Shown here: positions 1 to 64,000 of the stretch, one piece after another
Position numbering within the stretch: position 1 is the first letter of the stretch
How the letters are laid out: each line of letters starts with the position of its first letter
From: Armatimonadota bacterium
GTDB lineage: Bacteria; Armatimonadota; Fimbriimonadia; Fimbriimonadales; Fimbriimonadaceae
Length of the DNA stretch: 64,000 nucleotides
Assembly: GCA_017303935.1 (NCBI GenBank)
Contig: JAFLBD010000003.1
Span: 310,001 to 374,000 of the forward strand
Reading direction: 5' to 3'
The notes under the pieces: generated by a model
Told to the model about the DNA's origin: nothing
Database searches by the model: none
The model's input: the letters and a program-made list of their open reading frames with translations, nothing else
Made by a program: the position numbers and the translations under genes

Positions 1-32
1 AAACAGCTGCTCTACCACTGAGCTACATCGGC
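1..32 (-). tRNA. tRNA, 5' half only (probably tRNA-Thr), cut by window edge
   Basis: Read on the minus strand from position 32, the sequence gives a 7-nt acceptor strand (GCCGATG), TA, a D-arm with GCTC/GAGC stem, and the 5' side of an anticodon stem (GCTGT). The anticodon lies just outside the window. The 5' half resembles bacterial tRNA-Thr, but without the anticodon the identity is inference. Confidence 0.75.
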
Positions 33-169
33 GAAGAACGGATCTCGCCGTCCGAAAGAGATTATGGGCGCGTTTGGGTGCTTTCTGCAACAGCCCAAAA
101 TCATCGCCAAAAAATGCAGGGACAGATTCCGGCGTTTAGATATACTAATGGTAATTCGCGAGGACAACC

Positions 170-1255
170 ATGGAAGACCTATTTCCCATCCGCAAAATTG
201 ACCACGTTCGACACTATGTGAACAACGCCCGGCAGAGCGCTTACTTCTACCAGCACGTTTTTGGCTTCGACATCGAAGCATACAACGGCCTAGAAACGGG
301 TTCGAGGAACCAGGTGGACTACATGCTCCGCCAAAACGACATCACGCTTGTTTTCAGTGCGCCATTGCGGCCTGGGCACCCGATGGCGGAAGCGATCAGC
401 ACTCATGGCGACTTTGTACAGGACATCTGCTTCGAAGTCGATGACGTGGATTGGGCATACAAAACTGCCATCAAGCGCGGCGCGGAATCGGCGGTTGCTC
501 CTTATGACATGCAAGATGAGCACGGCACTGTTCGCTACGCTGCGATCAAAGTTTATGGCAACACGGTCCACGGCTTGCTGAATCGCGACAAGTACAACGG
601 CCCATTCTTGCCTGGATTCCGCGAGCAAAAAGAACCGGGCGAAGGCATCGGTCTGATCGAAGTTGATCACTGCGTCGGCAACGTCGAGCTCGGCAAGATG
701 AACTACTGGGTCAAGTGGTACGAGGATGTGCTCGGATTCAAGAATCTGATCAGCTTCGACGATAAAGACATCTCCACCGAATACACCGCGCTGATGAGTA
801 AGGTAATGGCGAGCGGCAATGGCCGGGTCAAATTCCCGATCAACGAGCCTGCCGAAGGCAAAAAGAAGTCACAGATCGACGAATACCTCGAGTTCTTTGG
901 CGGCGCAGGCGTGCAACACGTCGCGATGCGAACCGATGACATCGTCCACACCGTCAGCCGATTGCAAGCACGCGGCTTGAACTTCTTGACAGTGCCGAAG
1001 ACGTATTACGACGTGCTGGAAGACCGAGTCGGAAAGATCGATGAGAACATCGACGAACTGGCCGAGCTGGGAATCCTGGTTGACCGAGACGACGAAGGCT
1101 ATCTGCTCCAAATCTTCACGAAGCCAGTGACCGACCGTCCGACCTTGTTCTACGAAATCATCCACCGCAAGGGCGCGAAGAGCTTCGGAAAGGGCAACTT
1201 TAAGGCGTTGTTCGAAAGCATCGAGCGCGAGCAAGAACTGCGCGGCACTCTGTAA
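170..1255 (+). CDS. hpd: 4-hydroxyphenylpyruvate dioxygenase
   Basis: Converts 4-hydroxyphenylpyruvate to homogentisate in tyrosine breakdown, using Fe(II) and O2 in the cytosol. The 361 aa are normal for the family and form two VOC-like halves. Candidate iron ligands are H167 (EVDHCVG), H250 (GVQHVAM) and E329 (FYEIIHR), and the family's C-terminal tail rich in phenylalanine and glycine (SFGKGNFKALFESIE) is present. The ATG is preceded by GAGGAC at 160-165, and a -10-like TATACT lies at 141-146. A strong terminator follows, so the gene is probably transcribed alone. No homogentisate dioxygenase gene is visible nearby. Confidence 0.96.
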   Translation: MEDLFPIRKIDHVRHYVNNARQSAYFYQHVFGFDIEAYNGLETGSRNQVDYMLRQNDITLVFSAPLRPGHPMAEAISTHGDFVQDICFEVDDVDWAYKTAIKRGAESAVAPYDMQDEHGTVRYAAIKVYGNTVHGLLNRDKYNGPFLPGFREQKEPGEGIGLIEVDHCVGNVELGKMNYWVKWYEDVLGFKNLISFDDKDISTEYTALMSKVMASGNGRVKFPINEPAEGKKKSQIDEYLEFFGGAGVQHVAMRTDDIVHTVSRLQARGLNFLTVPKTYYDVLEDRVGKIDENIDELAELGILVDRDDEGYLLQIFTKPVTDRPTLFYEIIHRKGAKSFGKGNFKALFESIEREQELRGTL

Positions 1256-1272
1256 TCCGATCCGAATCAAGT

Positions 1273-1316
1273 CAGCCTGGTCACACCAATTCATGTGGCC
1301 AGGCTGGTATTTTTTA
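1273..1316 (+). terminator. Intrinsic terminator after hpd
   Basis: CAGCCTGG (1273-1280) pairs with CCAGGCTG (1299-1306), and an inner CACA/TGTG extends the stem. A T-rich run follows at 1308-1315. It separates hpd from the permease gene 70 nt downstream. Confidence 0.85.
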
Positions 1317-1326
1317 GATTCACGGC

Positions 1327-2127
1327 ATGACAAATTCGCTACGACATTTCCGGGCGCTGATCTCGATCTACCTGCAGGATGGCCTTGCATACAAGGCGAG
1401 CGGGTTCATTTGGGTGCTCACGGACGTGTCGACTGCAGCCACCATGCCGATCGTGCTCTCTGCGGCGGCAAAGGGGCAAAGCATCGGCGGGTTCGATTCC
1501 AGCAGCATCGCGGTGTACTACCTCGTCATGCTGTTCATCACCAGTTTCGTGCAGAGCCACTTCATGTGGGAAGTCGCCTTCGAGGTCAAAGAAGGAATCT
1601 TCAGTAGCCAGATCATCCGGCCTGTGCCGTATTTGCAGTTCATGGCGGCGCGAAATCTCGCCTGGCGAATGATGCGCACGATGTTCTTCTTCCCGATGTT
1701 TCTGATCCTGTTGTGGGCGTACAGCGGGATGATCCATTCGTTCCAGTTGCACATCTCTTGGGTCGCGATTGCCGCGATTGTGCTCGGGCATTTGGTGAGC
1801 TTCTTCTTTGTGATGGCGTTTGCGATGCTAGCGCTCTTTCTGCAGGAAGCGACCTCTGTATTCGAGCTGTATTACGTGCCAATGCTATTCCTTTCGGGGC
1901 AGCTCTTCCCTATTGCTCTTTTCCCACAATGGGTGCAGAACATCAGTAAGATCTTTCCGTTCTACTACACCACTGGCTTACCCACGGAGATTGTTGTGGG
2001 TCGGATTTCTGAGGCCAATGCGATCCCGCTCCTTGGCGTCCAACTGCTTTGGATTGTTGGGAGTCTGCTCGCCTTCAAATGGCTCTTTGCAAAGGGCACC
2101 AAGCAATACACTGGCGTTGGGATGTGA
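1327..2127 (+). CDS. ABC-2 family transporter permease (PF06182-like)
   Basis: A 266-aa integral membrane protein with about six hydrophobic segments (for example around residues 55-75, 115-135, 140-170 and 235-255). The LFPIALFPQWVQNISKIFPF stretch and the layout match the ABC2_membrane_6 family of exporter permeases. Such permeases normally work with an ATP-binding subunit and a second DUF990-type permease, neither of which is in the neighbouring genes, so the partners must be encoded elsewhere. The start follows the hpd terminator by about 10 nt with no clear Shine-Dalgarno. The substrate cannot be read from the sequence. Confidence 0.8.
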   Translation: MTNSLRHFRALISIYLQDGLAYKASGFIWVLTDVSTAATMPIVLSAAAKGQSIGGFDSSSIAVYYLVMLFITSFVQSHFMWEVAFEVKEGIFSSQIIRPVPYLQFMAARNLAWRMMRTMFFFPMFLILLWAYSGMIHSFQLHISWVAIAAIVLGHLVSFFFVMAFAMLALFLQEATSVFELYYVPMLFLSGQLFPIALFPQWVQNISKIFPFYYTTGLPTEIVVGRISEANAIPLLGVQLLWIVGSLLAFKWLFAKGTKQYTGVGM

Positions 2128-2130
2128 GGC

Positions 2131-2796
2131 TCAGTCGACTGTGATGACCTGGCCATTCACTGGGCAGTCGTCTTGCAGCAGCCACCAGATCGCGCGGCAA
2201 ATGGAGTCCGGCTCGACATAAGTCCAGGACGCATTGGATTGCCGAATCACGGTGTCGTCCTCCACCTCGCTCCAATGGTCGCCACGAATCACTCCGGGCC
2301 GAATCGCGTTGAGCCGTACTTTGTTCCGCCCGAACTCCTTCGCCAGGGCTGATGTCAACCCGGCTGTCTCTGAGATCTTGGCGTTGTAGAGCGAATCATG
2401 GTGATCGGCGACGCTCCCAAAAGAACCAGCGATGTTGACGATTGCACCGATTCCGGTGGCAAGGAACCGGGCGATCTGCTGCCGATTGAGCTCGAGCATC
2501 GGTGACTTTACGGCTGTGCGCGAAAGGTATGAACCAAGCACCGGCATCGAATCCACGTCGTTGACGAAGCCGTGAACATGTCCGAACTTCTGCTTGCCTT
2601 TGACCAGTAGCCCTGCCACTTGCGATACCCCCGCGGCACGAATCACTGATTTGGATGAGTCCAGTCCAAGAACGCCTTTTTGAGTTTCCCAAAGCAGAAG
2701 TCTGTCGCCATTTTCCAGCACTTGCGCCGCGAATCTTTGGGAGATCGGGCCACCAGAGGTCGCCAAGAAGTAAGTTTTCGGTTCTGCCGCGCTCAC
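2131..2796 (-). CDS. SDR-like protein with degenerate active site
   Basis: 221 aa with the short-chain dehydrogenase fold signature: an N-terminal beta strand followed by TSGG, a central IVNIAGSFG strand, then YNAK...GLTSALAKEFGRNKVRLNAIRPGVI. The usual TGxxxGIG is replaced by TSGGPISQ. In the helix where SDRs carry YxxxK, the Lys is at Tyr+3 and an Ile takes the Tyr+4 place. Cofactor binding and catalysis may therefore be altered or lost. It lies convergent to the permease with 3 nt between the genes, and downstream of the M15 peptidase on the same strand. The substrate is unknown. Confidence 0.75.
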   Translation of the reverse strand: MSAAEPKTYFLATSGGPISQRFAAQVLENGDRLLLWETQKGVLGLDSSKSVIRAAGVSQVAGLLVKGKQKFGHVHGFVNDVDSMPVLGSYLSRTAVKSPMLELNRQQIARFLATGIGAIVNIAGSFGSVADHHDSLYNAKISETAGLTSALAKEFGRNKVRLNAIRPGVIRGDHWSEVEDDTVIRQSNASWTYVEPDSICRAIWWLLQDDCPVNGQVITVD

Positions 2797-2805
2797 CGTT
2801 CAAGC

Positions 2806-3426
2806 TTACTCGAACGGTAACCCAGCTACAAACCGCCGCCGCAAATCATCGATCCCGTGTGCGGACGCTAGCTGATAGTGCGGATTGTCTTTCTTCTTTC
2901 GCCAATTGCCGCCCCATTCCACGCCTGGTACCGCCGCCAAGAGAACTGGACCAAGCGCGACGTACGGCGCGTCTGATTTGATGTAAGTTGCTCCATTGAA
3001 CAGTCCCAAATCGACCGCCATTCCGAAGTTGTGGTAGCTCTGGCCGGGCCGAGCATTTGTCACGATATTCCCTGGCTTCGACCTCCCTTGGGCGTACAGT
3101 TCGGCCTGCTCGGCGTAGGTGCGCATCCCACTGATGACTTTGGCGGTGTGCCCGTGCGCTATGGCCGCACTCAAGAGGCGACGCGCCATCCGCTGGGCCT
3201 GCGGGATGAGGAGCGCGATATTCGCTTCGCTGCGAGAATCAAATGCGCCTAGCTCGGCCTTGATGGCAGCAGTCCGATCATAGAACTGTTGCTGAGCCGC
3301 CAAAGTCTTGGCGCCCGCTTGGCCGTCGATCGCACCTGGATTGAATCCGCCAAAAAGCAAGAAGCGTTGAAGAAACTTGACGTCGCTAAAAAGGAGTTGG
3401 GACATACTTCCAACAATAGCGAGCAA
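2806..3426 (-). CDS. M15-family D-Ala-D-Ala carboxypeptidase / L-Ala-D-Glu peptidase-like protein
   Basis: 206 aa. The N-terminus (FLQRFLLFGGFNPGAIDG) resembles a short peptidoglycan-binding motif. The C-terminal half is an M15 (VanY/endolysin-type) zinc peptidase with SYHNFGMAVD (candidate ligands H132 and D139) and NPHYQL (H183). It would trim peptide stems of peptidoglycan. No clear signal peptide is visible, so export is uncertain. The long form begins with TTG at 3426; an ATG at 3405 is the alternative, and neither has a convincing ribosome site. It follows the FHA gene by 11 nt on the same strand and is probably co-transcribed with it. Confidence 0.85.
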   Translation of the reverse strand: MLAIVGSMSQLLFSDVKFLQRFLLFGGFNPGAIDGQAGAKTLAAQQQFYDRTAAIKAELGAFDSRSEANIALLIPQAQRMARRLLSAAIAHGHTAKVISGMRTYAEQAELYAQGRSKPGNIVTNARPGQSYHNFGMAVDLGLFNGATYIKSDAPYVALGPVLLAAVPGVEWGGNWRKKKDNPHYQLASAHGIDDLRRRFVAGLPFE

Positions 3427-3437
3427 TCAGTCTTTTG

Positions 3438-4295
3438 TCAACTTTCTGGCGTGATGCGCTCGATCTTGAACTCCAACTGCCCAAGCTTGATCACATCATC
3501 TGGTCCGATGAGCGTGCGAATGTTGGCATTCAATTTTGCATCGTTGACAACGGTGCCATTGGTGCTGCCCGTGTCCGTGAGGTAGATGCCTGAATCTTCA
3601 ACTTCGATGATGCCATGACTTCCGCTGACAAACGGATCAGCAATGACCACATCGTTGCCAGACTTGCGACCAAATGAATTCGATCCGAACTTGAGGTCGA
3701 AAGTGCCGGTATCTCCAGTGAGCTTTGCCGAACAGCTGTTGGCTTGTGGAGCAACGGTCAAGGCGACGGTCTTCCCTGTGCTCGCCATCAGCGTGGCGTT
3801 CGCGGCGCCTGGCATCGCTAAGGTCAACTCGAACCCTCCGAGCGAGAGCTTTGCACCTTCAGCGATCTGGCGTGGTTCGTTGGGCACCAATCGCTCTCCA
3901 TCGACCTTTGTCCCGTTGGTTGATCCGAGGTCTTTGACTTCAATCACCCCGTTCTGAAGCGAGATACTGCAATGTTGGCGACTCACTCGGTCGTCATTGA
4001 TCAGCGCATCGCCTTGCCGCCCAAAGACCGTTTCCCCGACCCTCACCACAAACTCGACACCTTCAGACGAGACAAGTACCGGGAGCTGGATTGAGGGAGC
4101 ACCGAAAGCGTCGCCGTCAAGAGCTCGTTCGAAGATCAACCCGCAATCGGAGCAGAACATCATGCCACCAGGATTGAACGTCTTGCAAACAGGACATTGC
4201 ACCGGTTTGATCGTCGCCGTGACATCCAACGTCGGCGCGGAGATCATCTGCGTTCGATTGGGGTCAAGCATCTGGGTCTTATTGAGGTCGCTCAT
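3438..4295 (-). CDS. Zinc-ribbon protein with two FHA domains
   Basis: 285 aa. It has a short N-terminal tail with two TQM[L/I] motifs (T7, T15), a zinc ribbon (C34, C37, C48, C51) and two forkhead-associated domains at about 88-155 and 205-275. Each FHA domain has the core FGR...S..H...GSTNGT (second copy VSGSHG). FHA domains bind phosphothreonine. The twin TQM motifs ahead of them look like candidate Ser/Thr-kinase targets, but this is inferred and no kinase gene is nearby. Cytosolic; the likely role is a phospho-signalling adaptor. Confidence 0.9.
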   Translation of the reverse strand: MSDLNKTQMLDPNRTQMISAPTLDVTATIKPVQCPVCKTFNPGGMMFCSDCGLIFERALDGDAFGAPSIQLPVLVSSEGVEFVVRVGETVFGRQGDALINDDRVSRQHCSISLQNGVIEVKDLGSTNGTKVDGERLVPNEPRQIAEGAKLSLGGFELTLAMPGAANATLMASTGKTVALTVAPQANSCSAKLTGDTGTFDLKFGSNSFGRKSGNDVVIADPFVSGSHGIIEVEDSGIYLTDTGSTNGTVVNDAKLNANIRTLIGPDDVIKLGQLEFKIERITPES

Positions 4296-4341
4296 AGGTT
4301 GCTCAAAGCAGAATACCGCTGATTCCGCCTAAAATAGAGAC

Positions 4342-4533
4342 GTGCCTGAACCGTCAAATCCTCCGGATATTGGTGGGCGATTTATTCGCTGGACCTTTCT
4401 GTTTGTGGGGACGGTGATGCTAATTTTTGGCGGAATCCAGATTCATCTCCAACAGAGAATCGCGGGGACACTCATCGTGCTCATCGGCTTGATCATCTTG
4501 GCGAGTCTGCCACTCATGAAGAAGCTGTTCTAA
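4342..4533 (+). CDS. Small two-helix membrane protein, unknown function
   Basis: 63 aa beginning with GTG. Two hydrophobic stretches (about 15-32 and 40-56: FLFVGTVMLIFGGIQI and GTLIVLIGLIILASLPL) are joined by a short basic loop, and the protein ends in KKLF. It is divergent from the FHA gene, with TAAAAT at 4330-4335 as a possible -10. Its stop overlaps the stop of the convergent AraC gene. The membrane pattern supports a real gene, but I recognise no family and the ribosome site is weak. Confidence 0.5.
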   Translation: MPEPSNPPDIGGRFIRWTFLFVGTVMLIFGGIQIHLQQRIAGTLIVLIGLIILASLPLMKKLF

Positions 4534-5750
4534 CGATTCGCAACGCGCACGGCGGATGGCGACACATTGAATCGCTTGACGAACGCGCGAGTGAAGTGCG
4601 CCGGGCTATTGAAACCCACCATTTTGGAGACTTCGCTGACGCTGAAGTTGTTTTCGATCAGCATCGTGCGAGCCTTTTCGAGCCGAACGCTGATCAAATA
4701 TTTGTGGAACGGCTGACCGGTGGCCTGCCGGAATAGGAACCTAAAGTGAGAAGTGGAAAGCCCGAGGTAATTGGCGATCTCTTCGTCCACGATTTCCCTC
4801 GCGAATCCCCTCTCTACGACGGCGAGAGCGCGGTTGATCATGGAATCCGTATGCGCCCGTTCTTCACTCATGTCCGGGGCCAATTCTTCGATCAACTCCC
4901 GCGCTGCGCTAATCACACCGTTGACCGAGCGTTCGATTTCGAGCCTACGAGCGGCATCGAGCTGGAATCTGTGTAGAGGCTCCGAAGTTCCCGATTCCAA
5001 CTTCGCCGCAGAAATTACAGCGAGGAACAACAACACCGAACCCCTTGCTTCATCTAGATTCGGCCCAACTTCGCTAAGAGATGTTTCGAGCTGTTTGATC
5101 GCGCGGTTGAATTTGACCCGGTCTCCAATTCTCACCGCAGAACCCAATTCAGCGAGCGAGACACCTTTGGTCTTGCTCCCAAACGGGCAGGTTCGGTCGG
5201 GGGCGAATTCGAATCGCACATCCAGCAGCACAAAACTCGCCGAACTCCCAAGGTCGGTGAACCGCAAGAAGCGTCCGTGGAAATTGCTCGGAATGTCGAT
5301 GCTCAGACGCCGAATCGTGACGCGACGGCCCTGAAAATCGGCAAACCCCACTGGCTCGCACATGCTTCCGTCCCCCGGCGAAAAGCACGCCATTTCGGAC
5401 TCTTCGCCTTCGGCGTAATGCTTGCCGTTGATGAGGGTGAGGCGAAAGTCGGGGCCGTCCAACGGCTTTACCGCAACGAGTGCACCGTGCGTCCCGGGCG
5501 TTTCGCTGCCGGCGTGCAGGGCAAACACGCCGTAGATGTGGATTCGCTGGAGCGACTCTTCCGAATCCGGCACAAGAACATCCAGCGAAAAAGGCAGCGA
5601 ACGATCTGGGTGAGCGCGGCCCGGTCCTCCGTTTGACTGCCAAGCCCGATCATCCTCCAACAACCAATCGAGCTTTGGGTCCAATGCGTTGAATTCGCAA
5701 ACCCCGATATGGGGCTTGCGAAACTCGCCGCTGAGAAGATGGGTTCTCAA
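4530..5750 (-). CDS. AraC-family transcriptional regulator
   Basis: 406 aa. The last ~95 residues form the double helix-turn-helix of the AraC family (EIANYLGLSTSHFRFLFRQA, then VSEVSKMVGFNSPAHFTRAF). The N-terminal ~300 residues do not match a familiar cupin sensor; the first ~190 residues look beta-rich and may be a sugar-binding-like sensor. It starts with TTG 12 nt after the stop of the solute-binding protein gene, with AAGG upstream, so it is probably in the same transcript and may regulate uptake of the bound ligand. The ligand and target genes are unknown. Confidence 0.88.
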   Translation of the reverse strand: MRTHLLSGEFRKPHIGVCEFNALDPKLDWLLEDDRAWQSNGGPGRAHPDRSLPFSLDVLVPDSEESLQRIHIYGVFALHAGSETPGTHGALVAVKPLDGPDFRLTLINGKHYAEGEESEMACFSPGDGSMCEPVGFADFQGRRVTIRRLSIDIPSNFHGRFLRFTDLGSSASFVLLDVRFEFAPDRTCPFGSKTKGVSLAELGSAVRIGDRVKFNRAIKQLETSLSEVGPNLDEARGSVLLFLAVISAAKLESGTSEPLHRFQLDAARRLEIERSVNGVISAARELIEELAPDMSEERAHTDSMINRALAVVERGFAREIVDEEIANYLGLSTSHFRFLFRQATGQPFHKYLISVRLEKARTMLIENNFSVSEVSKMVGFNSPAHFTRAFVKRFNVSPSAVRVANR

Positions 5751-5762
5751 ACCAAAACTGCC

Positions 5763-7382
5763 TTACTTAACTTCGACCGTCGTATGCGGCAGATGACCGA
5801 AAATCGATTCGCGCAATCCACTCACTCGAGGGCTGATCAATTCAGCATCGCGCTGGAAGTAGATTGGAATCAGGACTGCATCTTGGAGAGCGAGGTCTTC
5901 TGCCTGGTGATAGAGGTCCATTCGCTCTGGGCCATCGGGCATCGCGTCAGCCTTCGAGGTCAGAGCGTCCAGTGCCGGATTGCTATAGCCGATCTTGTTC
6001 TCTGGGCCGTAGCTGGCAAAGAAGAACGAGATGAAATTCTCTGGATCCAAGTAGTCTGCAGCCCATCGCATATGGAAGAACGGAATTTCAAGTTGATTCC
6101 GCTTTTCCAGATAAACGGGCCAGTTCTTGACCGTGAGCTTCGGCTGGATTCCGAGCGACTTTTCGAGTTGTCCTGCAACCGCTTCACTCACAATCTTCGC
6201 GTCAGGACGACCATCGCGGAACCAGAGTTCGAGCGGAGGAATGCCCTTTCCATCCGGATATCCAGCTTCGGCAAGCAGCTTCTTCGCACCGTTTGGATCG
6301 TAAGGTATCACCGCAGCTTTCTCGCGATAGCCCTTCACTCCAGGAGGAATCACTCCGTTTGCAAGCGTGTTGATTCCGCCCAACAGTTCGTTGACGATCT
6401 TCTCTTTGTCGATCGCCATGGCGATCGCTTGTCGGAGCTTTCGGTTCTGGAACGCGGGATACTTTTTAAGGTTCAGCCCGACATACCAAATCGCCGGTCG
6501 ATCAAAGAACTTCAACTGATCTTTCATCGCGGGGTCTTTTTGGATCGCGGCGACATCTTGCCGCTCCAAAGCAACCAAATCCACTTCCCCAGTCTTGTAC
6601 ATGCTCAGCCGGGTAACAGCATCCTTGACGACCGGCCGCTCGATGCTCTCAACCTTTGGCGCGCCACCGTAATAGTCCTTGTTCGCGCTGAGTTTGACGA
6701 CTTGCTCGTTCACAAATTCGGTGACCTTAAATGGCCCTGTGCCGATCATCTGCTCCGGTTTGGTGATTTCCGCATCAGCAGGAACTCCGCCCTTTGGCAT
6801 CACGGCCGAGCAAAGATAGGTGAACTTGCCAATCCAATACGGGCGAGGCTTGTCGAGCTTGAAGACCACCGTCATCGGATCGGGGGTTTCGATACCCTTG
6901 ACCGATGTCGCCTTGCCTTCCACCATGTCGTTCAGGCCGACGATGTCTCCCATGTACGCAGACGCCACTGGGCTCGCCACTTTTGGATTGCAAGCGCGCT
7001 CGATCGACCATTTGACGTCTTCGCTGGTCATCTCCTTGCCGTTGTGGAACTTGACGCCCTTTCGCAGTGTGAAGACAACGGTCGCGCCGCCGTCCTTCAG
7101 CTCCCATTTCTCGGCAAGGCGAGGCTCGACTTCGTTCTTTTCGTTCCAAGCCACCAGCCCTTCGAAGACTTGTTGCAGCAGATCAATCGTATCGCCGTCT
7201 TCCACCTTTGCGGGATCCAAAGTGGTTGGATTGGTCGGAATCGGATAGCGGAAGGTCGCGACCTTTTGGTTGCTGGCTTGCTCCCTCTTGCTGAATCCTC
7301 CACCGCCTTGTCCGCAGCCGATCAGGCCCACCGCAAGCAGGCTGGCAACACACAGGCTGAACATCGTCGTCGTTCGCGTCAT
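5763..7382 (-). CDS. ABC transporter family 5 solute-binding lipoprotein (peptide/oligopeptide type)
   Basis: A lipoprotein signal sequence (MTRTTTMFSLCVASLLAVGL, then a Cys in a LIGC lipobox) is followed by an SBP_bac_5 domain. Recognisable stretches are RLAEKWELKDGGATVVFTLR, KFHNGKEMTSEDVKWS and GTGPFKVTEF. Mature family members bind peptides or similar solutes outside the membrane. I chose the ATG at 7382 because the signal peptide begins there; a GTG at 7409 would add nine residues. No permease or ATPase genes are adjacent, and an AraC regulator lies directly downstream. Confidence 0.92.
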   Translation of the reverse strand: MTRTTTMFSLCVASLLAVGLIGCGQGGGGFSKREQASNQKVATFRYPIPTNPTTLDPAKVEDGDTIDLLQQVFEGLVAWNEKNEVEPRLAEKWELKDGGATVVFTLRKGVKFHNGKEMTSEDVKWSIERACNPKVASPVASAYMGDIVGLNDMVEGKATSVKGIETPDPMTVVFKLDKPRPYWIGKFTYLCSAVMPKGGVPADAEITKPEQMIGTGPFKVTEFVNEQVVKLSANKDYYGGAPKVESIERPVVKDAVTRLSMYKTGEVDLVALERQDVAAIQKDPAMKDQLKFFDRPAIWYVGLNLKKYPAFQNRKLRQAIAMAIDKEKIVNELLGGINTLANGVIPPGVKGYREKAAVIPYDPNGAKKLLAEAGYPDGKGIPPLELWFRDGRPDAKIVSEAVAGQLEKSLGIQPKLTVKNWPVYLEKRNQLEIPFFHMRWAADYLDPENFISFFFASYGPENKIGYSNPALDALTSKADAMPDGPERMDLYHQAEDLALQDAVLIPIYFQRDAELISPRVSGLRESIFGHLPHTTVEVK

Positions 7383-7431
7383 GCCTACCGTTTTACCTGT
7401 TTGGAGCACCCGTTTCGTACCCGGGAGGGGC

Positions 7432-7460
7432 TTGACTTTGGCGCGATTGAATGCAATAAT
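7432..7460 (+). promoter_or_regulatory. Promoter of tRNA-fMet
   Basis: TTGACT (7432-7437) and AATAAT (7455-7460) are 17 nt apart, and the tRNA starts 13 nt after the -10. This is a near-consensus sigma-70-type promoter. Confidence 0.8.
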
Positions 7461-7472
7461 CTCATTTGCTAT

Positions 7473-9035
<1,563 letters not shown>

Positions 9036-9194
9036 TCCGTTTGTTCAAAACTCGTCATTTCTCTCGAATACTCAGGTGTTTGTTTCATCTTCTTCATTGC
9101 CAAGAACCCTGTCGTTCTGACTCCCGGCATTTCGCACAACTACCTGATGTTTCTGTTTCTCTCAACTAAAATTCGGATTGATTTTCGAGCAGTG

Positions 9195-9250
9195 TCCGAC
9201 CGTTTTCGGTCGGAATTCTGGGTTAAGTCGAGAAATCTTCGACTTGACCC
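9195..9250. repeat. Two adjacent hairpins in the gap upstream of the recombinase
   Basis: TCCGACCG-TTTT-CGGTCGGA (9195-9214) is a perfect 8-bp stem. GGGTTAAGTCGA (9220-9231) pairs with TCGACTTGACCC (9239-9250) with one G-T pair. They sit between the ArdC-like gene end and the recombinase start (gap 9036-9318), where no gene is visible. They could be a terminator for the ArdC-like gene, though no T-run is obvious, or recombinase or regulator sites. Confidence 0.55.
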
Positions 9251-9318
9251 AGGTTCAGGGCTCAACGATTTCAACCCGATATGCGCTTGACAGCTCCAAA
9301 ACTCTCGACTTGGATTCC

Positions 9319-10197
9319 TCAAACTACGACCAACTCGCCCTTCAGCCGAGTTGGGGCGGTCGGAGTGGCATCATGATGGTAAGTCCCAAGAATCCAGTCA
9401 GCCGCCTTTTGGGCTTGGGACGCCGCTCGAATAATGTAGGAGGGGTCGTTTCGCAACGCCTTCAAGAGCCATGAAGCAACGTAGCTGGTGCATGGCGTGA
9501 TGTTGTCGATTCCAGCTTCCGAACACAAGAATGCTGCCCCGATTTCAGCCAAAATTTCCTCAGCTCCGTACGATTCAGACCCAAACTTGACTTGCTGTTC
9601 AAACACCGGGCGATTGAGTCGGGTCGGATGCGCTGTGCTATGAACAAGTTCGTGCAGGAGCGTCGCATAGTAGGCTTCTGGTGACTCGAAATCTCGCAAG
9701 TGCGGCATCACCACCTGGTCACGCTGTGGGTAGTAGGCGGCGATTTCAGCGCCTACGTGAATCGCTGGACTGTCCTTGTAGCTAGCGACGATGGCTTTCG
9801 CTCCTTCCACCCCGAATAGCGATTCTTGCTGTGGCTGCCTCTTATCGGGCAATTGAAGTCCTTCGCATTGTTCGACGTTGAAAACTGTGAACGCTCGGCA
9901 AACCAACCGCTCCTTCCCAGTGTCTTTATCCTCAACATCCGACCATAACATCACGGTATAACCCCGCTGACCACGCTTCACCGAACCAGAAGCACTCTTC
10001 GCCTGATTAAAGGTGAGCCATCGGTGGTCGGTGTACTCGCTCATTGAGAGCACTAAGCGGTTGATGCCCCGATAAGGTCGCCCAGTAAGAGCGTTGCAAG
10101 GGGACTTCGACTTCCACGGTTTCCGCCACGGGAGAACGTCGCCGGTTTCGATTGCTTTGATTACTTGGTCTGTGATTTTTTGATAGGAGCTTCGCAT
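9319..10197 (-). CDS. ArdC-like antirestriction protein (DUF1738 plus zincin)
   Basis: 292 aa. The N-terminal domain (YQKITDQVIKAIETGDVLPWRKPW...NALTGRPYRGIN) is the ArdC/DUF1738 ssDNA-binding type. The C-terminal domain is a zinc metallopeptidase with LLHELVHSTAH (H182, E183, H186) and AEEILAEIGAAFL. ArdC proteins shield incoming single-stranded DNA from host restriction during conjugative or plasmid entry. Its place near the left end fits early expression after transfer. It starts with ATG and is on the same strand as the recombinase. Confidence 0.88.
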   Translation of the reverse strand: MRSSYQKITDQVIKAIETGDVLPWRKPWKSKSPCNALTGRPYRGINRLVLSMSEYTDHRWLTFNQAKSASGSVKRGQRGYTVMLWSDVEDKDTGKERLVCRAFTVFNVEQCEGLQLPDKRQPQQESLFGVEGAKAIVASYKDSPAIHVGAEIAAYYPQRDQVVMPHLRDFESPEAYYATLLHELVHSTAHPTRLNRPVFEQQVKFGSESYGAEEILAEIGAAFLCSEAGIDNITPCTSYVASWLLKALRNDPSYIIRAASQAQKAADWILGTYHHDATPTAPTRLKGELVVV

Positions 10198-10235
10198 GTC
10201 TCCATACGCTCAGCTCACTTCCATATGAGGAAATA

Positions 10236-10685
10236 CTATTCAGTGTCTTCACAGCCTTCCATAATCGTTCCTTCGTAGCGCTTGTCCCAGTCTGGCAGTT
10301 TCCCTTTCGGCACGTGCGAGAACAACATCACGTTTGCAGAATAAATGCGAAGCGCAGTGAAGTAGACCGCTGCTGCTATGCGCCGGTGCACATCAGGAAT
10401 TAGGTTCAACGGTGGCTTGATTGGGACCTCCTCGACTATTCGCCCAAGATATTCAGGGTCATTTGTTGGAAAGAACGGGTCGTCACGCATCAGGTACCCG
10501 AGCAATTTCGTTGAGTGCTTGACCAAATGTACGACCGTGGTCAGCGAGACTTCAGTGATTACATCTCGGACATCATCTTCATCGAGCGGAGTGCCGTCGT
10601 AAAGAAGACCGAGCAACTCCATCTTCACGTCGAGCGCCGTAGCTTCTCTCACCCACTTCATGATATCCACAATCGGGTCGCTCAA
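10236..10685 (-). CDS. Unknown mobile-element protein, possible paralogue of the 10873-11292 protein
   Basis: 149 aa, starting with TTG and AGGA about 8 nt upstream; an internal ATG (MKWVREA) is an alternative. It is mostly helical with no recognisable catalytic motif. The N-terminal D-I-x-x-W-V-x-E...D-V-K-M-x-x-x-G-L pattern recurs in the protein at 10873-11292, suggesting a diverged duplication. The two genes share strand and are separated by 187 nt with no visible gene. Function unknown. Confidence 0.6.
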   Translation of the reverse strand: MSDPIVDIMKWVREATALDVKMELLGLLYDGTPLDEDDVRDVITEVSLTTVVHLVKHSTKLLGYLMRDDPFFPTNDPEYLGRIVEEVPIKPPLNLIPDVHRRIAAAVYFTALRIYSANVMLFSHVPKGKLPDWDKRYEGTIMEGCEDTE

Positions 10686-10872
10686 CAGGCAATCCTACGA
10701 ATTAGCCGGGCCGAATGTGACCGAGATTTGGCAAGCCGACGGTGGAGTTTGGCAAGAACAACACAATTGTGTGTTTTGGAGCGAGATTCATTGCCCCGGC
10801 GATTGGTCATTTTCGTTTTCACACCGCTGTAGCTCAGCTTGCTCGAAATTTGAGGAATTCCGGGAAGCGTCA

Positions 10873-11292
10873 TTAGTCTATGTACCGAGCTCGAAATGCG
10901 GATTTCTCTGTGGCAAGCGTTCGCATGACTCCCATTTCGGCTATAACGGCGTCGAAGGCACGCAGTGTGAGGTTAATGATGCGGGTCGAATTCAGGGCTT
11001 CTCCCTTGCGATACGCACTGACTAAGATTGCCAGCACGAATGCTTGATGGTGAAAAGGGTGGTCTCGTTGGATGGTCGCATCTGCCTCCGGCTTGCGGTA
11101 GAGCGGAAGGAGTAGGTTTTGTCCGCTCAAACCGTCACGGACGCAGTTGCAGACGACATTCCAAATGAGTGCGGTGACCTTCGATTCGGTGGGAACCTCG
11201 TTCTCAAGGTGCAGCCCAGCAATCGACATCTTGATGTCAATCACGCAACCCTCGATGAGCCAAGTCCACAAGTCGTCAGCTTTATTGAGCAT
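10873..11292 (-). CDS. Unknown mobile-element protein, possible paralogue of the 10236-10685 protein
   Basis: 139 aa with an ATG start and GAGGTG seven nt upstream. The N-terminus DLWTWLIEGCVIDIKMSIAGL parallels the neighbouring gene's pattern. The rest is helical and carries HPFHHQAFVLAILVSAYRKGEAL. No known domain was recognised. It probably belongs to the leading region next to the ArdC-like gene. Confidence 0.6.
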   Translation of the reverse strand: MLNKADDLWTWLIEGCVIDIKMSIAGLHLENEVPTESKVTALIWNVVCNCVRDGLSGQNLLLPLYRKPEADATIQRDHPFHHQAFVLAILVSAYRKGEALNSTRIINLTLRAFDAVIAEMGVMRTLATEKSAFRARYID

Positions 11293-11388
11293 TTTCGCAC
11301 CTCAAGTTCTTCACCGAATAGCTGTCGTTCCAACCCGCAAGTTTTCGCACGAACTCTTAAGATAGGAGAAACTCCTTGCTGGCTCTGG

Positions 11389-11865
11389 CTATAGCGTCAG
11401 CGCAACCAGTTCTGTCAAGATTGACCGGGCAACCCCAAATCGCTCTAGGTGCGAGCTCAAATCAGCAAGTTCGTCTTGCTCGACGGAGCGACGATATGCT
11501 TGGTCCGAGTCAGATTCAATGCCGTAGAGTCCAGCGCTAGTCAACCGTTCGGTACGAAAACACCCGTCGCCTGTTTCATATCGAACTTCCGCTTCAGCTC
11601 TACACGACTCAAACCACCAGTTGTGCGCTCGAAAATCTTGGAGGCGCTCAGAGTCCTCACGAGCGTAGTGCTCGCAGGCATTCCAAATCGACCCGAATTG
11701 CTCTGCAACCCTTGCCTTGTCTGCATTCGAAACGTGTGACCAAGCACTTCCATCGACCCCAAAGTGGTCTTCAGCAGAGCGTTCCAGATAATCGGGTTCC
11801 CCATGTGGGTCGTGCTCCCAAACGAGTCGAACCGAGTGAACAAATGGTCGTGAGATGTCAGACAT
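11389..11865 (-). CDS. Unknown protein rich in acidic and aromatic residues
   Basis: 158 aa, ATG start (MSDISRPFVHSVRLVWEHDPHGEPDYLER). It has many Trp, Glu and Asp residues and no membrane segment or known motif. It is divergent from the restriction island. The acidity is compatible with a small element-encoded inhibitor or DNA mimic, but that is speculation. Confidence 0.6.
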   Translation of the reverse strand: MSDISRPFVHSVRLVWEHDPHGEPDYLERSAEDHFGVDGSAWSHVSNADKARVAEQFGSIWNACEHYAREDSERLQDFRAHNWWFESCRAEAEVRYETGDGCFRTERLTSAGLYGIESDSDQAYRRSVEQDELADLSSHLERFGVARSILTELVALTL

Positions 11866-11925
11866 AACTCTCTACCCATCAGCATTCTGGTGTTGAGGAA
11901 AGTCTGTCAATTCTCGGGGTATCGT

Positions 11926-11943
11926 ATCATAGAAAAGTATGAT
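11926..11943. promoter_or_regulatory. Inverted repeat upstream of the antitoxin-hsdM operon (possible operator)
   Basis: ATCATA-gaaaag-TATGAT lies 15 nt before the antitoxin ATG. Phd/YefM antitoxins usually bind palindromes over their own promoter, and this is the only palindrome in the leader. No confident -35/-10 pair could be placed. Confidence 0.45.
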
Positions 11944-11958
11944 TCGAGAGGTATCACG

Positions 11959-12156
11959 ATGCTGGATTTAAGGCAGGTCTATTCACTCACCGATTTTCTT
12001 CGCAACCACAAGGAGCACATCGCTCGTCTCGTGGAATCGAAGGCTCCGGTCGTTTTGACTGTGAAGGGCAAGGCATCGCTGGTGCTCCAGGACGCCGAGG
12101 GGTATCAAGAGCTTCTGGAGAGACTCGAACGAGCTGAAGGGAGGAAAAGAGGATGA
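11959..12156 (+). CDS. Phd/YefM-family antitoxin-like protein
   Basis: 66 aa when started at the ATG with GAGAGG seven nt upstream; a longer frame from 11890 lacks support. It has the Phd/YefM layout: an N-terminal DNA-binding part (LRQVYSLTDFLRNHKEHIARLVESKAPVVLTVKGKASLVLQ) and a short acidic/leucine helix (YQELLERLERAE). Such proteins repress their own operon and neutralise a RelE/Doc/PIN toxin. Here the next gene is hsdM, joined by an ATGA overlap, and no classical partner toxin is adjacent. It may act as the transcriptional controller of the restriction operon. Confidence 0.85.
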   Translation: MLDLRQVYSLTDFLRNHKEHIARLVESKAPVVLTVKGKASLVLQDAEGYQELLERLERAEGRKRG

Positions 12157-14492
12157 ACGCACAAACGCTAGGCTGGATTACGAACTTCATTTGGGGCATC
12201 GCCGACGATGTCCTGCGGGACGTTTATGTGCGGGGCAAATATCGGGACGTTATCTTGCCGATGGTCGTCATCCGTCGCCTTGATGCCGTTCTGGAGCCGA
12301 CCAAGCAAGCCGTCCTTGACATGAAGACGACTTTAGACCAAGCGAACATCGCCGACCAATATGCAGCTCTTCGCAGTAAATCTGGACAAGCGTTCTATAA
12401 CGCTTCACCCTTCACCCTACGGGACCTTCAGTCCCGGGCAAAGACTCAGCAGCTTAAGGCAGACTTCGAAGCCTATCTCGACGGTTTTTCACCGAACGTC
12501 CAAGAAATCCTCGAAAAATTCAAGTTCAGAAACCAGATTCCTACGATGGTTGATGCGGACATCCTTGGCAGTCTGATTGAGAAGTTTCTCGACCGCTCCA
12601 TCAATCTCTCTCCGAACCCAGTGATGAATGTCGATGGAACAGAGCGAATCCCTGCTCTCGACAATCATGCGATGGGCACGATGTTCGAAGAGCTCATTCG
12701 CAAGTTCAACGAAGATAACAACGAAGAGGCGGGAGAGCATTTTACGCCCCGTGATGTGGTCAAGCTTATGGCAGACCTAATATTCTGGCCGGTCGCCAAT
12801 CAAATTGAGTCGAGCACATATCTGGTTTATGATGCAGCCTGCGGGACAGGGGGCATGCTCACCGTAGCTGAGGAACGTTTGCGTGAGATTGGGAGTGCCC
12901 AAGGCAAAGATGTTTCGATTCATCTCTACGGTCAAGAGGTCAACCCGGAAACCTATGCCATCACAAAAGCTGACCTTCTTCTCAAAGGCGAAGGCGACGA
13001 GGCAGAGAATTTCCGATTAGGCTCAACACTTTCCCAGGATGGATTCCCAACCCGAGAGTTCGACTTTATGCTCTCCAACCCACCGTATGGCAAGAGCTGG
13101 AAAACCGACTTAGAGCGGATGGGAGGCAAAGGTGACCTGTCGGACTCTCGATTCATCATCGACCACGCTGGTGACCCAGAGTTCAGTCTAATCACCCGTT
13201 CGAGTGATGGGCAGCTTATGTTCCTGGTCAACAAGCTCGCCAAGATGAAGCACAACACTCCGCTTGGGAGCCGAATCGTCGAAGTTCATAACGGAAGTGC
13301 GCTCTTCACCGGAGACGCTGGCCAAGGAGAATCCAACATCCGCCGCTGGATTCTGGAAAACGACTGGCTGGAGGCAATCATCGCCCTTCCGCTCAACATG
13401 TTCTACAACACGGGCATCGCCACGTACATCTGGGTGCTGACCAACCGAAAGCCCGAGCATCGCCAAGGCAAGGTTCAGCTCATCGACGCCACCCAGTGGT
13501 TCAAATCGCTTCGCAAGAACCTCGGCAAGAAGAACTGCGAGCTGGCACCAGAGGACATCCAAAAGGTTATGGACTCCTTCCTCGCTTTTGAGGAAAATGA
13601 GCAGTCCAAGCTGTTCCCCAACGAAGCGTTCGGATACTGGAAGGTCGTGGTCGAGCGCCCGCTTCGGTTGCACAGCCAATTCACCCGCAAAGCAATCGAG
13701 TCTCTGCGATTTGCGACCGGTGACGAGACGCTTCGGCGTGAACTGTACTCTGAGTTTGGACAGCGGCTTTCCTCTGAGTTCGCCAGCATTAGGGCTTCCC
13801 TTGAGCTTCGGCTAAAGGGTGATGAGCCCGAAGGCGATAGTGATGGCGAAGAAGAAGAGGAGGCACCGAAAAAGAAGCAAGCGGTCTCTGAAAAGCGCCG
13901 AAAGAAGATTCTCGACGCCGAAACTTGGAAGCGTGACCAGCGGTTACACGAAACGGCGAAGCAATTGTCGGAAGCCATCGGGGAGACCTTATTCGAAGAC
14001 CACAACGACTTTCGGCTCCGTGTTGATAAGACACTCAAGACCCTCGGAATCAAGCTTAGCCAGACTGAGAAGAAAATCATCCTCAAGGCAGTGAGTTGGC
14101 GGGAAGAAACGGCTGCAAGAGTCATCTCAAAGATTCACAAACCCGGCACTGTGGAAGCTGACCCAGTGCACGGACTATTTGAGCATGTCATCGACGGTAA
14201 AACCTGTGTGGTTGAATTCGAACCTGACACCGACCTTCGGGACACCGAAAACGTGCCCTTGCTTGAAGAAGGTGGCATCGAAGCGTTCATCAATCGAGAG
14301 GTGTTGCCGCACGTGCCAGATGCCTGGGTGGACGATTCCAAGACCCAGATTGGTTACGAAATCAGCTTCACTCGGTACTTCTATAAGCCCAAGCCCATGC
14401 GGACGCTGGATGAGATTCGGCGGGACATCGAAGCGCTGGAGCAGGAAACCGAAGGCCTGCTCGATGAGGTTCTAGTGGAGGTGGAAACTTGA
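12153..14492 (+). CDS. hsdM: Type I restriction-modification methyltransferase subunit (HsdM, extended form)
   Basis: 779 aa, longer than the usual ~500. An HsdM N-terminal helical domain (about 1-170) precedes an N6-adenine methylase domain with the AdoMet motif DAACGTGG (about 226-233) and the catalytic NPPY (309-312). After about 560 come a charged linker (EEEEEAPKKKQ) and a C-terminal extension ending in a coiled coil (IRRDIEALEQETEGLLDEVLVE), also seen in long HsdM variants. It methylates adenine in the site chosen by HsdS. It starts by ATGA overlap with the antitoxin gene and ends by TTGA overlap with the peptidase gene, so translation is coupled. Confidence 0.95.
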   Translation: MNAQTLGWITNFIWGIADDVLRDVYVRGKYRDVILPMVVIRRLDAVLEPTKQAVLDMKTTLDQANIADQYAALRSKSGQAFYNASPFTLRDLQSRAKTQQLKADFEAYLDGFSPNVQEILEKFKFRNQIPTMVDADILGSLIEKFLDRSINLSPNPVMNVDGTERIPALDNHAMGTMFEELIRKFNEDNNEEAGEHFTPRDVVKLMADLIFWPVANQIESSTYLVYDAACGTGGMLTVAEERLREIGSAQGKDVSIHLYGQEVNPETYAITKADLLLKGEGDEAENFRLGSTLSQDGFPTREFDFMLSNPPYGKSWKTDLERMGGKGDLSDSRFIIDHAGDPEFSLITRSSDGQLMFLVNKLAKMKHNTPLGSRIVEVHNGSALFTGDAGQGESNIRRWILENDWLEAIIALPLNMFYNTGIATYIWVLTNRKPEHRQGKVQLIDATQWFKSLRKNLGKKNCELAPEDIQKVMDSFLAFEENEQSKLFPNEAFGYWKVVVERPLRLHSQFTRKAIESLRFATGDETLRRELYSEFGQRLSSEFASIRASLELRLKGDEPEGDSDGEEEEEAPKKKQAVSEKRRKKILDAETWKRDQRLHETAKQLSEAIGETLFEDHNDFRLRVDKTLKTLGIKLSQTEKKIILKAVSWREETAARVISKIHKPGTVEADPVHGLFEHVIDGKTCVVEFEPDTDLRDTENVPLLEEGGIEAFINREVLPHVPDAWVDDSKTQIGYEISFTRYFYKPKPMRTLDEIRRDIEALEQETEGLLDEVLVEVET

Positions 14493-15721
14493 GTAGCGTG
14501 CTCGCCCCGATAACCAAAGAAGTCTTGGTTTGGGCTCGAAAAACATCTTTGCGGAGTGAGGACGAGTTAGCTCACGTTGCAGACGTTTCAGTTGACAAAT
14601 ACAGGGAATGGGAATCTGGCGTCTCATTCCCCACGTTGCGGCAAATAGAACGAATTGCAAATAAAGTCAAACGACCATGCATTGTCTTTTTCATGCCGGA
14701 ACCGCCAGATGAACCTAAGGCGCTCACTGACTACCGAACCGTTGGCAACATAGTCAATGGACAGTTTTCTGCTGAGTTGGTTCTTGAAATCCGTCGAGCC
14801 CGCTATCTTCAAAACAGGCTTGTAGAGGATTGGGAGGATGTCTTTCCAGATTGGAAGTCGAATCTGCCCGCATACCAGCTGACTGATGACCCAGTCCTAA
14901 GAGCAGCGGAAATGCGAACTGCCCTTGGCGTTACGCTAGCCCACCAGAAAAAGTTCAAGCTCGAAAATCGTGGTCTCAGAGAGTGGCGTCATGCCCTCTT
15001 CCTCAAAGGTGCCTTGACATTTGGCTTTAGGGTGGAACGAGACCAGGCATTAGGCTTCGCCATTTGGCACGCCCAGTTTCCATTAGTTGGATTCAATCTT
15101 GAAGGCTACAAAGCTCAGCAAGTCTTTACACTCTTCCATGAGTTGGCACACCTATGTCTTCGCCAATCGGTCGTTTCAGACTTAGGGGCAGATAGAATCC
15201 AAAGCGGTCGGGATAGTATCAAAAGAACCGAAACGTTCTGCAACCGATTCGCTTCGGCGTTACTACTCCCACCTGGAGCCGTAGAAGTACAGGATGCCGT
15301 TAATGACATCTCCAAGGACGGAGCCACCGATGCGTCACTTGTCGATAAATACGCCAAAAAGTTTCGGGTAAGCAAGTATGTGTTGCTTCATCGACTCATT
15401 GAATCCGGGAAAGTGCCCAAGAATAGGACCTCTGCGGTGTTCACGGCTTGGCGAAAACTCGACGAGGAGGATGCCGAGCAGAAAAGCGCAAAGCAACGTG
15501 CCAAGCCTGAGAAGGATAAGCAACTAGGCAAAGAACGTAGAGGTGCATCGCCTGTCGCCGAGTCTCTAACCGCAAGGGGCGAAACATTGACAAGGCGTGT
15601 TCTCCAGGCGATGTCTTCGGGCTCACTCGATTCGACCGATGCGCAAGACTTGCTAGGGCTCAAAGATTACCAGTTTGAAGCCCTGGAACTAGAACTCGGT
15701 CGGCGCAAGGTGGTGGAGTGA
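14489..15721 (+). CDS. XRE-type HTH protein with ImmA/IrrE zinc peptidase domain
   Basis: 410 aa, TTG start overlapping the hsdM stop. An N-terminal HTH (SEDELAHVADVSVDKYREWESG...PTLRQIERIANKVKRP) is followed by an ImmA/IrrE (DUF955) domain with LFHELAH (H217, E218, H221) and downstream CNRFASALLLP. Family members cleave repressors (ImmA, IrrE) or act as antitoxin-like partners. The next gene, a PIN-like DUF4411 protein, overlaps by TGATG, and the two look like a toxin-antitoxin-type or sensor pair nested inside the restriction operon. The C-terminal ~90 residues are charged, then form a small helical domain. Confidence 0.9.
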   Translation: MSSVLAPITKEVLVWARKTSLRSEDELAHVADVSVDKYREWESGVSFPTLRQIERIANKVKRPCIVFFMPEPPDEPKALTDYRTVGNIVNGQFSAELVLEIRRARYLQNRLVEDWEDVFPDWKSNLPAYQLTDDPVLRAAEMRTALGVTLAHQKKFKLENRGLREWRHALFLKGALTFGFRVERDQALGFAIWHAQFPLVGFNLEGYKAQQVFTLFHELAHLCLRQSVVSDLGADRIQSGRDSIKRTETFCNRFASALLLPPGAVEVQDAVNDISKDGATDASLVDKYAKKFRVSKYVLLHRLIESGKVPKNRTSAVFTAWRKLDEEDAEQKSAKQRAKPEKDKQLGKERRGASPVAESLTARGETLTRRVLQAMSSGSLDSTDAQDLLGLKDYQFEALELELGRRKVVE

Positions 15722-16245
15722 TGGAAACCATCTTCTTCTGGGATGCCAACGTCATAATCACGTTGAACGAAAACTTTCCGGCGACTGTTATCCCGAAGAT
15801 TCACGAACTTGCTGAAAGTTTGCTGAATCAAGGTCGCTTAAAAGTCTGCGAGCATGTCTTTCGTGAAATGAAAGGGGGTGCGGCGAAGGATTGGATTGAC
15901 AATCACAAGGAAAAGTGCTTTGAACCAGTCACAGCGGAGACGATGAATGTCATTCGGGAGGTCGCCGCTATCCCCAACTTCGTTGACGCAACAAAGACAG
16001 AGTCAGTAGATGCTGACCACTTTTTGGTTGCAACGGCTCTTGCGCACCAGAAAAGTATGGGTCAAAACTTGTTCTTACCGGTTGCGATGGTGGTCACGAT
16101 GGAGAAGCGCAAGAAGCCGGAGAAGCAAAGGCTGAAGGTTCCCGACGCCTGCGACAAGTTGGGCGTTAAATGCGTTGACCTCTACGGATGGCTCAGTGAG
16201 TGCGGCTACAAGCTGGACATCGTTCCTAAGGAGATTAACCCTTGA
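15721..16245 (+). CDS. DUF4411 PIN-like nuclease protein
   Basis: 174 aa. The N-terminus FFWDANVIITLNENFP has the PIN-type first aspartate. E-rich helices and VDADHFLVATALAHQ supply the later acidic residues of a PIN-like active site. DUF4411 proteins are predicted RNases. The ATG overlaps the upstream stop as TGATG; a GTG one codon earlier is also possible. Paired with the XRE-ImmA gene, it is the best candidate toxin of the operon. Actual RNase activity is inferred. Confidence 0.85.
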   Translation: METIFFWDANVIITLNENFPATVIPKIHELAESLLNQGRLKVCEHVFREMKGGAAKDWIDNHKEKCFEPVTAETMNVIREVAAIPNFVDATKTESVDADHFLVATALAHQKSMGQNLFLPVAMVVTMEKRKKPEKQRLKVPDACDKLGVKCVDLYGWLSECGYKLDIVPKEINP

Positions 16246-16265
16246 AGTTAGGGGGGAGCGAAGCA

Positions 16266-19200
16266 ATGCGGATTAACTATCCGGCCCTCAGCGATGAGAA
16301 CCTCAAGCGATATGGTACAGATGTCGGCGAATGGGCTCCCGAGTTGCTCGCCAACCTCTATCACGAGCGAACACATTTCGTTTTTGAGCTGCTCCAGAAC
16401 GCCGAAGACGCACTTCAGAGGAGAGCCGAAGCGGGTTCACGTTCGGTTCGATTCGAGCTTTGCAGAGGCGGGCTAAGGGTCTCTCACAAAGGCAAGCCAT
16501 TCGACGAAGCTGATGTCCGTGGAATATGCGGCATCAACAAGAGCACCAAAAAAGATGAGTTGACCGCCATAGGGCGATTCGGCATAGGTTTCAAGTCGGT
16601 TTATGCTGTCACTGACCGGCCCGAAATCCGTTCTGCAGGGCGGAACTTCGGAATCAAGGACTTTGTCCACCCCTTCGAGTTGCCGCCATGCGAAGAACAC
16701 GAAGGTGAGACAAGATTCTGGTTGCCCTTCCGTACAGATGACAGTTCAGTCTTCACGGAAATTGGCGAAGGGCTCCAGAAGCTGGATGCCAAAACCTTGC
16801 TCTTCCTCCGCCATGTCGAAGAGGTGGATTGGCGCATCGAAGGTGGCGCAAGCGGCACCTACTGTCGAGAGTCCGTCGAGTTGCAAGACGGATTGAGACG
16901 GGTTACTCTCATCGGCACGACGAGCTTAGGCGAAGAACTTTCTGAAGAGCAATGGTACGTGTTCTCTCGACCGGTCGAGTCAGATGGCACCGAGGTTGGA
17001 GCCGTCGAGATTGCCTACTCGGTGGATTTGACCGCTTCAACTAGCGATTTGAAATTGAGGACTGTTTCAGACTCAAGGTTGGCTGCTTTCTTCCCGACCA
17101 GCGTCCAAACTAATCTGGGGGTGGTCTTGCAAGCTCCGTTTCGAACCACTCCGGCTCGGGACAACGTGCCGCCAAAGGACCCCTGGAACCAGCGTCTTGT
17201 ACAAGAAACTGCATCCCTGCTAGTCGAATCGCTCGGTGTCCTTAGGGACCTGAACTTACTCTCGGTTGATGTCCTTTGCGGCATGCCGATTGATGAGGAC
17301 GACTTCCAAGAAGGCTCGATGTTCCGACCGCTCTATGATGCGCTAGCCAGCGCTCTCCAAGCTCAAGCACTGCTCCCAAAGAATGGTGGAGGTTGGATGC
17401 CGAGCTCACAAGCCGCCCTGGCTCGTGGACAAGAACTATGCGAACTCCTAGACTCAGGACAGTTGACATCCCTTTTTGAATCGAAGGAGGATTTGGACTG
17501 GCTTAGCGACAGCATTACTATGGACCGAACTCCAGTGCTCCGAAGCTACTTGATGCAGGAACACAAAATCCGGGAAATCCAGCCTCAGATGTTCGTATCA
17601 AGAGTCTCAAAGGAGTTCCTGGAGGACCAATCCGATGAGTGGATTTGCAAGCTCTACGAGTTCCTATCCGGGCAATCCCATCTTTGGAAAACACCTGGGA
17701 ATCTGAACAAGCCCTGGGTTCGCTTGGCTGACGGCAAACATGTCGTTGCCTTCACCGGTGAACAGCCCAACGCCTACCTTCCTTCAAAGTCCAGTTCAGG
17801 ATTCCAAACAGTGAGTCCCGCTGTCTGTTCCTCCGAAGATGCACTGAGCTTTCTCAGCGGCACCCTTAAGCTCAGCGAACCTGACCCCGTCGATGATGTC
17901 ATCAAGAACATCCTGCCCCTTTACGAAGAGGGAGCTGAACACGATAATCTCGGTCTCTATCGAGAGCATCTCGAAGCAATAATCGCAGCCTATAGCAATC
18001 AGAACACCCGAGAGCGGTTCACTTCGGCACTCAAATCAAAGCACTGGGTCGCATCCATTGACAACGATGGCAGCAAGAACTGGCTGACACCGTTTCAGTG
18101 CTATCTGCCCACAGACCGTCTTCGCCAGCTCTTCGAAGGTGTGCCTGACATTGACTTCGTGGATGACTCGATTCCGGGTTTACAGGGCGAAGCAATCCGA
18201 AACATTCTTCGTGCGTGTGGTTCAGAGCGATATTTGGACACCGTCCCCCCGGCTCAGAAGCTCTCGTCCGATGAATGCTACAAGCTTAGACAGAAGTATG
18301 GTGACACCGGATGTTCAGGAGGGGAAAGCCAGGATGACCGCACTCTGCACGGGCTGGATGGAATCCTCAAGCGCATTGCCGAGCTTCCACATGATGAAGC
18401 CGCAGAGCGCAGCCAATTGCTCTGGGATGCCCTAGCTGACGTGGTTCAGGACAAGCGCCAGGGCGTGGTGAAGGCAACCTACACCTGGACTTATTACAGC
18501 CAACGGAGTATCGAATTTGACGCTGCATTTATCCGCACGCTGAAGAGCACTCCGTGGATTCCTTCAAAGGACGGCACACTTTCAACTCCTGATGAAGTGG
18601 TGTTCGAGCATCTAGACCCGACTTGGACTCCGAATCCTGTCCTTCAAACTGCCCTGAACTTCCGACCATCGGAGCTTGAACAGTTTGCCAAGGCAGCTGG
18701 ATTCGACCTGGGCATCCTCAACATTCTCAAGAAAAGCGGCATCACAAGTGAATCCGACTTGAAGCAAAGGCTTGGTCTCACCAATGAGGATGAGTCATCT
18801 CATGATGATGATGATGAACATGAAGATGGCGAACATGACGATGAACAGCATCACGAAGAAAACACCCAAGGCAGCGATGATGATGGTGAAGTCGGTGATG
18901 GTGCGGGAAGCAATGGCAAAGAAGGAGAAGGAGCGGGAGTAGGTTCTGAAAGCGGCAGTGGGCGCAGCAGTTCGGGTGGCTCCGGTTCCGCAAGTGGAGG
19001 CAGTTCGTCCAACTCCTCCTCGAACAAGAATGCCAATGCCGGACGGCGGGAATTCTTCTCGTATCTAAAGACCCATCCGGTCGAGGTTGAGGACGATGAG
19101 TTCTCCGACTTGGAGACGCATGCAGAGCGGATGCGGGTCGAAGCGGTCGCCATCGACCACATCCTGAGAATTGAACCAGACCTACAGCGGACTCCCGCTG

Positions 19201-19511
19201 GGAACAAAGGGTTTGACCTTTATGGTACTGGCGAGAGTGGGCTCCCCAATCGCTGGATTGAGGTCAAGGCAATGGTCGGAACCCTTGCCAGCCACCCCGT
19301 TGGAATGTCGAAGGCGCAGTTTGAGAAAGCGATGACAGGAAAATCCAGCTACTGGCTTTACATCGTTGAAAACGCCACGTCAGAGGAACCAAGAATTTTG
19401 AAAATACAAGACCCCGCCGGAAATGCACGCACGTTCACATTTGATGAAGGATGGAGAGAGATTGCGACGGTCAGCCAGGTCAACGTTGAGACAGGTGAGG
19501 TAAAGATTTGA
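16266..19511 (+). CDS. Sacsin-like GHKL ATPase with C-terminal DUF3883 domain
   Basis: 1081 aa. The N-terminal ~230 residues form a sacsin/HSP90-type ATPase: ELLQNAEDA (E41, N45, D48) and GRFGIGFKSVYAVTD (103-117). A long middle region of unknown fold follows. A linker at about 842-925 is first His/Asp/Glu-rich, then Gly/Ser-rich. The C-terminal DUF3883 domain has GFDLYG...WIEVKA, which resembles a PD-(D/E)xK core. The ATG at 16266 has a strong GGGGGGAG site; TTG at 16242 would give a TTGA overlap instead. It is probably an ATP-driven effector or chaperone with a possible nuclease end. Confidence 0.88.
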   Translation: MRINYPALSDENLKRYGTDVGEWAPELLANLYHERTHFVFELLQNAEDALQRRAEAGSRSVRFELCRGGLRVSHKGKPFDEADVRGICGINKSTKKDELTAIGRFGIGFKSVYAVTDRPEIRSAGRNFGIKDFVHPFELPPCEEHEGETRFWLPFRTDDSSVFTEIGEGLQKLDAKTLLFLRHVEEVDWRIEGGASGTYCRESVELQDGLRRVTLIGTTSLGEELSEEQWYVFSRPVESDGTEVGAVEIAYSVDLTASTSDLKLRTVSDSRLAAFFPTSVQTNLGVVLQAPFRTTPARDNVPPKDPWNQRLVQETASLLVESLGVLRDLNLLSVDVLCGMPIDEDDFQEGSMFRPLYDALASALQAQALLPKNGGGWMPSSQAALARGQELCELLDSGQLTSLFESKEDLDWLSDSITMDRTPVLRSYLMQEHKIREIQPQMFVSRVSKEFLEDQSDEWICKLYEFLSGQSHLWKTPGNLNKPWVRLADGKHVVAFTGEQPNAYLPSKSSSGFQTVSPAVCSSEDALSFLSGTLKLSEPDPVDDVIKNILPLYEEGAEHDNLGLYREHLEAIIAAYSNQNTRERFTSALKSKHWVASIDNDGSKNWLTPFQCYLPTDRLRQLFEGVPDIDFVDDSIPGLQGEAIRNILRACGSERYLDTVPPAQKLSSDECYKLRQKYGDTGCSGGESQDDRTLHGLDGILKRIAELPHDEAAERSQLLWDALADVVQDKRQGVVKATYTWTYYSQRSIEFDAAFIRTLKSTPWIPSKDGTLSTPDEVVFEHLDPTWTPNPVLQTALNFRPSELEQFAKAAGFDLGILNILKKSGITSESDLKQRLGLTNEDESSHDDDDEHEDGEHDDEQHHEENTQGSDDDGEVGDGAGSNGKEGEGAGVGSESGSGRSSSGGSGSASGGSSSNSSSNKNANAGRREFFSYLKTHPVEVEDDEFSDLETHAERMRVEAVAIDHILRIEPDLQRTPAGNKGFDLYGTGESGLPNRWIEVKAMVGTLASHPVGMSKAQFEKAMTGKSSYWLYIVENATSEEPRILKIQDPAGNARTFTFDEGWREIATVSQVNVETGEVKI

Positions 19512-20278
19512 GTATAGAAGTCAAAAGCAATACAGACTTTCAGGGTACTTCGCTTGATTGGCTTGGAGCATTCCCTCGCAGATGGGAAGTATTGCCTGGT
19601 CTGGCAGTGCTTCAGGAGCGACAAGTCAAGAACGTAGGGCTTCGAGAAAAGACGGTGCTCTCGCTGAGTTACGGAAGAGTCGTCGTGAAGCCTGAAGAAA
19701 AACTACGTGGGCTCGTCCCAGAGTCCTTCGAAACTTACCAAATCGTTGAGCCCGGCAATATCATCATCAGACCGACAGACCTGCAAAATGACCATGTTAG
19801 TCTTCGAGTCGGCCAGGTTAAAGACAAAGGCATCATCACGTCTGCTTACATTTGCCTTGAAACAAAGGGCAGTCTAACCCCTGACTACGCTCACTACTTG
19901 CTCTTGGGTTATGACCTCAAGAAAGTCTTCTACGGACTCGGTTCAGGTCTGAGACAGAATCTCTCTTGGACCGACTTTCGCCGCCTTCCTATTCCCGTCC
20001 CGCCTGCCGATGAGCAGGCGCAGATTGTGCGCTTCATTCGCCTTCTTGACCATCGGGTGAATCGGCTCATCAAGGCCAAGCGGCGGCTAATCGAGCTGCT
20101 GAACGAGCAGAAGCAAGCCATCATTCACCGTGCCGTCACCCGAGGTCTCGACCCCACCGTCCCCCTAAAACCCTCCGGCATCGACTGGCTCGGGGAAGTG
20201 CCAGAGCATTGGAAGGTGAAGAGAGTGCGCCACGTTGCTGAAATGCTAGTCAGCAACGTTGACAAGCACTCCCACTAG
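19508..20278 (+). CDS. hsdS: HsdS specificity subunit, 5' part ending at an in-frame amber codon
   Basis: 256 aa. It contains the first target-recognition domain (about 10-170), the conserved central helical spacer (DEQAQIVRFIRLLDHRVNRLIKAKRRLIELLNEQKQAII) and the first ~30 residues of the second domain (GIDWLGEVPEHWKVKRVRHVA). The TTG start overlaps the DUF3883 gene stop (TTGA). TAG at 20276-20278 ends it, yet the same frame continues to 20923 with typical HsdS sequence, so the ancestral subunit is 471 codons. The amber is either an inactivating change, a read-through site or a sequencing error. The half-subunit alone could dimerise, as some half-HsdS proteins do. Confidence 0.85.
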   Translation: MSIEVKSNTDFQGTSLDWLGAFPRRWEVLPGLAVLQERQVKNVGLREKTVLSLSYGRVVVKPEEKLRGLVPESFETYQIVEPGNIIIRPTDLQNDHVSLRVGQVKDKGIITSAYICLETKGSLTPDYAHYLLLGYDLKKVFYGLGSGLRQNLSWTDFRRLPIPVPPADEQAQIVRFIRLLDHRVNRLIKAKRRLIELLNEQKQAIIHRAVTRGLDPTVPLKPSGIDWLGEVPEHWKVKRVRHVAEMLVSNVDKHSH

Positions 20279-20353
20279 AACGAGGAGACGGTTCGACTGT
20301 GCAACTACGTCGATGTCTATAAGAACGAGGCAATCAACGACCAACTGAAGTTT

Positions 20354-20923
20354 ATGGTGGCAACCGCTTCAAAAGATGAGATTGAGCGGTTTCGAATCAA
20401 GATTGGCGATGTCATTATCACGAAAGACTCAGAACTCTGGTCTGACATTGGGGTTCCAGCCGTCGTTCGCTACGAGGCTGATGATTTGGTCTGTGGGTAT
20501 CACCTCGCCATCCTGCGACCGAAGGCAGATGAACTCAGCGGCGAGTTTCTGCTCAGGTGCTTGCAAGACCGATTGATAGCTACCCAACTTCATGTCGCTG
20601 CAAACGGAATCACTCGCTATGGTTTGTCCCAAGGTTCAATCAAGTCGTGCCTGATACCTGTGCCGCCACTTGGCGAGCAAGGGGAATTGGTGTCCCATTT
20701 GATGGAGGCGACTCGGGATTTGACGCTTGCCATTTCGAAGGCGCAAGCTGAAATTGACCTCATTCGTGAGTACCGAACTCGACTAGTCGCCGACGTGGTG
20801 ACAGGTCAACTCGATGTCCGTCACCTTGACTTGCCCGAGGTCGAAGAATCGCTCATTGAAGCGATTGATGCAGTGGAATCCGATGACCCAGATGAAGAAC
20901 TTGAAGCCCAGGAGGTTGAATAG
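20354..20923 (+). CDS. hsdS: HsdS specificity subunit, 3' part in the same frame after the amber codon
   Basis: 189 aa from the first in-frame ATG. It carries most of the second target-recognition domain (RFRIKIGDVIITKDSELWSDIGVPAVVRYEADDLVCGYHLAILRP) and the C-terminal conserved spacer (PPLGEQGELVSHLMEATRDLTLAISKAQAEIDLIREYRTRLVADVVTGQLDV). The frame between the TAG and this ATG (NEETVRLCNYVDVYKNEAIN) is also HsdS-like. This is therefore one gene broken by a single codon, with no frameshift. No ribosome site supports independent translation. Confidence 0.75.
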   Translation: MVATASKDEIERFRIKIGDVIITKDSELWSDIGVPAVVRYEADDLVCGYHLAILRPKADELSGEFLLRCLQDRLIATQLHVAANGITRYGLSQGSIKSCLIPVPPLGEQGELVSHLMEATRDLTLAISKAQAEIDLIREYRTRLVADVVTGQLDVRHLDLPEVEESLIEAIDAVESDDPDEELEAQEVE

Positions 20924-20925
20924 CA

Positions 20926-22398
20926 GTGCTTACCAACATTCAAATTGACGACGGAGCTCTCGGTCGCTTGCTTGAAGGGCTGCTCAAACTTGGGCGAGAA
21001 TGCGAGTGGGTCGAGTTCAAAGAGAACTGGGATGAACCAGAGGACATCGGCGAATACATCTCTGCGCTTTCGAACTCAGCGGCAATAGCGGGGATGCCCC
21101 AGGGCTACCTGATTTGGGGTGTTCAAGATGGCACTTTGGACATTGTTGGCACAACGTTCGACCCAGCGAGTAAGAAGATTGGCAACGAAGAGCTTGAGAA
21201 TTGGCTTTCCTACCAGGTTGCTCCCCGGCTGAATCTGCGGTTCATCAAGTTTGAAGTTGATGGAAAGGCGCTGGTGCTTCTCGAAGTTGACCGGGCATTC
21301 CGGCACCCTACTCGGTTTAGAAATGATGAGTTCATCCGAGTCGGTTCCTATAAGAAGAAGCTCAAAGAACACCCAGAGAAGGAGGCACTTCTTTGGAAGC
21401 AGTTCTCAGGGACGCCCTTTGAGGACTTGGCGGCGGCATTTGACCTGACCGCCGAGCAAGTGGTTGAACTGCTTGATATTGAGTCCTATTACCGATTGAA
21501 CGACCGACCGCTCCCTGGCGAACTCATGAAGAGCCTGGAGGCGCTGGTAGTCGATGAACTTATCAAGCCGGAGACCTCCGGTCGGTGGTCGGTCACAAAT
21601 CTTGGGGCTGTGCTTTATGCTCGCAATCTGGATTCATTCCGAAATCTTGGGCGCAAGGTTGTTCGAATCGTTCGGTACAAGGGCAATGACCGTATTGATT
21701 CCGTCAAAGAATGGTCCATCTCCAAGGGCTATGCAGTCGGATACGAAAGTGCCGTTGAACTCGTGATGGAGCAGATGCCTTCAAGGGAGATTATCGAAAG
21801 CGCCAGAAGGATTTCGCTGCCGATGGTGCCCAAAGTGGCAATCCGTGAAATTCTAGCGAATGCCTTGATTCACCAAGATTTTACCGTCGCAGGAGCAGGC
21901 ATCATGGTCGAAATCTTCGACACAAGAGTTGAGATTTCGAATCCGGGTGAACCGATGGTTGACACCAAGCGTTTGCTCGACCTTCCCCCTCGGTCTCGGA
22001 ACGAAGCGCTCGCTTCCCACATGAGACGAATCGGTTACTGCGAAGAGAGAGGCAGTGGCATCGACCGAGTTGTGAGCTTAGTCGAGGCATCTCAACTTCC
22101 TGCTCCCGAATTCTCTGTTCCCGACGGAAGCACGAAAGCGACCCTCTTTGGGACTCGACCGCTCAAAGATATGGATGCTGATGCCCGCATTCGGGCTTGC
22201 TATTGGCATGCTTGCTTGAAGCGAGTGAGACATGAGTACGTGACCAATGCGAGTCTGAGAGAGCGATTTGGCATTGACGAAAAGAACAGCGCCACCGTAT
22301 CCAGACTCATCAAAGAAGCAGTCGAGAGTGGGTTCATCAAGCCTCATGCTGAGAACTCATCGAATCGCCTCAAGCGGTATGTCCCGTTTTGGGTCTGA
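20926..22398 (+). CDS. AlbA_2/Schlafen-type protein with HATPase_c_4 domain
   Basis: 490 aa, GTG start two nt after hsdS, GGAGG upstream. The N-terminal AlbA_2 domain (about 20-140) has CEWVEFKENWDEPEDIGEYISALSN. A middle linker is followed by an HATPase_c_4-like region (AIREILANALIHQDF, ISNPGEP, RNEALASHMRRIGYCEERGSGIDRVV) and a C-terminal winged helix (SLRERFGIDEKNSATVSRLIKEAVESGFIKP). Such proteins are often transcription regulators or Schlafen-like effectors. Lying between S and R, it may control hsdR expression through the repeat array that follows. Role inferred. Confidence 0.88.
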   Translation: MLTNIQIDDGALGRLLEGLLKLGRECEWVEFKENWDEPEDIGEYISALSNSAAIAGMPQGYLIWGVQDGTLDIVGTTFDPASKKIGNEELENWLSYQVAPRLNLRFIKFEVDGKALVLLEVDRAFRHPTRFRNDEFIRVGSYKKKLKEHPEKEALLWKQFSGTPFEDLAAAFDLTAEQVVELLDIESYYRLNDRPLPGELMKSLEALVVDELIKPETSGRWSVTNLGAVLYARNLDSFRNLGRKVVRIVRYKGNDRIDSVKEWSISKGYAVGYESAVELVMEQMPSREIIESARRISLPMVPKVAIREILANALIHQDFTVAGAGIMVEIFDTRVEISNPGEPMVDTKRLLDLPPRSRNEALASHMRRIGYCEERGSGIDRVVSLVEASQLPAPEFSVPDGSTKATLFGTRPLKDMDADARIRACYWHACLKRVRHEYVTNASLRERFGIDEKNSATVSRLIKEAVESGFIKPHAENSSNRLKRYVPFWV

Positions 22399-22696
22399 GT
22401 TTATTTGATGGGTATTTGATGGAACGCCCCTCTGGGGACTGATTTAGGTTCAAAAGCGACCCCATTTCTATTTGATGGTCATTTGATGGCTTCTGCTGCG
22501 CCATCCTGGATGGCAGACGCCCGTCTGCGTAACCTGAGAGCTGCCAATGCCCACTCGTTTCGAGAGCATTGCATGGCTCCAAGCGACTCGCTTGTGATGC
22601 CAGAGTTTATTTGATGGGTATTTGATGGAACGCCCTTTTGGAGACTGATTTAGGTTCAAAATCAGTCCGAATCTTATTTGATGGTCATTTGATGGC
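22398..22696 (+). repeat. Eight ATTTGATGG repeats in two 92-bp direct repeats
   Basis: ATTTGATGG starts at 22403, 22414, 22470, 22481, 22609, 22620, 22676 and 22687. Copies come in pairs 11 bp apart, about one helical turn, and pairs within a block are 67 bp apart. The two 92-bp blocks (22398-22490, 22604-22696) also share an internal GATTTAGGTTCAAAA. The array fills the only long gap in the restriction island. The last copy contains TTGATG, which could be a -35 element with GATATT 18 nt downstream. Likely operator sites for cooperative binding. Confidence 0.9.
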
Positions 22697-22740
22697 GCTC
22701 CATCGGGTTTCGGATATTACACTTGGGGCATAATTATTCT

Positions 22741-23199
22741 GTGCGTGCAAGTCAGGACATCCGAATCGAGCCTTCCGCCCTCTCATTAGAGACTTTGGAC
22801 AGGCTCTCCAGGCTCTTCAAAGAAGGAGAGCACTCTACTCTGGTGGGTCAGAGCGGAGAAAGGATAGTGCTACCATCGGAGCTTCGGAGGGTGTTCGCCT
22901 TCGTAGTCAAAGCCTTGGAGAAGCGGCAGTCGGTGTGCCTGATTCCTGAAGATGAGCCGTTCACGACCCAAGCCGCCGCCAATTTCCTTGGGATGTCTCG
23001 CCCATACTTCATGCGGTTGCTCGATGCTGGAGAGATTCCCTTCCACCGAGTCGGCACCCATCGCAGGGTGCTCTACAGAGACCTGGTTGCGTTCCAAGAG
23101 AGTCGGACAGAGGTTCGCACTGCCGCTCTTAGCAAGGTGACTCAGGAGCTGTCTGAAGCAGGTGTCTACGACCGCATGGCGGAGGAGAAAGGAGCGTGA
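22741..23199 (+). CDS. Excisionase-type HTH DNA-binding protein (antitoxin-like)
   Basis: 152 aa from GTG at 22741; TTG at 22723 gives six more residues. The C-terminal half is a helix-turn-helix of the excisionase/MerR type (TTQAAANFLGMSRPYFMRLLDAGEIPFHRVGTHRRVLYRDLVAFQE). This arrangement is familiar from antitoxins encoded in front of PIN toxins. Here no toxin follows: the stop overlaps the hsdR start (GTGA). It probably binds the upstream ATTTGATGG array and limits hsdR expression; this is inference from position. Confidence 0.85.
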   Translation: MRASQDIRIEPSALSLETLDRLSRLFKEGEHSTLVGQSGERIVLPSELRRVFAFVVKALEKRQSVCLIPEDEPFTTQAAANFLGMSRPYFMRLLDAGEIPFHRVGTHRRVLYRDLVAFQESRTEVRTAALSKVTQELSEAGVYDRMAEEKGA

Positions 23200-26100
23200 G
23201 CACAGATGCAAGCGAAAAGGGCTTAGAACTGCTCATCGTCCGGCACCTGACCGGGCTAACTAACGAGCAGATTCTGAAACCGTCTTCACCGGGCGTTGCC
23301 GAGAATCCTACTGGCTACATGGGCGTTGGCTACGCCTTGGGGCGGTCTGAGGACTTCAACCGGGATTATGCAATCGACCTGGTTAAGCTCTGCGCCTTTC
23401 TCTCAGCGACCCAGCCAAAGGTCTTTGGCCAGCTTGAACTCGGAACTGAGGGAATCAAACGCCATCAGTTCTTAACCCGTCTTCAAGGCGAGATTGCCAA
23501 GCGAGGCATCGTTGACGTGTTGCGCAAGGGAGTCTCGCACCAAGCTGCCCATGTTGAGCTGTTCTTCGGAACACCTTCACCGGGAAACAAGAAAGCCAAG
23601 GAGAACTGGGACGCCAACATTTTCAGCATTACCCGGCAACTCAAGTATTCCAAGGATGAGACTCAGCTTTCGCTCGACCTTTGCCTCTTCCTCAACGGTC
23701 TACCGATAGCCACCTTTGAACTGAAGAACAGTCTGACCAAGCAGACTGTGGAAGACGCCGTTCAGCAATACAAGCGAGACAGGGACTCCAGAGAGCTTCT
23801 GTTTCAATTTGCCCGCTGTCTGATTCACTTTGCGGTTGATGATTCGGAAGTGCGTTTCTGCACCCACCTCCGAGATAAGGCTTCTTGGTTCTTGCCGTTC
23901 AACAAAGGTTGGAACGACGGGGCGGGAAATCCCCCCAATCCAGATGGTCTGAAGACCGACTATCTCTGGAAAGAGATTTTGACCAAGGAAGGGTTGACGG
24001 ACATCCTGGAGAACTACGCCGAGCGAGTCGAGGAGAAAGACCCGAAGACCAACAAGGTGAAGCGCTCGCTCATTTTTCCTCGCTATCACCAGCGGGACGT
24101 TGTCCGCAAGCTCATTGCTGACGCTAAAGCAAATGGAGCTGGCAAGCGGTATCTAATTCAGCACTCGGCTGGGAGTGGAAAGTCGAACTCCATTGCGTGG
24201 TTGGCTCACCAACTCGTGGGCTTGGAGAAGGACTCGACGCCAATTTTCGATTCGGTGGTCGTGGTTACTGACCGGGTTATTCTCGACAAGCAAATCCGGG
24301 ACACCATTAAACAGTTTGCTCAGGTGGGCTCGGTTGTCGGACATGCGGAGCGGTCTGGACAGCTTAAGGATTTCCTTAAAAACGGGAAGAAAATCATCAT
24401 CACAACGGTTCAGAAATTTCCGTTCATTCTTGATGACATCGGCTCAGCCAACAAAGACAGTTCATTTGCTATCCTCATTGACGAGGCACATTCAAGCCAA
24501 GGCGGTCAGACCGCCGCCAAGATGAACATCGCCCTCTCGGGAACTTCGGCTGAGGAAGATGAAGAGGATACGGAAGACCATATCAACCGCATCATGGCAG
24601 CCCGAAAGATGCTGCCGAATGCTTCTTACTTTGCATTCACGGCTACTCCGAAGAACAAGACTCTTGAAGTCTTCGGAGAGCCGTATCCTGAAGGCGACGG
24701 CGTCAAGCATCGACCGTTCCACAGCTATACGATGAAGCAGGCGATTCAGGAAGGTTTTATCCTGGATGTTCTGAAGAGCTACACCCCGGTGAACAGCTAC
24801 TACAACTTGGTCAAGACGGTCGAAGAAGACCCGGAGTTTGATGCCAAGAAAGCTCAAAAGAAGCTTCGTCGATACGTTGAGTCCCATGAGCACGCCATCC
24901 GGGAGAAGGCGGAAATCATGGTTGACCACTTCCATGACCAGGTCATTGCCAAGCAGAAGATTGGTGGTCAAGCCAGAGCGATGGTCATTACGGGCAACAT
25001 CAAGCGTGCCATCGACTACTATCATGCCTTCAAAGACTATCTGAAGGAGCGCAAGAGCCCATACAAAGCAATTGTCGCCTTCTCCGGTGAGCACGAATAC
25101 GGTGGTCAGAAGGTTACCGAGGCTTCGCTTAATGGATTTTCGAGCAACAAGATTGCCGAGGAGATTCAAGAAGACCCTTACCGCTTCCTGATTTGTGCAG
25201 ACAAGTTCCAGACGGGATACGACGAGCCGCTGCTTCACACGATGTATGTGGACAAACCGCTCTCGGGAATCAAGGCGGTTCAGACTCTTTCTCGACTGAA
25301 CCGGGCGCATCCCAAGAAGCACGACACGTTCGTTTTAGACTTTGTCAACGACATCGACACAATTCAGTTGTCCTTTGACCAATATTATCGGACGACGATT
25401 CTGGCACGGGAAACTGACCCGAACAAGCTTCATGACCTGAAGGCAGACCTCGATGCCGCCCAGGTTTACGATGATGCTTCAGTGAAAAGGCTCGTCGAGT
25501 TGTATCTTCAGGGCGCAGACCGAGACACTCTCGACCCGATTCTAGACGCATCTGTTGCGACGTACCTTGAGTCGCTTGATGAAGACGGTCAAGTGGAATT
25601 CAAGGGCAATGCCAAGGCTTTCGTGAGAACCTATGGATTCCTTGCGTCGGTGCTCACTTACAGCATCGCTTCCTGGGAACGACTGTCCATCTTCTTGAAT
25701 TTCCTCATTCCCAAACTCCCTGCTCCTAAGGAAGAAGACTTGTCGAAAGGCGTCTTAGAATCCATCGACATGGACAGCTACCGTGTCGAAGTTCGGTCGG
25801 CTCTGTCTATCTCGTTGACTGACCAGGATTCTGAAATTGAGCCGGTGCCGACATCTGGTGGCGGTCATATTCCAGAACCAGAGCTAGACCGTCTCAGTAA
25901 CATCCTGAAATCGTTCAACGAGCAATTTGGCAATATTGAATGGAAGGATGGGGACAAGATTCGTGATGTCATCACCCAAGAGATTCCGGAAAAGGTTGCT
26001 GCCGACAAAGCTTATCAAAACGCTATGCTCAACTCGGATAAGCAGAACGCTCGAATTGAGCACGACAAAGCACTACAGCGAGTTCTGGTTGAGCTTCTTT

Positions 26101-26201
26101 CAGACCATACGGAGTTGTTCAAGCAGTTCTCGGACAACCCTGCCTTCAAGAAGTGGCTTTCTGACTCGAACTTCGCCGTCACCTACAATGCAACGCCATA
26201 A
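23196..26201 (+). CDS. hsdR: Type I restriction endonuclease subunit R (HsdR)
   Basis: 1001 aa. The N-terminal PD-(D/E)xK nuclease has D161 and E175-L-K177 (LPIATFELK). The SF2 translocase has Walker A SAGSGKS (about 324-330) and DEAH at 429-432, then helicase motifs (FTATPKN, MVITGNIKRA, TGYDEPLLHTMYVDKPLSG...QTLSRLNR). C-terminal helices bind the M2S core. It cuts unmethylated DNA after ATP-driven translocation. It starts with GTG inside the HTH gene's stop, so its translation depends on that gene. If the amber in hsdS abolishes specificity, HsdR would be without a partner. Confidence 0.95.
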   Translation: MSTDASEKGLELLIVRHLTGLTNEQILKPSSPGVAENPTGYMGVGYALGRSEDFNRDYAIDLVKLCAFLSATQPKVFGQLELGTEGIKRHQFLTRLQGEIAKRGIVDVLRKGVSHQAAHVELFFGTPSPGNKKAKENWDANIFSITRQLKYSKDETQLSLDLCLFLNGLPIATFELKNSLTKQTVEDAVQQYKRDRDSRELLFQFARCLIHFAVDDSEVRFCTHLRDKASWFLPFNKGWNDGAGNPPNPDGLKTDYLWKEILTKEGLTDILENYAERVEEKDPKTNKVKRSLIFPRYHQRDVVRKLIADAKANGAGKRYLIQHSAGSGKSNSIAWLAHQLVGLEKDSTPIFDSVVVVTDRVILDKQIRDTIKQFAQVGSVVGHAERSGQLKDFLKNGKKIIITTVQKFPFILDDIGSANKDSSFAILIDEAHSSQGGQTAAKMNIALSGTSAEEDEEDTEDHINRIMAARKMLPNASYFAFTATPKNKTLEVFGEPYPEGDGVKHRPFHSYTMKQAIQEGFILDVLKSYTPVNSYYNLVKTVEEDPEFDAKKAQKKLRRYVESHEHAIREKAEIMVDHFHDQVIAKQKIGGQARAMVITGNIKRAIDYYHAFKDYLKERKSPYKAIVAFSGEHEYGGQKVTEASLNGFSSNKIAEEIQEDPYRFLICADKFQTGYDEPLLHTMYVDKPLSGIKAVQTLSRLNRAHPKKHDTFVLDFVNDIDTIQLSFDQYYRTTILARETDPNKLHDLKADLDAAQVYDDASVKRLVELYLQGADRDTLDPILDASVATYLESLDEDGQVEFKGNAKAFVRTYGFLASVLTYSIASWERLSIFLNFLIPKLPAPKEEDLSKGVLESIDMDSYRVEVRSALSISLTDQDSEIEPVPTSGGGHIPEPELDRLSNILKSFNEQFGNIEWKDGDKIRDVITQEIPEKVAADKAYQNAMLNSDKQNARIEHDKALQRVLVELLSDHTELFKQFSDNPAFKKWLSDSNFAVTYNATP

Positions 26202-26352
26202 GTTAGGGCTTGGGTGAAAAAGGTGGTCTGATTGCTGGGAGCGCCGGTCGCACCCCCGAGCGATTATGAGAATGTCAAGCTGCTTGACCGGTTGACAACT
26301 ATTTCTTTCTGAGTCGGCGTCCGAGGCTCCTGCTTCCTCGTTGGTGAGTACC

Positions 26353-26670
26353 CTAATCACACTCGTTCAGTTCACTGACGGCCTCGGTGTCCTCGGGGTA
26401 GCAAATCGGGCAGATGCAGTCGTCGCAGTCCGATTCATCGTGACAGTCTTCGCATGCGAAGGGCACATCAGTGCTTTCAGCCCAGTCCCTTATGCACTCT
26501 TTGATGTTCGTAGCTGCGCTTCTTGGGCAACAGCACGCTTCGACGTACTCATGGAGAAGCTGATTCAGTCTTTGCTCTAGTGAGCCATGCTCGACGAGCT
26601 CGTCCCTGACAGGACTTTGTTCCGGTGGAAGTTGTACTGATTCTGATTTGATTTTCATGTGGTTTCTCAC
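26353..26670 (-). CDS. Small acidic cysteine-rich protein
   Basis: 105 aa (GTG) or 101 aa (ATG at 26658). The C-terminal third has clustered cysteines (ACCCPRS, CEDCHDESDCDDCICPICYP) able to bind zinc or a cluster, in a strongly acidic background. It is divergent from the primase-like gene, with a perfect inverted repeat between them. No family recognised; the cysteine pattern supports a real protein. Confidence 0.5.
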   Translation of the reverse strand: MRNHMKIKSESVQLPPEQSPVRDELVEHGSLEQRLNQLLHEYVEACCCPRSAATNIKECIRDWAESTDVPFACEDCHDESDCDDCICPICYPEDTEAVSELNECD

Positions 26671-26702
26671 AGCAGCCAGAATTGTTCTGACTTTCCTTCA
26701 AA

Positions 26703-26744
26703 CTGACTATCGTGCGAATCTCATGAAATCCGCACGATAGTCAG
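26703..26744. repeat. Perfect 14-bp inverted repeat before the primase-like gene
   Basis: CTGACTATCGTGCG (26703-26716) and CGCACGATAGTCAG (26731-26744) are perfect complements around a 14-nt AT-rich loop. The repeat ends three nt before the ATG at 26748 and lies between divergent genes. It could be an autoregulatory operator, or a replication or ssDNA initiation hairpin recognised by the replication protein. Confidence 0.85.
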
Positions 26745-26747
26745 TAC

Positions 26748-28409
26748 ATGGAGAAACTCGACACCTGTTTGTTCGGCTGGAACAAGCGTCCCTTTTGCGA
26801 ATACCTTGACCCAGGCTGCCCTGTCCTTCGCTTTGGGAAATTGAGACAGTCGCTTCTGAGGGAAGTGTGCCCCAAGACTCTTGCTCTGGCTTACATCATC
26901 GGAAATCAGAGTTGGCGAAGAGATGTATGGGGGATGGAAAGTCATGATGGCTCGTTCTTCACGATTTCGACTGGAAGCGGAAAGAAAGGCGCACGACCGT
27001 TCGGTTGGCGAGAAGTGCTCCGAACACTAACGGGAAAGCAGTGCGCAGTCACCACAAGTGACGCTCCGTACCACAAGCCATCGAACTGGCTTTCCGTCCC
27101 GAAGTATGTTCGAGTTCTCCGTATTGACGTGGACGATGACCGGGCATGGGAGAACGATGACGAAGTCGCCATTTTGAGCGAAATCCGGCGTGAGCAACTA
27201 ATCTGCACCAAGCTCGGATTTCCCTATAGCGCATTCAAGACCGGGCGCCGAGGCCATCAAGGCATCATCCCACTGCCGGTAGCTATGCCGCTGAGCTTGG
27301 CTTCTCTCTTGATGGAGATGTACCTACACGTACATGAACGAAGTGGAATCAAGTCTCCGATGGTGGATAAGACCAATTTGACTGGGCAGATGCGAATGCC
27401 TGGAGGGCTCCACCGAAAGACGCAAGACCTTGCGCTTTTCATCGACATTGATAGCGGAACTCTCTACGACATCGACACCCAAGCTGAACTGATGGTGAAG
27501 GCGTTCTCATACCCATCCATGAAGGAATCTCTCCATTGGGATGCACTTGCATTCAAAGAGGCTGCGCAGGAACTTCTAGACTGGACATCCACTCAAGGAA
27601 TTTCCCGAGACCGTAGAGTTTTGCCCGCCGAAATGCGTCATGCGGTGACTGACCTAGAAACCAATGCAATCGTTCGTCGCTTCCGAGAGTCCTGTGAGTT
27701 CTTTGGGCTCAAAGTTATCACTGCATCCGACCGGGTTTCAAATTCTCCGAAGCTAGAAAAAAGACATCAGACTTCAAGCGACTCTTGTAGCAGCCAATGG
27801 GCGCAGCAAATCTATAACGAAGGGTTTAAGCCGGGTGGATTTTGGGATTGGATAAACATGGGTGGCAAAAAGGCAATTCGAGCTGCCCATGTTCTATTTG
27901 GTGAGGATGGGGCAAGAAAAGCACTCGAAGACAAAGCGAGAAGTATTCCAGCCAAGTCGGAAGATGACCTATTCGACCGGCTGAACACGATTCGCTCTTG
28001 CATGTCTTCGTATCACTATCAAGCTGAGAACACTCCAGTGGATGCAGAAGAAATCCGCTCTCACTGGAATTCAGCCAAGAGAGAGGTGAAGTCAACTCTA
28101 AAAGACAAGCCCAAACCCCGATGGAAACTAGAACCTGCAATTGCGGTGCTTACAGTGTTGCTTGCAGATGCTGAGATTCATCAAAGACGATTCACAAAAC
28201 TAGGGCTCCGTGAAATTGAACGCAGGGTGTCATCAACTTATCCTGAAATCAAGTGCTGCACCAATACAGTAAAGGCATCGCTACATCGACTCGTTGAGTC
28301 TGGACTTGTCCGAAAGCGAAGAGTTTCCACAGCAACGAGCGTCCCGGACGTGTATCAAATTCTGAAGGCTGCTCCGCAAGCCAACGAGGAGTGGATTGAA
28401 CTCTATTAG
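26748..28409 (+). CDS. Replication/primase-like protein of the archaeo-eukaryotic primase type
   Basis: 553 aa. Motifs in order fit AEP primases: LRIDVDDD (D127, D129), TGRRGHQGIIP (H170) and MVDKTNLTGQMRMPGGLHRKT. The C-terminal ~100 residues look like a winged helix (LREIERRVSSTYPEIKCCTNTVKASLHRLVESGLVRKRRV). Such proteins prime or initiate replication of plasmids and integrative elements. There is no Shine-Dalgarno, and a 14-bp inverted repeat abuts the start. The family assignment rests on motif spacing only. Confidence 0.6.
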   Translation: MEKLDTCLFGWNKRPFCEYLDPGCPVLRFGKLRQSLLREVCPKTLALAYIIGNQSWRRDVWGMESHDGSFFTISTGSGKKGARPFGWREVLRTLTGKQCAVTTSDAPYHKPSNWLSVPKYVRVLRIDVDDDRAWENDDEVAILSEIRREQLICTKLGFPYSAFKTGRRGHQGIIPLPVAMPLSLASLLMEMYLHVHERSGIKSPMVDKTNLTGQMRMPGGLHRKTQDLALFIDIDSGTLYDIDTQAELMVKAFSYPSMKESLHWDALAFKEAAQELLDWTSTQGISRDRRVLPAEMRHAVTDLETNAIVRRFRESCEFFGLKVITASDRVSNSPKLEKRHQTSSDSCSSQWAQQIYNEGFKPGGFWDWINMGGKKAIRAAHVLFGEDGARKALEDKARSIPAKSEDDLFDRLNTIRSCMSSYHYQAENTPVDAEEIRSHWNSAKREVKSTLKDKPKPRWKLEPAIAVLTVLLADAEIHQRRFTKLGLREIERRVSSTYPEIKCCTNTVKASLHRLVESGLVRKRRVSTATSVPDVYQILKAAPQANEEWIELY

Positions 28410-28544
28410 CAACCTGGTCTCATCTCCTATTGCGTTAGGCTGCGATGCAGCCGAGTCAACTTCAATTTGGACATAGTTTAGCATTGATATGTAAGTAACC
28501 CTTAATATACTGTGCAACTTTTGAACCTGATTCTGAAGATGAGC

Positions 28545-29519
28545 TTAGAGCCCGACCATTCCTGATACATTCTGTTCGAACATCGTTGCTTCCCTAAGAT
28601 AGTCGTTGATAGAGTTCGAGCGATGGCGACTGTGCTTCGCAATGACAGCCTGTGCGGCACCAACACTAAAAGCGTCCGTGATAAGACCTGCTCGGCAGCT
28701 ATGCCCACCAACAAGAGCATCGTCAAGACCAACTAATCGAGCAAATTGCTTCAGCACTTGGCAGACTACTTGGTCAGTCAGCCTTGAATCCTGGATGCGA
28801 CCTCCCTTGGCGACAGGTCGGAAAACCGCACCGCTGGATATCTCAGAGACCTGGAGCCAGTTCCGCATAGCGTTGACAGGACAAGTGTCTGTGCGGCTCC
28901 CACGTTGAATCGCAATCTTCACTCCCGCCGATGTATGGTCGGTCTTGCTTGTCCGCAAAGTCAAAACGAGCCCCTCCTCTACGAACGAGATGTCATCGAC
29001 ATCAAGCCCAACGACTTCGCTTCGGCGGAGGGCTCCAGCATATCCAACCAAAAGAATTGCTCTATCTCTGATGCCCTTCGTATCTGAGCGCATCAGGTCA
29101 ACTCCCTCCCGGATGTGCCGAACCCTCACCGGAATCACCTGGCGCTTTGCTGTACCGTTCGCCCGCTTCACACCAAGAAGCGTCGAGCGAACCAGCTCGG
29201 ATTTGGTTGGCGATTCGTGGCCAGCAGCTCGATGCGCTGTCGAGATGGATGATAGTCTTCGCTGAATTGTCGATGGTCGATGGGTTTCAGCAAGATTAGC
29301 GATATACGCTGCTACGGTGCTTGGGTGGCAAGGAAGAGCCACCAATCCGTGTGTCGAGCAGAAGGCGGTGAAGTGCTTCCAATCGCATGAATACGCTCGA
29401 AGTGTTGATTCAGCTCGTGAACGACGAGCAAAGTCCACTGCGCTGGACTGAAGGCGCTCGATTTCGGTCGATTGAGCTGGTGCCAACTCGGTCGAAGATT
29501 GAAACTGATACTCTTTCAT
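28545..29519 (-). CDS. Tyrosine recombinase (phage-integrase family)
   Basis: 324 aa. A core-binding SAM-like domain (about 30-115) is followed by a catalytic domain with R165 (GALRRSE), K192 (TSKTD), H273-S-C-R276, H299 and nucleophile Y307 (INDYLREA). It lies inside the element and far from either end, so the end-adjacent serine recombinase is the better candidate for integration. This enzyme may resolve dimers or come from a second, older element. The 135-nt gap downstream (28410-28544) holds no visible gene. Confidence 0.93.
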   Translation of the reverse strand: MKEYQFQSSTELAPAQSTEIERLQSSAVDFARRSRAESTLRAYSCDWKHFTAFCSTHGLVALPCHPSTVAAYIANLAETHRPSTIQRRLSSISTAHRAAGHESPTKSELVRSTLLGVKRANGTAKRQVIPVRVRHIREGVDLMRSDTKGIRDRAILLVGYAGALRRSEVVGLDVDDISFVEEGLVLTLRTSKTDHTSAGVKIAIQRGSRTDTCPVNAMRNWLQVSEISSGAVFRPVAKGGRIQDSRLTDQVVCQVLKQFARLVGLDDALVGGHSCRAGLITDAFSVGAAQAVIAKHSRHRSNSINDYLREATMFEQNVSGMVGL

Positions 29520-29634
29520 TATCAGTTGTAAAACGACCCGCTGGAATGTTGAGGAAATTTGCCCCGAGCGTGCCCGGTCAATGTGTCGCTCGAATCGACC
29601 GTTCCAAACAACCCTGGACCGAAAGGATATCTCG

Positions 29635-29925
29635 TTACTCGTCGATTGGTTTCGAATCTTCGACCCTGCGATGCTGCAAACTCACGATGTAGTCGCCAAA
29701 TAGCTCAATAGGGTCGATGCCAATGGCTCTGGCAAGAGCGACGAACTCGACCACATCTAAAACTCGGGCTCCACTTTCCACCTTGTGATAGACCGTCGGG
29801 TGAAAGCCTAGCCTTCGACCGACCTCTCTTTGCGACAAGCCCGCCAATTCTCTTGCGTCACGAATCGTCGTGAGCAAGATGTCGGTCTCAAGTGAAATTG
29901 AGGATTGTCGAGTGCGCTTAGCCAA
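29635..29925 (-). CDS. XRE-family transcriptional regulator
   Basis: 96 aa, TTG start. A single helix-turn-helix spans about residues 15-75 (LLTTIRDARELAGLSQREVGRRLGFHPTVYHKVESGARVLDVVEFVALARAIGIDPIELF). It is divergent from the zinc-ribbon operon and 115 nt upstream of the tyrosine recombinase on the same strand, so it probably represses one or both. Confidence 0.85.
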   Translation of the reverse strand: MAKRTRQSSISLETDILLTTIRDARELAGLSQREVGRRLGFHPTVYHKVESGARVLDVVEFVALARAIGIDPIELFGDYIVSLQHRRVEDSKPIDE

Positions 29926-29930
29926 CCTGG

Positions 29931-29956
29931 CTACAGAGTTGCACCCAAACCTGTAG
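29931..29956. promoter_or_regulatory. Possible operator between the XRE gene and the zinc-ribbon operon
   Basis: CTACAG (29931-29936) and CTGTAG (29951-29956) form a 6-bp inverted repeat with 14 nt between them, five nt upstream of the XRE start. The spacing suits an XRE dimer, but a 6-bp match is weak evidence. Confidence 0.3.
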
Positions 29957-30018
29957 GTATCATAACTACATTCCTGGGCATCTGTGGTAATAACCTCGCT
30001 CGTGGATTCGAGTTCGAC

Positions 30019-30486
30019 ATGGCATATTGCACATCTTGCGGAGCGTCCCTGAAGGGTGACGAGAGGTTTTGCGGAACATGTGGAGCGGCGGCCCCAACTA
30101 GCTCAGCACCCAAAGTTCCGTCACACACCGACGCTCGTCCTCCGCTCGACGCTAGACTTGGTGAGGCATCGAGTGGCAGCGCCACGACAGAATCAGTGAC
30201 CCTACAGATTCATTGGGGCGGAACAAGGTTCTTGGCTGGTCAATTCACCGTGCTCGTTGATGGAACTAGAGTTAAGACCAGTGACTTTGATAAGTCATTC
30301 ATCTATGAGCTGAGTCTGAGACCAGGCCAGCACGCCATTCAAACTGAGATTTTAATTCTGGGAACAGGCGTCAGGCGACACCGACTCTACACTCTAAGCC
30401 TGAGTGCCGGAAAGCACCAGGCTCAACTGAGTTACAGTCGATTGTGGGGGAATTTTGAAAAGCAACTTCAGCTTCGCAGGCTGTGA
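30019..30486 (+). CDS. Zinc-ribbon protein A with beta-rich domain
   Basis: 155 aa from the ATG at 30019 (a longer frame from 29905 runs through the XRE start and is unlikely). The N-terminal zinc ribbon is CTSCG...CGTCG at residues 4-22. A Ser/Pro-rich linker leads to a beta-rich domain (VTLQIHWGGTRFLAGQFTVLVDGTRVKTSDFDKSFIYELSLRPGQHAIQTEI). First of three genes that share the N-terminal ribbon. No membrane segment. Function unknown. Confidence 0.75.
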   Translation: MAYCTSCGASLKGDERFCGTCGAAAPTSSAPKVPSHTDARPPLDARLGEASSGSATTESVTLQIHWGGTRFLAGQFTVLVDGTRVKTSDFDKSFIYELSLRPGQHAIQTEILILGTGVRRHRLYTLSLSAGKHQAQLSYSRLWGNFEKQLQLRRL

Positions 30487-30509
30487 TATGGCCCCCAAGA
30501 AGGTTAAGA

Positions 30510-31118
30510 ATGCAGAACTGTAAATCATGTCAGGCTCCCCTAAATGGGGATGAGAAGTTCTGTGGAAGTTGTGGAGCAGAGTGTGTGATTGCTACGCCAA
30601 AAGCGGAAACGGCGAGACCTTCGAGCAATATCCCTCCCCCCACTACTCCAGTTGCTCCGGCCCCTGCAGGGCATGAGTTTATCAGCTCTTCAAAGGCTCA
30701 AACACTGCCGTCTAAGCGCACATGGACAGGGCGCATTCCACTTTGGATTATCGTGGGATTAGTAATGGCCCTCTCGCCATTCGTCAAACGAGGGTTCGAC
30801 CAAGCGCTTAATCGTCCGCCGGACTTGACTCCTGAAGCATGTATCCAGAGCATTTTCAAAGTTGACGGAATAAACACGTACCTCACCCAAAGGCGGCGAG
30901 TCCTTGACCGCATTGCTTCGATGAATTGCGCTGAGCTGAGTTCGATGATTCTCTACGCACGGCAGAACCAGGAGAAGTTCAAAAACCTCACGCCGCAGGA
31001 AATTCAGAACGTAAACGAAGTGGGAGAGGCGTTCAAACTTCGGGTGAGCGTTGCTGGATGTCAGGTGACCGCTGATGGTTCTTATGTCGAACCCACAATC
31101 GGAAGTGCAGGTAGGTGA
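30510..31118 (+). CDS. Zinc-ribbon protein B, single membrane segment
   Basis: 202 aa from the ATG with AAGAAGG seven nt upstream. Residues 4-22 are a zinc ribbon (CKSCQAPLNGDEKFCGSCG), followed by a proline-rich linker, one membrane helix (about 74-92, IPLWIIVGLVMALSPF) and a ~100-residue soluble domain ending in two widely spaced cysteines. Its stop overlaps the start of protein C (GTGA). Topology and function are inferred only from the sequence. Confidence 0.72.
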   Translation: MQNCKSCQAPLNGDEKFCGSCGAECVIATPKAETARPSSNIPPPTTPVAPAPAGHEFISSSKAQTLPSKRTWTGRIPLWIIVGLVMALSPFVKRGFDQALNRPPDLTPEACIQSIFKVDGINTYLTQRRRVLDRIASMNCAELSSMILYARQNQEKFKNLTPQEIQNVNEVGEAFKLRVSVAGCQVTADGSYVEPTIGSAGR

Positions 31119-32272
31119 AGTTCTGTACGAAATGCGGCTCGAAGCTTAACTCAACCAAGTTCTGTATAAACTGCGGAGCGGAAGTTGAGGAAGGGCAGGT
31201 TCCGCCAAAGTCCTCTTCATCTCCAAAACAGTGGTCTGCCACTGTAGGCCCCAATGGGCTGACTCAATGCCCCCAATGTGGCAAGACCCTTCGGGTCCAC
31301 TGGACCGGAAAGCCGGGAAACTTTGTTTGCCCAATCGGGGCGGGAGGATGCGGAATCAACTTTTCTGTGACGGTGGACCCCAAGTGGAGCAAGTATACGA
31401 CTGGCGGTGGGCAAAACTCAGCGCAGACTCAATCCAGTCAACAAAGTCAGCCTTCGCCGCCTCTCACCACCTTCATTTTGGCTTGCCCTAAGTGTCAACG
31501 AGCTATTGGACTTCCACAGTCCACCTACGGGATTTCCCAGTGTATCTGTGGATTCAATTTTCGGTTCAGAACGCAGGAAAAGGTGGGAGTTATTGTTCCC
31601 CAAGTTCAGTGGTTGTATGTGCCGCAACAAGACCCTTGCCCAGAATACCAAGTGTCCCTCGAAAGCACAACGATTCACTCAGACGGCTCAGTCAGCCTCG
31701 ACTGCCCTGCTTGTGGGACGAACACTACGGTCGTATCACCAGGCTATTCCAAGGCAGCTACCAGTGCAGCTAGATGCTCACAGTGCCAGCAGCGCTTCCT
31801 ATTCGCCCTTGCACAATCGCCCAATGGCGTAATGAATAGGGCTCGGCCCTTCGAAAACGGAATTCCGATGCGGCCATTCAAGCCCCTACCTTTGATATCC
31901 GAGCGAATCATTTATTGTTCAGAATGCTTGAATCAGCTTGGTCCTGGTCGAATTCCGCCAGATTCAACATTTAATAACCCCGGCGCTCCGGCAGCATACG
32001 ACCGGAGAGTACTCCCGACGGTGGGTGAAGTCTGGACGAAGTGTCGCCAGTGCGTCGATGCGGAGACTGAAGCAAAGCGAATAAAGGAAATCAAGGCGAT
32101 TCCTGGTCTTGCCTGGGGTGCGGTAAAACTCGGGGTTGGATGCATCTGGTGGGGCATATGCATCATCGGTTTATTAATATTCTTGCTGGTTACACCCCTG
32201 ATGCCGTTAGCGCTGATAGCCTTGGTGATTCTTGGAATCCTTGCACTCGTGAAGTTCTTGTTTAAGGACTAA
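31115..32272 (+). CDS. Zinc-ribbon protein C with several cysteine pairs and C-terminal membrane hairpin
   Basis: 385 aa, GTG start in the stop of gene B. The N-terminal ribbon (FCTKCG...FCINCG) is followed by at least four further CxxC pairs (CPQCG, CPKC, CPACG, CSQC, CSECL, CRQC) and a hydrophobic hairpin at about 335-383 (GCIWWGICIIGLLIFLLV, LALIALVILGILALVKFLF). With A and B it could form a membrane-associated zinc-protein complex. No known family recognised. Confidence 0.75.
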   Translation: MKFCTKCGSKLNSTKFCINCGAEVEEGQVPPKSSSSPKQWSATVGPNGLTQCPQCGKTLRVHWTGKPGNFVCPIGAGGCGINFSVTVDPKWSKYTTGGGQNSAQTQSSQQSQPSPPLTTFILACPKCQRAIGLPQSTYGISQCICGFNFRFRTQEKVGVIVPQVQWLYVPQQDPCPEYQVSLESTTIHSDGSVSLDCPACGTNTTVVSPGYSKAATSAARCSQCQQRFLFALAQSPNGVMNRARPFENGIPMRPFKPLPLISERIIYCSECLNQLGPGRIPPDSTFNNPGAPAAYDRRVLPTVGEVWTKCRQCVDAETEAKRIKEIKAIPGLAWGAVKLGVGCIWWGICIIGLLIFLLVTPLMPLALIALVILGILALVKFLFKD

Positions 32273-32294
32273 CCCATTGAGCTGGTTGGAAATC

Positions 32295-32340
32295 GGGGCT
32301 TTCCAATATTGAGAAATTGAACCCGTTGCTTTGACCCACA
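32295..32340 (+). repeat. Hairpin-like repeat, copy 1
   Basis: A ~46-nt stretch running from GGGG through CCAAT and TTGAACCC to TTTGACCCA resembles 34155-34200. Both copies lie shortly after the stop of a plus-strand gene. This copy folds imperfectly. Confidence 0.5.
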
Positions 32341-32360
32341 AGCATTTCTCAAGGCTGAGT

Positions 32361-33059
32361 TCACTGGAAGGCGGTCGCCACCTCCCGTTGCAGCATGCGC
32401 TTAGCAACTTGCAAGTGGGAACGGAGCTGGCTATCCGAAACCTGAAGAATCTCCGCCGCTTCAGAGTACGTGTACTCTTCCAAGTAAATGAGAGATAGTG
32501 CATAGGCGACGTGGATGGGAAGCTTCTCCATGAGCAGTTTCACGTAGAGGTCTGAGTCCAAGTCATCCATTGCTGAGCACCCGAACCGCTCTTCGTAGTC
32601 TACGAAACTCGGGCTATCCAGCTCCAGGAACTGAAACACGAGCGCCCCAAGAGCATCTCGTTCGACCGAGGAGAGTGCCTCTCCAGACCAGTTCTTGGTT
32701 AACGCCTGGTTTCGTGCCTTTCTCTTCTGCGAAGGGCAGCGCACTCCGCCGACGCAGTCAATTGCCGAACGCAAGTGACACTCCGCCGAATAGAGAAGAT
32801 AGCGGTCGATTTCAGATTCGGAGCGAGTAGAGTCAACTCGCTCTGCGGCGATGAGTACGCCTAAGATGAGTTCCTGTCGTGCATCTTCAAAGTCAAGCGA
32901 CGTTCGTTTTGTCGAGTACTTGCGGGCAAGAGAGTTGATGTTGCGCCCAAGTCGTTCGAGGAGTGCGCTTCCGAACCGGAATTCGGCTCTGTTCGAAGGG
33001 GTGTGATTATCGGAGTCGAGATGGGCAGTTGCGCCCGATGTGCATGGTGTGTTTTCCAT
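32361..33059 (-). CDS. RNA polymerase sigma-70-like factor of the element
   Basis: 232 aa. A sigma-2-like region (about 38-80, NSLARKYSTKRTSLDFEDARQELILGVLIAAERVD) and a sigma-4-like helix-turn-helix (about 180-228, LPIHVAYALSLIYLEEYTYSEAAEILQVSDSQLRSHLQVAKRML) flank a helical middle part. It may direct transcription of element genes under particular conditions. It is convergent with the zinc-ribbon operon and divergent from the RHH gene. Regions 2 and 4 are diverged from housekeeping factors. Confidence 0.75.
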   Translation of the reverse strand: MENTPCTSGATAHLDSDNHTPSNRAEFRFGSALLERLGRNINSLARKYSTKRTSLDFEDARQELILGVLIAAERVDSTRSESEIDRYLLYSAECHLRSAIDCVGGVRCPSQKRKARNQALTKNWSGEALSSVERDALGALVFQFLELDSPSFVDYEERFGCSAMDDLDSDLYVKLLMEKLPIHVAYALSLIYLEEYTYSEAAEILQVSDSQLRSHLQVAKRMLQREVATAFQ

Positions 33060-33194
33060 GCGGCTCTACCGAGCACGGGTAACTAAATGAGGAAAACAGA
33101 AGCCCGACTTTAGAGAGGCTCAGGTTCAAATCGGGCACTGTTTCGGCAATAGCTGCGTCTGACGGCGGCATGAATTGTCTGCCAAACTCATTAA

Positions 33195-33446
33195 ATGAAA
33201 GGAAAACGCATCACAGTTCGCTTCTCAGATGAGGAGTACAAAGCAATCGAAAAAGCTGCCGGATTGCTCGACATGCAGGTGTCTTCTTTTGCTCGTTATG
33301 CAATCCAAGAATGCCTGGAAGGAAGAACCGAAGCACGGCGATTGTTAGCCACCGACTGCATTAGAGCCAGCAATTCAGCTCTGCAGGCGTACAACCATCT
33401 GGAGAATGCGTTAAGGCGACTTAACATCCCTAAGCCTCCGGGATAA
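33195..33446 (+). CDS. Ribbon-helix-helix DNA-binding protein (MobC-like)
   Basis: 83 aa, ATG start. The N-terminus KRITVRFSDEEYKAIEKAAGLLDMQVSSFARYAIQECL is a ribbon-helix-helix fold as in MobC/relaxosome accessory proteins and small repressors. No relaxase follows, so a repressor role is equally possible. The next 198 nt (33447-33644) hold no visible gene; they include an ACCGGT-containing imperfect inverted repeat near 33510-33540. Confidence 0.65.
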   Translation: MKGKRITVRFSDEEYKAIEKAAGLLDMQVSSFARYAIQECLEGRTEARRLLATDCIRASNSALQAYNHLENALRRLNIPKPPG

Positions 33447-33644
33447 GAAATGTGATTTGTGCTTCACCCCGTGCGATATTGACTGCATAGGAATTACAGC
33501 TCTGCTACCGGTCACTGATTACAACGGCAGAACCGGTTAGCTGCAAATGAATAATCACCAAATATACAAAATCACCCTATTGCCAAAGAACTCCGCCGAA
33601 GGTCCACGACTTTCCTTCCCATCCCTTCTCATGGAAGGTGGTCG

Positions 33645-34100
33645 ATGAGTTTCAAGCACGTACTACTTGACGGGCGAGGCGACCAAACTTGGACGACTCC
33701 CAAGGAAGTCTTTGATGCGTTCGACAAGCGATTTTGCTTTACTGTCGATGCCTGTGCATCTCAGAAGAACTCGCTCTGCGAGCAATTTTGGACCGAACAA
33801 GATGACGCCCTCGCTCAGGATTGGGGCGCACAGTCGATATGGGTAAATCCACCGTTCGCTATGGCAAAGAAGTTTGTTGAGAAGGCAGTGAAGTCAGCAT
33901 CAAATGGTGCGCTGGTGACGATGGTCATTCCTGCCAACATGAATTCCTGCTACTGGCATGACCATATTCTTGGAAAGCCGAATGTGGAAGTTCATTTCCC
34001 TCGACGAGGGCTAAAATTTGGCGGAGCGAAGAAGGTCTGCCCATGCCCTGTCGCTGTGGTCGTGTTTCATCCGGGTTCTCCGTCAACAACTCCTAGTTGA
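33645..34100 (+). CDS. Phage-type N6-adenine DNA methyltransferase (Dam family)
   Basis: 151 aa matching the short phage Dam family: DQTWTTPKEVFDAFDKRFCFTVDACAS near the N-terminus, the catalytic WVNPPF (about 65-70), then FPRRGLKFGGAKKVCPCPVAVVVFHP. Such orphan methylases modify element DNA and can protect it from restriction. ATG start with a GGAAGGTGG site upstream. It acts without a matching nuclease. Confidence 0.88.
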   Translation: MSFKHVLLDGRGDQTWTTPKEVFDAFDKRFCFTVDACASQKNSLCEQFWTEQDDALAQDWGAQSIWVNPPFAMAKKFVEKAVKSASNGALVTMVIPANMNSCYWHDHILGKPNVEVHFPRRGLKFGGAKKVCPCPVAVVVFHPGSPSTTPS

Positions 34101-34154
34101 TACTTTCAAAAAATACCGTGACTGTCACCCCAACGTCCGAGCCTCTCGGAATTT

Positions 34155-34200
34155 GGGGTTCCCAATTCCGGAAAATGGAACCCCCGATTTTGACCCACCA
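34155..34200 (+). repeat. Hairpin-like repeat, copy 2
   Basis: Related to 32295-32340 and folding better: GGGGTTCC (34155-34162) pairs with GGAACCCC (34177-34184). It is followed by TTTTGACCCA. It lies about 55 nt after the Dam stop. Confidence 0.5.
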
Positions 34201-34245
34201 GGGGGGGCAGTGCGGAAAAACGTCAGTTGGAACGACAGCCTATTC

Positions 34246-34395
34246 ATGGCAAGACCAGCAACAAAATTAAGAGTTCAGGCGACAGTTTCTGGAGGAGCTT
34301 CGAAGCAAGAAGTCCGAAGATGGGTGAATGCGACAAAGCTCCTGTTTGAACTTCAGAAGCGAAAAGAAGAGAGACCAGCAACCGAATCGAAGTAG
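34246..34395 (+). CDS. Possible 49-aa protein, unknown
   Basis: A short frame from ATG (MARPATKLRVQATVSGGASKQEVRRWVNATKLLFELQKRKEERPATESK), basic and helical, with no clear ribosome site. It may be a small DNA-binding protein or chance. The rest of 34101-34694 shows no other plus-strand gene. Confidence 0.3.
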   Translation: MARPATKLRVQATVSGGASKQEVRRWVNATKLLFELQKRKEERPATESK

Positions 34396-34556
34396 CTTTT
34401 CACTTAAAATCGAGAACCGTCGTTCCAATGTCAACAGCCATTCACCTTTGGTGACTGGCTGTATTTCTTTGTTTCTGGTCCCTGGCATCCAAATCAAAAT
34501 TGCCTGCAACGCCGCTATCTCATCGGTCAGTAAAGTCCCCGAGTAATTCGGTAAAG

Positions 34557-34694
34557 TCAGTCCGCCTGTGCCACGGATTGCGATGAATTTGAACGAGACT
34601 TCTTAGGACGACCTCCTTTGTCCCTTGGCTTCTTGCCAAATCGGAGGATTTGAACCTGGAAAGTGATGGTTCCGTAGTTCGGAATGGACTCACT
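34557..34694 (-). other. Stranded alternative 3' end of the serine recombinase gene
   Basis: If the 13-bp cores rejoin, the recombinase frame passes through the core into this stretch without shift and stays open for 45 codons to a TGA at 34559-34557. The predicted tail is basic, with KKPRDKGGRPKKSRS, which contains a GRP AT-hook-like core. A 45-codon opening has roughly a one-in-nine chance in random sequence, so composition and position add most of the weight. Confidence 0.6.
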
Positions 34695-34707
34695 CCCCGC
34701 ACCCAAA
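34695..34707 (+). repeat. attR core (13-bp direct repeat)
   Basis: An exact copy of 7539-7551. Upstream bases do not complete a tRNA, so the only intact tRNA-fMet is at the left end. Confidence 0.85.
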
Positions 34708-34712
34708 ATTTC

Positions 34713-34744
34713 AACTTCCATGTGATTTCACTGGAAGTTTTTTT
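34713..34744 (+). terminator. Intrinsic terminator, probably the original one of tRNA-fMet
   Basis: AACTTCCA (34713-34720) pairs with TGGAAGTT (34732-34739), followed by a T-run to 34744. It lies five nt past the attR core, where the tRNA terminator would sit in an unoccupied chromosome. Confidence 0.85.
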
Positions 34745-34764
34745 GTGCCCATACTGAGGGCATT

Positions 34765-35115
34765 ATGTCGATCCTTGGGAATCTAGACACCATCCTCGTT
34801 TTCGTCAACGATATGGATCAGTCGGTTGCTTTCTACACTCAGGTTTTGGGGTTTGAGTGCGGCTATTCGAGCGAGCACTGGTCGGTCATCAATGCGCCAG
34901 GGGCCAGGATCGGGCTCCATTCCGGCCGTGAATCTCATCACGAGAGCTCGGTCGCGCTCTGCTTCCAGACCGCGAGCACCGAACAGCTCAAAGCTCATCT
35001 GGCAGAATCCCAGACAAAATTCTCCCCCGAGGAGCACGAAACTCCCCGAGGGCGGTTGATCGAGTTTTACGATCCAAGCGGAAATCGCTTGCAGGCTATC
35101 GAGCTTACTTCTTGA
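34765..35115 (+). CDS. VOC-family (glyoxalase-like) protein
   Basis: 116 aa with the single-subunit vicinal-oxygen-chelate fold: ILVFVNDMDQSVAFYTQVLGFE at the start and RLIEFYDPSGNRLQAIEL at the end (candidate metal-binding Glu in IEFYDP). Substrate unknown. It is a chromosomal gene to the right of the element. Its last five codons and stop lie in a 30-bp repeat that is also the end of mscL. Confidence 0.88.
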   Translation: MSILGNLDTILVFVNDMDQSVAFYTQVLGFECGYSSEHWSVINAPGARIGLHSGRESHHESSVALCFQTASTEQLKAHLAESQTKFSPEEHETPRGRLIEFYDPSGNRLQAIELTS

Positions 35116-35130
35116 GCAAATCTCGGATTT
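35101..35130 (+). repeat. 30-bp direct repeat, left copy (antisense mscL tail)
   Basis: Identical over 30 bp to 37612-37641, with different flanks. It contains the VOC stop and, on the other strand, the last eight codons and stop of mscL. The pair bounds a 2.5-kb insertion. Confidence 0.9.
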
Positions 35131-35272
35131 TGCTACACTGAAATTCTGGAAAATTAGTAGAACTAGGAATATGACGCGTACCAGTAAGTAGCGCCGGCAT
35201 GGCTACGTTCCTCAAATACGGATGGTTCCGCGAGGAATCGCGTCTAGCCTAATCCTGTTGTATAGTATTAGA

Positions 35273-35833
35273 ATGGTATTTAGCGAATCCAAGGCAGCAG
35301 CACTTGCGGCGCATATTCTAAGAATGGCGGGAGGCAAGATGGAATACCTGAAGCTCCTGAAGCTGATGTACCTGTGCGAACGCGAGTCTCTCAAAGCAAT
35401 CAGCACATCCATTACTGGAGATAATTTTGTCTCGATGAAACACGGCCCAGTGATGAGTGGAACGTATGATCTCATCAAGGGAAATTGGGAGTGGTTCGAA
35501 CATGATACATGGGAAAAGTCAATCCATCGGGACAAATACATTGTAAGTGTGGTATCCGATATCGACGTTTCGGTGTATCTAAGTCCATTTGAAATCGAAA
35601 TCGCTACAGATATCTGGAATCGTTTTAAGAGCGTCGATAAGTGGGAAATTGTGAAATGGATGCACGATACATTTCCCGAGTGGCGCGAAACGAATAGCAG
35701 AATCGCTATCAATCTCGAGGACATTTACAAGGCGGTTGGAGTCAGTGATGAGGACGTGGCCAGGAGACTTCACTTTATCCAGGGCCTGTCCGCATTTGAG
35801 CGCCTCCTTGCAGATGCAAAGGACGTGTCGTAA
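35273..35833 (+). CDS. Panacea-domain (DUF4065/SocA-like) antitoxin
   Basis: 186 aa from ATG at 35273. The Panacea fold is recognisable: AALAAHILRMAGGKMEYLKLLKLMYLCERESLKAISTSITGDNFVSMKHGPVMSGTYDLIKG. Such proteins neutralise many unrelated toxins encoded next to them. The stop overlaps the next start (TAATG), as in toxin-antitoxin operons. TATAGT at 35261-35266 could be a -10 with a very short leader. The 35131-35272 stretch before it holds no visible gene. Confidence 0.85.
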   Translation: MVFSESKAAALAAHILRMAGGKMEYLKLLKLMYLCERESLKAISTSITGDNFVSMKHGPVMSGTYDLIKGNWEWFEHDTWEKSIHRDKYIVSVVSDIDVSVYLSPFEIEIATDIWNRFKSVDKWEIVKWMHDTFPEWRETNSRIAINLEDIYKAVGVSDEDVARRLHFIQGLSAFERLLADAKDVS

Positions 35834-36216
35834 TGTCCATCAAAGCAGACGTCGGCCTAGTCCTGACGCACTCCGGGGGGCACCCCGTTATGATCGTTTC
35901 CGATTACCCTGCTCATGGTGACGACCTAGTGATTATGGTCAATTTTACGTACTACACAAATGTCCAGGACGCCCATATTTTGTTCCACAAGGGGTACAGA
36001 TTATCCGGCGGATATGCGTTCGACAAAGACTCGACGGTTCACCCAGACGTAGCAAAGTGTACGAGGTCTCAGGCCGAGACCGTTATCTTGGCATGCAACA
36101 ATCACGGCCATGCCAGCCAAATCGACATTGATAAAGTTAGGAAACTGGTTGCAGTTAACTCGGCGAAAATCAAAGATGCGGATGTCAGGTCGCACGTTCA
36201 GAGTCTGGGCTGGTAA
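35833..36216 (+). CDS. Putative toxin partner of the Panacea antitoxin, unrecognised
   Basis: 127 aa, ATG overlapping the antitoxin stop. The sequence looks beta-rich at the start (GLVLTHSGGHPVMIVSDYPAHGDDLVIMVNFTYY), with later DKDSTVHPDVAKCTRSQAETVILACNNHGH. The beginning is loosely like the SH3-type barrel of PemK/MazF proteins, but I cannot confirm this. The toxin role is inferred from the neighbour and the gene overlap. Confidence 0.7.
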   Translation: MSIKADVGLVLTHSGGHPVMIVSDYPAHGDDLVIMVNFTYYTNVQDAHILFHKGYRLSGGYAFDKDSTVHPDVAKCTRSQAETVILACNNHGHASQIDIDKVRKLVAVNSAKIKDADVRSHVQSLGW

Positions 36217-36228
36217 CGATTTAGCATC

Positions 36229-36266
36229 AAGTAGATTTGTGCACGATGCGTGTCTCAAATCTACTT
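36229..36266 (+). terminator. Hairpin after the toxin-antitoxin pair
   Basis: AAGTAGATTTG (36229-36239) pairs perfectly with CAAATCTACTT (36256-36266), 13 nt after the toxin stop. There is no T-run, so termination is uncertain. Confidence 0.5.
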
Positions 36267-36359
36267 ACTGGTGGTGAAATCAAATTCTTAATTTTCACAT
36301 TGTTCTAAAGCGCATATCAGTTCATTCGATTAGTCCTCAAATTTCTTAAGCAGCAATTC

Positions 36360-36722
36360 CTAGTCCGACCGAAGCTCTTCACTCGGTGGGACTTGCGCCG
36401 CCAGATTTTTGAATTTCCGGACATTGCCTCCGAAGTCTTGCGCAGAAAAGACAATAATCGGTGCAAAACTACGGCAATTTGGTTCAAGAGTTGAGATTTT
36501 TGGTTCAAATTTTTCGATCTGTTGTTCTATTGATTTTAGGCCTTTGCGAAATAGTGTCCGTTTTGCGACCAGTCGGGCAATCTTTGGTTCAAGAAAACTA
36601 TTCTCTAGTTCAAAATTTGAAGACTTTTGTACATGCTTTTCGGCAATTGAGACATGTACGTCCACGTTTACTACGTTGGTTCGGCGCTTTCTCGCCAACC
36701 GGGTGCATGGAACCGACCTCAA
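36360..36722 (-). CDS. Possible heptad-repeat protein or decayed gene
   Basis: A 120-aa frame (TTG start, no ribosome site) whose middle reads as heptads with hydrophobic residues 4-3 apart: FELENSF, LEPKIAR, LVAKRTL, FRKGLKS, IEQQIEK, FEPKIST, LEPNCRS. It arises from a 21-bp DNA period (TTTGGTTCAA on the plus strand at 36478, 36499 and 36583, weaker copies between and at 36604). The same period makes other frames look heptad-like, so coding is doubtful. The rest of 36267-36875 shows no gene. Confidence 0.3.
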   Translation of the reverse strand: MRSVPCTRLARKRRTNVVNVDVHVSIAEKHVQKSSNFELENSFLEPKIARLVAKRTLFRKGLKSIEQQIEKFEPKISTLEPNCRSFAPIIVFSAQDFGGNVRKFKNLAAQVPPSEELRSD

Positions 36723-36875
36723 ATTGCGGCAAGAACTGGGAAAATTGATGTCGAAAGATCAACTTTAGATCGCATTTCCTGCACTTCCCCTCTCTACTTC
36801 GCGATTTCAAGCCGAAAGATCAAGTAGTGCCGAATTCAGACCCGGATTTTGGTCGGCAGTTCGGCGAGGTCATTT

Positions 36876-37526
36876 ATGGCAATTTATATTACAGAGGAGC
36901 TGAACGACTCCGCCCTTGTCATTGCGATGAACAATTTCATCGCCAACATTACGGATAACGATGCCGTTTTGGGTTTGGACACCGATGAACTCCTGGCCTT
37001 CACCACCCGATACAACGCTTTCAAGGCGGCGGTTGACGAGGTCGCGGATATCAAGCTGCAATCAAAATCGGCCACGGCCGACAAGAACGATAAGAAGGCG
37101 GACGCACGAGCTCTGATCGCTCAGTATGCCAAGGAGTGGCGCGGGAATCCGGCGATTCCGGACGCACTTTTGGACTTGCTGCAACTTCCAAATCACCAAA
37201 ACAATGGCCCGCGCTCGGCTCCGACCGTGCCGACGGATCTTTCTTTCACGATCAATAACGTGGGCGAAGTGACCTTGCGATGGAAGCGAAACGGCAACAA
37301 TTCTCGGACGATTTTCACCGTTGAAACCGGCCCTTCGACATCTGGTCCTTGGACTGTTTATGATGTCACCACCAAGGCTTCGAGCGAATACAACGGCCCG
37401 AGCGGAATTGAGACCTTCTTCCGTGTGATCGCCAGACGAAATGGCATCTCTAGCAATCCTTCATTCCCGATCTCGCTTTGGGCGAATGGAAATGGAGAGT
37501 TTTTGAAGAAACTCAACGCCGCTTAG
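36876..37526 (+). CDS. Protein with C-terminal fibronectin type III-like domain
   Basis: 216 aa from the ATG with GAGG upstream. The helical N-terminal half (about 1-100) ends in a short Asn/Pro linker, then a beta domain of fibronectin III type (PTDLSFTINNVGEVTLRWKRNGNNSRTIFTVETGPSTSGPWTVYDV...TFFRVIARRNGISSNPS). No signal peptide is visible. Function unknown. It ends before a strong hairpin. Confidence 0.75.
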   Translation: MAIYITEELNDSALVIAMNNFIANITDNDAVLGLDTDELLAFTTRYNAFKAAVDEVADIKLQSKSATADKNDKKADARALIAQYAKEWRGNPAIPDALLDLLQLPNHQNNGPRSAPTVPTDLSFTINNVGEVTLRWKRNGNNSRTIFTVETGPSTSGPWTVYDVTTKASSEYNGPSGIETFFRVIARRNGISSNPSFPISLWANGNGEFLKKLNAA

Positions 37527-37560
37527 TCCGGCGACTTTTGCCAAATTGTTTGTTTTCCCG

Positions 37561-37600
37561 CAACAAACCCCGCTCCGACGATTTGGAGCGGGGTTTGTTG
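37561..37600. terminator. Strong hairpin between the FN3 gene and mscL
   Basis: CAACAAACCCCGCTCC (37561-37576) pairs perfectly with 37585-37600 around an 8-nt loop. It sits between convergent genes and could end transcription from both sides, although T-runs are short. Confidence 0.75.
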
Positions 37601-37611
37601 CTATGACTTTT

Positions 37612-37641
37612 GAGCTTACTTCTTGAGCAAATCTCGGATTT
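37612..37641 (+). repeat. 30-bp direct repeat, right copy (3' end of mscL)
   Basis: Identical to 35101-35130. Here it is the genuine mscL end, encoding EIRDLLKK and the stop on the minus strand. Confidence 0.9.
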
Positions 37642-38029
37642 CGGTGAGCAAGGCTTCGGAAGGCGTTGGACCTGCAGGAGCGGCTTCTTCTGCCTTCTTG
37701 AACTTGTTTGCGGCCTTGACCAGCAAGAACATCACGAACATCAAGACCAAGAACTTGACGAACTCATCAAGGAACGCTCCGTAGCTCAGCACAACCGCGC
37801 CAGATTCGGTGGCGGCGGCCAATGAAGCGTATGGGCCAGGGGTCTTGCCGTCCTTCAAAACCATAAACAGGTTTCCGAAGTTAGCACCACCCAACAGTCC
37901 GAGCCAAGGCGTGATGAGATTCGTGAGGAACGAACCGATGAAGGCAGAAGTGGCTCCACCTAAAACGAAAGCGACAGCAACGTCAACCAAACTGCCTTTA
38001 AAAGCAAATTCTTTAAATTCCTTAAACAT
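37616..38029 (-). CDS. mscL: Large-conductance mechanosensitive channel
   Basis: 137 aa from ATG at 38029 (MFKEFKEFAFKGSLVDVAVAFVLGGATSAFIGSFLTNLITPWLG), the usual MscL start. A TTG seven codons upstream is the alternative. Two membrane helices (about 14-42 and 73-96) and the C-terminal amphipathic bundle (EALLTEIRDLLKK) are present. The pentameric channel opens under membrane tension to release solutes after osmotic downshock. Confidence 0.95.
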   Translation of the reverse strand: MFKEFKEFAFKGSLVDVAVAFVLGGATSAFIGSFLTNLITPWLGLLGGANFGNLFMVLKDGKTPGPYASLAAATESGAVVLSYGAFLDEFVKFLVLMFVMFLLVKAANKFKKAEEAAPAGPTPSEALLTEIRDLLKK

Positions 38030-38099
38030 GGCAATGAAAGGACGATGCAAAACATTCTAAGGACTCATCGGCGCATTTTTCGCCGTTAGGAAACAAAAT

Positions 38100-38123
38100 A
38101 GCCCCTTGCACCAGCAAGAGGCT
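38100..38123. terminator. Terminator after rpmB
   Basis: AGCCCCTTGC and GCAAGAGGCT form a stem with one mismatch and an ACCA loop. On the minus strand it is followed by ATTTTG; on the plus strand by TCTTTT. It lies 28 nt past the rpmB stop. Confidence 0.7.
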
Positions 38124-38150
38124 TCTTTTAAATTTTTGGTCAGGCTGAGA

Positions 38151-38420
38151 TCAGATGTTGTAGCCTGGCTTCTTGAGCCAAGCGGCCGGTACTGGCTTGA
38201 TTCCGCTGACGACCGAAGCAAATTCAGCCGACTTCATCACCGAAGTGGCGATGGTCAATCGGACCTTGCCGTGTGGAGTTCGGACAGTCACGACCTGGAG
38301 GTTTGGAGCCTGAGTTCGATTCTTCTTAGGCGCGCGGAACTTCCATTGCCCCGAGTGGCGGTGGCGAATGTGCTTCGCGTTGTTACTCGACTTTCCACTA
38401 ACTTGACAAATCCTGGCCAT
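38151..38420 (-). CDS. rpmB: 50S ribosomal protein L28
   Basis: 89 aa from the ATG at 38420 with GGAG upstream (MARICQVSGKSSNNAKHIRHRHSGQWKFRAPKKNRTQAPNLQVVTVRTPHGKVRLTIATSVMKS). It has the bL28 features: an N-terminal C-x-V-[ST]-G-K motif and a basic middle. It is slightly longer than usual at the C-terminus (PVPAAWLKKPGYNI). The frame is open further upstream, but that part is not L28-like. Confidence 0.93.
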   Translation of the reverse strand: MARICQVSGKSSNNAKHIRHRHSGQWKFRAPKKNRTQAPNLQVVTVRTPHGKVRLTIATSVMKSAEFASVVSGIKPVPAAWLKKPGYNI

Positions 38421-38500
38421 GAACTTTCTCCAATAAAACGGGTGCGCAACGCGACAGAGCGAGCGCGCAATTCGGGAGTATACACAACTGGTCCGCACTT

Positions 38501-39841
38501 GTGCAACCCGTCCTGGTTGACTACCGCACGAAAACCGCCCTATGGCTGATTGTGCACGAAACGTTAAGGCAACATTGGCAACCCCACGCAGGACAGATTG
38601 AATTCTTGCAGCGGACGGACCGCATCAAGGTTCTCGCTTGCGGCCGGCGATGGGGCAAGACCGATGCGTGCGCCGTCTCGATTCTGCAATCGTTTGCCGA
38701 ATCTACTCCGACGAAGCACCTTATTTTGGCACCAACGCTCGAGCAAACCAAGTTCCTGTTTGAGCGGATTGTCGAGTTGATCCCACTCGCCTTCCCTGCT
38801 TCATCCTTGAAGATAAAGCGCTCGCCGCACCCGCAGCTTGAAGTTCAAGTGACCCCGGACGGTGAGGTGCATCGGTTGAAAGCCCGATCAGGTCACCTTG
38901 GCTACACCCTTCGCGGCGACGAGGCCACCAACATTGTCGTGGACGAGGCCGCCTATGTGCCGGAAAGTCTGATCACGGAAGTCGCGATGCCGATGCTTGC
39001 GACCACCCGCGGGCAACTTACGCTCATCAGCACACCGCGAGGCAAAAACCATTTCTACAAGTTCTTTCGGTTTGGGCAGACCGGAGAACACGGAGTCTGG
39101 AGCAAGGCGGCCCCAACGGTCGAATCCCCATTCGTCAGCGCGGACTTTCTCTCAACTCAGAAAGAGCTTCTTTCTGAGCGAGTGTTCCGTGTCGAATACC
39201 TCGCGGAGTTCATGGATACGTCCGGAAAAGTCTTCCCGACTGATGCTGTTGAACGATGTGTCAAGCCTCGCCTGAACGCCGATCCTGCACCGCCGTACTC
39301 CATCGGAATTGACTGGGCGCGGTTCAGCGATTACACCGCGATTGCGGTTCTTTCTGGGTCTCGCGACGATGCGAAACTCGTTCAGCTTGTAAGGTTCAAC
39401 GGCCTCGCCTGGAGCGATCAAGTCCAACGTGTGTCGGCGATTCTCGAGCAGTATCCAGGGGCAAAGGTGCTCTGCGATGCCACTGGAGTTGGCGATCCTG
39501 TGCTGGAGATGCTGCGCGCACGAAATCCGCATCTGCGCATCGAAGGGCTGGTCTTCAGCCAACCGAAGAAGCAGGAATTGATCGACAACCTCGCCTGGAT
39601 GTTCGAACGTGGCGCGATTCAGCTCACGCCATACCCAGACCTCTTGCGAGAACTGGAGTATTTCGAAGCCACCACGTCCCCTTCCGGGAACGTTCGGTTG
39701 GCCGCCGCAAGTGGCTATCACGACGATCTTGTAGTGGCTCTCGCACTAGCCGCCAAGCAATGCCAATGCGCCTACAGCGGCGTCATCGCCACTTCCCACC
39801 CTCGCCAATTTTCGCATCAAATCGAATCAGAAACGCTATGA
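38501..39841 (+). CDS. Phage-type terminase large subunit
   Basis: 446 aa, GTG start. ATPase domain with Walker A GRRWGKT (48-54), Walker B NIVVDEAAY (D148, E149) and the coupling motif LISTPRG. The RNase H-like nuclease domain has IGIDWARFSDYTAIAVL, LCDATGVGDPVLEML and YHDDLVVALALA, covering the expected three acidic positions. In phages it packages DNA into capsids. Here it is followed only by a portal gene, with ribosomal and division genes on either side, so it is either a prophage remnant or a domesticated pair. Confidence 0.9.
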   Translation: MQPVLVDYRTKTALWLIVHETLRQHWQPHAGQIEFLQRTDRIKVLACGRRWGKTDACAVSILQSFAESTPTKHLILAPTLEQTKFLFERIVELIPLAFPASSLKIKRSPHPQLEVQVTPDGEVHRLKARSGHLGYTLRGDEATNIVVDEAAYVPESLITEVAMPMLATTRGQLTLISTPRGKNHFYKFFRFGQTGEHGVWSKAAPTVESPFVSADFLSTQKELLSERVFRVEYLAEFMDTSGKVFPTDAVERCVKPRLNADPAPPYSIGIDWARFSDYTAIAVLSGSRDDAKLVQLVRFNGLAWSDQVQRVSAILEQYPGAKVLCDATGVGDPVLEMLRARNPHLRIEGLVFSQPKKQELIDNLAWMFERGAIQLTPYPDLLRELEYFEATTSPSGNVRLAAASGYHDDLVVALALAAKQCQCAYSGVIATSHPRQFSHQIESETL

Positions 39842-40920
39842 AACTCACCTTACCTTTCTCCAAAAAAGTAACCAAACCAACGAAATCTTCCACCCCTCAA
39901 TACTCTCTCACCGAGCGACGGAGCCTCGAATATCCGGGCGTCACCCATGGACTTCCAGGATCGGCATACGAGGAAATGGAACTTGATCCCATGATTCAGA
40001 CGGCGATTACGATCAAGCAGCAAGCGGTCTTAGCCGCCGATTACCAGATCGTTCCGCAATCCGAAACTCCCACCGCGATCCGCAATGCCAAGTTCATCGA
40101 ATCGGTGTTTGAGCAGATGGAAGGAAGCCCTCGCACGATTCTGCAATCGGCAATGGATGCCTTCGTTCGGGGCTGGTCGGTGCAAGAGTTGATCTACACC
40201 GAGCGAGACGAGCAAATCGTTCTGACGCGGTGCCAGCCCAAAGATGTGAGCCAATTCGGCCTCATCCTCGACGAATTCGGTCAGCTCTTGGGGCTTTCGT
40301 TCCGATCTCCAGACTTTGAAGAATCTTCGGTTCCGCTGGGCAAGTTTGCGGTGTTTATCAATCGACCGCACACTTCAAGGCCAAAAGGACGAAGCGATCT
40401 GGATTCGGCATACCCGCACTTCAAGACCAAGCAATCTCTCGCGAAAGCGTGGAAGGCTCATTTGGAGCGCTACGCCAGCCCGACGCTTCTTGGGTCGTAT
40501 CAAAGAGGGCTACCTGAAGATGAACAGCGCGGATTCTTGGCCTCGCTGAAGAACCTTCACGATAACACCGCGATCGTGTATCCAGATGAAATCAAGATCG
40601 AAGCACTCCACGGCCGGGAGTCAGACAACAACGCCTTCTTGGAAGCGATCGAATTTCACAATCGAGAGATCGCACGCTCGATTCTAGGGCAGACTCTGAC
40701 CACCGACGAAGGACGACGAGTGGGTTCGCTCGCGCTTGGCAAGGTCCATTTGCAAGTTTTGATGCTTCAAATCACCTCGCTTCGGAAACTTCTGGCAGAT
40801 TCTGTGATGACGGAGCAGATCATCCGGCCACTGATTGAGTTGAATTTCGGCCCAGGAGAGGTACCGCGATTTGAATTCAATTCGCCAGAACTAGAAGCGT
40901 TCACGACCGGAAAACTCTAA
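39838..40920 (+). CDS. DUF935 (Mu gp29-like) phage portal protein
   Basis: 360 aa; ATG overlaps the terminase stop (ATGA). Family features include YEEMELDPMIQTAITIKQQAVLAADYQI near the start, FVRGWSVQELIYTERD in the middle and GQTLTTDEGRRVGSLALGKVHLQVL towards the end. Portals form the ring through which the terminase pumps DNA. It is shorter than Mu gp29 (about 500 aa), mainly at the C-terminus. No capsid, head or tail genes follow. The frame is intact. Confidence 0.85.
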   Translation: MKLTLPFSKKVTKPTKSSTPQYSLTERRSLEYPGVTHGLPGSAYEEMELDPMIQTAITIKQQAVLAADYQIVPQSETPTAIRNAKFIESVFEQMEGSPRTILQSAMDAFVRGWSVQELIYTERDEQIVLTRCQPKDVSQFGLILDEFGQLLGLSFRSPDFEESSVPLGKFAVFINRPHTSRPKGRSDLDSAYPHFKTKQSLAKAWKAHLERYASPTLLGSYQRGLPEDEQRGFLASLKNLHDNTAIVYPDEIKIEALHGRESDNNAFLEAIEFHNREIARSILGQTLTTDEGRRVGSLALGKVHLQVLMLQITSLRKLLADSVMTEQIIRPLIELNFGPGEVPRFEFNSPELEAFTTGKL

Positions 40921-40926
40921 CAAAAA

Positions 40927-40955
40927 AGCCCCGGAGCGATCATTGCTCCGGGGCT
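40927..40955. terminator. Terminator of the division operon (bidirectional)
   Basis: AGCCCCGGAGC (40927-40937) pairs with GCTCCGGGGCT (40945-40955). On the minus strand six T residues follow directly, ten nt past the ftsZ stop. It also lies seven nt after the portal stop on the plus strand. Confidence 0.92.
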
Positions 40956-40964
40956 AAATTTGAC

Positions 40965-42188
40965 TTAGTTTTCAGTCTTTTTGTGTTGTCTCAAAAAGGC
41001 TGGAATGTCGATATCGCTCTCGTCAAAAAGCGGTTCTGGCTCCGAAGTCGCTTCCGAAGTTGCGGCTTGGAACCGATCCCAGATGCCTTGCCGAGCAGTA
41101 CTTGCTGGCGTAGCAGGAGCCTTATCGGTCGTCGTGGAGGTGTTCGTGTCCTCGATGACTTCCTCAACGACAGCCTCCGCTGGGGCGGCCTGCACAGCAG
41201 CAGTCTGCGTGCCGGTGGCTTGTGCAGCCTTTCGACCTTCGCTGGAATAAGGATTGAATCCAGTCGCGAGAACGGTGATTCGAACCTGCGATTCCATGGT
41301 CGGATCGGTGACCAAACCGAAGTAGATGTTGGCTTCTTCTTCGTCGCACATCGCGGCGATGGACTTCATCGCTTCTGTGGCTTCGGTCAATGTCAGGTCT
41401 TCGCTGGCGGTAATGTTGACCAACAATCCCTTCGCGCCAAAAATCGTCTGTTCCAGCAACGGACTGCTGGTAGCGGCCTTCGCGGCTTGCATCGCGCGGT
41501 GCTCGCCCAATCCATAGCCGATGCCCATCAATGCTGGACCAGCGTTGCTCATGACCGCACGAACGTCAGCGAAGTCAACGTTCACCACACCTGGAATGGT
41601 GATGATGTCGCTGATTCCTTGCACGCCTTGTCGCAAAACATCGTCTGCCACTCGGAACGCTTCGGTGAGGGTGGTTTTCCTCTCAACAACGCTCATCAAT
41701 CGGTCGTTGGGGATGGTGATCATCGTGTCCACCCGGCCGATCAACGAGGTGATTCCTTGTTCGGCGAGCTTGGAGCGTCGAGGACCTTCGAATGCGAACG
41801 GACGAGTCACCACAGCAACTGTGAGCGCACCCATTTCTCGCGCGATGTCCGCAATGACGGGTGCCGCACCGGTTCCAGTACCGCCGCCCATTCCAGCGGT
41901 GATAAAGACCATGTCCGAACCTTCGACTACCTTTCGAATTTCGTTCTTGCTTTCTTCGGCTGCGCTCTTCCCGATCTCAGGATTTCCGCCTGCGCCCAGA
42001 CCGCGTGTCAAATTGACACCAAGCTGAATCTTGGTCTTCGAAGCGCTTCGCTCCAAAACTTGTTTGTCGGTGTTCATCGCGATGAATTCGACACCTTGGA
42101 TGCCGGATTCGATCATGCGGTTGACCGCATTGCTGCCGCCGCCTCCCACGCCGATGACCTTGATGATTGCGTTGTTCACTGTTTCCAC
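40965..42188 (-). CDS. ftsZ: Cell division protein FtsZ
   Basis: 407 aa, GTG start. The tubulin-like GTPase has [13 protein letters not shown] at the start and GGGTGTG at 101-107, and NPNDRL is replaced by IPNDRL. A variable Ala/Thr/Glu-rich linker (about 325-390) leads to the conserved C-terminal peptide [13 protein letters not shown], which binds FtsA and other partners. It assembles the division ring. Last gene of the operon. Confidence 0.98.
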
Positions 42189-42215
42189 GTTTACTCGTAC
42201 CTGTCCCTTAAAAAA

Positions 42216-43439
42216 CTAAACTTTCATTTGAAAGAAAGTGCGAATTCGCTCTTTCCATCTACCCATGCCACTTGCGGGCACCACTTCCTCGTCGCCTTCA
42301 AGCAGCGCAAAGGCTGCCATTCCTACTGCGGTGCTCCATTCGGCACCACTTGCCTTGATCGATGCTGGGCCTTCCACCCTTGGAGCCGCCAACTTTACAT
42401 TGGCATCTCCCATAACCTGTGCAAAAAGTTGCGGTGTTCCAGGAAGCAATGCGCCGCCTCCGGTCACGTATGTTCCTCCCGGCAGCAAACCCTTGTGTCC
42501 GCTCTTTTCGATGTGCTGCGCGGCAAATTTGGCAATCTCACGCATCCGACTCTCGATGATCTCAAAGAGCACGCGTCGCTGCATGTGTCGAGATTGAGTT
42601 TGGCCAATTTGGCGGACTTCGACGGTCGATTCGTCTGGCTTGGATGGCGCCAACGCTCTTCCGTGCTTTCGCTTGAGCTGCTCAGCGTCTTCCGGCGTCA
42701 TTTTGAGCAGAGAAACCAAGTCGTTGGTGACACTGGAACTGCCCACCGGAATCACTGCCGAATAAGCGATGGTGCCTCGGCTATAGATCGCAACCGCGGT
42801 CGTTTGCGCGCCGATGTTGATCACGGCGGTACCGATTTCCAATTCTTCTGGTCGTAGCAATCCTAAGCCAGCAGCAACTGGCTCAGCAACCATCTGTTGC
42901 ACTTCGAGGCCAGCAAGTTGAACGACCTTCTCCAGGTTCATCAAGTGCGCCACATTGCCGAGGACAAGGTGAGTCACCACCTCCAGACGAGATGCCGAAA
43001 GTCCGATCGGTTTGGCGATCCCGCTGGTGCCATCGACTGTGAATTCCCGCGGAACAACCATGATCGGTTCGCTGTCAGCGGCGATGTCGACCTGCCGGCT
43101 GTGCTTGATCACGGCAAGAACATCAGCGCTAGTGATCGCTCTTCCGCTCGGCACGATTTGCACCATGCCTTGTACGTTCATGCTTTGCAGGTGCTGGCCA
43201 GAAACGCTGAGAATCACCTCTTGGGGCCGAGGGACGGTGCGGAGCGAACGAGCCGCTTCCGAGACTGCCATCGCGCACTGCTCAAGATCAGTCACGCTGC
43301 CTTTGCTCATGCCTCGGTTCGGCACGACCGCAACTTCCTGAACGCAAATCTGATGATTTTCATCCAAGTTTGCAGCCAAAAGCGCCACTTTGCTCGATCC
43401 AATATCGAGCGCGTAAACCATATGTTCCGTCATGTCCAC
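42216..43439 (-). CDS. ftsA: Cell division protein FtsA
   Basis: 407 aa, actin-like ATPase with YALDIGSSKVALLAA at the start, AVINIGAQTTAVAIYSRG as the second phosphate loop, and a C-terminal amphipathic end (RWKERIRTFFQMKV) that would hold it to the membrane. It tethers FtsZ. The GTG start has GAGG eight nt upstream. The frame ends 27 nt before ftsZ. Confidence 0.96.
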   Translation of the reverse strand: MDMTEHMVYALDIGSSKVALLAANLDENHQICVQEVAVVPNRGMSKGSVTDLEQCAMAVSEAARSLRTVPRPQEVILSVSGQHLQSMNVQGMVQIVPSGRAITSADVLAVIKHSRQVDIAADSEPIMVVPREFTVDGTSGIAKPIGLSASRLEVVTHLVLGNVAHLMNLEKVVQLAGLEVQQMVAEPVAAGLGLLRPEELEIGTAVINIGAQTTAVAIYSRGTIAYSAVIPVGSSSVTNDLVSLLKMTPEDAEQLKRKHGRALAPSKPDESTVEVRQIGQTQSRHMQRRVLFEIIESRMREIAKFAAQHIEKSGHKGLLPGGTYVTGGGALLPGTPQLFAQVMGDANVKLAAPRVEGPASIKASGAEWSTAVGMAAFALLEGDEEVVPASGMGRWKERIRTFFQMKV

Positions 43440-43479
43440 AACAACAACCTCAATAAGTTGACCGAGCCAAAAATGCGGC

Positions 43480-43854
43480 TCAGCCTAAATTTCTTCCTTC
43501 CTCGCGGCGCGCACGCCCGAGTTCCCATTTCGTCAAAACCATTCGCCGTATAACGCTCAGGTTTGTAAAAATGCGCTGTCCAAAAATGAAAGCGCAAACT
43601 AAAAAGATGTTTGCCCCAATGCGGTCGCCTAACCAGCTTAGCCCATAAGCAATGGCGATATTCGCAAAGAAACCGGTGACCAAGATTTTACCGTCAAACT
43701 TGCCCTCCATTTGGCTACGAATTCCACCACAGACCGCGTCCATGCCAGCCAAGCATGCTACGCCAACGTAGACTCCGAAGTCACCGCGAATCGGTCCTCC
43801 GATCAACAATCCGAGCGCAACACCCAAAACCAAGCAGATGAATGGGAGAATCAC
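43480..43854 (-). CDS. sbp: Small basic membrane protein (DUF1290)
   Basis: 124 aa with three to four membrane helices (PFICLVLGVALGLLIG, VYVGVACLAGMDAVCGGI, ILVTGFFANIAIAYGLSWLG, NIFLVCAFIFGQRIF) and a basic tail. It matches the DUF1290 small basic family found beside ftsA/ftsZ in Gram-positive-type lineages. The GTG start overlaps the DUF881 stop. Its exact division role is not known. Confidence 0.9.
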   Translation of the reverse strand: MILPFICLVLGVALGLLIGGPIRGDFGVYVGVACLAGMDAVCGGIRSQMEGKFDGKILVTGFFANIAIAYGLSWLGDRIGANIFLVCAFIFGQRIFTNLSVIRRMVLTKWELGRARREEGRNLG

Positions 43855-44612
43855 GGCTTCTCCCCTTCTTCACTCGCAACCGCGAGTTTCTTGGTGGTCG
43901 TTCCACTGTAAGCCGGAAGGGTCATTTTGTCCACCTTCTCGATGCTCACCATGTTTGGATCGGTCAGCTTGATATCATCGATCACGCCGCCAGGCGTTCC
44001 GAGCGCACCGATCAAGGTCTTGGTGTCTCCGATCGCCATCACCCGAATCGGTGAGGCGCAGGAAACAAAGTTGACATGGACGACTGGCCCCACGCATCGG
44101 ATCGCCGTTCCAGCAACCACCCGTTGACCATTCACCGCCACGGCTTCGGCCCCAGCTGCATTGAGTTCATTCACCACCCGAAGCACGTCAATGTCGTGGA
44201 TGATGCCTTCTTGCAACGGCATTTCAAAGTCCTTTTGGCTGGTGTCCTTCAACGTTACAGTCACACCAGGACCCGTCAATTCGGTTAGACCGGCAGCAAT
44301 CTTGTAGGTTTGCAAGCTTTGCTGAAGGAGCTTTGCGTCGCTGTCTTCTCTACTGGCGGCGCGCTCATACTTCGCGAGCTGCTCGCGAAGGGTATTGACC
44401 TCAGACTGGAGCTTGATATAGTTTTCCTGTACTTCGAGGCTCGGGCCAGAGAAAATTCCATTTTTCTCGGGCGAGATCGCGCCCAGTCGAGAAACGCGGG
44501 CTTGCTGGGTCACAAATGCAAAACCGATCATAAGGCCCAGCACCAAGGCAAGCGCACTCAGCACGAAAACAGGAGAATTTGGCTCGATTTTTCGGACGAA
44601 GGGATTACTCAT
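43851..44612 (-). CDS. DUF881 family protein (YlxW/YlxX-like)
   Basis: 253 aa. An N-terminal membrane anchor (about 14-34) is followed by a coiled coil (about 57-105) and the DUF881 domain (TGPGVTVTLKDTS, DIDVLRVVNELNAAGAEAVAVNGQRV, GALGTPGGVIDDIKL). The family accompanies division genes and is probably extracytoplasmic. The ATG overlaps the ftsQ stop. Many genomes carry two DUF881 genes around sbp; only one is here. Confidence 0.92.
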   Translation of the reverse strand: MSNPFVRKIEPNSPVFVLSALALVLGLMIGFAFVTQQARVSRLGAISPEKNGIFSGPSLEVQENYIKLQSEVNTLREQLAKYERAASREDSDAKLLQQSLQTYKIAAGLTELTGPGVTVTLKDTSQKDFEMPLQEGIIHDIDVLRVVNELNAAGAEAVAVNGQRVVAGTAIRCVGPVVHVNFVSCASPIRVMAIGDTKTLIGALGTPGGVIDDIKLTDPNMVSIEKVDKMTLPAYSGTTTKKLAVASEEGEKP

Positions 44613-45340
44613 TTCGGAACGACCATTGGGACACTCGGCACCGTCAAATTAACCACGGCGTACCGTGAAAACAAATCAGATTCTTTGCGGGTCATCTCTT
44701 TCAACTTCGCGAGCTTGTCTGGGAACTTCTCGCTCGTTCCAAGGATGACTTTTGATCCGCCTTCAACTTCCATTTCATATACGCCGCGCTCACCAACGAC
44801 GACCACCGGCTTCAAATCTTGCCAATCGTTGATCAGTGATTCGCACAACGTAGCGATCGCGCCCGATTGCCAAGTCGCAAACGGGCTCAATCCAGGTTCA
44901 AGCGTGCTTTGCGGCAACCGGAGTTTAGGCAATCCTGTCACAACTCGCTTGCTCAAGTACAGATCACCAAGCTCCGAGAGAAAAACTTGATCTCTCCCTT
45001 CCACTTCTGCGACTGGCTGTTTAAGCATGACTTTCAAGAGTCCGCGACCAAAAATGTTCTGGCTGTATTTGGCACCAGCGATCTCTTCAGATTCCAAAAT
45101 TCGGCTCTCGATTAAAGAAACGGGCACCTGCATCGCGGGCTTTCCACGAACGGATTCCAAAATGCCTTGAATTCTCGGATCCTCGCTAGGGATGCTTCCT
45201 TCGATGCGGATCACATTCGCGCGAGTCGCCGGGCTGAAATAGACTCCCGCCGCCGAATTCCCTGCCACTGCGAGCCACAGCATCGCCGTCACTGGCAGTT
45301 GCATTTTTCGTCGTCGCTTACGCACGGGCTTTTTGGGCAT
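44609..45340 (-). CDS. ftsQ: Cell division protein FtsQ/DivIB
   Basis: 243 aa from ATG at 45340 (MPKKPVRKRRRKM), with AGGAG ten nt upstream. A basic cytoplasmic tail, one membrane segment (about 15-36), a POTRA domain (VIRIEGSIPSEDPRIQGILESVRGKPAMQVPVSLIESRILES) and a beta domain follow the FtsQ layout. It links FtsB/FtsL and FtsW/FtsI at the septum. It starts 23 nt inside the murC-ddl gene. Confidence 0.9.
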   Translation of the reverse strand: MPKKPVRKRRRKMQLPVTAMLWLAVAGNSAAGVYFSPATRANVIRIEGSIPSEDPRIQGILESVRGKPAMQVPVSLIESRILESEEIAGAKYSQNIFGRGLLKVMLKQPVAEVEGRDQVFLSELGDLYLSKRVVTGLPKLRLPQSTLEPGLSPFATWQSGAIATLCESLINDWQDLKPVVVVGERGVYEMEVEGGSKVILGTSEKFPDKLAKLKEMTRKESDLFSRYAVVNLTVPSVPMVVPK

Positions 45341-47573
45341 CGGCCAAAATCTCCTCGCACAATTCGGCAAAAGTCAGGCCCGCCGCTTCGGCACTCTTGG
45401 GCAACAAACTGGTCGGAGTCATCCCTGGCAGCGTATTCACTTCCAAGATCACCGGTTCCGTTCCATCCTTGATCAAAATGTCCGTTCGGCTGGCTCCGCG
45501 GCATCCCAAAATCTGGTGTGCGCGCAACGCAAGCTCTTGGCACTTTGCGGTGATTTCATCACTCAATCGAGCAGGGCAAATCTCGAGCGTGGCCCCGGGC
45601 GAATACTTCATTTCGAAGTCGTACACGCCAGAAGAAGGAACGATTTCAACAACAGGGAGCGCACGATCCACGAGAACCGGCACACTCACTTCGGTGCCTT
45701 CAATCCACTCTTCAACGAGCACGTCCGCGCCGTAGTGCCGCGCTTTCTCGACTGCAGAATCAAGTGACGCTCGGTCGTTCACAAAGCTCAATCCGACGGT
45801 GGACCCTTGCGCATTTGGCTTGACAACCCACTTCTCGCCAGGAACCGATTTCGGATCAAACGCCTCGCCAGACTTCACCAAAATTCCTTCAGGAACCGGA
45901 AGTCCGCCCTGCTTCAGAACGAGCTTCGTTCGCTCTTTGTCCATCGCGATTGCGCTGGCCAAAATCCCGCTTCCCGTGTAGGGGATGTGAAGCAAGTTCA
46001 GCAAACCTTGGATGGCTCCATCTTCGGCGTTCGTGCCGTGGACAGCCAAAAATGCGACATCCGGCTTTTGCACGCCAGACAAGAAATCAATCGGCTGCCC
46101 GGAGAGCAGTTTCTCACTGAGGTCAACCAAAGAGACATCATGGCCGCTACTTTTGAGCGCGGCATAGATCGCGCGGCCGGTGTGAAGGCTCACTTCTCGC
46201 TCGGCGCTATCGCCGCCCATCAGCACGACAACCTTCGGCTTTCCGGTGCGTTGGAACTCCGCAACAAAATCCGGTCCAAACGTGGCAATGGTTCCTGCTC
46301 CCATCCCGACGATCACGTCGCCATCCTGGGCGATCGACTTCACGTGACGTGGAAGCAAATGCCGGCTTGGAACGTAGTCCACCGGGCAGGTCACCTGTTC
46401 TGCAATTCGCGCGCTACTGATTCCCGGCATTGGTGCCTCGCGCGCCGGATAAATGTCTGTCATCACCAGGTAATCGGCCTGACTGAGCGACTGCGCAAAC
46501 TCCTTGAGGAAATCGGCAGTTCTCGAATAAAGATGAGGCTGAAAAACGACAACCAGTCGCCGATTCGGAAACTTCTCCCGCAAAGCTTGAATCGATGCCG
46601 TAATCTCCTTCGGGTGATGTGCGTAATCGTCTACGACCGCCACACGATCATCAAGCAAGACTTGAAGACGCCGAGAGGCTCCGGTAAAGGCCTTTAGCGC
46701 CGTTTCGGCTTTGGCTGCATCCACGCCAAGTTCCGAACACACAATTCGGGCTGCCTGAGCATTCAGCCGGTTATGCAACCCTGGCAATGCGAGCCCAGTG
46801 AGGAGTTCGTCGTCTTTGCCGTAAGCTTGCTTCTGCCCAGCAAAGGCATCCGCAACTTCAACCGCTCCGGCATCATCGCGGCAGAAAATCAGCTTGCCAT
46901 CGATCGGCATTCGGTGGACAAACGCCAGCATCGCGGCTTTCAGGTTTTCCCAAGAGCCGTGGAAATCCAGGTGATCAGGCTCGAAGTTCGTCAGGATCAC
47001 ATGCTGCGGATCAAAATCTCGGAGGCTATCGTACGCTTCGCAAGCCTCGATGACGGCCCATTCGCCCGAACCTTCGATCACGGCATTGCCAAGACCAGGC
47101 ACAAACGCACCCACCACCACTGTCGGATCAATCCCAGCGGCCATCAAAGCGGTTCCGACAAGTCCAGTGGTTGTGGTTTTGCCATGAGTACCGGTGACGG
47201 CGATGACCTTTTTGCCTCGCATCAACCAACCGAGCACTTGTGAGCGGCGAAATAGTGGTGCACCGGATTCAAGCGCAGCTCGAACCTCTGGACTGGCTGA
47301 CAGATCAATGGCGTCGGTGAGCACAAGAGCGTCGCCCTTGCGAACGGCATCACCGGTGTGGCCGATGGTCACGTTGATTCCGAGTTCTCGTAGCCGCCGA
47401 ACTTCTGGCCCATCGCTAGAATCTGTGCCATGCACTTGGAACCCGCGGCGATGGAGCATTTCGGCGACGCCGCTCATTCCTGCACCGCCGATTCCGACGA
47501 GACAAAACGACTGGAATTTATCCAATTCTTGTCGTTTTGAAAAGCAGGATTCTATCTCGGTCCGAGTGCGCAC
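45318..47573 (-). CDS. murC: UDP-N-acetylmuramate-L-alanine ligase fused to D-alanine-D-alanine ligase
   Basis: 751 aa, two enzymes in one chain. Residues 1-443 are MurC (nucleotide loop GIGGAGMSG, ATP loop GTHGKTT at 128-134, DDYAHHP), which adds L-Ala to UDP-MurNAc. Residues 445-751 are Ddl (GGDSAEREVS at 453-462, VKPNAQGSTVGLS, EVNTLPGMT), which makes D-Ala-D-Ala. MurC-Ddl fusions are known in chlamydiae. No murB is next to it. The GTG start has a weak ribosome site, and the gene follows a 141-nt gap after murG. Confidence 0.96.
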   Translation of the reverse strand: MRTRTEIESCFSKRQELDKFQSFCLVGIGGAGMSGVAEMLHRRGFQVHGTDSSDGPEVRRLRELGINVTIGHTGDAVRKGDALVLTDAIDLSASPEVRAALESGAPLFRRSQVLGWLMRGKKVIAVTGTHGKTTTTGLVGTALMAAGIDPTVVVGAFVPGLGNAVIEGSGEWAVIEACEAYDSLRDFDPQHVILTNFEPDHLDFHGSWENLKAAMLAFVHRMPIDGKLIFCRDDAGAVEVADAFAGQKQAYGKDDELLTGLALPGLHNRLNAQAARIVCSELGVDAAKAETALKAFTGASRRLQVLLDDRVAVVDDYAHHPKEITASIQALREKFPNRRLVVVFQPHLYSRTADFLKEFAQSLSQADYLVMTDIYPAREAPMPGISSARIAEQVTCPVDYVPSRHLLPRHVKSIAQDGDVIVGMGAGTIATFGPDFVAEFQRTGKPKVVVLMGGDSAEREVSLHTGRAIYAALKSSGHDVSLVDLSEKLLSGQPIDFLSGVQKPDVAFLAVHGTNAEDGAIQGLLNLLHIPYTGSGILASAIAMDKERTKLVLKQGGLPVPEGILVKSGEAFDPKSVPGEKWVVKPNAQGSTVGLSFVNDRASLDSAVEKARHYGADVLVEEWIEGTEVSVPVLVDRALPVVEIVPSSGVYDFEMKYSPGATLEICPARLSDEITAKCQELALRAHQILGCRGASRTDILIKDGTEPVILEVNTLPGMTPTSLLPKSAEAAGLTFAELCEEILADAQKARA

Positions 47574-47714
47574 AACTGAACAGAAATTGTACCGGGCAGA
47601 CCCCCTGGTTTTTCATGGCTTTCGCCACGAATTTGCATTTATTTTCTGCGCTGATCTTGCGATCATGCCCGCAAAACTTTTGAATAGTACAATTTACAAG
47701 TTTAGTTCAGAAAT
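47574..47714 (-). promoter_or_regulatory. AT-rich gap inside the division operon, possible internal promoter
   Basis: This is the largest gap in an otherwise tightly overlapped operon. The murG-proximal half is AT-rich, with TACTAT on the minus strand (about 47686-47691) as a -10 candidate but no convincing -35. No terminator hairpin is visible. Confidence 0.3.
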
Positions 47715-48806
47715 TTACTTCTTTCCTGAGGCCTCTTCAAGGAGGTCCAAGATATTCTCCACCGCATTTGGCAGGTCCCAGTCTGCCAGAGCTTCATGGG
47801 CACTTTCGATGTTTCCAGGCTCATCCAGCCAGTACCGAATCCGCGCCTCCAGAGTCGACGCACTCATATCTTTCTGAGGTAACAACTGCGCAGCTCCCAT
47901 GTTTTCAAATTCGACCGCATTATAGTGCTGGTGATTCCCCATCGCGCTTGGCAGCGGGACGAGCACCGATGGCTTTCTGAATGCAGCAAGTTCTGCCACG
48001 GACCCACCCGACCGGCAGACCACGACAGAGGCCCGGAAGAGCGCATTCGCCATCTCGTCCGCGTTCAAGTAAGCGCTAATGTCCAGCTCCGCCGAGATGG
48101 CCATCTTCTTGACGGATTCATGCAGTCCCTCGAAGTTCTTGGTCCCCGCCACGATCAACCAATGCGCGTTGCTGTTCACCATTCGGGTCGCCGTGGCGAT
48201 CGCCGCTTCATTCAAAACCACTGCCCCTTGTGAACCACCCATCACCAAAATGAGCGCCTTATCGTTGGGAGTTTTGTGCCCAAACAGCGAACCTTGTGCG
48301 CTCTGTCGCAGCTCCCGGCGGATCGGCATTCCCGTGCGCCGAACCGGAGTTGAGCCAAAGTGTTCGCCGCCCGTTTTGAAGGTAGTGGCCACAGCATAAG
48401 CGCGCTTAGAAAGCAGCAGGTTTGTACGACCGGGAACGGTATTTTGCTCGTGAATAACGTACGGAATTCCAAGCTCTTTAGCCGCATTGACCACCGGCGC
48501 ACTGGCGTAGCCTCCCGTCGAAAAAAGCACGTCAGGGCGAATCTCCCGCAGGCGCCTCTTAGCAAGCATCGAAGCTCGGTACAGGTTCGCCAAGGCTTTG
48601 ATTCCGCCTAAGCTCTTGATCGAATAAACAGGCTCAGAGGGAAATCCATAGAACTCAAAATCCGCATCCTTGCAGAGCCGCGATTCCTGCCCCCGAATCG
48701 ATCCGAGGTAGGTAATTTCATGACCAGATTCTCGCGCCGATTTAGCGACTTCGAGCGCTGGATAGACGTGCCCGCCTGTTCCCCCGCCGGTGACTACGAT
48801 TCGCAT
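47715..48806 (-). CDS. murG: UDP-N-acetylglucosamine transferase MurG
   Basis: 363 aa. The N-terminal glycine loop TGGGTGGHVYPALEVA and the C-terminal GGS(Q)GA and RSGGSVAELAAFRKPSVLVPLPSAMGNHQHYNA motifs identify MurG, which converts lipid I to lipid II on the inner membrane face. The ATG lies 65 nt inside ftsW, and the glycine loop follows at once, so the overlap is real. Confidence 0.97.
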   Translation of the reverse strand: MRIVVTGGGTGGHVYPALEVAKSARESGHEITYLGSIRGQESRLCKDADFEFYGFPSEPVYSIKSLGGIKALANLYRASMLAKRRLREIRPDVLFSTGGYASAPVVNAAKELGIPYVIHEQNTVPGRTNLLLSKRAYAVATTFKTGGEHFGSTPVRRTGMPIRRELRQSAQGSLFGHKTPNDKALILVMGGSQGAVVLNEAAIATATRMVNSNAHWLIVAGTKNFEGLHESVKKMAISAELDISAYLNADEMANALFRASVVVCRSGGSVAELAAFRKPSVLVPLPSAMGNHQHYNAVEFENMGAAQLLPQKDMSASTLEARIRYWLDEPGNIESAHEALADWDLPNAVENILDLLEEASGKK

Positions 48807-50049
48807 GACTCTTCCCCTCCTCTCGCGATGGCATCATCGCCGCCGCCTGACACAATCCCAATGCAATCCAAAGCGCGATCAAACTACTTCCGCCCGAACT
48901 AATGAACGGGAACGGAATTCCGATCGCTGGCAACGTGCCATTTGCCATCATGATGTTGACGCTCGCCTGCAGCCCCAACCACAATGCAACGCCTGAACAA
49001 AGCGCTTGGCCAAATCGGGTTGCGCAACGGAAGCCCAATTCCCACAGTCGCCAGATCAAGGCTCCAAGCGTCCCCAGGAAAAACAGAACGCCAATCAGCC
49101 CGCCTTCTTCGGCTACCGTAGCAAAAATAAAGTCTGTGGTCGCGGCCGGCATCATGTGCTTGACCTTGCCGGTGCCTGGCCCAGAACCCAAAATGCCGCC
49201 GCTGGCCATGGCGATCTCGCTCTGAACCGTTTGGTATCCAACATCATCGATCCGGTCGTCTTCCCATCGATGGACGTGGTTAAATACACGCTCCATTCGA
49301 TAGGGCTCTTGGGCAACGAATGCCCCTACAAGCAATGTGCCGGCTAGGCTGACCGCGATCAGCGACTTCTTCGTGATTCCGCCGAAAGCAAACATGAAGT
49401 AACCTGTGGCGCCGATCACAGCGGCTGTACCGAGGTCAGGCTCCCGTTCGACGAGATAGACGTAGAACAAAACGAGCAACGCAGGCATAAACCGCACGAG
49501 CTTTGGAACCCAAACTCGGTCCAATCTGTCTGCCCAGTCCTTGATTCTCGACGGTTCTTGCCACGGCTTCCGGCTCGCCAGAACGGAAGCCAAAAATAGC
49601 ACGGTGGCGACCTTTGCAAACTCCGCAGGTTGAACGCTGATCGGGCCGATTTTGACCCATCGTTGCGCGCCGTTGAGTTCAGTACCGATCACCTTTACCG
49701 CGACCAATCCGAGCCCGGCGACGCCCATCCAAAATCCGGCCGAACCTTGCCAGAAACTTCCACGCACCCGACTCACTCCGAAACCGATTGCAACAGAAAC
49801 CACTGTAAACAGCAGTTGATTACGGAACTCAACCGGGATCGGGCCGTCTCCGCTTGCGATCGACCGAGCAAATCCGGCATCAAAAATTACGAGCAAGCCC
49901 AGCAGAGTCAGCACCAAACTCAGCGCCCAAATGACCGGATCTTCCCCCGGACCACGTCTGGGTGCCGATTCCGGTGCCCGAGTCTCTACAACCGCTTTTC
50001 CCGCGGCGACTCTTCTTGCTTTCGTTGCTCTAGTTTTTTGTCTGATCAT
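48742..50049 (-). CDS. ftsW: Lipid II polymerase FtsW (SEDS family)
   Basis: 435 aa. A ~35-residue basic cytoplasmic tail precedes about ten membrane helices. SEDS motifs are present (LNGAQRWVKIGPISVQPAEFAKVATVLFLA; YLVEREPDLGTAAV; GIPFPFISSGGSSLIALWIALGL). It polymerises glycan strands at the septum with FtsI. The basic C-terminal tail (HANRSHRRGNRRARLSSARSR) is encoded in the region shared with murG. Confidence 0.96.
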   Translation of the reverse strand: MIRQKTRATKARRVAAGKAVVETRAPESAPRRGPGEDPVIWALSLVLTLLGLLVIFDAGFARSIASGDGPIPVEFRNQLLFTVVSVAIGFGVSRVRGSFWQGSAGFWMGVAGLGLVAVKVIGTELNGAQRWVKIGPISVQPAEFAKVATVLFLASVLASRKPWQEPSRIKDWADRLDRVWVPKLVRFMPALLVLFYVYLVEREPDLGTAAVIGATGYFMFAFGGITKKSLIAVSLAGTLLVGAFVAQEPYRMERVFNHVHRWEDDRIDDVGYQTVQSEIAMASGGILGSGPGTGKVKHMMPAATTDFIFATVAEEGGLIGVLFFLGTLGALIWRLWELGFRCATRFGQALCSGVALWLGLQASVNIMMANGTLPAIGIPFPFISSGGSSLIALWIALGLCQAAAMMPSREEGKSHANRSHRRGNRRARLSSARSR

Positions 50050-50064
50050 CCGTGATCTCCAGGT

Positions 50065-51447
50065 TTAGGCCCTATTTCTTACAATTCTTTTGAACTCTGC
50101 GCCCCGTTCCATAAAGTTGGCAAACGGCGCCGCGCTCGCGCATCCTGGCGCAAGGATCACCGTTTCCCCACAGCTTGCGTCTGTCAGTGCCGCGACTGTT
50201 GCTTCCTCCAGGCTCGAAAACGGACGAGCTGTTTCGCCTAACTGCTCGAGGAGTCCGCCAGGTTCCGTAGAACCAAAGACGTATGCTTGAATCCCGTTCG
50301 CTTCAAAGAAATTCTTCACGGGTGCAAAGTCAAGTTGTTTAGTCACACCGCCCATGATCGGGCGAATCTTGCCAGAAATCCCCCTCAAACTTGAAATTAC
50401 CGCCGCTGGATTTGTACACATCGAGTTATTGATCACCCGGACTCCACCTTCATCCGAGATGATCTCCATACGATTTTCGACGCCCTTGTACTGTTGTAAG
50501 GCGGCGAACATTTTGGCCGGGTCGGCACGGTCTTCAAGTGCGGCGATGACCATTTCCCAGGCCGTCACCAGGTTCAAAAAGTTATGCCGGCCTACAATCG
50601 GTAGCGAGCGCTGTTCGAAAGGACCAGTCTCCAAACCGCGCAGCATCACATGGTCACTTTCAATCCAAGATTCCGTAGGGTAACCAGCGGACTTCTCCCC
50701 CGCGAACCGGATTTCTGGACCGGCTGGAATCGCCGCGAGCATCTGCTCCGGTGGAAATCCGCCTTCTGCAGCAATGACAACGGCACAATCGCCTTCGTCC
50801 AGATTCTCGAAAATGCGAAACTTCGTATCGCGATAATCCTCAAAGTTCGGGTGCCGGTCTAGATGGTCCGGAGTGATGTTCGTGATCGCGGCTACTTTGG
50901 GCGCAAACTCTTCGATCCATTCCAACTGGTAGCTGCTAACTTCGGCCACCAAAAGGTCTTCGGGTTGAGCAATATCAGCCGCTTCACAAAGAGTCAGTTC
51001 CTCATAGCCACTGCCCGCGATATTCCCACAAAGCAGCGCATTCGTGCAGGATTTCGCCAATAACCATGACAAAACAACCGAGGTTGTCTTCCCGTTCGTG
51101 CCGGTAATCGCGAGAATAGGTGCCTCAGAAATCTGGTAAGCGAGTTCGACTTCGCTCCAGATTGGAATCTGCAACCGCACGGCGTCGAGTAGCGCAGGGT
51201 GATCTCGGCGCATCCCAGGACTTGAAATGAGCAGATCGAATTCGGGGTTTTCAAATCGACCGTGCCATCCGCTAATGACCTGCGCTCTTAACCCTTGGAG
51301 CTGCTCGATCTGTTCAAGTTGGGCGGTAGAAACCACCTGCTTTTCATCGTAAAGTACAACTTTACCGCCCCTCCGAATGATGGCTTTTGCCGCCCCGATT
51401 CCAGATCGGCCCATCCCTGCAATACCAATCGTTCGACCTTCAAACAT
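50065..51447 (-). CDS. murD: UDP-N-acetylmuramoylalanine-D-glutamate ligase
   Basis: 460 aa with the Mur ligase ATP loop ITGTNGKTT (about 114-122), NITPDHLDRH and HNFLNLVTA. The N-terminal GMGRSGIGAAKAI binds the UDP part. It adds D-Glu. The ATG overlaps the mraY stop by 8 nt; the gene ends 15 nt before ftsW. Confidence 0.97.
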   Translation of the reverse strand: MFEGRTIGIAGMGRSGIGAAKAIIRRGGKVVLYDEKQVVSTAQLEQIEQLQGLRAQVISGWHGRFENPEFDLLISSPGMRRDHPALLDAVRLQIPIWSEVELAYQISEAPILAITGTNGKTTSVVLSWLLAKSCTNALLCGNIAGSGYEELTLCEAADIAQPEDLLVAEVSSYQLEWIEEFAPKVAAITNITPDHLDRHPNFEDYRDTKFRIFENLDEGDCAVVIAAEGGFPPEQMLAAIPAGPEIRFAGEKSAGYPTESWIESDHVMLRGLETGPFEQRSLPIVGRHNFLNLVTAWEMVIAALEDRADPAKMFAALQQYKGVENRMEIISDEGGVRVINNSMCTNPAAVISSLRGISGKIRPIMGGVTKQLDFAPVKNFFEANGIQAYVFGSTEPGGLLEQLGETARPFSSLEEATVAALTDASCGETVILAPGCASAAPFANFMERGAEFKRIVRNRA

Positions 51448-52366
51448 GGTTTACTCCGAGGCTCATTCCGAGAAGAACGGCGGCCGCTTGGATCATCACA
51501 AACATGAAAGTCACGCGTGTTTCGGGCCAACCTGCATTCTCGAAAGCGTGATGAATTGGAGTAAAGGGAAACAACTTTTTCTTAAACACTTTCACCCAGA
51601 AAATCTGAAGCGGTACAGGCACGAGCTCGGCGATCATCACGACACTCATGAGAGCGAAAACCCAGAATTGCTTCGACGAAACGTAAGCTAAAAAGTCGGG
51701 TGTCGCCGCCGAAAACGTGTTCAAAAAGAACAAGTATCCAAAAACGGCACCAATCGCCAGCGCGCCCACATCCCCCATGAACACCTTCGCAGGTGGCGCG
51801 TTGAAACAGAGGAAAACGATCAACCCGCCTAGAAGTGCAAATGCGATAGATGGATAACTATGCAATCCAAAACCGATACTTAACCACACGGCTAGCGACC
51901 CCGCAAGCCCATCCAGCCCATCGGAAAAGTTGTACGCATTAGTGAAAAACAGAATGAAGAACACCGAGACGGCCATCGCCCAAATCGGCAAATTCCAACT
52001 AGCCGCCACGGCGAGTCCAATCTGCATCACAAGCTTCGGAATCCAGCCTAGTCCTCGCTTGCCTTTCAGCATCTTCGGAACAACATAGTCGTCAATGAAC
52101 CCGATCAGCCCGAATCCTAGGAGAAGGATGAGCGCGGTCACAGCTTCCTTGATGCCAGTGGTTGAAGCGTAAACCAGTGCGGGAATCGCACCAGCAAGAA
52201 TGATCAGCCCTCCCATCGTTGGAGTTCCCGCCTTCACCTGGTGCGTTTGCGGAGCGTCCTTATGGATCGTTTGCCTACTCTTCAGGGCGACCAAACCGCG
52301 CAGAATGAACGGCCCGGCAATGCCGGAAACCAGCAATGAAATCAGAAAGATTGTGGCGCTAATCAT
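51440..52366 (-). CDS. mraY: Phospho-MurNAc-pentapeptide transferase
   Basis: 308 aa, slightly short for the family, with about ten membrane helices. Conserved stretches are KAGTPTMGGLIIL, GFIDDYV (catalytic Asp pair), NAYNFSDGLDGLAG, FMGDVGALAIGA and TPIHHAFE. It makes lipid I from UDP-MurNAc-pentapeptide and undecaprenyl phosphate. The start overlaps murF by 8 nt. Confidence 0.97.
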   Translation of the reverse strand: MISATIFLISLLVSGIAGPFILRGLVALKSRQTIHKDAPQTHQVKAGTPTMGGLIILAGAIPALVYASTTGIKEAVTALILLLGFGLIGFIDDYVVPKMLKGKRGLGWIPKLVMQIGLAVAASWNLPIWAMAVSVFFILFFTNAYNFSDGLDGLAGSLAVWLSIGFGLHSYPSIAFALLGGLIVFLCFNAPPAKVFMGDVGALAIGAVFGYLFFLNTFSAATPDFLAYVSSKQFWVFALMSVVMIAELVPVPLQIFWVKVFKKKLFPFTPIHHAFENAGWPETRVTFMFVMIQAAAVLLGMSLGVNHV

Positions 52367-53714
52367 GCACTTTCACCGTTTCAAACGCACGCTCGAGCTC
52401 AAGCGCTCTGCTTCCTTTGACAAGCACGAAGTCACCATCTCCGAGCGACTCGATGACTCTTCGAACTTCAGCTGCATCCGCAAGCTGTCTGACCTTCGCG
52501 GAGGCGAGGCCCAGTTGCACCGCTTCATCAGCCATCCAAGTCGCCTCATCGCCGATGGTGTAGAACATTTCTGGCTCGATTTCCGCAACTCGCGCCCCAA
52601 TTTCCCTGTGCTTTGCCTCAGAATGTTCGCCCAATTCCTTCATCGATCCCAAAATAACGGTCAATCGACCAAGCGATTTGGCTTCGCGCAGTGCGTCAAG
52701 CGCCATCAAAACGCTATCCGGGCTCGCATTATAGGTGTCCAAGAGAATCGTTACGCCGCGCTGGCGGATCACTTGCATCCGCATTGGAGGCTGTTCGAAA
52801 GAAGGTAGCAATTCACAGCCTGACTGAAGGCTCACTCCGCAGGAAATCCCAACCGTAAGTGCGGCGGCAGCATTCAGTGCTTGGTGCTTCCCGACTGTCG
52901 GCAATTCAAGTTCGATTCGATCACCCTCAAATCCGATGGCAATGGCCATGCGATCTAGGCTCAATGGAGTGTATTTCAAGATTCGAACATCCGCGCCTTC
53001 TGAAAATCCAAAGCTCATCGTTTGGCAATCGGCAGAAGCCTTCAATTGAGCGGCAAAGTCGTCATCGGCGCCGTAAATCGCCGTCCCAGAGGCGGGCAAT
53101 CTCCGAAAAAGCTCCGTTTTGGCCTTCAGAATTCCTTCGCGGCTCCCCACCATTTCCGCGTGCGCGTTTCCGATCAGCGTGATCAATCCAATATTGGGTT
53201 CAGAAATCGCCGCGAGCGCGTCAATCTGGCCAAATCCGCGCATGCCCATTTCGATCACCGCCGACTTGTGCTCCGGAGTGAGGCGCGTCCATGTTAGCGG
53301 AGACGTGTACTCAGAATTTTGATTTCCAGTGTTCTTGAGCACCGGTCCTAGGGCGCCCAACACGGCGGACGACATCTCCTTCGCAGTGGTTTTGCCGTTA
53401 CTGCCGGTGATTCCGACCACCGGACCATGAAATTCTTTTCGAATCGAATTCCCTAGCTTGCCAAGAGCGGCCACAACCTCCGGCACCAAGATGTGCGGAA
53501 ATGGGACGGCTCGGTCGACGAGAGCACACACTGCCCCGTGTTCAAACGCGCTTGCCACAAAGTTGTGCCCGTCCACCCGCTCGCCCTTGATCGCAATAAA
53601 GACGTTGCCTTGGACGGTGTCCCGATTGTCCAAAGAAAAACCGCTAAAGTTGGAGTTATCCCCAACCATAACCCCACCGCAGCGACTTGCCAGCTCAGAG
53701 AGTTGAAAAATCAA
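52359..53714 (-). CDS. murF: UDP-MurNAc-tripeptide-D-alanyl-D-alanine ligase
   Basis: 451 aa. ATP loop VGITGSNGKTTAKE (about 99-112), NIGLITLIGNAHAEM, and RGVTILLDTYNASPDSVLMAL identify MurF, which adds D-Ala-D-Ala to the tripeptide precursor. It starts with TTG in a TTGA overlap with murE. Confidence 0.96.
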   Translation of the reverse strand: MIFQLSELASRCGGVMVGDNSNFSGFSLDNRDTVQGNVFIAIKGERVDGHNFVASAFEHGAVCALVDRAVPFPHILVPEVVAALGKLGNSIRKEFHGPVVGITGSNGKTTAKEMSSAVLGALGPVLKNTGNQNSEYTSPLTWTRLTPEHKSAVIEMGMRGFGQIDALAAISEPNIGLITLIGNAHAEMVGSREGILKAKTELFRRLPASGTAIYGADDDFAAQLKASADCQTMSFGFSEGADVRILKYTPLSLDRMAIAIGFEGDRIELELPTVGKHQALNAAAALTVGISCGVSLQSGCELLPSFEQPPMRMQVIRQRGVTILLDTYNASPDSVLMALDALREAKSLGRLTVILGSMKELGEHSEAKHREIGARVAEIEPEMFYTIGDEATWMADEAVQLGLASAKVRQLADAAEVRRVIESLGDGDFVLVKGSRALELERAFETVKVHD

Positions 53715-55225
53715 GCCTTCCCCACTGCGCTTGAAAGCGCCCTCAGCGCTTCGATTCGGTCGTCGAACGGCAACTTCTCTCGGCCGACGATTTGATAGTC
53801 CTCGTGGCCTTTCCCGGCGATCACCACAAGGTCCCCGCGCTCTGCCATTTCGATCGCAGATTGAATTGCAGCTTGGCGATCAGTGATCACTTCAAAACTA
53901 CTGCCTTCGCGGGCTCCAGAAAGAAGATCGGCCATGATCTGCGCAGGATCTTCGGTGCGTGGGTTGTCGCTGGTAAATACAGTGTGATCAGCCAGCCTAG
54001 TCGATACCCCAGCCATTTTTGGTCGCTTGGTACGGTCTCGATCTCCGCCGCAACCAAAGACACAAATCATCTTGCCTGGGTTCAAATCTCGCCCTGACTC
54101 CAGTAGCTTCTCGAGCGCGTCATCGGTATGCGCATAGTCCACGATCACTCCGATTCCCTTGGTGTTCGTGATTGACTCGAATCTCCCTGGGACCGGCTTC
54201 GCCTCAGAGAGCGCCTTTGCCAATTCGCTTGGCGACCGGCCAATCGCTGCCATCGCCGCGAAGACTGCCAGGCAATTTTCGGCGTTGAATTTGCCACCGA
54301 CGCCAATCTTCGCCTCAAACTCCCCTTCCGGAATTTTCACACCCAACTCCAGAGAGTCAAATGCCAGAGATTTCAAAGTTCCACGAACAGTTCCCGCCTG
54401 AAATCCGTACGAGAGCACTAGAGGCGCAAACTCGCCGAGTTTCACCTTTTCCCAACGGGCGATCCACTCTTGCCCGACCGGATCATCAGCGTTTATGACC
54501 GCGACAAATGGCTGCTCGCTAGCCTCCGCAACCTCTTCAAAGAGCCTCAATTTAGCCGCCTTGTACGCTTCCATCGACCCGTGATAGTCGAGATGATCCT
54601 GCGAGAGATTTGTGAACAACCCGAGATCAAAACGAACGCCTTCGATCCGCTTTTGATCGAGTGAATGCGAACTTACTTCCATTACAAAATGGGTCACGCC
54701 TTTGCTTCGGGCTTCGTTCAGAGCCTCCCACAAATCGGTTGGAAACGGCGTCGTGTTGCCAATATCAGTCAGCTTGCCGCCGATTTTCAGCCCAAGCGTC
54801 CCCATGTACGCCGCGTCTGGGCCAAGCGCTTGCTGAAGGAGCCAGGCGACGGTGGTTTTGCCGTTTGTACCCGTCACTCCGATCACCCGCATGTCCAGCG
54901 TCGGGTCGGAGTAAAACTCGCGGCAAATGAGTCCAACTGAGGCGTAAAACTCGGGAACATCGGCAGAGAGCTGAACTGCGGCCATGCCGAGCTCCTTTGC
55001 CGTGTTGAATCCAGATTCCGTGAAAACCAGGGCCGATTTTGCTCCCTTCGAACGGGCCTCAGAGAGAAACTCGTGAGTATCCCGCGATAGTCCTGGCATG
55101 CATACAAACATCGCGCCAGGTTCAACTCGGCGCGAATCCGACACGATAGCAAACACGGAAGCGTCGCCGTCCACACGGACAGGCGACACTTCGCTAAGTT
55201 CCAACAACACCTTGAGATCTATCAT
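53711..55225 (-). CDS. murE: UDP-MurNAc-dipeptide ligase MurE
   Basis: 504 aa. GVTGTNGKTTVAWL (about 116-129), LFTNLSQDHLDYH, VDYAHTDDALEKLL and TSDNPRTEDP. The DNPR motif is the usual mark of meso-diaminopimelate-adding enzymes, so the third residue is predicted to be meso-DAP. The ATG overlaps the ftsI stop. Confidence 0.97.
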   Translation of the reverse strand: MIDLKVLLELSEVSPVRVDGDASVFAIVSDSRRVEPGAMFVCMPGLSRDTHEFLSEARSKGAKSALVFTESGFNTAKELGMAAVQLSADVPEFYASVGLICREFYSDPTLDMRVIGVTGTNGKTTVAWLLQQALGPDAAYMGTLGLKIGGKLTDIGNTTPFPTDLWEALNEARSKGVTHFVMEVSSHSLDQKRIEGVRFDLGLFTNLSQDHLDYHGSMEAYKAAKLRLFEEVAEASEQPFVAVINADDPVGQEWIARWEKVKLGEFAPLVLSYGFQAGTVRGTLKSLAFDSLELGVKIPEGEFEAKIGVGGKFNAENCLAVFAAMAAIGRSPSELAKALSEAKPVPGRFESITNTKGIGVIVDYAHTDDALEKLLESGRDLNPGKMICVFGCGGDRDRTKRPKMAGVSTRLADHTVFTSDNPRTEDPAQIMADLLSGAREGSSFEVITDRQAAIQSAIEMAERGDLVVIAGKGHEDYQIVGREKLPFDDRIEALRALSSAVGKA

Positions 55226-56904
55226 TCTGTTTTTGGCAAATTGAATCTAGAAATGAGCGATTCGGCGACGCTCTTAAACACTGGACCAGCGACCGTTCCG
55301 CCGTAATACTGCCCATCGGATGGATTGTCGATCATCACCAAGACCACCGCTTTTGGGTTTTGGGCCGGAACGAACCCCACAAAATTTGAGACATATTCCT
55401 TGTGCCCTTCCCGCGTTCGACCGTTCAGCTTCTCGGCTGTACCGGTTTTTCCGCCGATGGCATATCCAGGGATTCGCAATTTATGTGCTGTTCCGTGCTC
55501 ATTTTCGAACACCGATCGCATCATTGTGAGCACTTCATCACAAGTCTCGGACTTAAACAGCCGGCGCCCCGCAGAAATCGGCACCTTTTTGCTGCCAATT
55601 TTCTTGATCAGCCGCGGTTCTGGACACACACCGTTATTACCAAGCGACGCAAACGCGGCACAAAGCCCAATTGGAGTGACGTTTAACGCCTGACCAAAGC
55701 CCATGTTGGCGAGCTGAATCAGCTTTCCGCCGTCATTTTCGTTGTATCTGCCAGGAATTTCACCCGGCAACCCGATGCTTGTGCGAGTAAACAGCCCAGC
55801 ATTCTCCATAAAGCCGATGAACTGATCTCGCCCGATCTGCCTTGCCCAAGTGGCAGCACTGACATTACAACTTTCGGCGATTGCCATCTCAGCATCAATC
55901 GCGCCGTGACCGCCGTGCGCACAAGAAACCCGGTTCACTCGGCCGACCGCGATTGAGCCACCGCAATGAATTACCGTGTGCGGGTTAACGCTGCCGGAAT
56001 CGATTCCTTCTGCCAGTGTCAGGATCTTGAATGTCGAACCTGGCTCAAACCGAGCCATGACGGCAGGATTGAATCCGTTCTCTGACTGAGAAACGCCGTT
56101 ATTCACCCAGCTGGCCATCGCTAAGATGTCGCCGGTCCGCGGATCGATCACGACCACGACACCTTGGTCGGCCTTATGCTGCTCTACCGCACGCTTGAGC
56201 GCTGACGTCGCAGCGACTTGCAACCCACTGTCGATCGTCAGGACGAGGTCTTGACCGTGCACAGCCTTAATGTCGCTGGACGTCATGCGCATCGGCAAAA
56301 ACGCGCCGTAGCGATCCACCAAGCCTTCGCGCTTTCCGTCCTTTCCGGAAAGCATGCCGTTTTGGCTCGATTCGAGCCCAGTCGCGGGCTTCCCTTCAAC
56401 TAGCTGACCAATCAGGGCATCGGCAACATCCGAGAACGGGTATTCGCGAGTCGGCACCCGCCGAAGCGAGAGACCATCCGCGCGCCAATCCACCTTGATT
56501 TGCTGGATCTTCCGCTCGCGCTCTTGATTGATCTTTTGGCTCCAGGTCTTACTCTTGCCACCACTTCTTGCTGAGAGTTCGAGTTCGATTGCCGGCAGAC
56601 CGCTCGCTTCGCTGAGCGCCATAAAGAAGGAATCCGACTTTGGCACCTTGTCGTAGCTGATCGAGAGCTCAAATGTATCGTTGCTCTGCGCCAAAACCTT
56701 GTCGTCAGCGCTGAAAATTGCCCCTCGCCGCGCCGTATCTGTCCGCGAAACGATGTAGTTGTTGCCTTTCCTCGCGGTCTCGAGAGTCTTACCCGCCGCA
56801 AAAATTTGTACGTAAGTTTGCGACAAGGCGGCACAAGCCATCATAGCCACCAAGAAGGTGCCTAGCGTTCGATTTCGACGTCGTTCAGCGGAGGTCTTCG
56901 CCAT
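55222..56904 (-). CDS. ftsI: Septal penicillin-binding protein FtsI/PBP2 type
   Basis: 560 aa. An N-terminal membrane anchor (about 13-35), a dimerisation region (RRGAIFSADDKVLAQS) and a transpeptidase domain with active-site S290 (STFK), SCN (345-347) and KTG (486-488). It crosslinks septal peptidoglycan. There is no C-terminal PASTA domain. It overlaps the ftsL-like gene by 20 nt. Confidence 0.96.
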   Translation of the reverse strand: MAKTSAERRRNRTLGTFLVAMMACAALSQTYVQIFAAGKTLETARKGNNYIVSRTDTARRGAIFSADDKVLAQSNDTFELSISYDKVPKSDSFFMALSEASGLPAIELELSARSGGKSKTWSQKINQERERKIQQIKVDWRADGLSLRRVPTREYPFSDVADALIGQLVEGKPATGLESSQNGMLSGKDGKREGLVDRYGAFLPMRMTSSDIKAVHGQDLVLTIDSGLQVAATSALKRAVEQHKADQGVVVVIDPRTGDILAMASWVNNGVSQSENGFNPAVMARFEPGSTFKILTLAEGIDSGSVNPHTVIHCGGSIAVGRVNRVSCAHGGHGAIDAEMAIAESCNVSAATWARQIGRDQFIGFMENAGLFTRTSIGLPGEIPGRYNENDGGKLIQLANMGFGQALNVTPIGLCAAFASLGNNGVCPEPRLIKKIGSKKVPISAGRRLFKSETCDEVLTMMRSVFENEHGTAHKLRIPGYAIGGKTGTAEKLNGRTREGHKEYVSNFVGFVPAQNPKAVVLVMIDNPSDGQYYGGTVAGPVFKSVAESLISRFNLPKTE

Positions 56905-57412
56905 GATTTGACTCTACAGAGACGATTGTTTCTGGGGCAATCGCTTCAACTTTAGGCTCAGATGCGAGAACTGGCTCGGCGCGATGATTACTCGCCACGA
57001 GAGTGGGAGAGGTCGATGGCCCAAAGTCCGGCGCCGGGGTCATTTCGACACCGCTGAGCACCATCTGATTTGCCGTAGCGTATCGATCCACGGACTTCAT
57101 ACTGGTGAGGAAGTCTAGGCTTCTTCGAATCTGCGCAGCGTCCGAACGAGCTTGAATCGCGCGTTCTTGGCTTCGAATTCTCTCGCGGCGAGTCTTTTCA
57201 AGCATCGCGTTACCAGCGATCGAGCTCAAAAAGAAGCTGACCAAGAGCGTGGCAGAAAAGATCGCCATGGCAGACCCGAGCGTCAACGATTTCTTCCGAG
57301 CGCGGGACCGAGTCACAGGCACGCATTGGCGTGACTGACTTGGCCGCGAATGTCGGCGTTGGGTACGAGTCGTTGTTCGATTGACTCTACGATGCTGAAG
57401 GGCTGCGCTCAT
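56885..57412 (-). CDS. ftsL: FtsL-like single-pass division protein
   Basis: 175 aa from ATG at 57412, with GGAAGAG seven nt upstream. An Arg-rich cytoplasmic tail (about 1-45), one membrane helix (about 47-66, AMAIFSATLLVSFFLSSIAG), a short coiled coil (about 68-105) and a Pro/Ser/Val tail. FtsL sequences diverge strongly, so the call rests on topology and on the position between rsmH and ftsI. It overlaps rsmH by 26 nt. Confidence 0.75.
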   Translation of the reverse strand: MSAALQHRRVNRTTTRTQRRHSRPSQSRQCVPVTRSRARKKSLTLGSAMAIFSATLLVSFFLSSIAGNAMLEKTRRERIRSQERAIQARSDAAQIRRSLDFLTSMKSVDRYATANQMVLSGVEMTPAPDFGPSTSPTLVASNHRAEPVLASEPKVEAIAPETIVSVESNHGEDLR

Positions 57413-58370
57413 TGTTTTTCTCTTCCTTAATGCGCCGAATCGCACGCAATTTCGCGCTGCGGCTTCGGCGGTTTCGCCCGATCTCCTCCTGAGTCGGGGT
57501 CCATGGCTTACGATTCAAATCTTCAAAATTGCCGTCGGCGACGAGCGCTCGAAACGCCCGCTTAACGGCGCGATCTTCGAGAGAGTGGTAAGTCAACACC
57601 ACGATCCGCCCGCCTTGTCGCAGGCACCCGCAAATCTCGACGATCGCTTCTTCGAGGTTGTCAAGTTCGCCCGAAACTTCAATTCGGATCCCCTGAAAAC
57701 TCCTCGTTGCAGGATGAATTCTCTTATCCCTCTTCGCCGGTGGGACGGCTGCGAAGATGCAATCCACCAGATCGCTCGTGGTTTCGAGTGGGCGCAATTT
57801 TCGTCGATCCACAATCACCCGCGCGATCTGACGACTCCAGCGCTCTTCGCCATATTCCCGGAGCACTTTTTCGATTGCGTCTTCTGCCGCAGTATTCAAA
57901 AAGTCCGCCGCAGTCCGCTCTCGAGAGCGATCCAGTCGCATATCCAACGGCCCATCTTCTAAAAACGACATCCCGCGACTTCGATCATCGATCTGCTGGC
58001 TGTTCAACCCCAGGTCGAGCAAGATGGCGTCAACAAATCCATCGAATCCAGCAGGAGCCTGCCCCGCAATAATCTTGAATCCGCCTTCATCTTCGCCTCC
58101 TGCCAAAAACCTCAACGCTTCCGGGATGAATCGGTAGTCCGCATTGACCAAAACCACCGATGATTTAGGCAAAATCTCTGCCGCCTGATCCATCGTCTCG
58201 CGATCCCAATCGAACCCGATCAATGTGCCACCAGGCAAAACGCGATCAAGCATCTCCTTCGCATGCCCGGCAAATCCAAGCGTGCCATCCAATGCGACTT
58301 CACCGGGAGCGAGCGAAAGCTGCTGCAGCACCTCGGTCAACATCACTGGATCGTGCTTCAAGGCGGTCAT
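57387..58370 (-). CDS. rsmH: 16S rRNA (cytosine-1402-N4)-methyltransferase
   Basis: 327 aa. HDPVMLTEVLQQL, DGTLGFAGHAKEML, GFDWDRETM, ILLDLGLNSQQIDDRSRGMSF and TRSFQGIRIEVSGELDNLEEAI are the RsmH (MraW) signatures. It methylates C1402 of 16S rRNA. The ATG overlaps the mraZ stop. Confidence 0.96.
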   Translation of the reverse strand: MTALKHDPVMLTEVLQQLSLAPGEVALDGTLGFAGHAKEMLDRVLPGGTLIGFDWDRETMDQAAEILPKSSVVLVNADYRFIPEALRFLAGGEDEGGFKIIAGQAPAGFDGFVDAILLDLGLNSQQIDDRSRGMSFLEDGPLDMRLDRSRERTAADFLNTAAEDAIEKVLREYGEERWSRQIARVIVDRRKLRPLETTSDLVDCIFAAVPPAKRDKRIHPATRSFQGIRIEVSGELDNLEEAIVEICGCLRQGGRIVVLTYHSLEDRAVKRAFRALVADGNFEDLNRKPWTPTQEEIGRNRRSRSAKLRAIRRIKEEKNNERSPSAS

Positions 58371-58855
58371 GGCTGCACCCGCCCCGTCATCATCACGTGC
58401 GACTTGAGAATCTGGTCCCTTCGAGCAAAGCCATACCCATCGATATCGCTTTCGTACTTTTCGTGCTCCTCAAGCGCCCAAATCTCCATCCGGTCGCCCA
58501 ATCCAATGATCTTAACTTTTGAATTGAGCTTAGCGAGAGCTCGTAATGACTTGGGCACGACCATTCGCCCCTGAGGATCAAACTTGATCTCGTCTTCGGC
58601 TGTGCCAAGGATCAATCGCGCGAACTGCTCGCGACCGACATTGATTGCGGAATGCTCAAAAATCTCCCGAACGGTGTCGTACCAAGCGCTTGCCGTGTAA
58701 ACGGTCAAGCACCCTACAGTCCCCAGCGCCATCACAAAACCTTCCCCCAGTCGGTCTCGTTTTTTCTTCGAAACCAAGACGCGACCCTTATCGTCGATGG
58801 TTGCTTCTTCAGAACCAATCAACAAGTTTTCAGGTCGAGGGATGAACTTTTCCAA
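58367..58855 (-). CDS. mraZ: Transcriptional regulator MraZ
   Basis: 162 aa with two AbrB-like SpoVT domains: IDDKGRVLVSKKKRDRLGEGFVMALG and FDPQGRMVVPKSLRALAKL. MraZ binds direct repeats over the division operon promoter and regulates it. The TTG start has a weak ribosome site. The C-terminal tail is longer than in E. coli. Confidence 0.95.
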   Translation of the reverse strand: MEKFIPRPENLLIGSEEATIDDKGRVLVSKKKRDRLGEGFVMALGTVGCLTVYTASAWYDTVREIFEHSAINVGREQFARLILGTAEDEIKFDPQGRMVVPKSLRALAKLNSKVKIIGLGDRMEIWALEEHEKYESDIDGYGFARRDQILKSHVMMTGRVQP

Positions 58856-58984
58856 GGCACTTAATCCATACTTGGGTTTGCGGGTGTTTTATAGAAAGTC
58901 AAGGCCGGCGCCACATCCTGTGTTGCCAGCCCTGGATTCTGCAGGACCCCCGCCCTGGGATGGATGATCTCCGAAATCTTCCGT

Positions 58985-59030
58985 GGGATTTCAAACCATC
59001 TGATAGGGATTATATTGGGAAAATCCTGGG
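58985..59030 (-). promoter_or_regulatory. Promoter and MraZ-like repeat array of the division operon
   Basis: On the minus strand TATAAT lies at 59014-59009, with no good -35. On the plus strand GGG recurs at 59006, 59017 and 59028, exactly 11 bp apart, with another at 58985 (21 bp away). E. coli MraZ sites are TGGG repeats 10 bp apart. The repeats overlap the -10, which fits autoregulation, but their orientation is opposite to mraZ. The 346-nt gap 58856-59201 holds no gene. Confidence 0.5.
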
Positions 59031-59146
59031 AAGAAACGCCATTTTTGAGAAAATTTGGACTTTTTTTGCAGTTTAAGACAACTGTATATCTGCTAGCAAA
59101 TTGTGTTAGTCACTGTATGTCTACATAAATGAGCAAAGCAACAAAA

Positions 59147-59178
59147 TATGGCCCGATTTCAACTGAAATCGGGCCATA
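59147..59178 (-). terminator. Terminator after the GAF histidine kinase gene
   Basis: A 15-bp perfect inverted repeat (TATGGCCCGATTTCA at 59147-59161 and its complement at 59164-59178), followed on the minus strand by TTTTG. It lies 23 nt past the kinase stop. Confidence 0.85.
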
Positions 59179-59201
59179 CAAATTTCAATTGTTTGCGAAG
59201 A

Positions 59202-60461
59202 CTAACTCTGTTTATGGGGCAAGCAAACCCGAAAAGTTGTACCAACTCCCGATTCGCTATCGATTGAGACTTCTCCACCGTGTGCATGGGTGAGTTCCAA
59301 AACGATTTTGGTACCCCAGCCGGATCCGCTGGATTTTGCCCAGACGCTCCGCGCCGATCCACGCAAAATTTTGTCCGCGGTTTCCCGAGTCATTCCTGGC
59401 CCGGTGTCCACGACTTCTATATAGTGTTTCTTGTCAAACCGGTACCGAACGAGCACGCTCTCGACATCATCCACGTCATCGTGCCGAGTTTCAGCGACAG
59501 CCTTGATAGCGTTCGACACCAGGTTCTGCACAATGCGAAACACGAACATGCTGTCGTGCATGGTCGCCGGAGCATCGTAATTGATGTCGTAGTTGACTTC
59601 TATGCCGTTCTTGCGACCCTCAGATTCGAGGAATGAAGCAGCGTTTTCCACCACCGCGCCAAGCTTGGCGAGCTTCATCTCTGGTGCAAGCTCCTTGCCC
59701 GCGCTCAGGTCGCTCATCAAAGTGGCATACCGCTTGATTCGGTCGATACTGTCGTTGAGTTCGCCAACGATCTCGTGAATGCTCTCTAGGTAGCCCATCG
59801 ATTCAGCGTCCGAACCAGCTTCCTTGCCATGTTCCACGGCCATCTTGACGGTCTCGGAGCTGAAGGTCAGGTTTGCTTCCAGGGCAAACGCCATATTCTT
59901 GATATCGTGTGCGACACGGCCCATTCCCAATAGCTGAGAGGCACGAGTTTGTTCTTCCAGCAATTGCCAGTTCAAGTAGGCGAGCGTTGAAACCGAGCTG
60001 ATCGTTTCCAGGACGGTTTGGTCATCATCGTTGAAAACTCCCTCGCGTTTGTTGATCAACTGGACGATGCCGATCGGCTCCGTGTCGTCCAACATCAGCG
60101 GGACGGTGATCATGTTGTGGACATCGACACCGGTCTTTTTGGTGATGCTTGGATCGATTTCTGGTTCAAGAACGCTCACTTCAGTTGTGCGGTTCTGAAA
60201 CACGCGTCCTGCAGCACCAAAATCGTCCGGGATGTCACTGAATTTGAGGACCGCTGCGCTGGATTCCGGCAACACATGGCGGAATTCAAGGGTGCACTTA
60301 TCTTTATTGTGCAGATAGATCGTGCCGCCTTCGGCGCCAACCGCTTCCACGCAAATTGAGAGAACTTCCGGCAGGACGTCATCCAGCCGCCGGCTGCTTG
60401 CCAGCTTCCGGGTCGCCAAGTGTATGGCATCAAGTAAGGCGGTCTGAATCGTGGAGTTCAC
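59202..60461 (-). CDS. GAF-domain sensor histidine kinase
   Basis: 419 aa, soluble. A GAF domain (about 10-165) is followed by a phosphoacceptor helix with H185 (GRVAHDIKNM) and a HATPase_c domain with N box IVQNLVSNAIKAV, G1 VVDTGPGM and G2 GSGWGTKIVLELTHAHGG. No response regulator is adjacent. GTG start, 28 nt after pstB, so it is probably co-transcribed with it and may sense phosphate or redox state; the signal is unknown. Confidence 0.92.
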   Translation of the reverse strand: MNSTIQTALLDAIHLATRKLASSRRLDDVLPEVLSICVEAVGAEGGTIYLHNKDKCTLEFRHVLPESSAAVLKFSDIPDDFGAAGRVFQNRTTEVSVLEPEIDPSITKKTGVDVHNMITVPLMLDDTEPIGIVQLINKREGVFNDDDQTVLETISSVSTLAYLNWQLLEEQTRASQLLGMGRVAHDIKNMAFALEANLTFSSETVKMAVEHGKEAGSDAESMGYLESIHEIVGELNDSIDRIKRYATLMSDLSAGKELAPEMKLAKLGAVVENAASFLESEGRKNGIEVNYDINYDAPATMHDSMFVFRIVQNLVSNAIKAVAETRHDDVDDVESVLVRYRFDKKHYIEVVDTGPGMTRETADKILRGSARSVWAKSSGSGWGTKIVLELTHAHGGEVSIDSESGVGTTFRVCLPHKQS

Positions 60462-60489
60462 AACTGCAGTATTTTACCGGTGATCTGGA

Positions 60490-61317
60490 TCAACCGAAGC
60501 GGCCGCTGATGTAATCGTCAGTTTGCTTTTCTTTCGGATTCGTAAACAGGTCGTAGGTCTTGTTGAATTCGATCAGCCGCCCCATCAAGAAGAACGCGGT
60601 GTAATCGCTCGCGCGCTGAGCTTGCTGCATGTTGTGCGTGACGATGACGATCGTGTAGCGCTGCTTCAACTCCGCGATCAGTTCTTCGATTTTCGCAGTG
60701 GCGATCGGGTCCAATGCAGAGCACGGTTCGTCCATCAAAATGATCTCTGGATCAACCGCCAACGTCCGGGCGATGCAAAGTCGCTGCTGTTGTCCTCCAG
60801 AGAGCGCGGTTCCACTTTGCTTCAGTTTGTCTTTGACCTCGTTCCAGAGTGCGGACTTGGTAAGGCACTCCTCGACGATCACGTCTAAGTCGGCCTTCTT
60901 TTTGATTCCGTGGATTCTCGGGCCGTATGCGACGTTGTCATAGATCGACATCGGGAACGGATTTGGCTTCTGGAAGACCATTCCAACGCGCTTGCGCAGT
61001 GCCACAGGATCGACCCCAGAGCTGTAAATGTTCTCACCGTCCAAGCAGATCTCGCCGACAACCTTGGCACCCTCGATCAGGTCGTTCATCCGGTTCAGAC
61101 AGCGAAGAAAAGTCGATTTGCCGCAGCCCGATGGGCCGATGAACGCAGTGGATTTACCTTCAAAGACGTCGATGCCCACGCCGTACAGCGCTTGAAAGCT
61201 GCCGTAAAACATGTCAATCCCGCGCGCGGTGATCTTTGCGTGCGTCTTTTCGGTTGGAATTTCAGTTTCCATCATTGCTGCAACGGCATGCATCTGCTCT
61301 AATTCAAGCTCGGGCAT
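60490..61317 (-). CDS. pstB: Phosphate ABC transporter ATP-binding protein
   Basis: 275 aa. Walker [11 protein letters not shown], PstB-type [42 protein letters not shown], signature LSGGQQQR, and Walker [14 protein letters not shown]. It powers phosphate import with PstA/PstC, whose genes are not in the window. The N-terminus has a ~25-residue Glu/Met-rich extension. It starts one nt after the aroC stop. Confidence 0.95.
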
Positions 61318-61318
61318 A

Positions 61319-62410
61319 TTAACGCTCTGTTAAGGCTCGATGCCGGAGCGCATGGTCCACCAGAACCAGCGCCATCATCGCTTCAACCATTGGCACTGCT
61401 CTTGGCAACACGCAAGCATCATGCCTTCCTCTGCCTTTAATCACGGTGTCTTCTCGGCCGGGCCGCGAAACGGTGTCCTGCTCATGCAAAATCGTCGCTG
61501 TCGGCTTGAACGCGGCTCGAATCAAGATTGGCATCCCGTTGCTGATACCACCTTGGATTCCGCCACTGTGATTTGATGTTGTGTATACCCGCTTGTGGGG
61601 GTCCGAGCGAAACGGGTCATTGTGCTGGCTTCCGGTCATATTAGTGCCGGCAAAACCACTTCCGGACTCAAATCCCTTGCATGCCGGGAGGCTAAGCATG
61701 GCTTTAGCCAGATCAGCTTCGAGCTTATCAAATACAGGTTCACCCCATCCAGCCGGTACATTTCGAGCGACTGCCTGCACCACGCCTCCGACGCTATCTC
61801 CGAGCTTTCGAACGGCCTCGATTTTTTCAATCATTCTCGCCGCGACTTCAGGATCCGGGCAACGAACGGGTGTGCTTTCAACCTGCTTTAGAGTGACGGT
61901 CTCGGGGTCAACGTCGGCAATGATATCGTGAACTTTCTGCACCCAAGCCAGAACTTCGACGCCGAATTTCTCACTCAAAATCTGCTTGGCGACCGCCCCA
62001 GCTGCCACGCGCCCGATAGTCTCGCGGGCGCTCGCTCGCCCTCCACCCGATTCTGATGTCAGCCCGTACTTCTCTTCATAGGTGTAGTCCGCATGGCTGG
62101 GGCGGTAGGCAGATTCGGTTTCCGAGTAATCCTTAGGCCGTGCATCAGTGTTTCGCACCATCAAAGCGATCGGTGTCCCGAGCGTGACCCCATCTTGATT
62201 CAGTCCGCTGAGCACTTCGACCTGATCCAATTCGTTCCGCTGTGAGACGATTGAGCTTTGGCCAGGTCGGCGGCGATCGAGTTCATTCTGAACCTGGTGC
62301 AAGTCTAACCGCATGCCAGGCAAGCAACCATCTATCACGACCCCGACCCCTGAACCATGACTTTCGCCAAAGGTCGAGATCGTGAACAGTTTTCCGAATG
62401 AACTTCCCAT
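61319..62410 (-). CDS. aroC: Chorismate synthase
   Basis: 363 aa. [66 protein letters not shown] and [18 protein letters not shown] are chorismate synthase signatures. It makes chorismate from EPSP with reduced FMN as the last shikimate step. It lies between htpX and pstB on one strand, 50 nt after htpX. Confidence 0.97.
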
Positions 62411-62460
62411 CGCTTACCTCCCCATTTTCCCCAAAAGCGGTGGAGGTTTGCGGGCGAAGT

Positions 62461-63294
62461 TCAGCGCATGGCGTCGAGTCGTCGCACCCGCTCTTCAATC
62501 GGAGGGTGCGTGCTGAACAGCTTCGCGAACTGCTGCCCGCTCAACGGATTCACGATACACATGTGTGCCGCGGACTGAGGCATCGTGTGGTTCGGGATCA
62601 TCTGCGCTCCTCGGTCAAGCTTCAGCAGGGCATTCCGAAGCCCATCGGGCCGACCACAAAGCTCCGCGCCCGTCTTGTCGGCTTCAAACTCTCGGGCTCG
62701 ACTCACCGCGAACTGGATCATCATCGCGGCAATTGGTGCGATCAAACTCACCACGAGCAGCACGATCGGATTCGGACGGTCTTCATCCCCGCCGCTGAAG
62801 AAGTTGGCAAACATCGCCATATTCGCGATGGCGCTGATCATGCCAGCGAGGCTGGCAACAATCGCGCTCGTGAGCGTATCCCGGTGCTTGATGTGTGCGA
62901 TCTCGTGGGCAATCACCCCTTCGATTTCACTCTCATTCAAGATGTTGAGCAGTCCGTCATTGACCGCAACCACGCCGTGTTTTGGACTCCGTCCTGTGGC
63001 AAACGCGTTCGGTGAAGGATCGTTGACGACATAAAGCCTCGGCATCGGGATGTTCGCGCGTTCGGAGAGCCGACGGACCATCGAATACAACTCGGGAGCC
63101 TGGGATTCTGAAACGGGGTTCGCCCGAACCATCTTCAGAACGATTTTGTCGCTGAAGAAGAACGTCACCAAGTTCATCACCGCGCTAATCAGCGCCATGA
63201 CCATCAGTCCTGCCGAACCACCGACCGCGTTACCGACCGTGATCAACAAGGCGGTCATTCCCGCCATCAACAAAAAGACCTTGAAGTTGCTCAT
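62461..63294 (-). CDS. htpX: Membrane protease HtpX (M48)
   Basis: 277 aa from ATG at 63294 (MSNFKVFLLMAGMTALL); a GTG at 63312 adds six residues. Two N-terminal membrane helices, the zinc site HEIAH (H130, E131, H134), two further helices (about 143-190) and REFEADKTGAEL with the third ligand. It degrades misfolded membrane proteins. It ends in the typical FSTHPPIEERVRRL. Confidence 0.96.
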   Translation of the reverse strand: MSNFKVFLLMAGMTALLITVGNAVGGSAGLMVMALISAVMNLVTFFFSDKIVLKMVRANPVSESQAPELYSMVRRLSERANIPMPRLYVVNDPSPNAFATGRSPKHGVVAVNDGLLNILNESEIEGVIAHEIAHIKHRDTLTSAIVASLAGMISAIANMAMFANFFSGGDEDRPNPIVLLVVSLIAPIAAMMIQFAVSRAREFEADKTGAELCGRPDGLRNALLKLDRGAQMIPNHTMPQSAAHMCIVNPLSGQQFAKLFSTHPPIEERVRRLDAMR

Positions 63295-63331
63295 ATTCCT
63301 GTTAGAAACCACGCTTCGAAGGTCAACAAAA

Positions 63332-63365
63332 AAGACCTTCGCCAGCGGTTGCTAGCGAAGGTCTT
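63332..63365 (-). terminator. Terminator after the partial hydrolase-like gene
   Basis: AAGACCTTCGC (63332-63342) pairs with GCGAAGGTCTT (63355-63365). On the minus strand the stem is followed by TTTTTGTTG. The gap between this gene and htpX holds no other feature. Confidence 0.85.
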
Positions 63366-63504
63366 GCGTTTATGGTCCAAACCGGCACGATCAAAATCGT
63401 AGCGTATTGTCGATTTGGTCCCCTAGAAGTCTAGGTGCTACTCCCCTTCGGAATATGGTTTCTGGACATTCAAACGCCGAAGCTATTTGAATAGTTCCCA
63501 ACCA

Positions 63505-64000
63505 CTAAGGCATTTTTGCATCGTCCATCGCGCGCCAAATTTCGGCCATATGCCGCAAGTGAACCGTGTGCGCTTGAGCATCTTGCCCGCCATAGTTCCA
63601 GAAATGCAGATGCCCAGCATCTAGTTGTTCCAGCAAGGGGTAATTCGGATCGGATGCCGCAGCTCCCGAAGTTGGCACGACGAACGATTGCCGAAGCTTC
63701 GCTCCCACCGCGCGCGCCACTTCCCAAGTCGACAGATAGCTGTTTGGCGTGATTCGGCTATTCGTCGCCACAAAGCTCACCCTTCCCGCCATCGCGTCCA
63801 GCGCATAAGGCAGCCATGGGTCAATGTTCGCAGGATCGGGAAGGCGAGTTTTTGCATCAAGGTATCCACCGTAAAACGAATCGCAAAGGAGCACACGGCG
63901 GATGAGCATCCGGTTGCCAGGTTGTTTCATCCACTCGCGAACCGCGCCATATCCCGCGCTAAAACTGGCGATTCGGATGCCTCGAACCTTGTAGCCAGGA
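63505..64000 (-). CDS. Partial protein, possibly alpha/beta-hydrolase-like (5' end outside window)
   Basis: The frame stays open from 63505 to the window edge, about 165 residues. Near the edge it reads IASFSAGYGAVREWM, resembling a hydrolase nucleophile elbow (G/A-x-S-x-G). Next come a LLCDSFYGGY strand and, near the end, QDAQAHTVHLRHMAEIWRAM with a possible catalytic His. The ATG at 63930 is internal to this frame. Enzyme class is tentative. Confidence 0.6.
   Translation of the reverse strand, partial: PGYKVRGIRIASFSAGYGAVREWMKQPGNRMLIRRVLLCDSFYGGYLDAKTRLPDPANIDPWLPYALDAMAGRVSFVATNSRITPNSYLSTWEVARAVGAKLRQSFVVPTSGAAASDPNYPLLEQLDAGHLHFWNYGGQDAQAHTVHLRHMAEIWRAMDDAKMP

Follow-up and report, generated by a model that had tools for sequence, protein, structure and literature searches.

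A predicted XRE-controlled module with exchangeable zinc-ribbon genes on a putative mobile island of an Armatimonadota bacterium

Results

Three ribbon proteins at one locus

We analysed a window of 64,000 nucleotides (the whole stretch presented here), which contains three consecutive ORFs, named P1, P2 and P3. The ORFs and their N-terminal CxxC-CxxC ribbons are as the initial annotation had described them (Table 1): the first CxxC of each protein begins at residue 4 and the second at residue 18 (P1 and P2) or 17 (P3), and in all three proteins the two pairs have the spacing of the Pfam ribbons PF13240 and PF12773. Pfam ribbon scores fall just under the curated cut-offs in P1 to P3 (the P1 ribbon gives 3.4e-5 against Zn_Ribbon_1, below its cut-off) and above them in the proteins found at the corresponding place in two related genomes, G183 and G184. 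The ATG taken as the start of P1 is internal to a longer listed ORF; the same ATG is present in a further relative, G198, where, as in the window genome, the GTG start of P3 overlaps the stop of P2 by GTGA. The earlier reading of the three genes as a single operon is supported. Comparison of these two genomes gave dN/dS values of 0.08 for the divergent XRE gene, 0.48 for P1, 0.21 for P2 and 0.19 for P3, so that all four look like constrained genes, P1 being the loosest.

Table 1. Coordinates of the features discussed in the text, as positions in the window.
Feature	Position	Strand	Description	Basis or remarks
tRNA-Met	7473-7549			
Left att-like copy CCCCGCACCCAAA	7539..7551	.	tRNA-Met 3' end	
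Large serine recombinase	7506..9035	-	Left island end	Resolvase 4.8e-18, Recombinase 6.8e-10
Island	~7552-34707		27 kb	
Sacsin + NOV_C protein	16242-19511		1089 aa, adjoining a DUF4411 gene	
94-nt direct repeats	22397-22490 / 22603-22696		88%	
553-aa protein	26748-28409			
Tyrosine recombinase	28545..29519	-	Beside XRE; likewise in G198, G213	Phage_integrase 3.4e-11
XRE-family regulator	29635..29925	-	96 aa, TTG start	HTH_3 9.4e-11, HTH_31 3e-11, above cut-off
Candidate operator TGTAGGTATCATAACTACA	29952..29970	.	19-bp inverted repeat TGTAG-N9-CTACA between the divergent genes	
P1	30019..30486	+	N-terminal zinc ribbon, low-confidence linker (27-55), 8-stranded beta domain, without membrane helix	ORF, AF2
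P2	30510..31118	+	N-terminal zinc ribbon, linker, one membrane helix, helical C-terminal domain	ORF, AF2
P3	31115..32272	+	N-terminal ribbon, more ribbons, C-terminal membrane hairpin	ORF, CxxC scan, hydropathy
Sigma-70-like protein	32361..33059	-	Convergent with the operon; likewise in G198, G213	Sigma70_r4_2 4.6e-9
Right att-like copy CCCCGCACCCAAA	34695..34707	.		Repeat search of window
35-nt direct repeat	35096-35130 / 37607-37641		94%, of the mscL 3' end	
Terminase large subunit and Mu-type portal genes	38501-40920		Between mscL and ftsZ	

Hydropathy and AF2 modelling bear out the earlier view that two of the three proteins are membrane-linked and that the P1 body is a beta domain lacking a membrane segment. 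P2 has a single hydrophobic segment (about residues 74-92), modelled as a membrane helix at 78-100, and a C-terminal domain predicted with a pLDDT of about 90 (overall mean 69.9). Cysteines 140 and 184 of its body, invariant in an alignment of four P2 relatives, would suit an extracytoplasmic disulfide. P3 carries six more CxxC motifs, at residues 52, 124, 197, 221, 268 and 310, and its C-terminus (335-385) consists of 51 hydrophobic residues, consistent with a hairpin. Hydropathy gave no hydrophobic segment in P1, and its AF2 model, built from 2 sequences, has a beta-domain block at a pLDDT of about 67-86 (whole-chain mean 68.0).

Neither P1 nor P2 was assigned a known fold: neither model had a Foldseek PDB match at E<=0.001, and their VIA-align rows were middling. 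The first 15 rows for P1 were of the alpha-crystallin type, with Z of only 4.9-5.8 and rmsd of 2.6-3.8 over 65-74 residues; as a Z of up to 5.8 is too low, we do not give P1 that name. Profile searches with P1 to P3 yielded no PADLOC family at E<=0.1, in agreement with the initial annotation, which had recognised no known defence family, and no confident match in NCBIfam or PHROGs; for the bodies of the three proteins no Pfam, NCBIfam or PADLOC model was confident.

A conserved regulator and its candidate operator

The divergent XRE regulator that had been proposed for the operon was confirmed, with both HTH models matched above cut-off and a conserved inverted repeat in the intergenic gap. 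In a profile search of 291 genomes of the phylum, its close clade scored 153-173 bits and comprised nine genomes, every one from a single family; the best score outside the clade was 67.6. Sites fitting TGNAGGTAWSAKNNCTWCA align in the gap beside the XRE gene at all nine loci, about 26-30 nt from its start. At eight of them a script placed the operator start 27-29 nt away from the XRE anchor (codon 2 in G184 and G195); at the ninth, in G070, it was taken from the alignment and a pattern search, at about 30 nt. All five arm pairs are kept in six of the nine sites and four of the five in the other three. Five of the perfect sites read TGTAG/CTACA, and in G184 both arms are changed together, to TGAAG/CTTCA. 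Perfect 5-bp arms with a 9-base spacer occurred in 18 of 20,000 random 19-mers of the window.

Across the 291 genomes the operator pattern gave 12 matches, nine of them at clade XREs, with exactly one in each of the nine XRE genomes; a slightly narrower pattern also matched once in the window genome. A reversed control pattern gave 10 matches, so the count alone is not significant and it is the position of the sites that is telling. The extra matches, in G131, G160 and G035, were treated as chance, with no XRE evident in nearby ORF listings. No sigma-70-like promoter was found in the operator region. We propose that an XRE dimer probably binds the 19-bp repeat in the common gap and would thereby keep its own gene as well as the operon opposite repressed, a switch that we consider well supported as a prediction.

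Distribution of the trio and of the wider module

A check for co-occurrence of the three genes in other genomes, on which the initial annotation had staked its case, came out mixed. The complete trio was found in one other genome only, G198 (another genus of the same family), in the same order and with identities of 91% for XRE, 87% for P3, 74% for P2 and 61% for P1. We therefore rejected the trio as a widely conserved unit, having read it complete only in these two genomes (P1 on its own was searched in a 151-genome sample of the phylum that lacked G198). XRE, operator and variable ribbon genes occur together at all nine close XRE loci, one of them weak. Relatives found with the P3 profile are limited to 4 of the 291 genomes, as are full-length relatives found with the P2 profile, and all lie beside a clade XRE. 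The P2 profile matched 40 of the 291 genomes, 36 of them weakly and mostly over the N-terminal ribbon and linker, and six matches to P3 in a contig search cover its N-terminus only. Judged by these profile matches, N-terminal ribbons of the P2 kind are common in the phylum; with 40 genomes matched and 4 full-length relatives, we do not take them as a sign of relationship.

Ribbon-bearing, mostly membrane, genes face the clade XRE at nine of nine loci, clearly in eight and weakly in G070. The window genome (G000) and G198 carry the full trio. A P2-like protein accompanied by a ribbon/membrane protein is found in both G213 and G195; G189 and G099 have a P3 core that lacks the N-terminal ribbons, and G184 a ribbon protein with TM2-like helices. 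G183 has several ribbon ORFs, of which one includes a bacterial PH domain (23.6 bits against a cut-off of 23), and G070 a small lipoprotein-like ORF with a short ribbon/membrane ORF unrecognised by Pfam. Between G189/G099 and the window, XRE is 72-73% identical and P3 30-32%, which indicates a retained regulator and an effector that diverges or is exchanged. The trio represents one version of a broader module made of XRE, operator and an exchangeable ribbon operon.

Outside the clade the linkage appears weaker. Among seven loci with distant XREs (35-47% identity), ribbon-type genes stand opposite XRE in G175 and G227 and a DnaJ-like cysteine-rich protein in G186; no ribbon gene was seen opposite XRE in G205, at both loci of G177 or in G176. 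The genes opposite the XREs of G175 and G227 (XREs at L043 1817-2083 and L046 1791-2087) are short ribbon/membrane ones, so that the clade may not mark the limit of the pairing.

Searches of viral contigs returned no relative of P1, P2 or P3, nor of the P2 and P3 profiles; plasmids held none of the three proteins, and phages none of P3, the one trio protein searched against them. As these searches turned up no relatives, a phage or plasmid origin of the trio was rejected. Over short stretches the XRE profile matched four viral loci, three of which (L099, L101 and L102) have no ribbon gene directly opposite XRE in their ORF listings. XRE also matched 19 plasmid records, at less than 60% identity, and one phage record; no ribbon gene is annotated in the phage record or in one of the 19 plasmid records. 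A literature search at listing level gave no description of a module combining XRE, operator and ribbon genes.

The island and its restriction genes

By its sequence features, the module appears to ride a mobile island integrated at tRNA-Met. The island is bounded by the 13-bp repeat CCCCGCACCCAAA, present in two copies in the window, and the 3' end of the serine recombinase overlaps the tRNA gene. Further island genes encode an ArdC-like protein, an IrrE-like protease, type I methylase and restriction subunits and an adenine methylase; no phage structural genes were recognised in its 27 kb. G198 carries the same island (window 7466-34714, aligned pieces at 82-92% DNA identity). In the siblings G201, G202 and G203, of the same genus as the window genome, tRNA-Met lies close to mscL on one contig, without the island.

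Restriction-modification (R-M) genes lie near seven of the nine clade XRE copies. HsdM (PF02384) is found within 20 kb of XRE in six of the nine genomes, against a naive expectation of 0.29 genomes (probability of at least six, 4e-8, ignoring the kinship of the islands). Type I HsdM lies 16-18 kb from XRE in the window (about 17 kb), G198, G213 and G070. Four islands carry homologous HsdR/restriction genes and G189 and G099 are alike, which reduces the association to about three independent events. Islands collect R-M genes anyway.

Several other features were observed in and around the island. The sacsin and NOV_C protein lies in the type I R-M cluster and may form an R-M-associated accessory pair with the adjoining DUF4411 gene product. 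Copies similar to the 94-nt repeats are found near HsdR in related islands. The 553-aa protein is kept in G198 with a dN/dS of 0.19; it looks primase-like by eye only, and none of Pfam, NCBIfam, PHROGs or PADLOC placed it confidently in a family. Beyond the right end of the island, the 35-nt repeats enclose a segment of about 2.5 kb, which includes a gene weakly resembling SocA (1.8e-3, far under cut-off) and looks like a second small insertion. Around the terminase and portal genes, no other phage structural genes were seen by eye in the ORF list. The islands of the window genome and G198 adjoin tRNA-Met, and a tRNA-Ser lies near the modules of G213 and G070 (L048 4989-5076; L049 8231-8318).

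Discussion

We propose that the locus is an operon repressed by XRE, whose products would form a membrane-associated ribbon complex and act as an accessory defence or exclusion module. We put the probability of this full mechanism at about 0.45; our confidence in its regulatory half is considerably higher. Once repression is lifted, the operon products would reach the inner membrane with their zinc ribbons in the cytosol. From the predicted topology, P2 would be anchored by its one helix, with the small helical domain outside, and P3 by its hairpin, P1 serving as a soluble partner. Because the ribbon is repeated in all three proteins, a membrane-associated complex is likely; the proteins may bind one another through the ribbon, as the initial annotation had suggested. 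Most likely the complex would provide an accessory defence that fends off or excludes phages or competing elements and complements the island's own restriction system. We infer this defence role, and prefer it, because the regulator is kept whereas the effectors are exchanged, and because of the sporadic occurrence of the module and its island and genomic association.

The module has an N-terminal C4 ribbon, linker and membrane helix in common with the zinc-ribbon membrane proteins of Pfam (zinc_ribbon/DZR), and some relatives carry TM2-like or bPH_3 domains. Those are generic architectures without a common body, and the bodies of P1 to P3 have no confident match. The diversity of these membrane-type partners, TM2-like and bacterial-PH domains included, would also suit a function outside defence, in an envelope or stress response or in transfer or maintenance of the island, that merely happens to travel on islands; the sigma-like gene and the recombinase that adjoin the module in three loci point the same way. 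Set against this are the sporadic distribution (9 of 291 genomes), the different island types and the exchange of effectors under one operator, all unusual for housekeeping, and we consider such a function rather unlikely.

The R-M genes raise another explanation, namely that XRE is a C-protein-like controller of its R-M neighbours and the ribbon operon a secondary target or passenger. Like the C-proteins C.BclI and C.Csp231I, the module combines a small HTH regulator, a palindromic operator directly upstream of the regulator's own gene and a mobile R-M context. XRE is of similar size to R-M control proteins and matches them weakly (PADLOC Control_protein 3.8e-6; C.BclI 2b5a 8.8e-4), its better matches being other XRE structures (3f6w 1.6e-12). 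In G184 the genes of a type II methylase and of a restriction enzyme lie directly behind XRE and run in the same direction. However, the best-placed target of XRE is the divergent ribbon/membrane operon, not an endonuclease gene. In the window no operator directly precedes an endonuclease or methylase gene; its single operator faces the ribbon operon, and HsdM is as distant there as in the three other islands. R-M genes stand directly behind XRE only in G184, and in G183 and G195 (two of the nine loci) none was seen in the stretches read by eye. C-protein operators, according to PMC3115060, come as two sites, of the GACT/AGTC type or CTAAG-N5-CTTAG, in contrast to the single TGTAG-N9-CTACA site of the module. 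Overall we regard control of R-M genes as improbable.

No better placed is an addiction module of toxin-antitoxin type, in which membrane ribbon proteins toxic without XRE control would stabilise the island: strict linkage of a small HTH regulator to membrane proteins on an island, with recombinase and sigma-like neighbours, would fit, but XRE is divergent from the operon, unlike XRE antitoxins, which are usually co-directional, and in place of one small toxin the effector side has between one and four distinct proteins.

Prophages and integrative elements, with their accessory genes under repressor control, offer a further parallel to the proposed defence or exclusion module: an HTH repressor faces accessory genes, a recombinase adjoins them and there is a single operator. 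Unlike them, the module sits on a 27-kb island without recognised phage structural genes, and searches found no viral relatives of the trio and no phage relative of P3. That related bacteria share the regulator and its operator, with changing proteins behind them, suggests an undescribed, switchable accessory system. A bolder claim, somewhat unlikely as it stands, is that the module represents a class of inducible membrane immunity or exclusion not described before, in which a conserved XRE-operator switch would govern interchangeable ribbon effectors; these would assemble through their ribbons beneath the inner membrane and, as a second layer beside restriction, keep phages or plasmids from entering.

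What began as an anecdotal operon becomes a definable module with a searchable signature, the XRE clade, its operator and the divergent ribbon genes. Conflict systems are expected to show such a constant switch with swapped effectors, and through its link to R-M islands the module becomes a concrete candidate for defence or exclusion at the membrane, in a lineage that has been little studied.

Follow-up and report, generated by a model that had tools for sequence, protein, structure and literature searches.

SocA is a founding member of PF13274, and its partner SocB binds the DNA sliding clamp. Panacea antitoxins as a whole pair with dozens of toxin kinds, and their partners are mechanistically diverse (Kurata et al., 2022; PMC8832971). 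Two of these partners, the PanT proteins of Pseudomonas moraviensis and Bifidobacterium ruminantium, go without a match in CDD and are EndoA/PemK/MazF-like in HHpred; tested in E. coli, both brought about a specific stop of protein synthesis (PMC8832971). MazF/PemK is among the commonest folds in the network of such pairs (Ernits et al., PMC10440598). In MazF itself, Arg25 is proposed to act as general acid/base, while Thr48 stabilises charge (PMC7354611).

We analyzed a window of 64,000 nucleotides (contig C3, 310001-374000) from a 2.56-Mb Armatimonadota genome, whose phylum is indicated by Chthonomonas and Armatimonadetes loci recovered from genomes of the same phylum. We think it likely that two genes in this window, panA and panT, form a Panacea toxin-antitoxin pair (PanAT), in which the predicted toxin panT would be a divergent small barrel of the MazF/PemK kind, most likely arresting growth by cutting RNA, and in which panA would bind and silence it. 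The locus resembles the P. moraviensis and B. ruminantium pairs in placing a Panacea antitoxin beside a small CDD-less toxin, here predicted to be MazF-like. It differs from those tested pairs in that panT lies outside PHROG 19071 by hmmscan and has a rewritten C-terminal half, and in that the host belongs to the Armatimonadota.

The antitoxin gene and its overlapping partner

The product of panA carries a full Panacea domain (PF13274 in Pfam, E 8.1e-21, 75.5 bits where 25.7 is the cut-off) and is matched by PHROG 1281 at 2e-24, which upholds its initial identification as a Panacea antitoxin. Its best relatives are 33-41% identical. An in-frame alternative start lies further upstream at 35222, but the relatives begin at the 'M-x-F-x-E-x-K' equivalent of 35273. 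The SocA_Panacea domain is common to panA and to SocA of the type VI SocAB system of Caulobacter. An assignment of panAT to SocAB was nevertheless rejected, since panA scores only 18.2 bits with the NCBIfam SocA equivalog, whose cut-off is 190; there is also no sign of a SocB-like partner.

The two genes are directly joined: the ATG of panT begins at 35833, inside the panA stop codon TAA at 35831-35833 (GTCGTAATGTCC). This is the TAATG overlap with a 127-aa partner that the first-pass annotation had pointed out, and it was confirmed at 35831-35835. Such an overlap would couple the translation of panT to that of panA. No full sigma-70 promoter came out of a consensus scan; the weak candidate -10 element in Table 1 would imply a leaderless message. 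The hairpin that follows panT has no T run after it and is a possible transcript end.

Table 1. Features of the panAT locus, with positions in the window
Feature	Position	Strand	Basis or remark
35-bp direct repeat, left copy (33/35 identical)	35096..35130	+	3' end of VOC (glyoxalase-like) gene
TATAGT, possible -10 element, leaderless message (weak)	35261..35266	+	6 bases before panA ATG
panA, stand-alone Panacea (SocA_Panacea, PF13274) antitoxin, 186 aa	35273..35833	+	PF13274, PHROG 1281
AAGGAC, possible ribosome-binding site for panT	35819..35824	+	sequence
TAATG stop/start overlap of panA and panT	35831..35835	+	sequence; translational coupling inferred
panT (P0002), 127-aa partner, predicted toxin, divergent MazF/PemK-like	35833..36216	+	profile alignment to the Panacea-partner family
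Stable RNA hairpin directly 3' of panT	36225..36273	+	-21 kcal/mol, z -4.0
35-bp direct repeat, right copy	37607..37641	+	3' end of mscL (minus strand)

A Panacea-linked partner family

Searched by itself in Pfam, NCBIfam, PHROGs and PADLOC and against PDB sequences, panT gave only noise and no match that could be trusted, and the libraries thus agree with the first reading of the locus, in which the partner matched no toxin that could be named. In particular, the Pfam model for MazF/PemK (PF02452) did not match it. Searches by tblastn returned no relatives in plasmids, phages or 291 genomes of the phylum besides its own genome, and a direct homology search of genome contigs and viral contigs returned none either. 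Kin of panT were instead sought via the antitoxin, by reading the ORF 3' of the Panacea gene in each relative of panA; these relatives were drawn from the same phylum, other phyla, viral contigs, and plasmid and phage records.

Panacea relatives were found in 22 of the 291 phylum genomes. The nearest relatives of panA are followed by a protein of 120-150 aa that belongs to one family, nearly always starting between -8 and +25 nt from the antitoxin stop, with the signature '(A)GDtFl...HLwvVltDP...v.VN.T....D.tC.L..GDHPFvKH.SyV.Y.kA'. All 17 members of the partner-family profile match PHROG 19071 ('unknown function'), and none of the 17 has a Pfam match, PF02452 included. The profile found eight matches in the 291 Armatimonadota genomes and three more in 321 genomes from the class to which a proteobacterial member belongs; each match has a Panacea ORF directly 5' of it (11/11 over the 612 genomes scanned). 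Members of the family sit next to Panacea genes in phages and in bacteria of at least two phyla. Two related partner groups, marked by 'DYpFL.HDSFLdC' and 'PAHYWIiLnDP', adjoin more distant Panacea proteins and align with the family at P 8.5e-9 and 4.6e-6, respectively, by profile alignment, and the remotest Panacea relatives (L021/L030, L024) have a different partner. Two of the relatives, the Chthonomonas loci L032 and L036, have a truncated or fused partner ORF; that of L036 runs at its 3' part into sequence resembling a type I restriction specificity subunit.

One phage member may link the family to a tested system. The partner of the PanA of phage Sirocco is a member of the PHROG 19071-type family, and this PanA, once its GTG start is taken into account, has the same N-terminus as P. 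moraviensis PanA, MIFSEQKVAQ (PMC8832971). That P. moraviensis PanT (WP_083201923.1) may belong with the partner family found here is a lead.

The partners of the closest panA relatives form one family, which places panT by guilt by neighbor, and profile alignment points the same way. In hhalign (an independent run was also made), panT aligns with the partner family at a score of 29.5 (P 1.8e-4), whereas 500 shuffled versions of panT scored no higher than 20.9 and 124 decoys, segments of real proteins, no higher than 17.8. Since panT also occupies the same site and has the same size as the partners of the relatives, it is not merely a random reading frame. The significant alignment is limited to residues 3-52, and identity to any one partner is only about 15-25%. 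Within panT, the family residues at His17, Thr39, Asp46, Ser67 and Val69 are kept. Beyond residue 52, only the stretch 'FDKDSTV' (63-69) can be aligned, with 'F-KHDSyV' of the family, and the C-terminal half lacks the GDHPF and Tyr motifs. The conserved residues of the family, in the numbering of member L043, are His16, Asp45, His55, Ser63, Tyr67 and Arg100; panT keeps His17, Asp46 and Ser67 of this set, equivalents of His55 and Tyr67 were not found, and an equivalent of Arg100 could not be placed. MAFFT tended to pair His70 of panT with the GDH motif of the family, which we judged to be a misalignment. By these computed comparisons panT is a distant member of the PHROG 19071-type Panacea-partner family: PHROG 19071 takes in the partners of the closest panA relatives, and panT can be aligned with it by profile, but hmmscan of PHROGs does not reach panT with the 19071 model itself.

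Such divergence raises the question of decay. The pair might have been captured on a mobile unit where the antitoxin stayed intact and the toxin is degenerating into an inactive protein, and the missing GDHPF and Tyr motifs, the lack of a close panT relative in the 291 phylum genomes and the absence of panAT from the four genus mates searched would all suit such a history. We nonetheless consider it improbable, given that the panT ORF is intact, overlaps the panA stop exactly and retains the His/Thr pair, and that the same genome holds a second Panacea pair, also divergent, with a similar partner. We favor a panT that is divergent and functional, as an RNA-cutting toxin held in check by panA.

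Likeness of the partner family to MazF/PemK

We compared the partner family with an alignment of 30 PF02452 proteins from the same phylum. The profile-profile alignment covers MazF positions 4-108 of 113 with a score of 26.4 (P 7e-4); none of 200 column shuffles did as well (at most 19.8), and a reversed profile scored 14.5. With panT alone the comparison with MazF gives a non-significant P of 0.04; it is therefore by way of the family that panT is linked to MazF. The family is colinear with MazF/PemK over the whole domain and keeps the Thr48 position, whose column holds Thr or Ser in 18 of 21 family members and Thr39 in panT. It differs from MazF/PemK in having no PF02452 match and in its Arg25 column, where 20 of 21 members have His and a single member has Arg (panT has His17). 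The antitoxin differs as well, being Panacea here rather than MazE/PemI. On these alignments, the partner family appears MazF-like and may have a PemK-like barrel fold.

The initial description of the locus combined a Panacea antitoxin in a toxin-antitoxin pair with the suggestion that the partner was a new toxin type. The first part stands, on the Panacea domain, the gene overlap and the adjacency seen in 11/11 family matches. The second finds no support, because panT falls in a Panacea-linked family of the PHROG 19071 type, because this family aligns with MazF/PemK over its full length, and because CDD-less PanT proteins predicted to be MazF-like RNases were already tested in 2022 (PMC8832971). 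A genuinely new fold unrelated to MazF would explain why panT matches no library entry or PDB sequence; with panT-family alignment well above shuffles and decoys, and with the family colinear with MazF, we regard it as very unlikely. Most likely, panT is a new, distant member of an already described kind of Panacea-linked toxin and not a new toxin class.

If panT acts as we propose, the 127-aa barrel would cut RNA, which would block translation and arrest growth, and the Panacea protein would bind panT and silence it, as in a type II pair. The family-wide His at the position of the MazF Arg is the one feature that deserves specialist attention, and it bears on the mechanism. The pair could be genuine and panT yet not be an RNase: its small barrel might bind some other target, such as the ribosome or, like SocB, the DNA sliding clamp, with His17 in a structural role. 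The replacement of the catalytic Arg by His in the partner family and the diverged C-terminal half of panT would both suit this reading, and SocA-SocB offers a precedent for clamp binding. The mechanistic diversity of Panacea partners speaks for it as well (PMC8832971). We hold it to be unlikely, as the two tested partners with a predicted likeness to MazF shut down protein synthesis specifically, and as the score of panA, 18 bits against the SocA cut-off of 190, argues against a SocB-like target.

A more speculative possibility concerns the family as a whole. It may be a MazF-derived barrel whose catalytic Arg has been replaced by His and which either cleaves a distinct RNA target (e.g. tRNA) through another kind of acid-base chemistry or, as a non-RNase, arrests translation by binding; the panT lineage would then be a further variant that lacks the GDH and Tyr motifs. 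We offer this account tentatively, as something that could be true rather than something we expect.

Under our preferred reading of panT as an RNA-cutting toxin, what had been an unrecognized toxin becomes a testable prediction about a widespread Panacea-linked family, which has no Pfam entry, is of 'unknown function' in PHROGs and is apparently MazF-like. If this is confirmed, an assay on a single conserved member would serve to annotate many Panacea partners, be they phage-, plasmid- or chromosome-borne, and to show whether a MazF barrel can function when the Arg is missing.

Genomic setting

The panAT pair lies between a VOC gene and mscL, in a 2.5-kb segment flanked on either side by a copy of the 35-bp repeat. 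A 21-base core of this repeat occurs exactly at these two sites and nowhere else in the genome, and no recombinase gene was found between the two copies. The 3' end of mscL looks like the integration site of a small unit that has no recombinase of its own. Besides panAT, the repeat-bounded unit holds a 225-aa ORF (36849-37526) that looks fibronectin-III-like; a scan of 215 aa of it gave no match in Pfam.

To the left of panAT lies an island of about 27 kb (window about 7550-34700), with a tRNA-Met gene (7473-7549) at its edge. It holds a serine and a tyrosine recombinase, a phage-type Dam methylase, and a type I restriction-modification operon that includes RmrA-/TmtA-like genes. We delimit it as an island because genus mates lack it at the equivalent site, tRNA-Met and mscL being close neighbors in two of them: they adjoin in G112, and in G115 a VOC gene lies between them.

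The second Panacea pair of this genome is on the same contig (C3 297338-298348), 50 bp upstream of the mod/res pair of a type III restriction-modification system; pair and mod/res together span about 297338-303101 of C3 (L111:7239-13002). Its partner carries a 'DhDSTV' stretch comparable to residues 63-69 of panT. The placements of both Panacea pairs fit a defense role without proving it, and we infer that panAT would likely act against phages.

Genes for a terminase large subunit and a portal-like protein lie at 38501-40920, between rpmB/mscL and ftsZ. A prophage context for panAT, suggested by these genes to the right of mscL, was considered and dropped, as they are common to at least two genomes of the genus. 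In one genus mate, homologs of the terminase and portal genes likewise adjoin rpmB and mscL, with gene order preserved. The region is therefore not specific to the panAT insertion; it is possibly an old, domesticated phage remnant.
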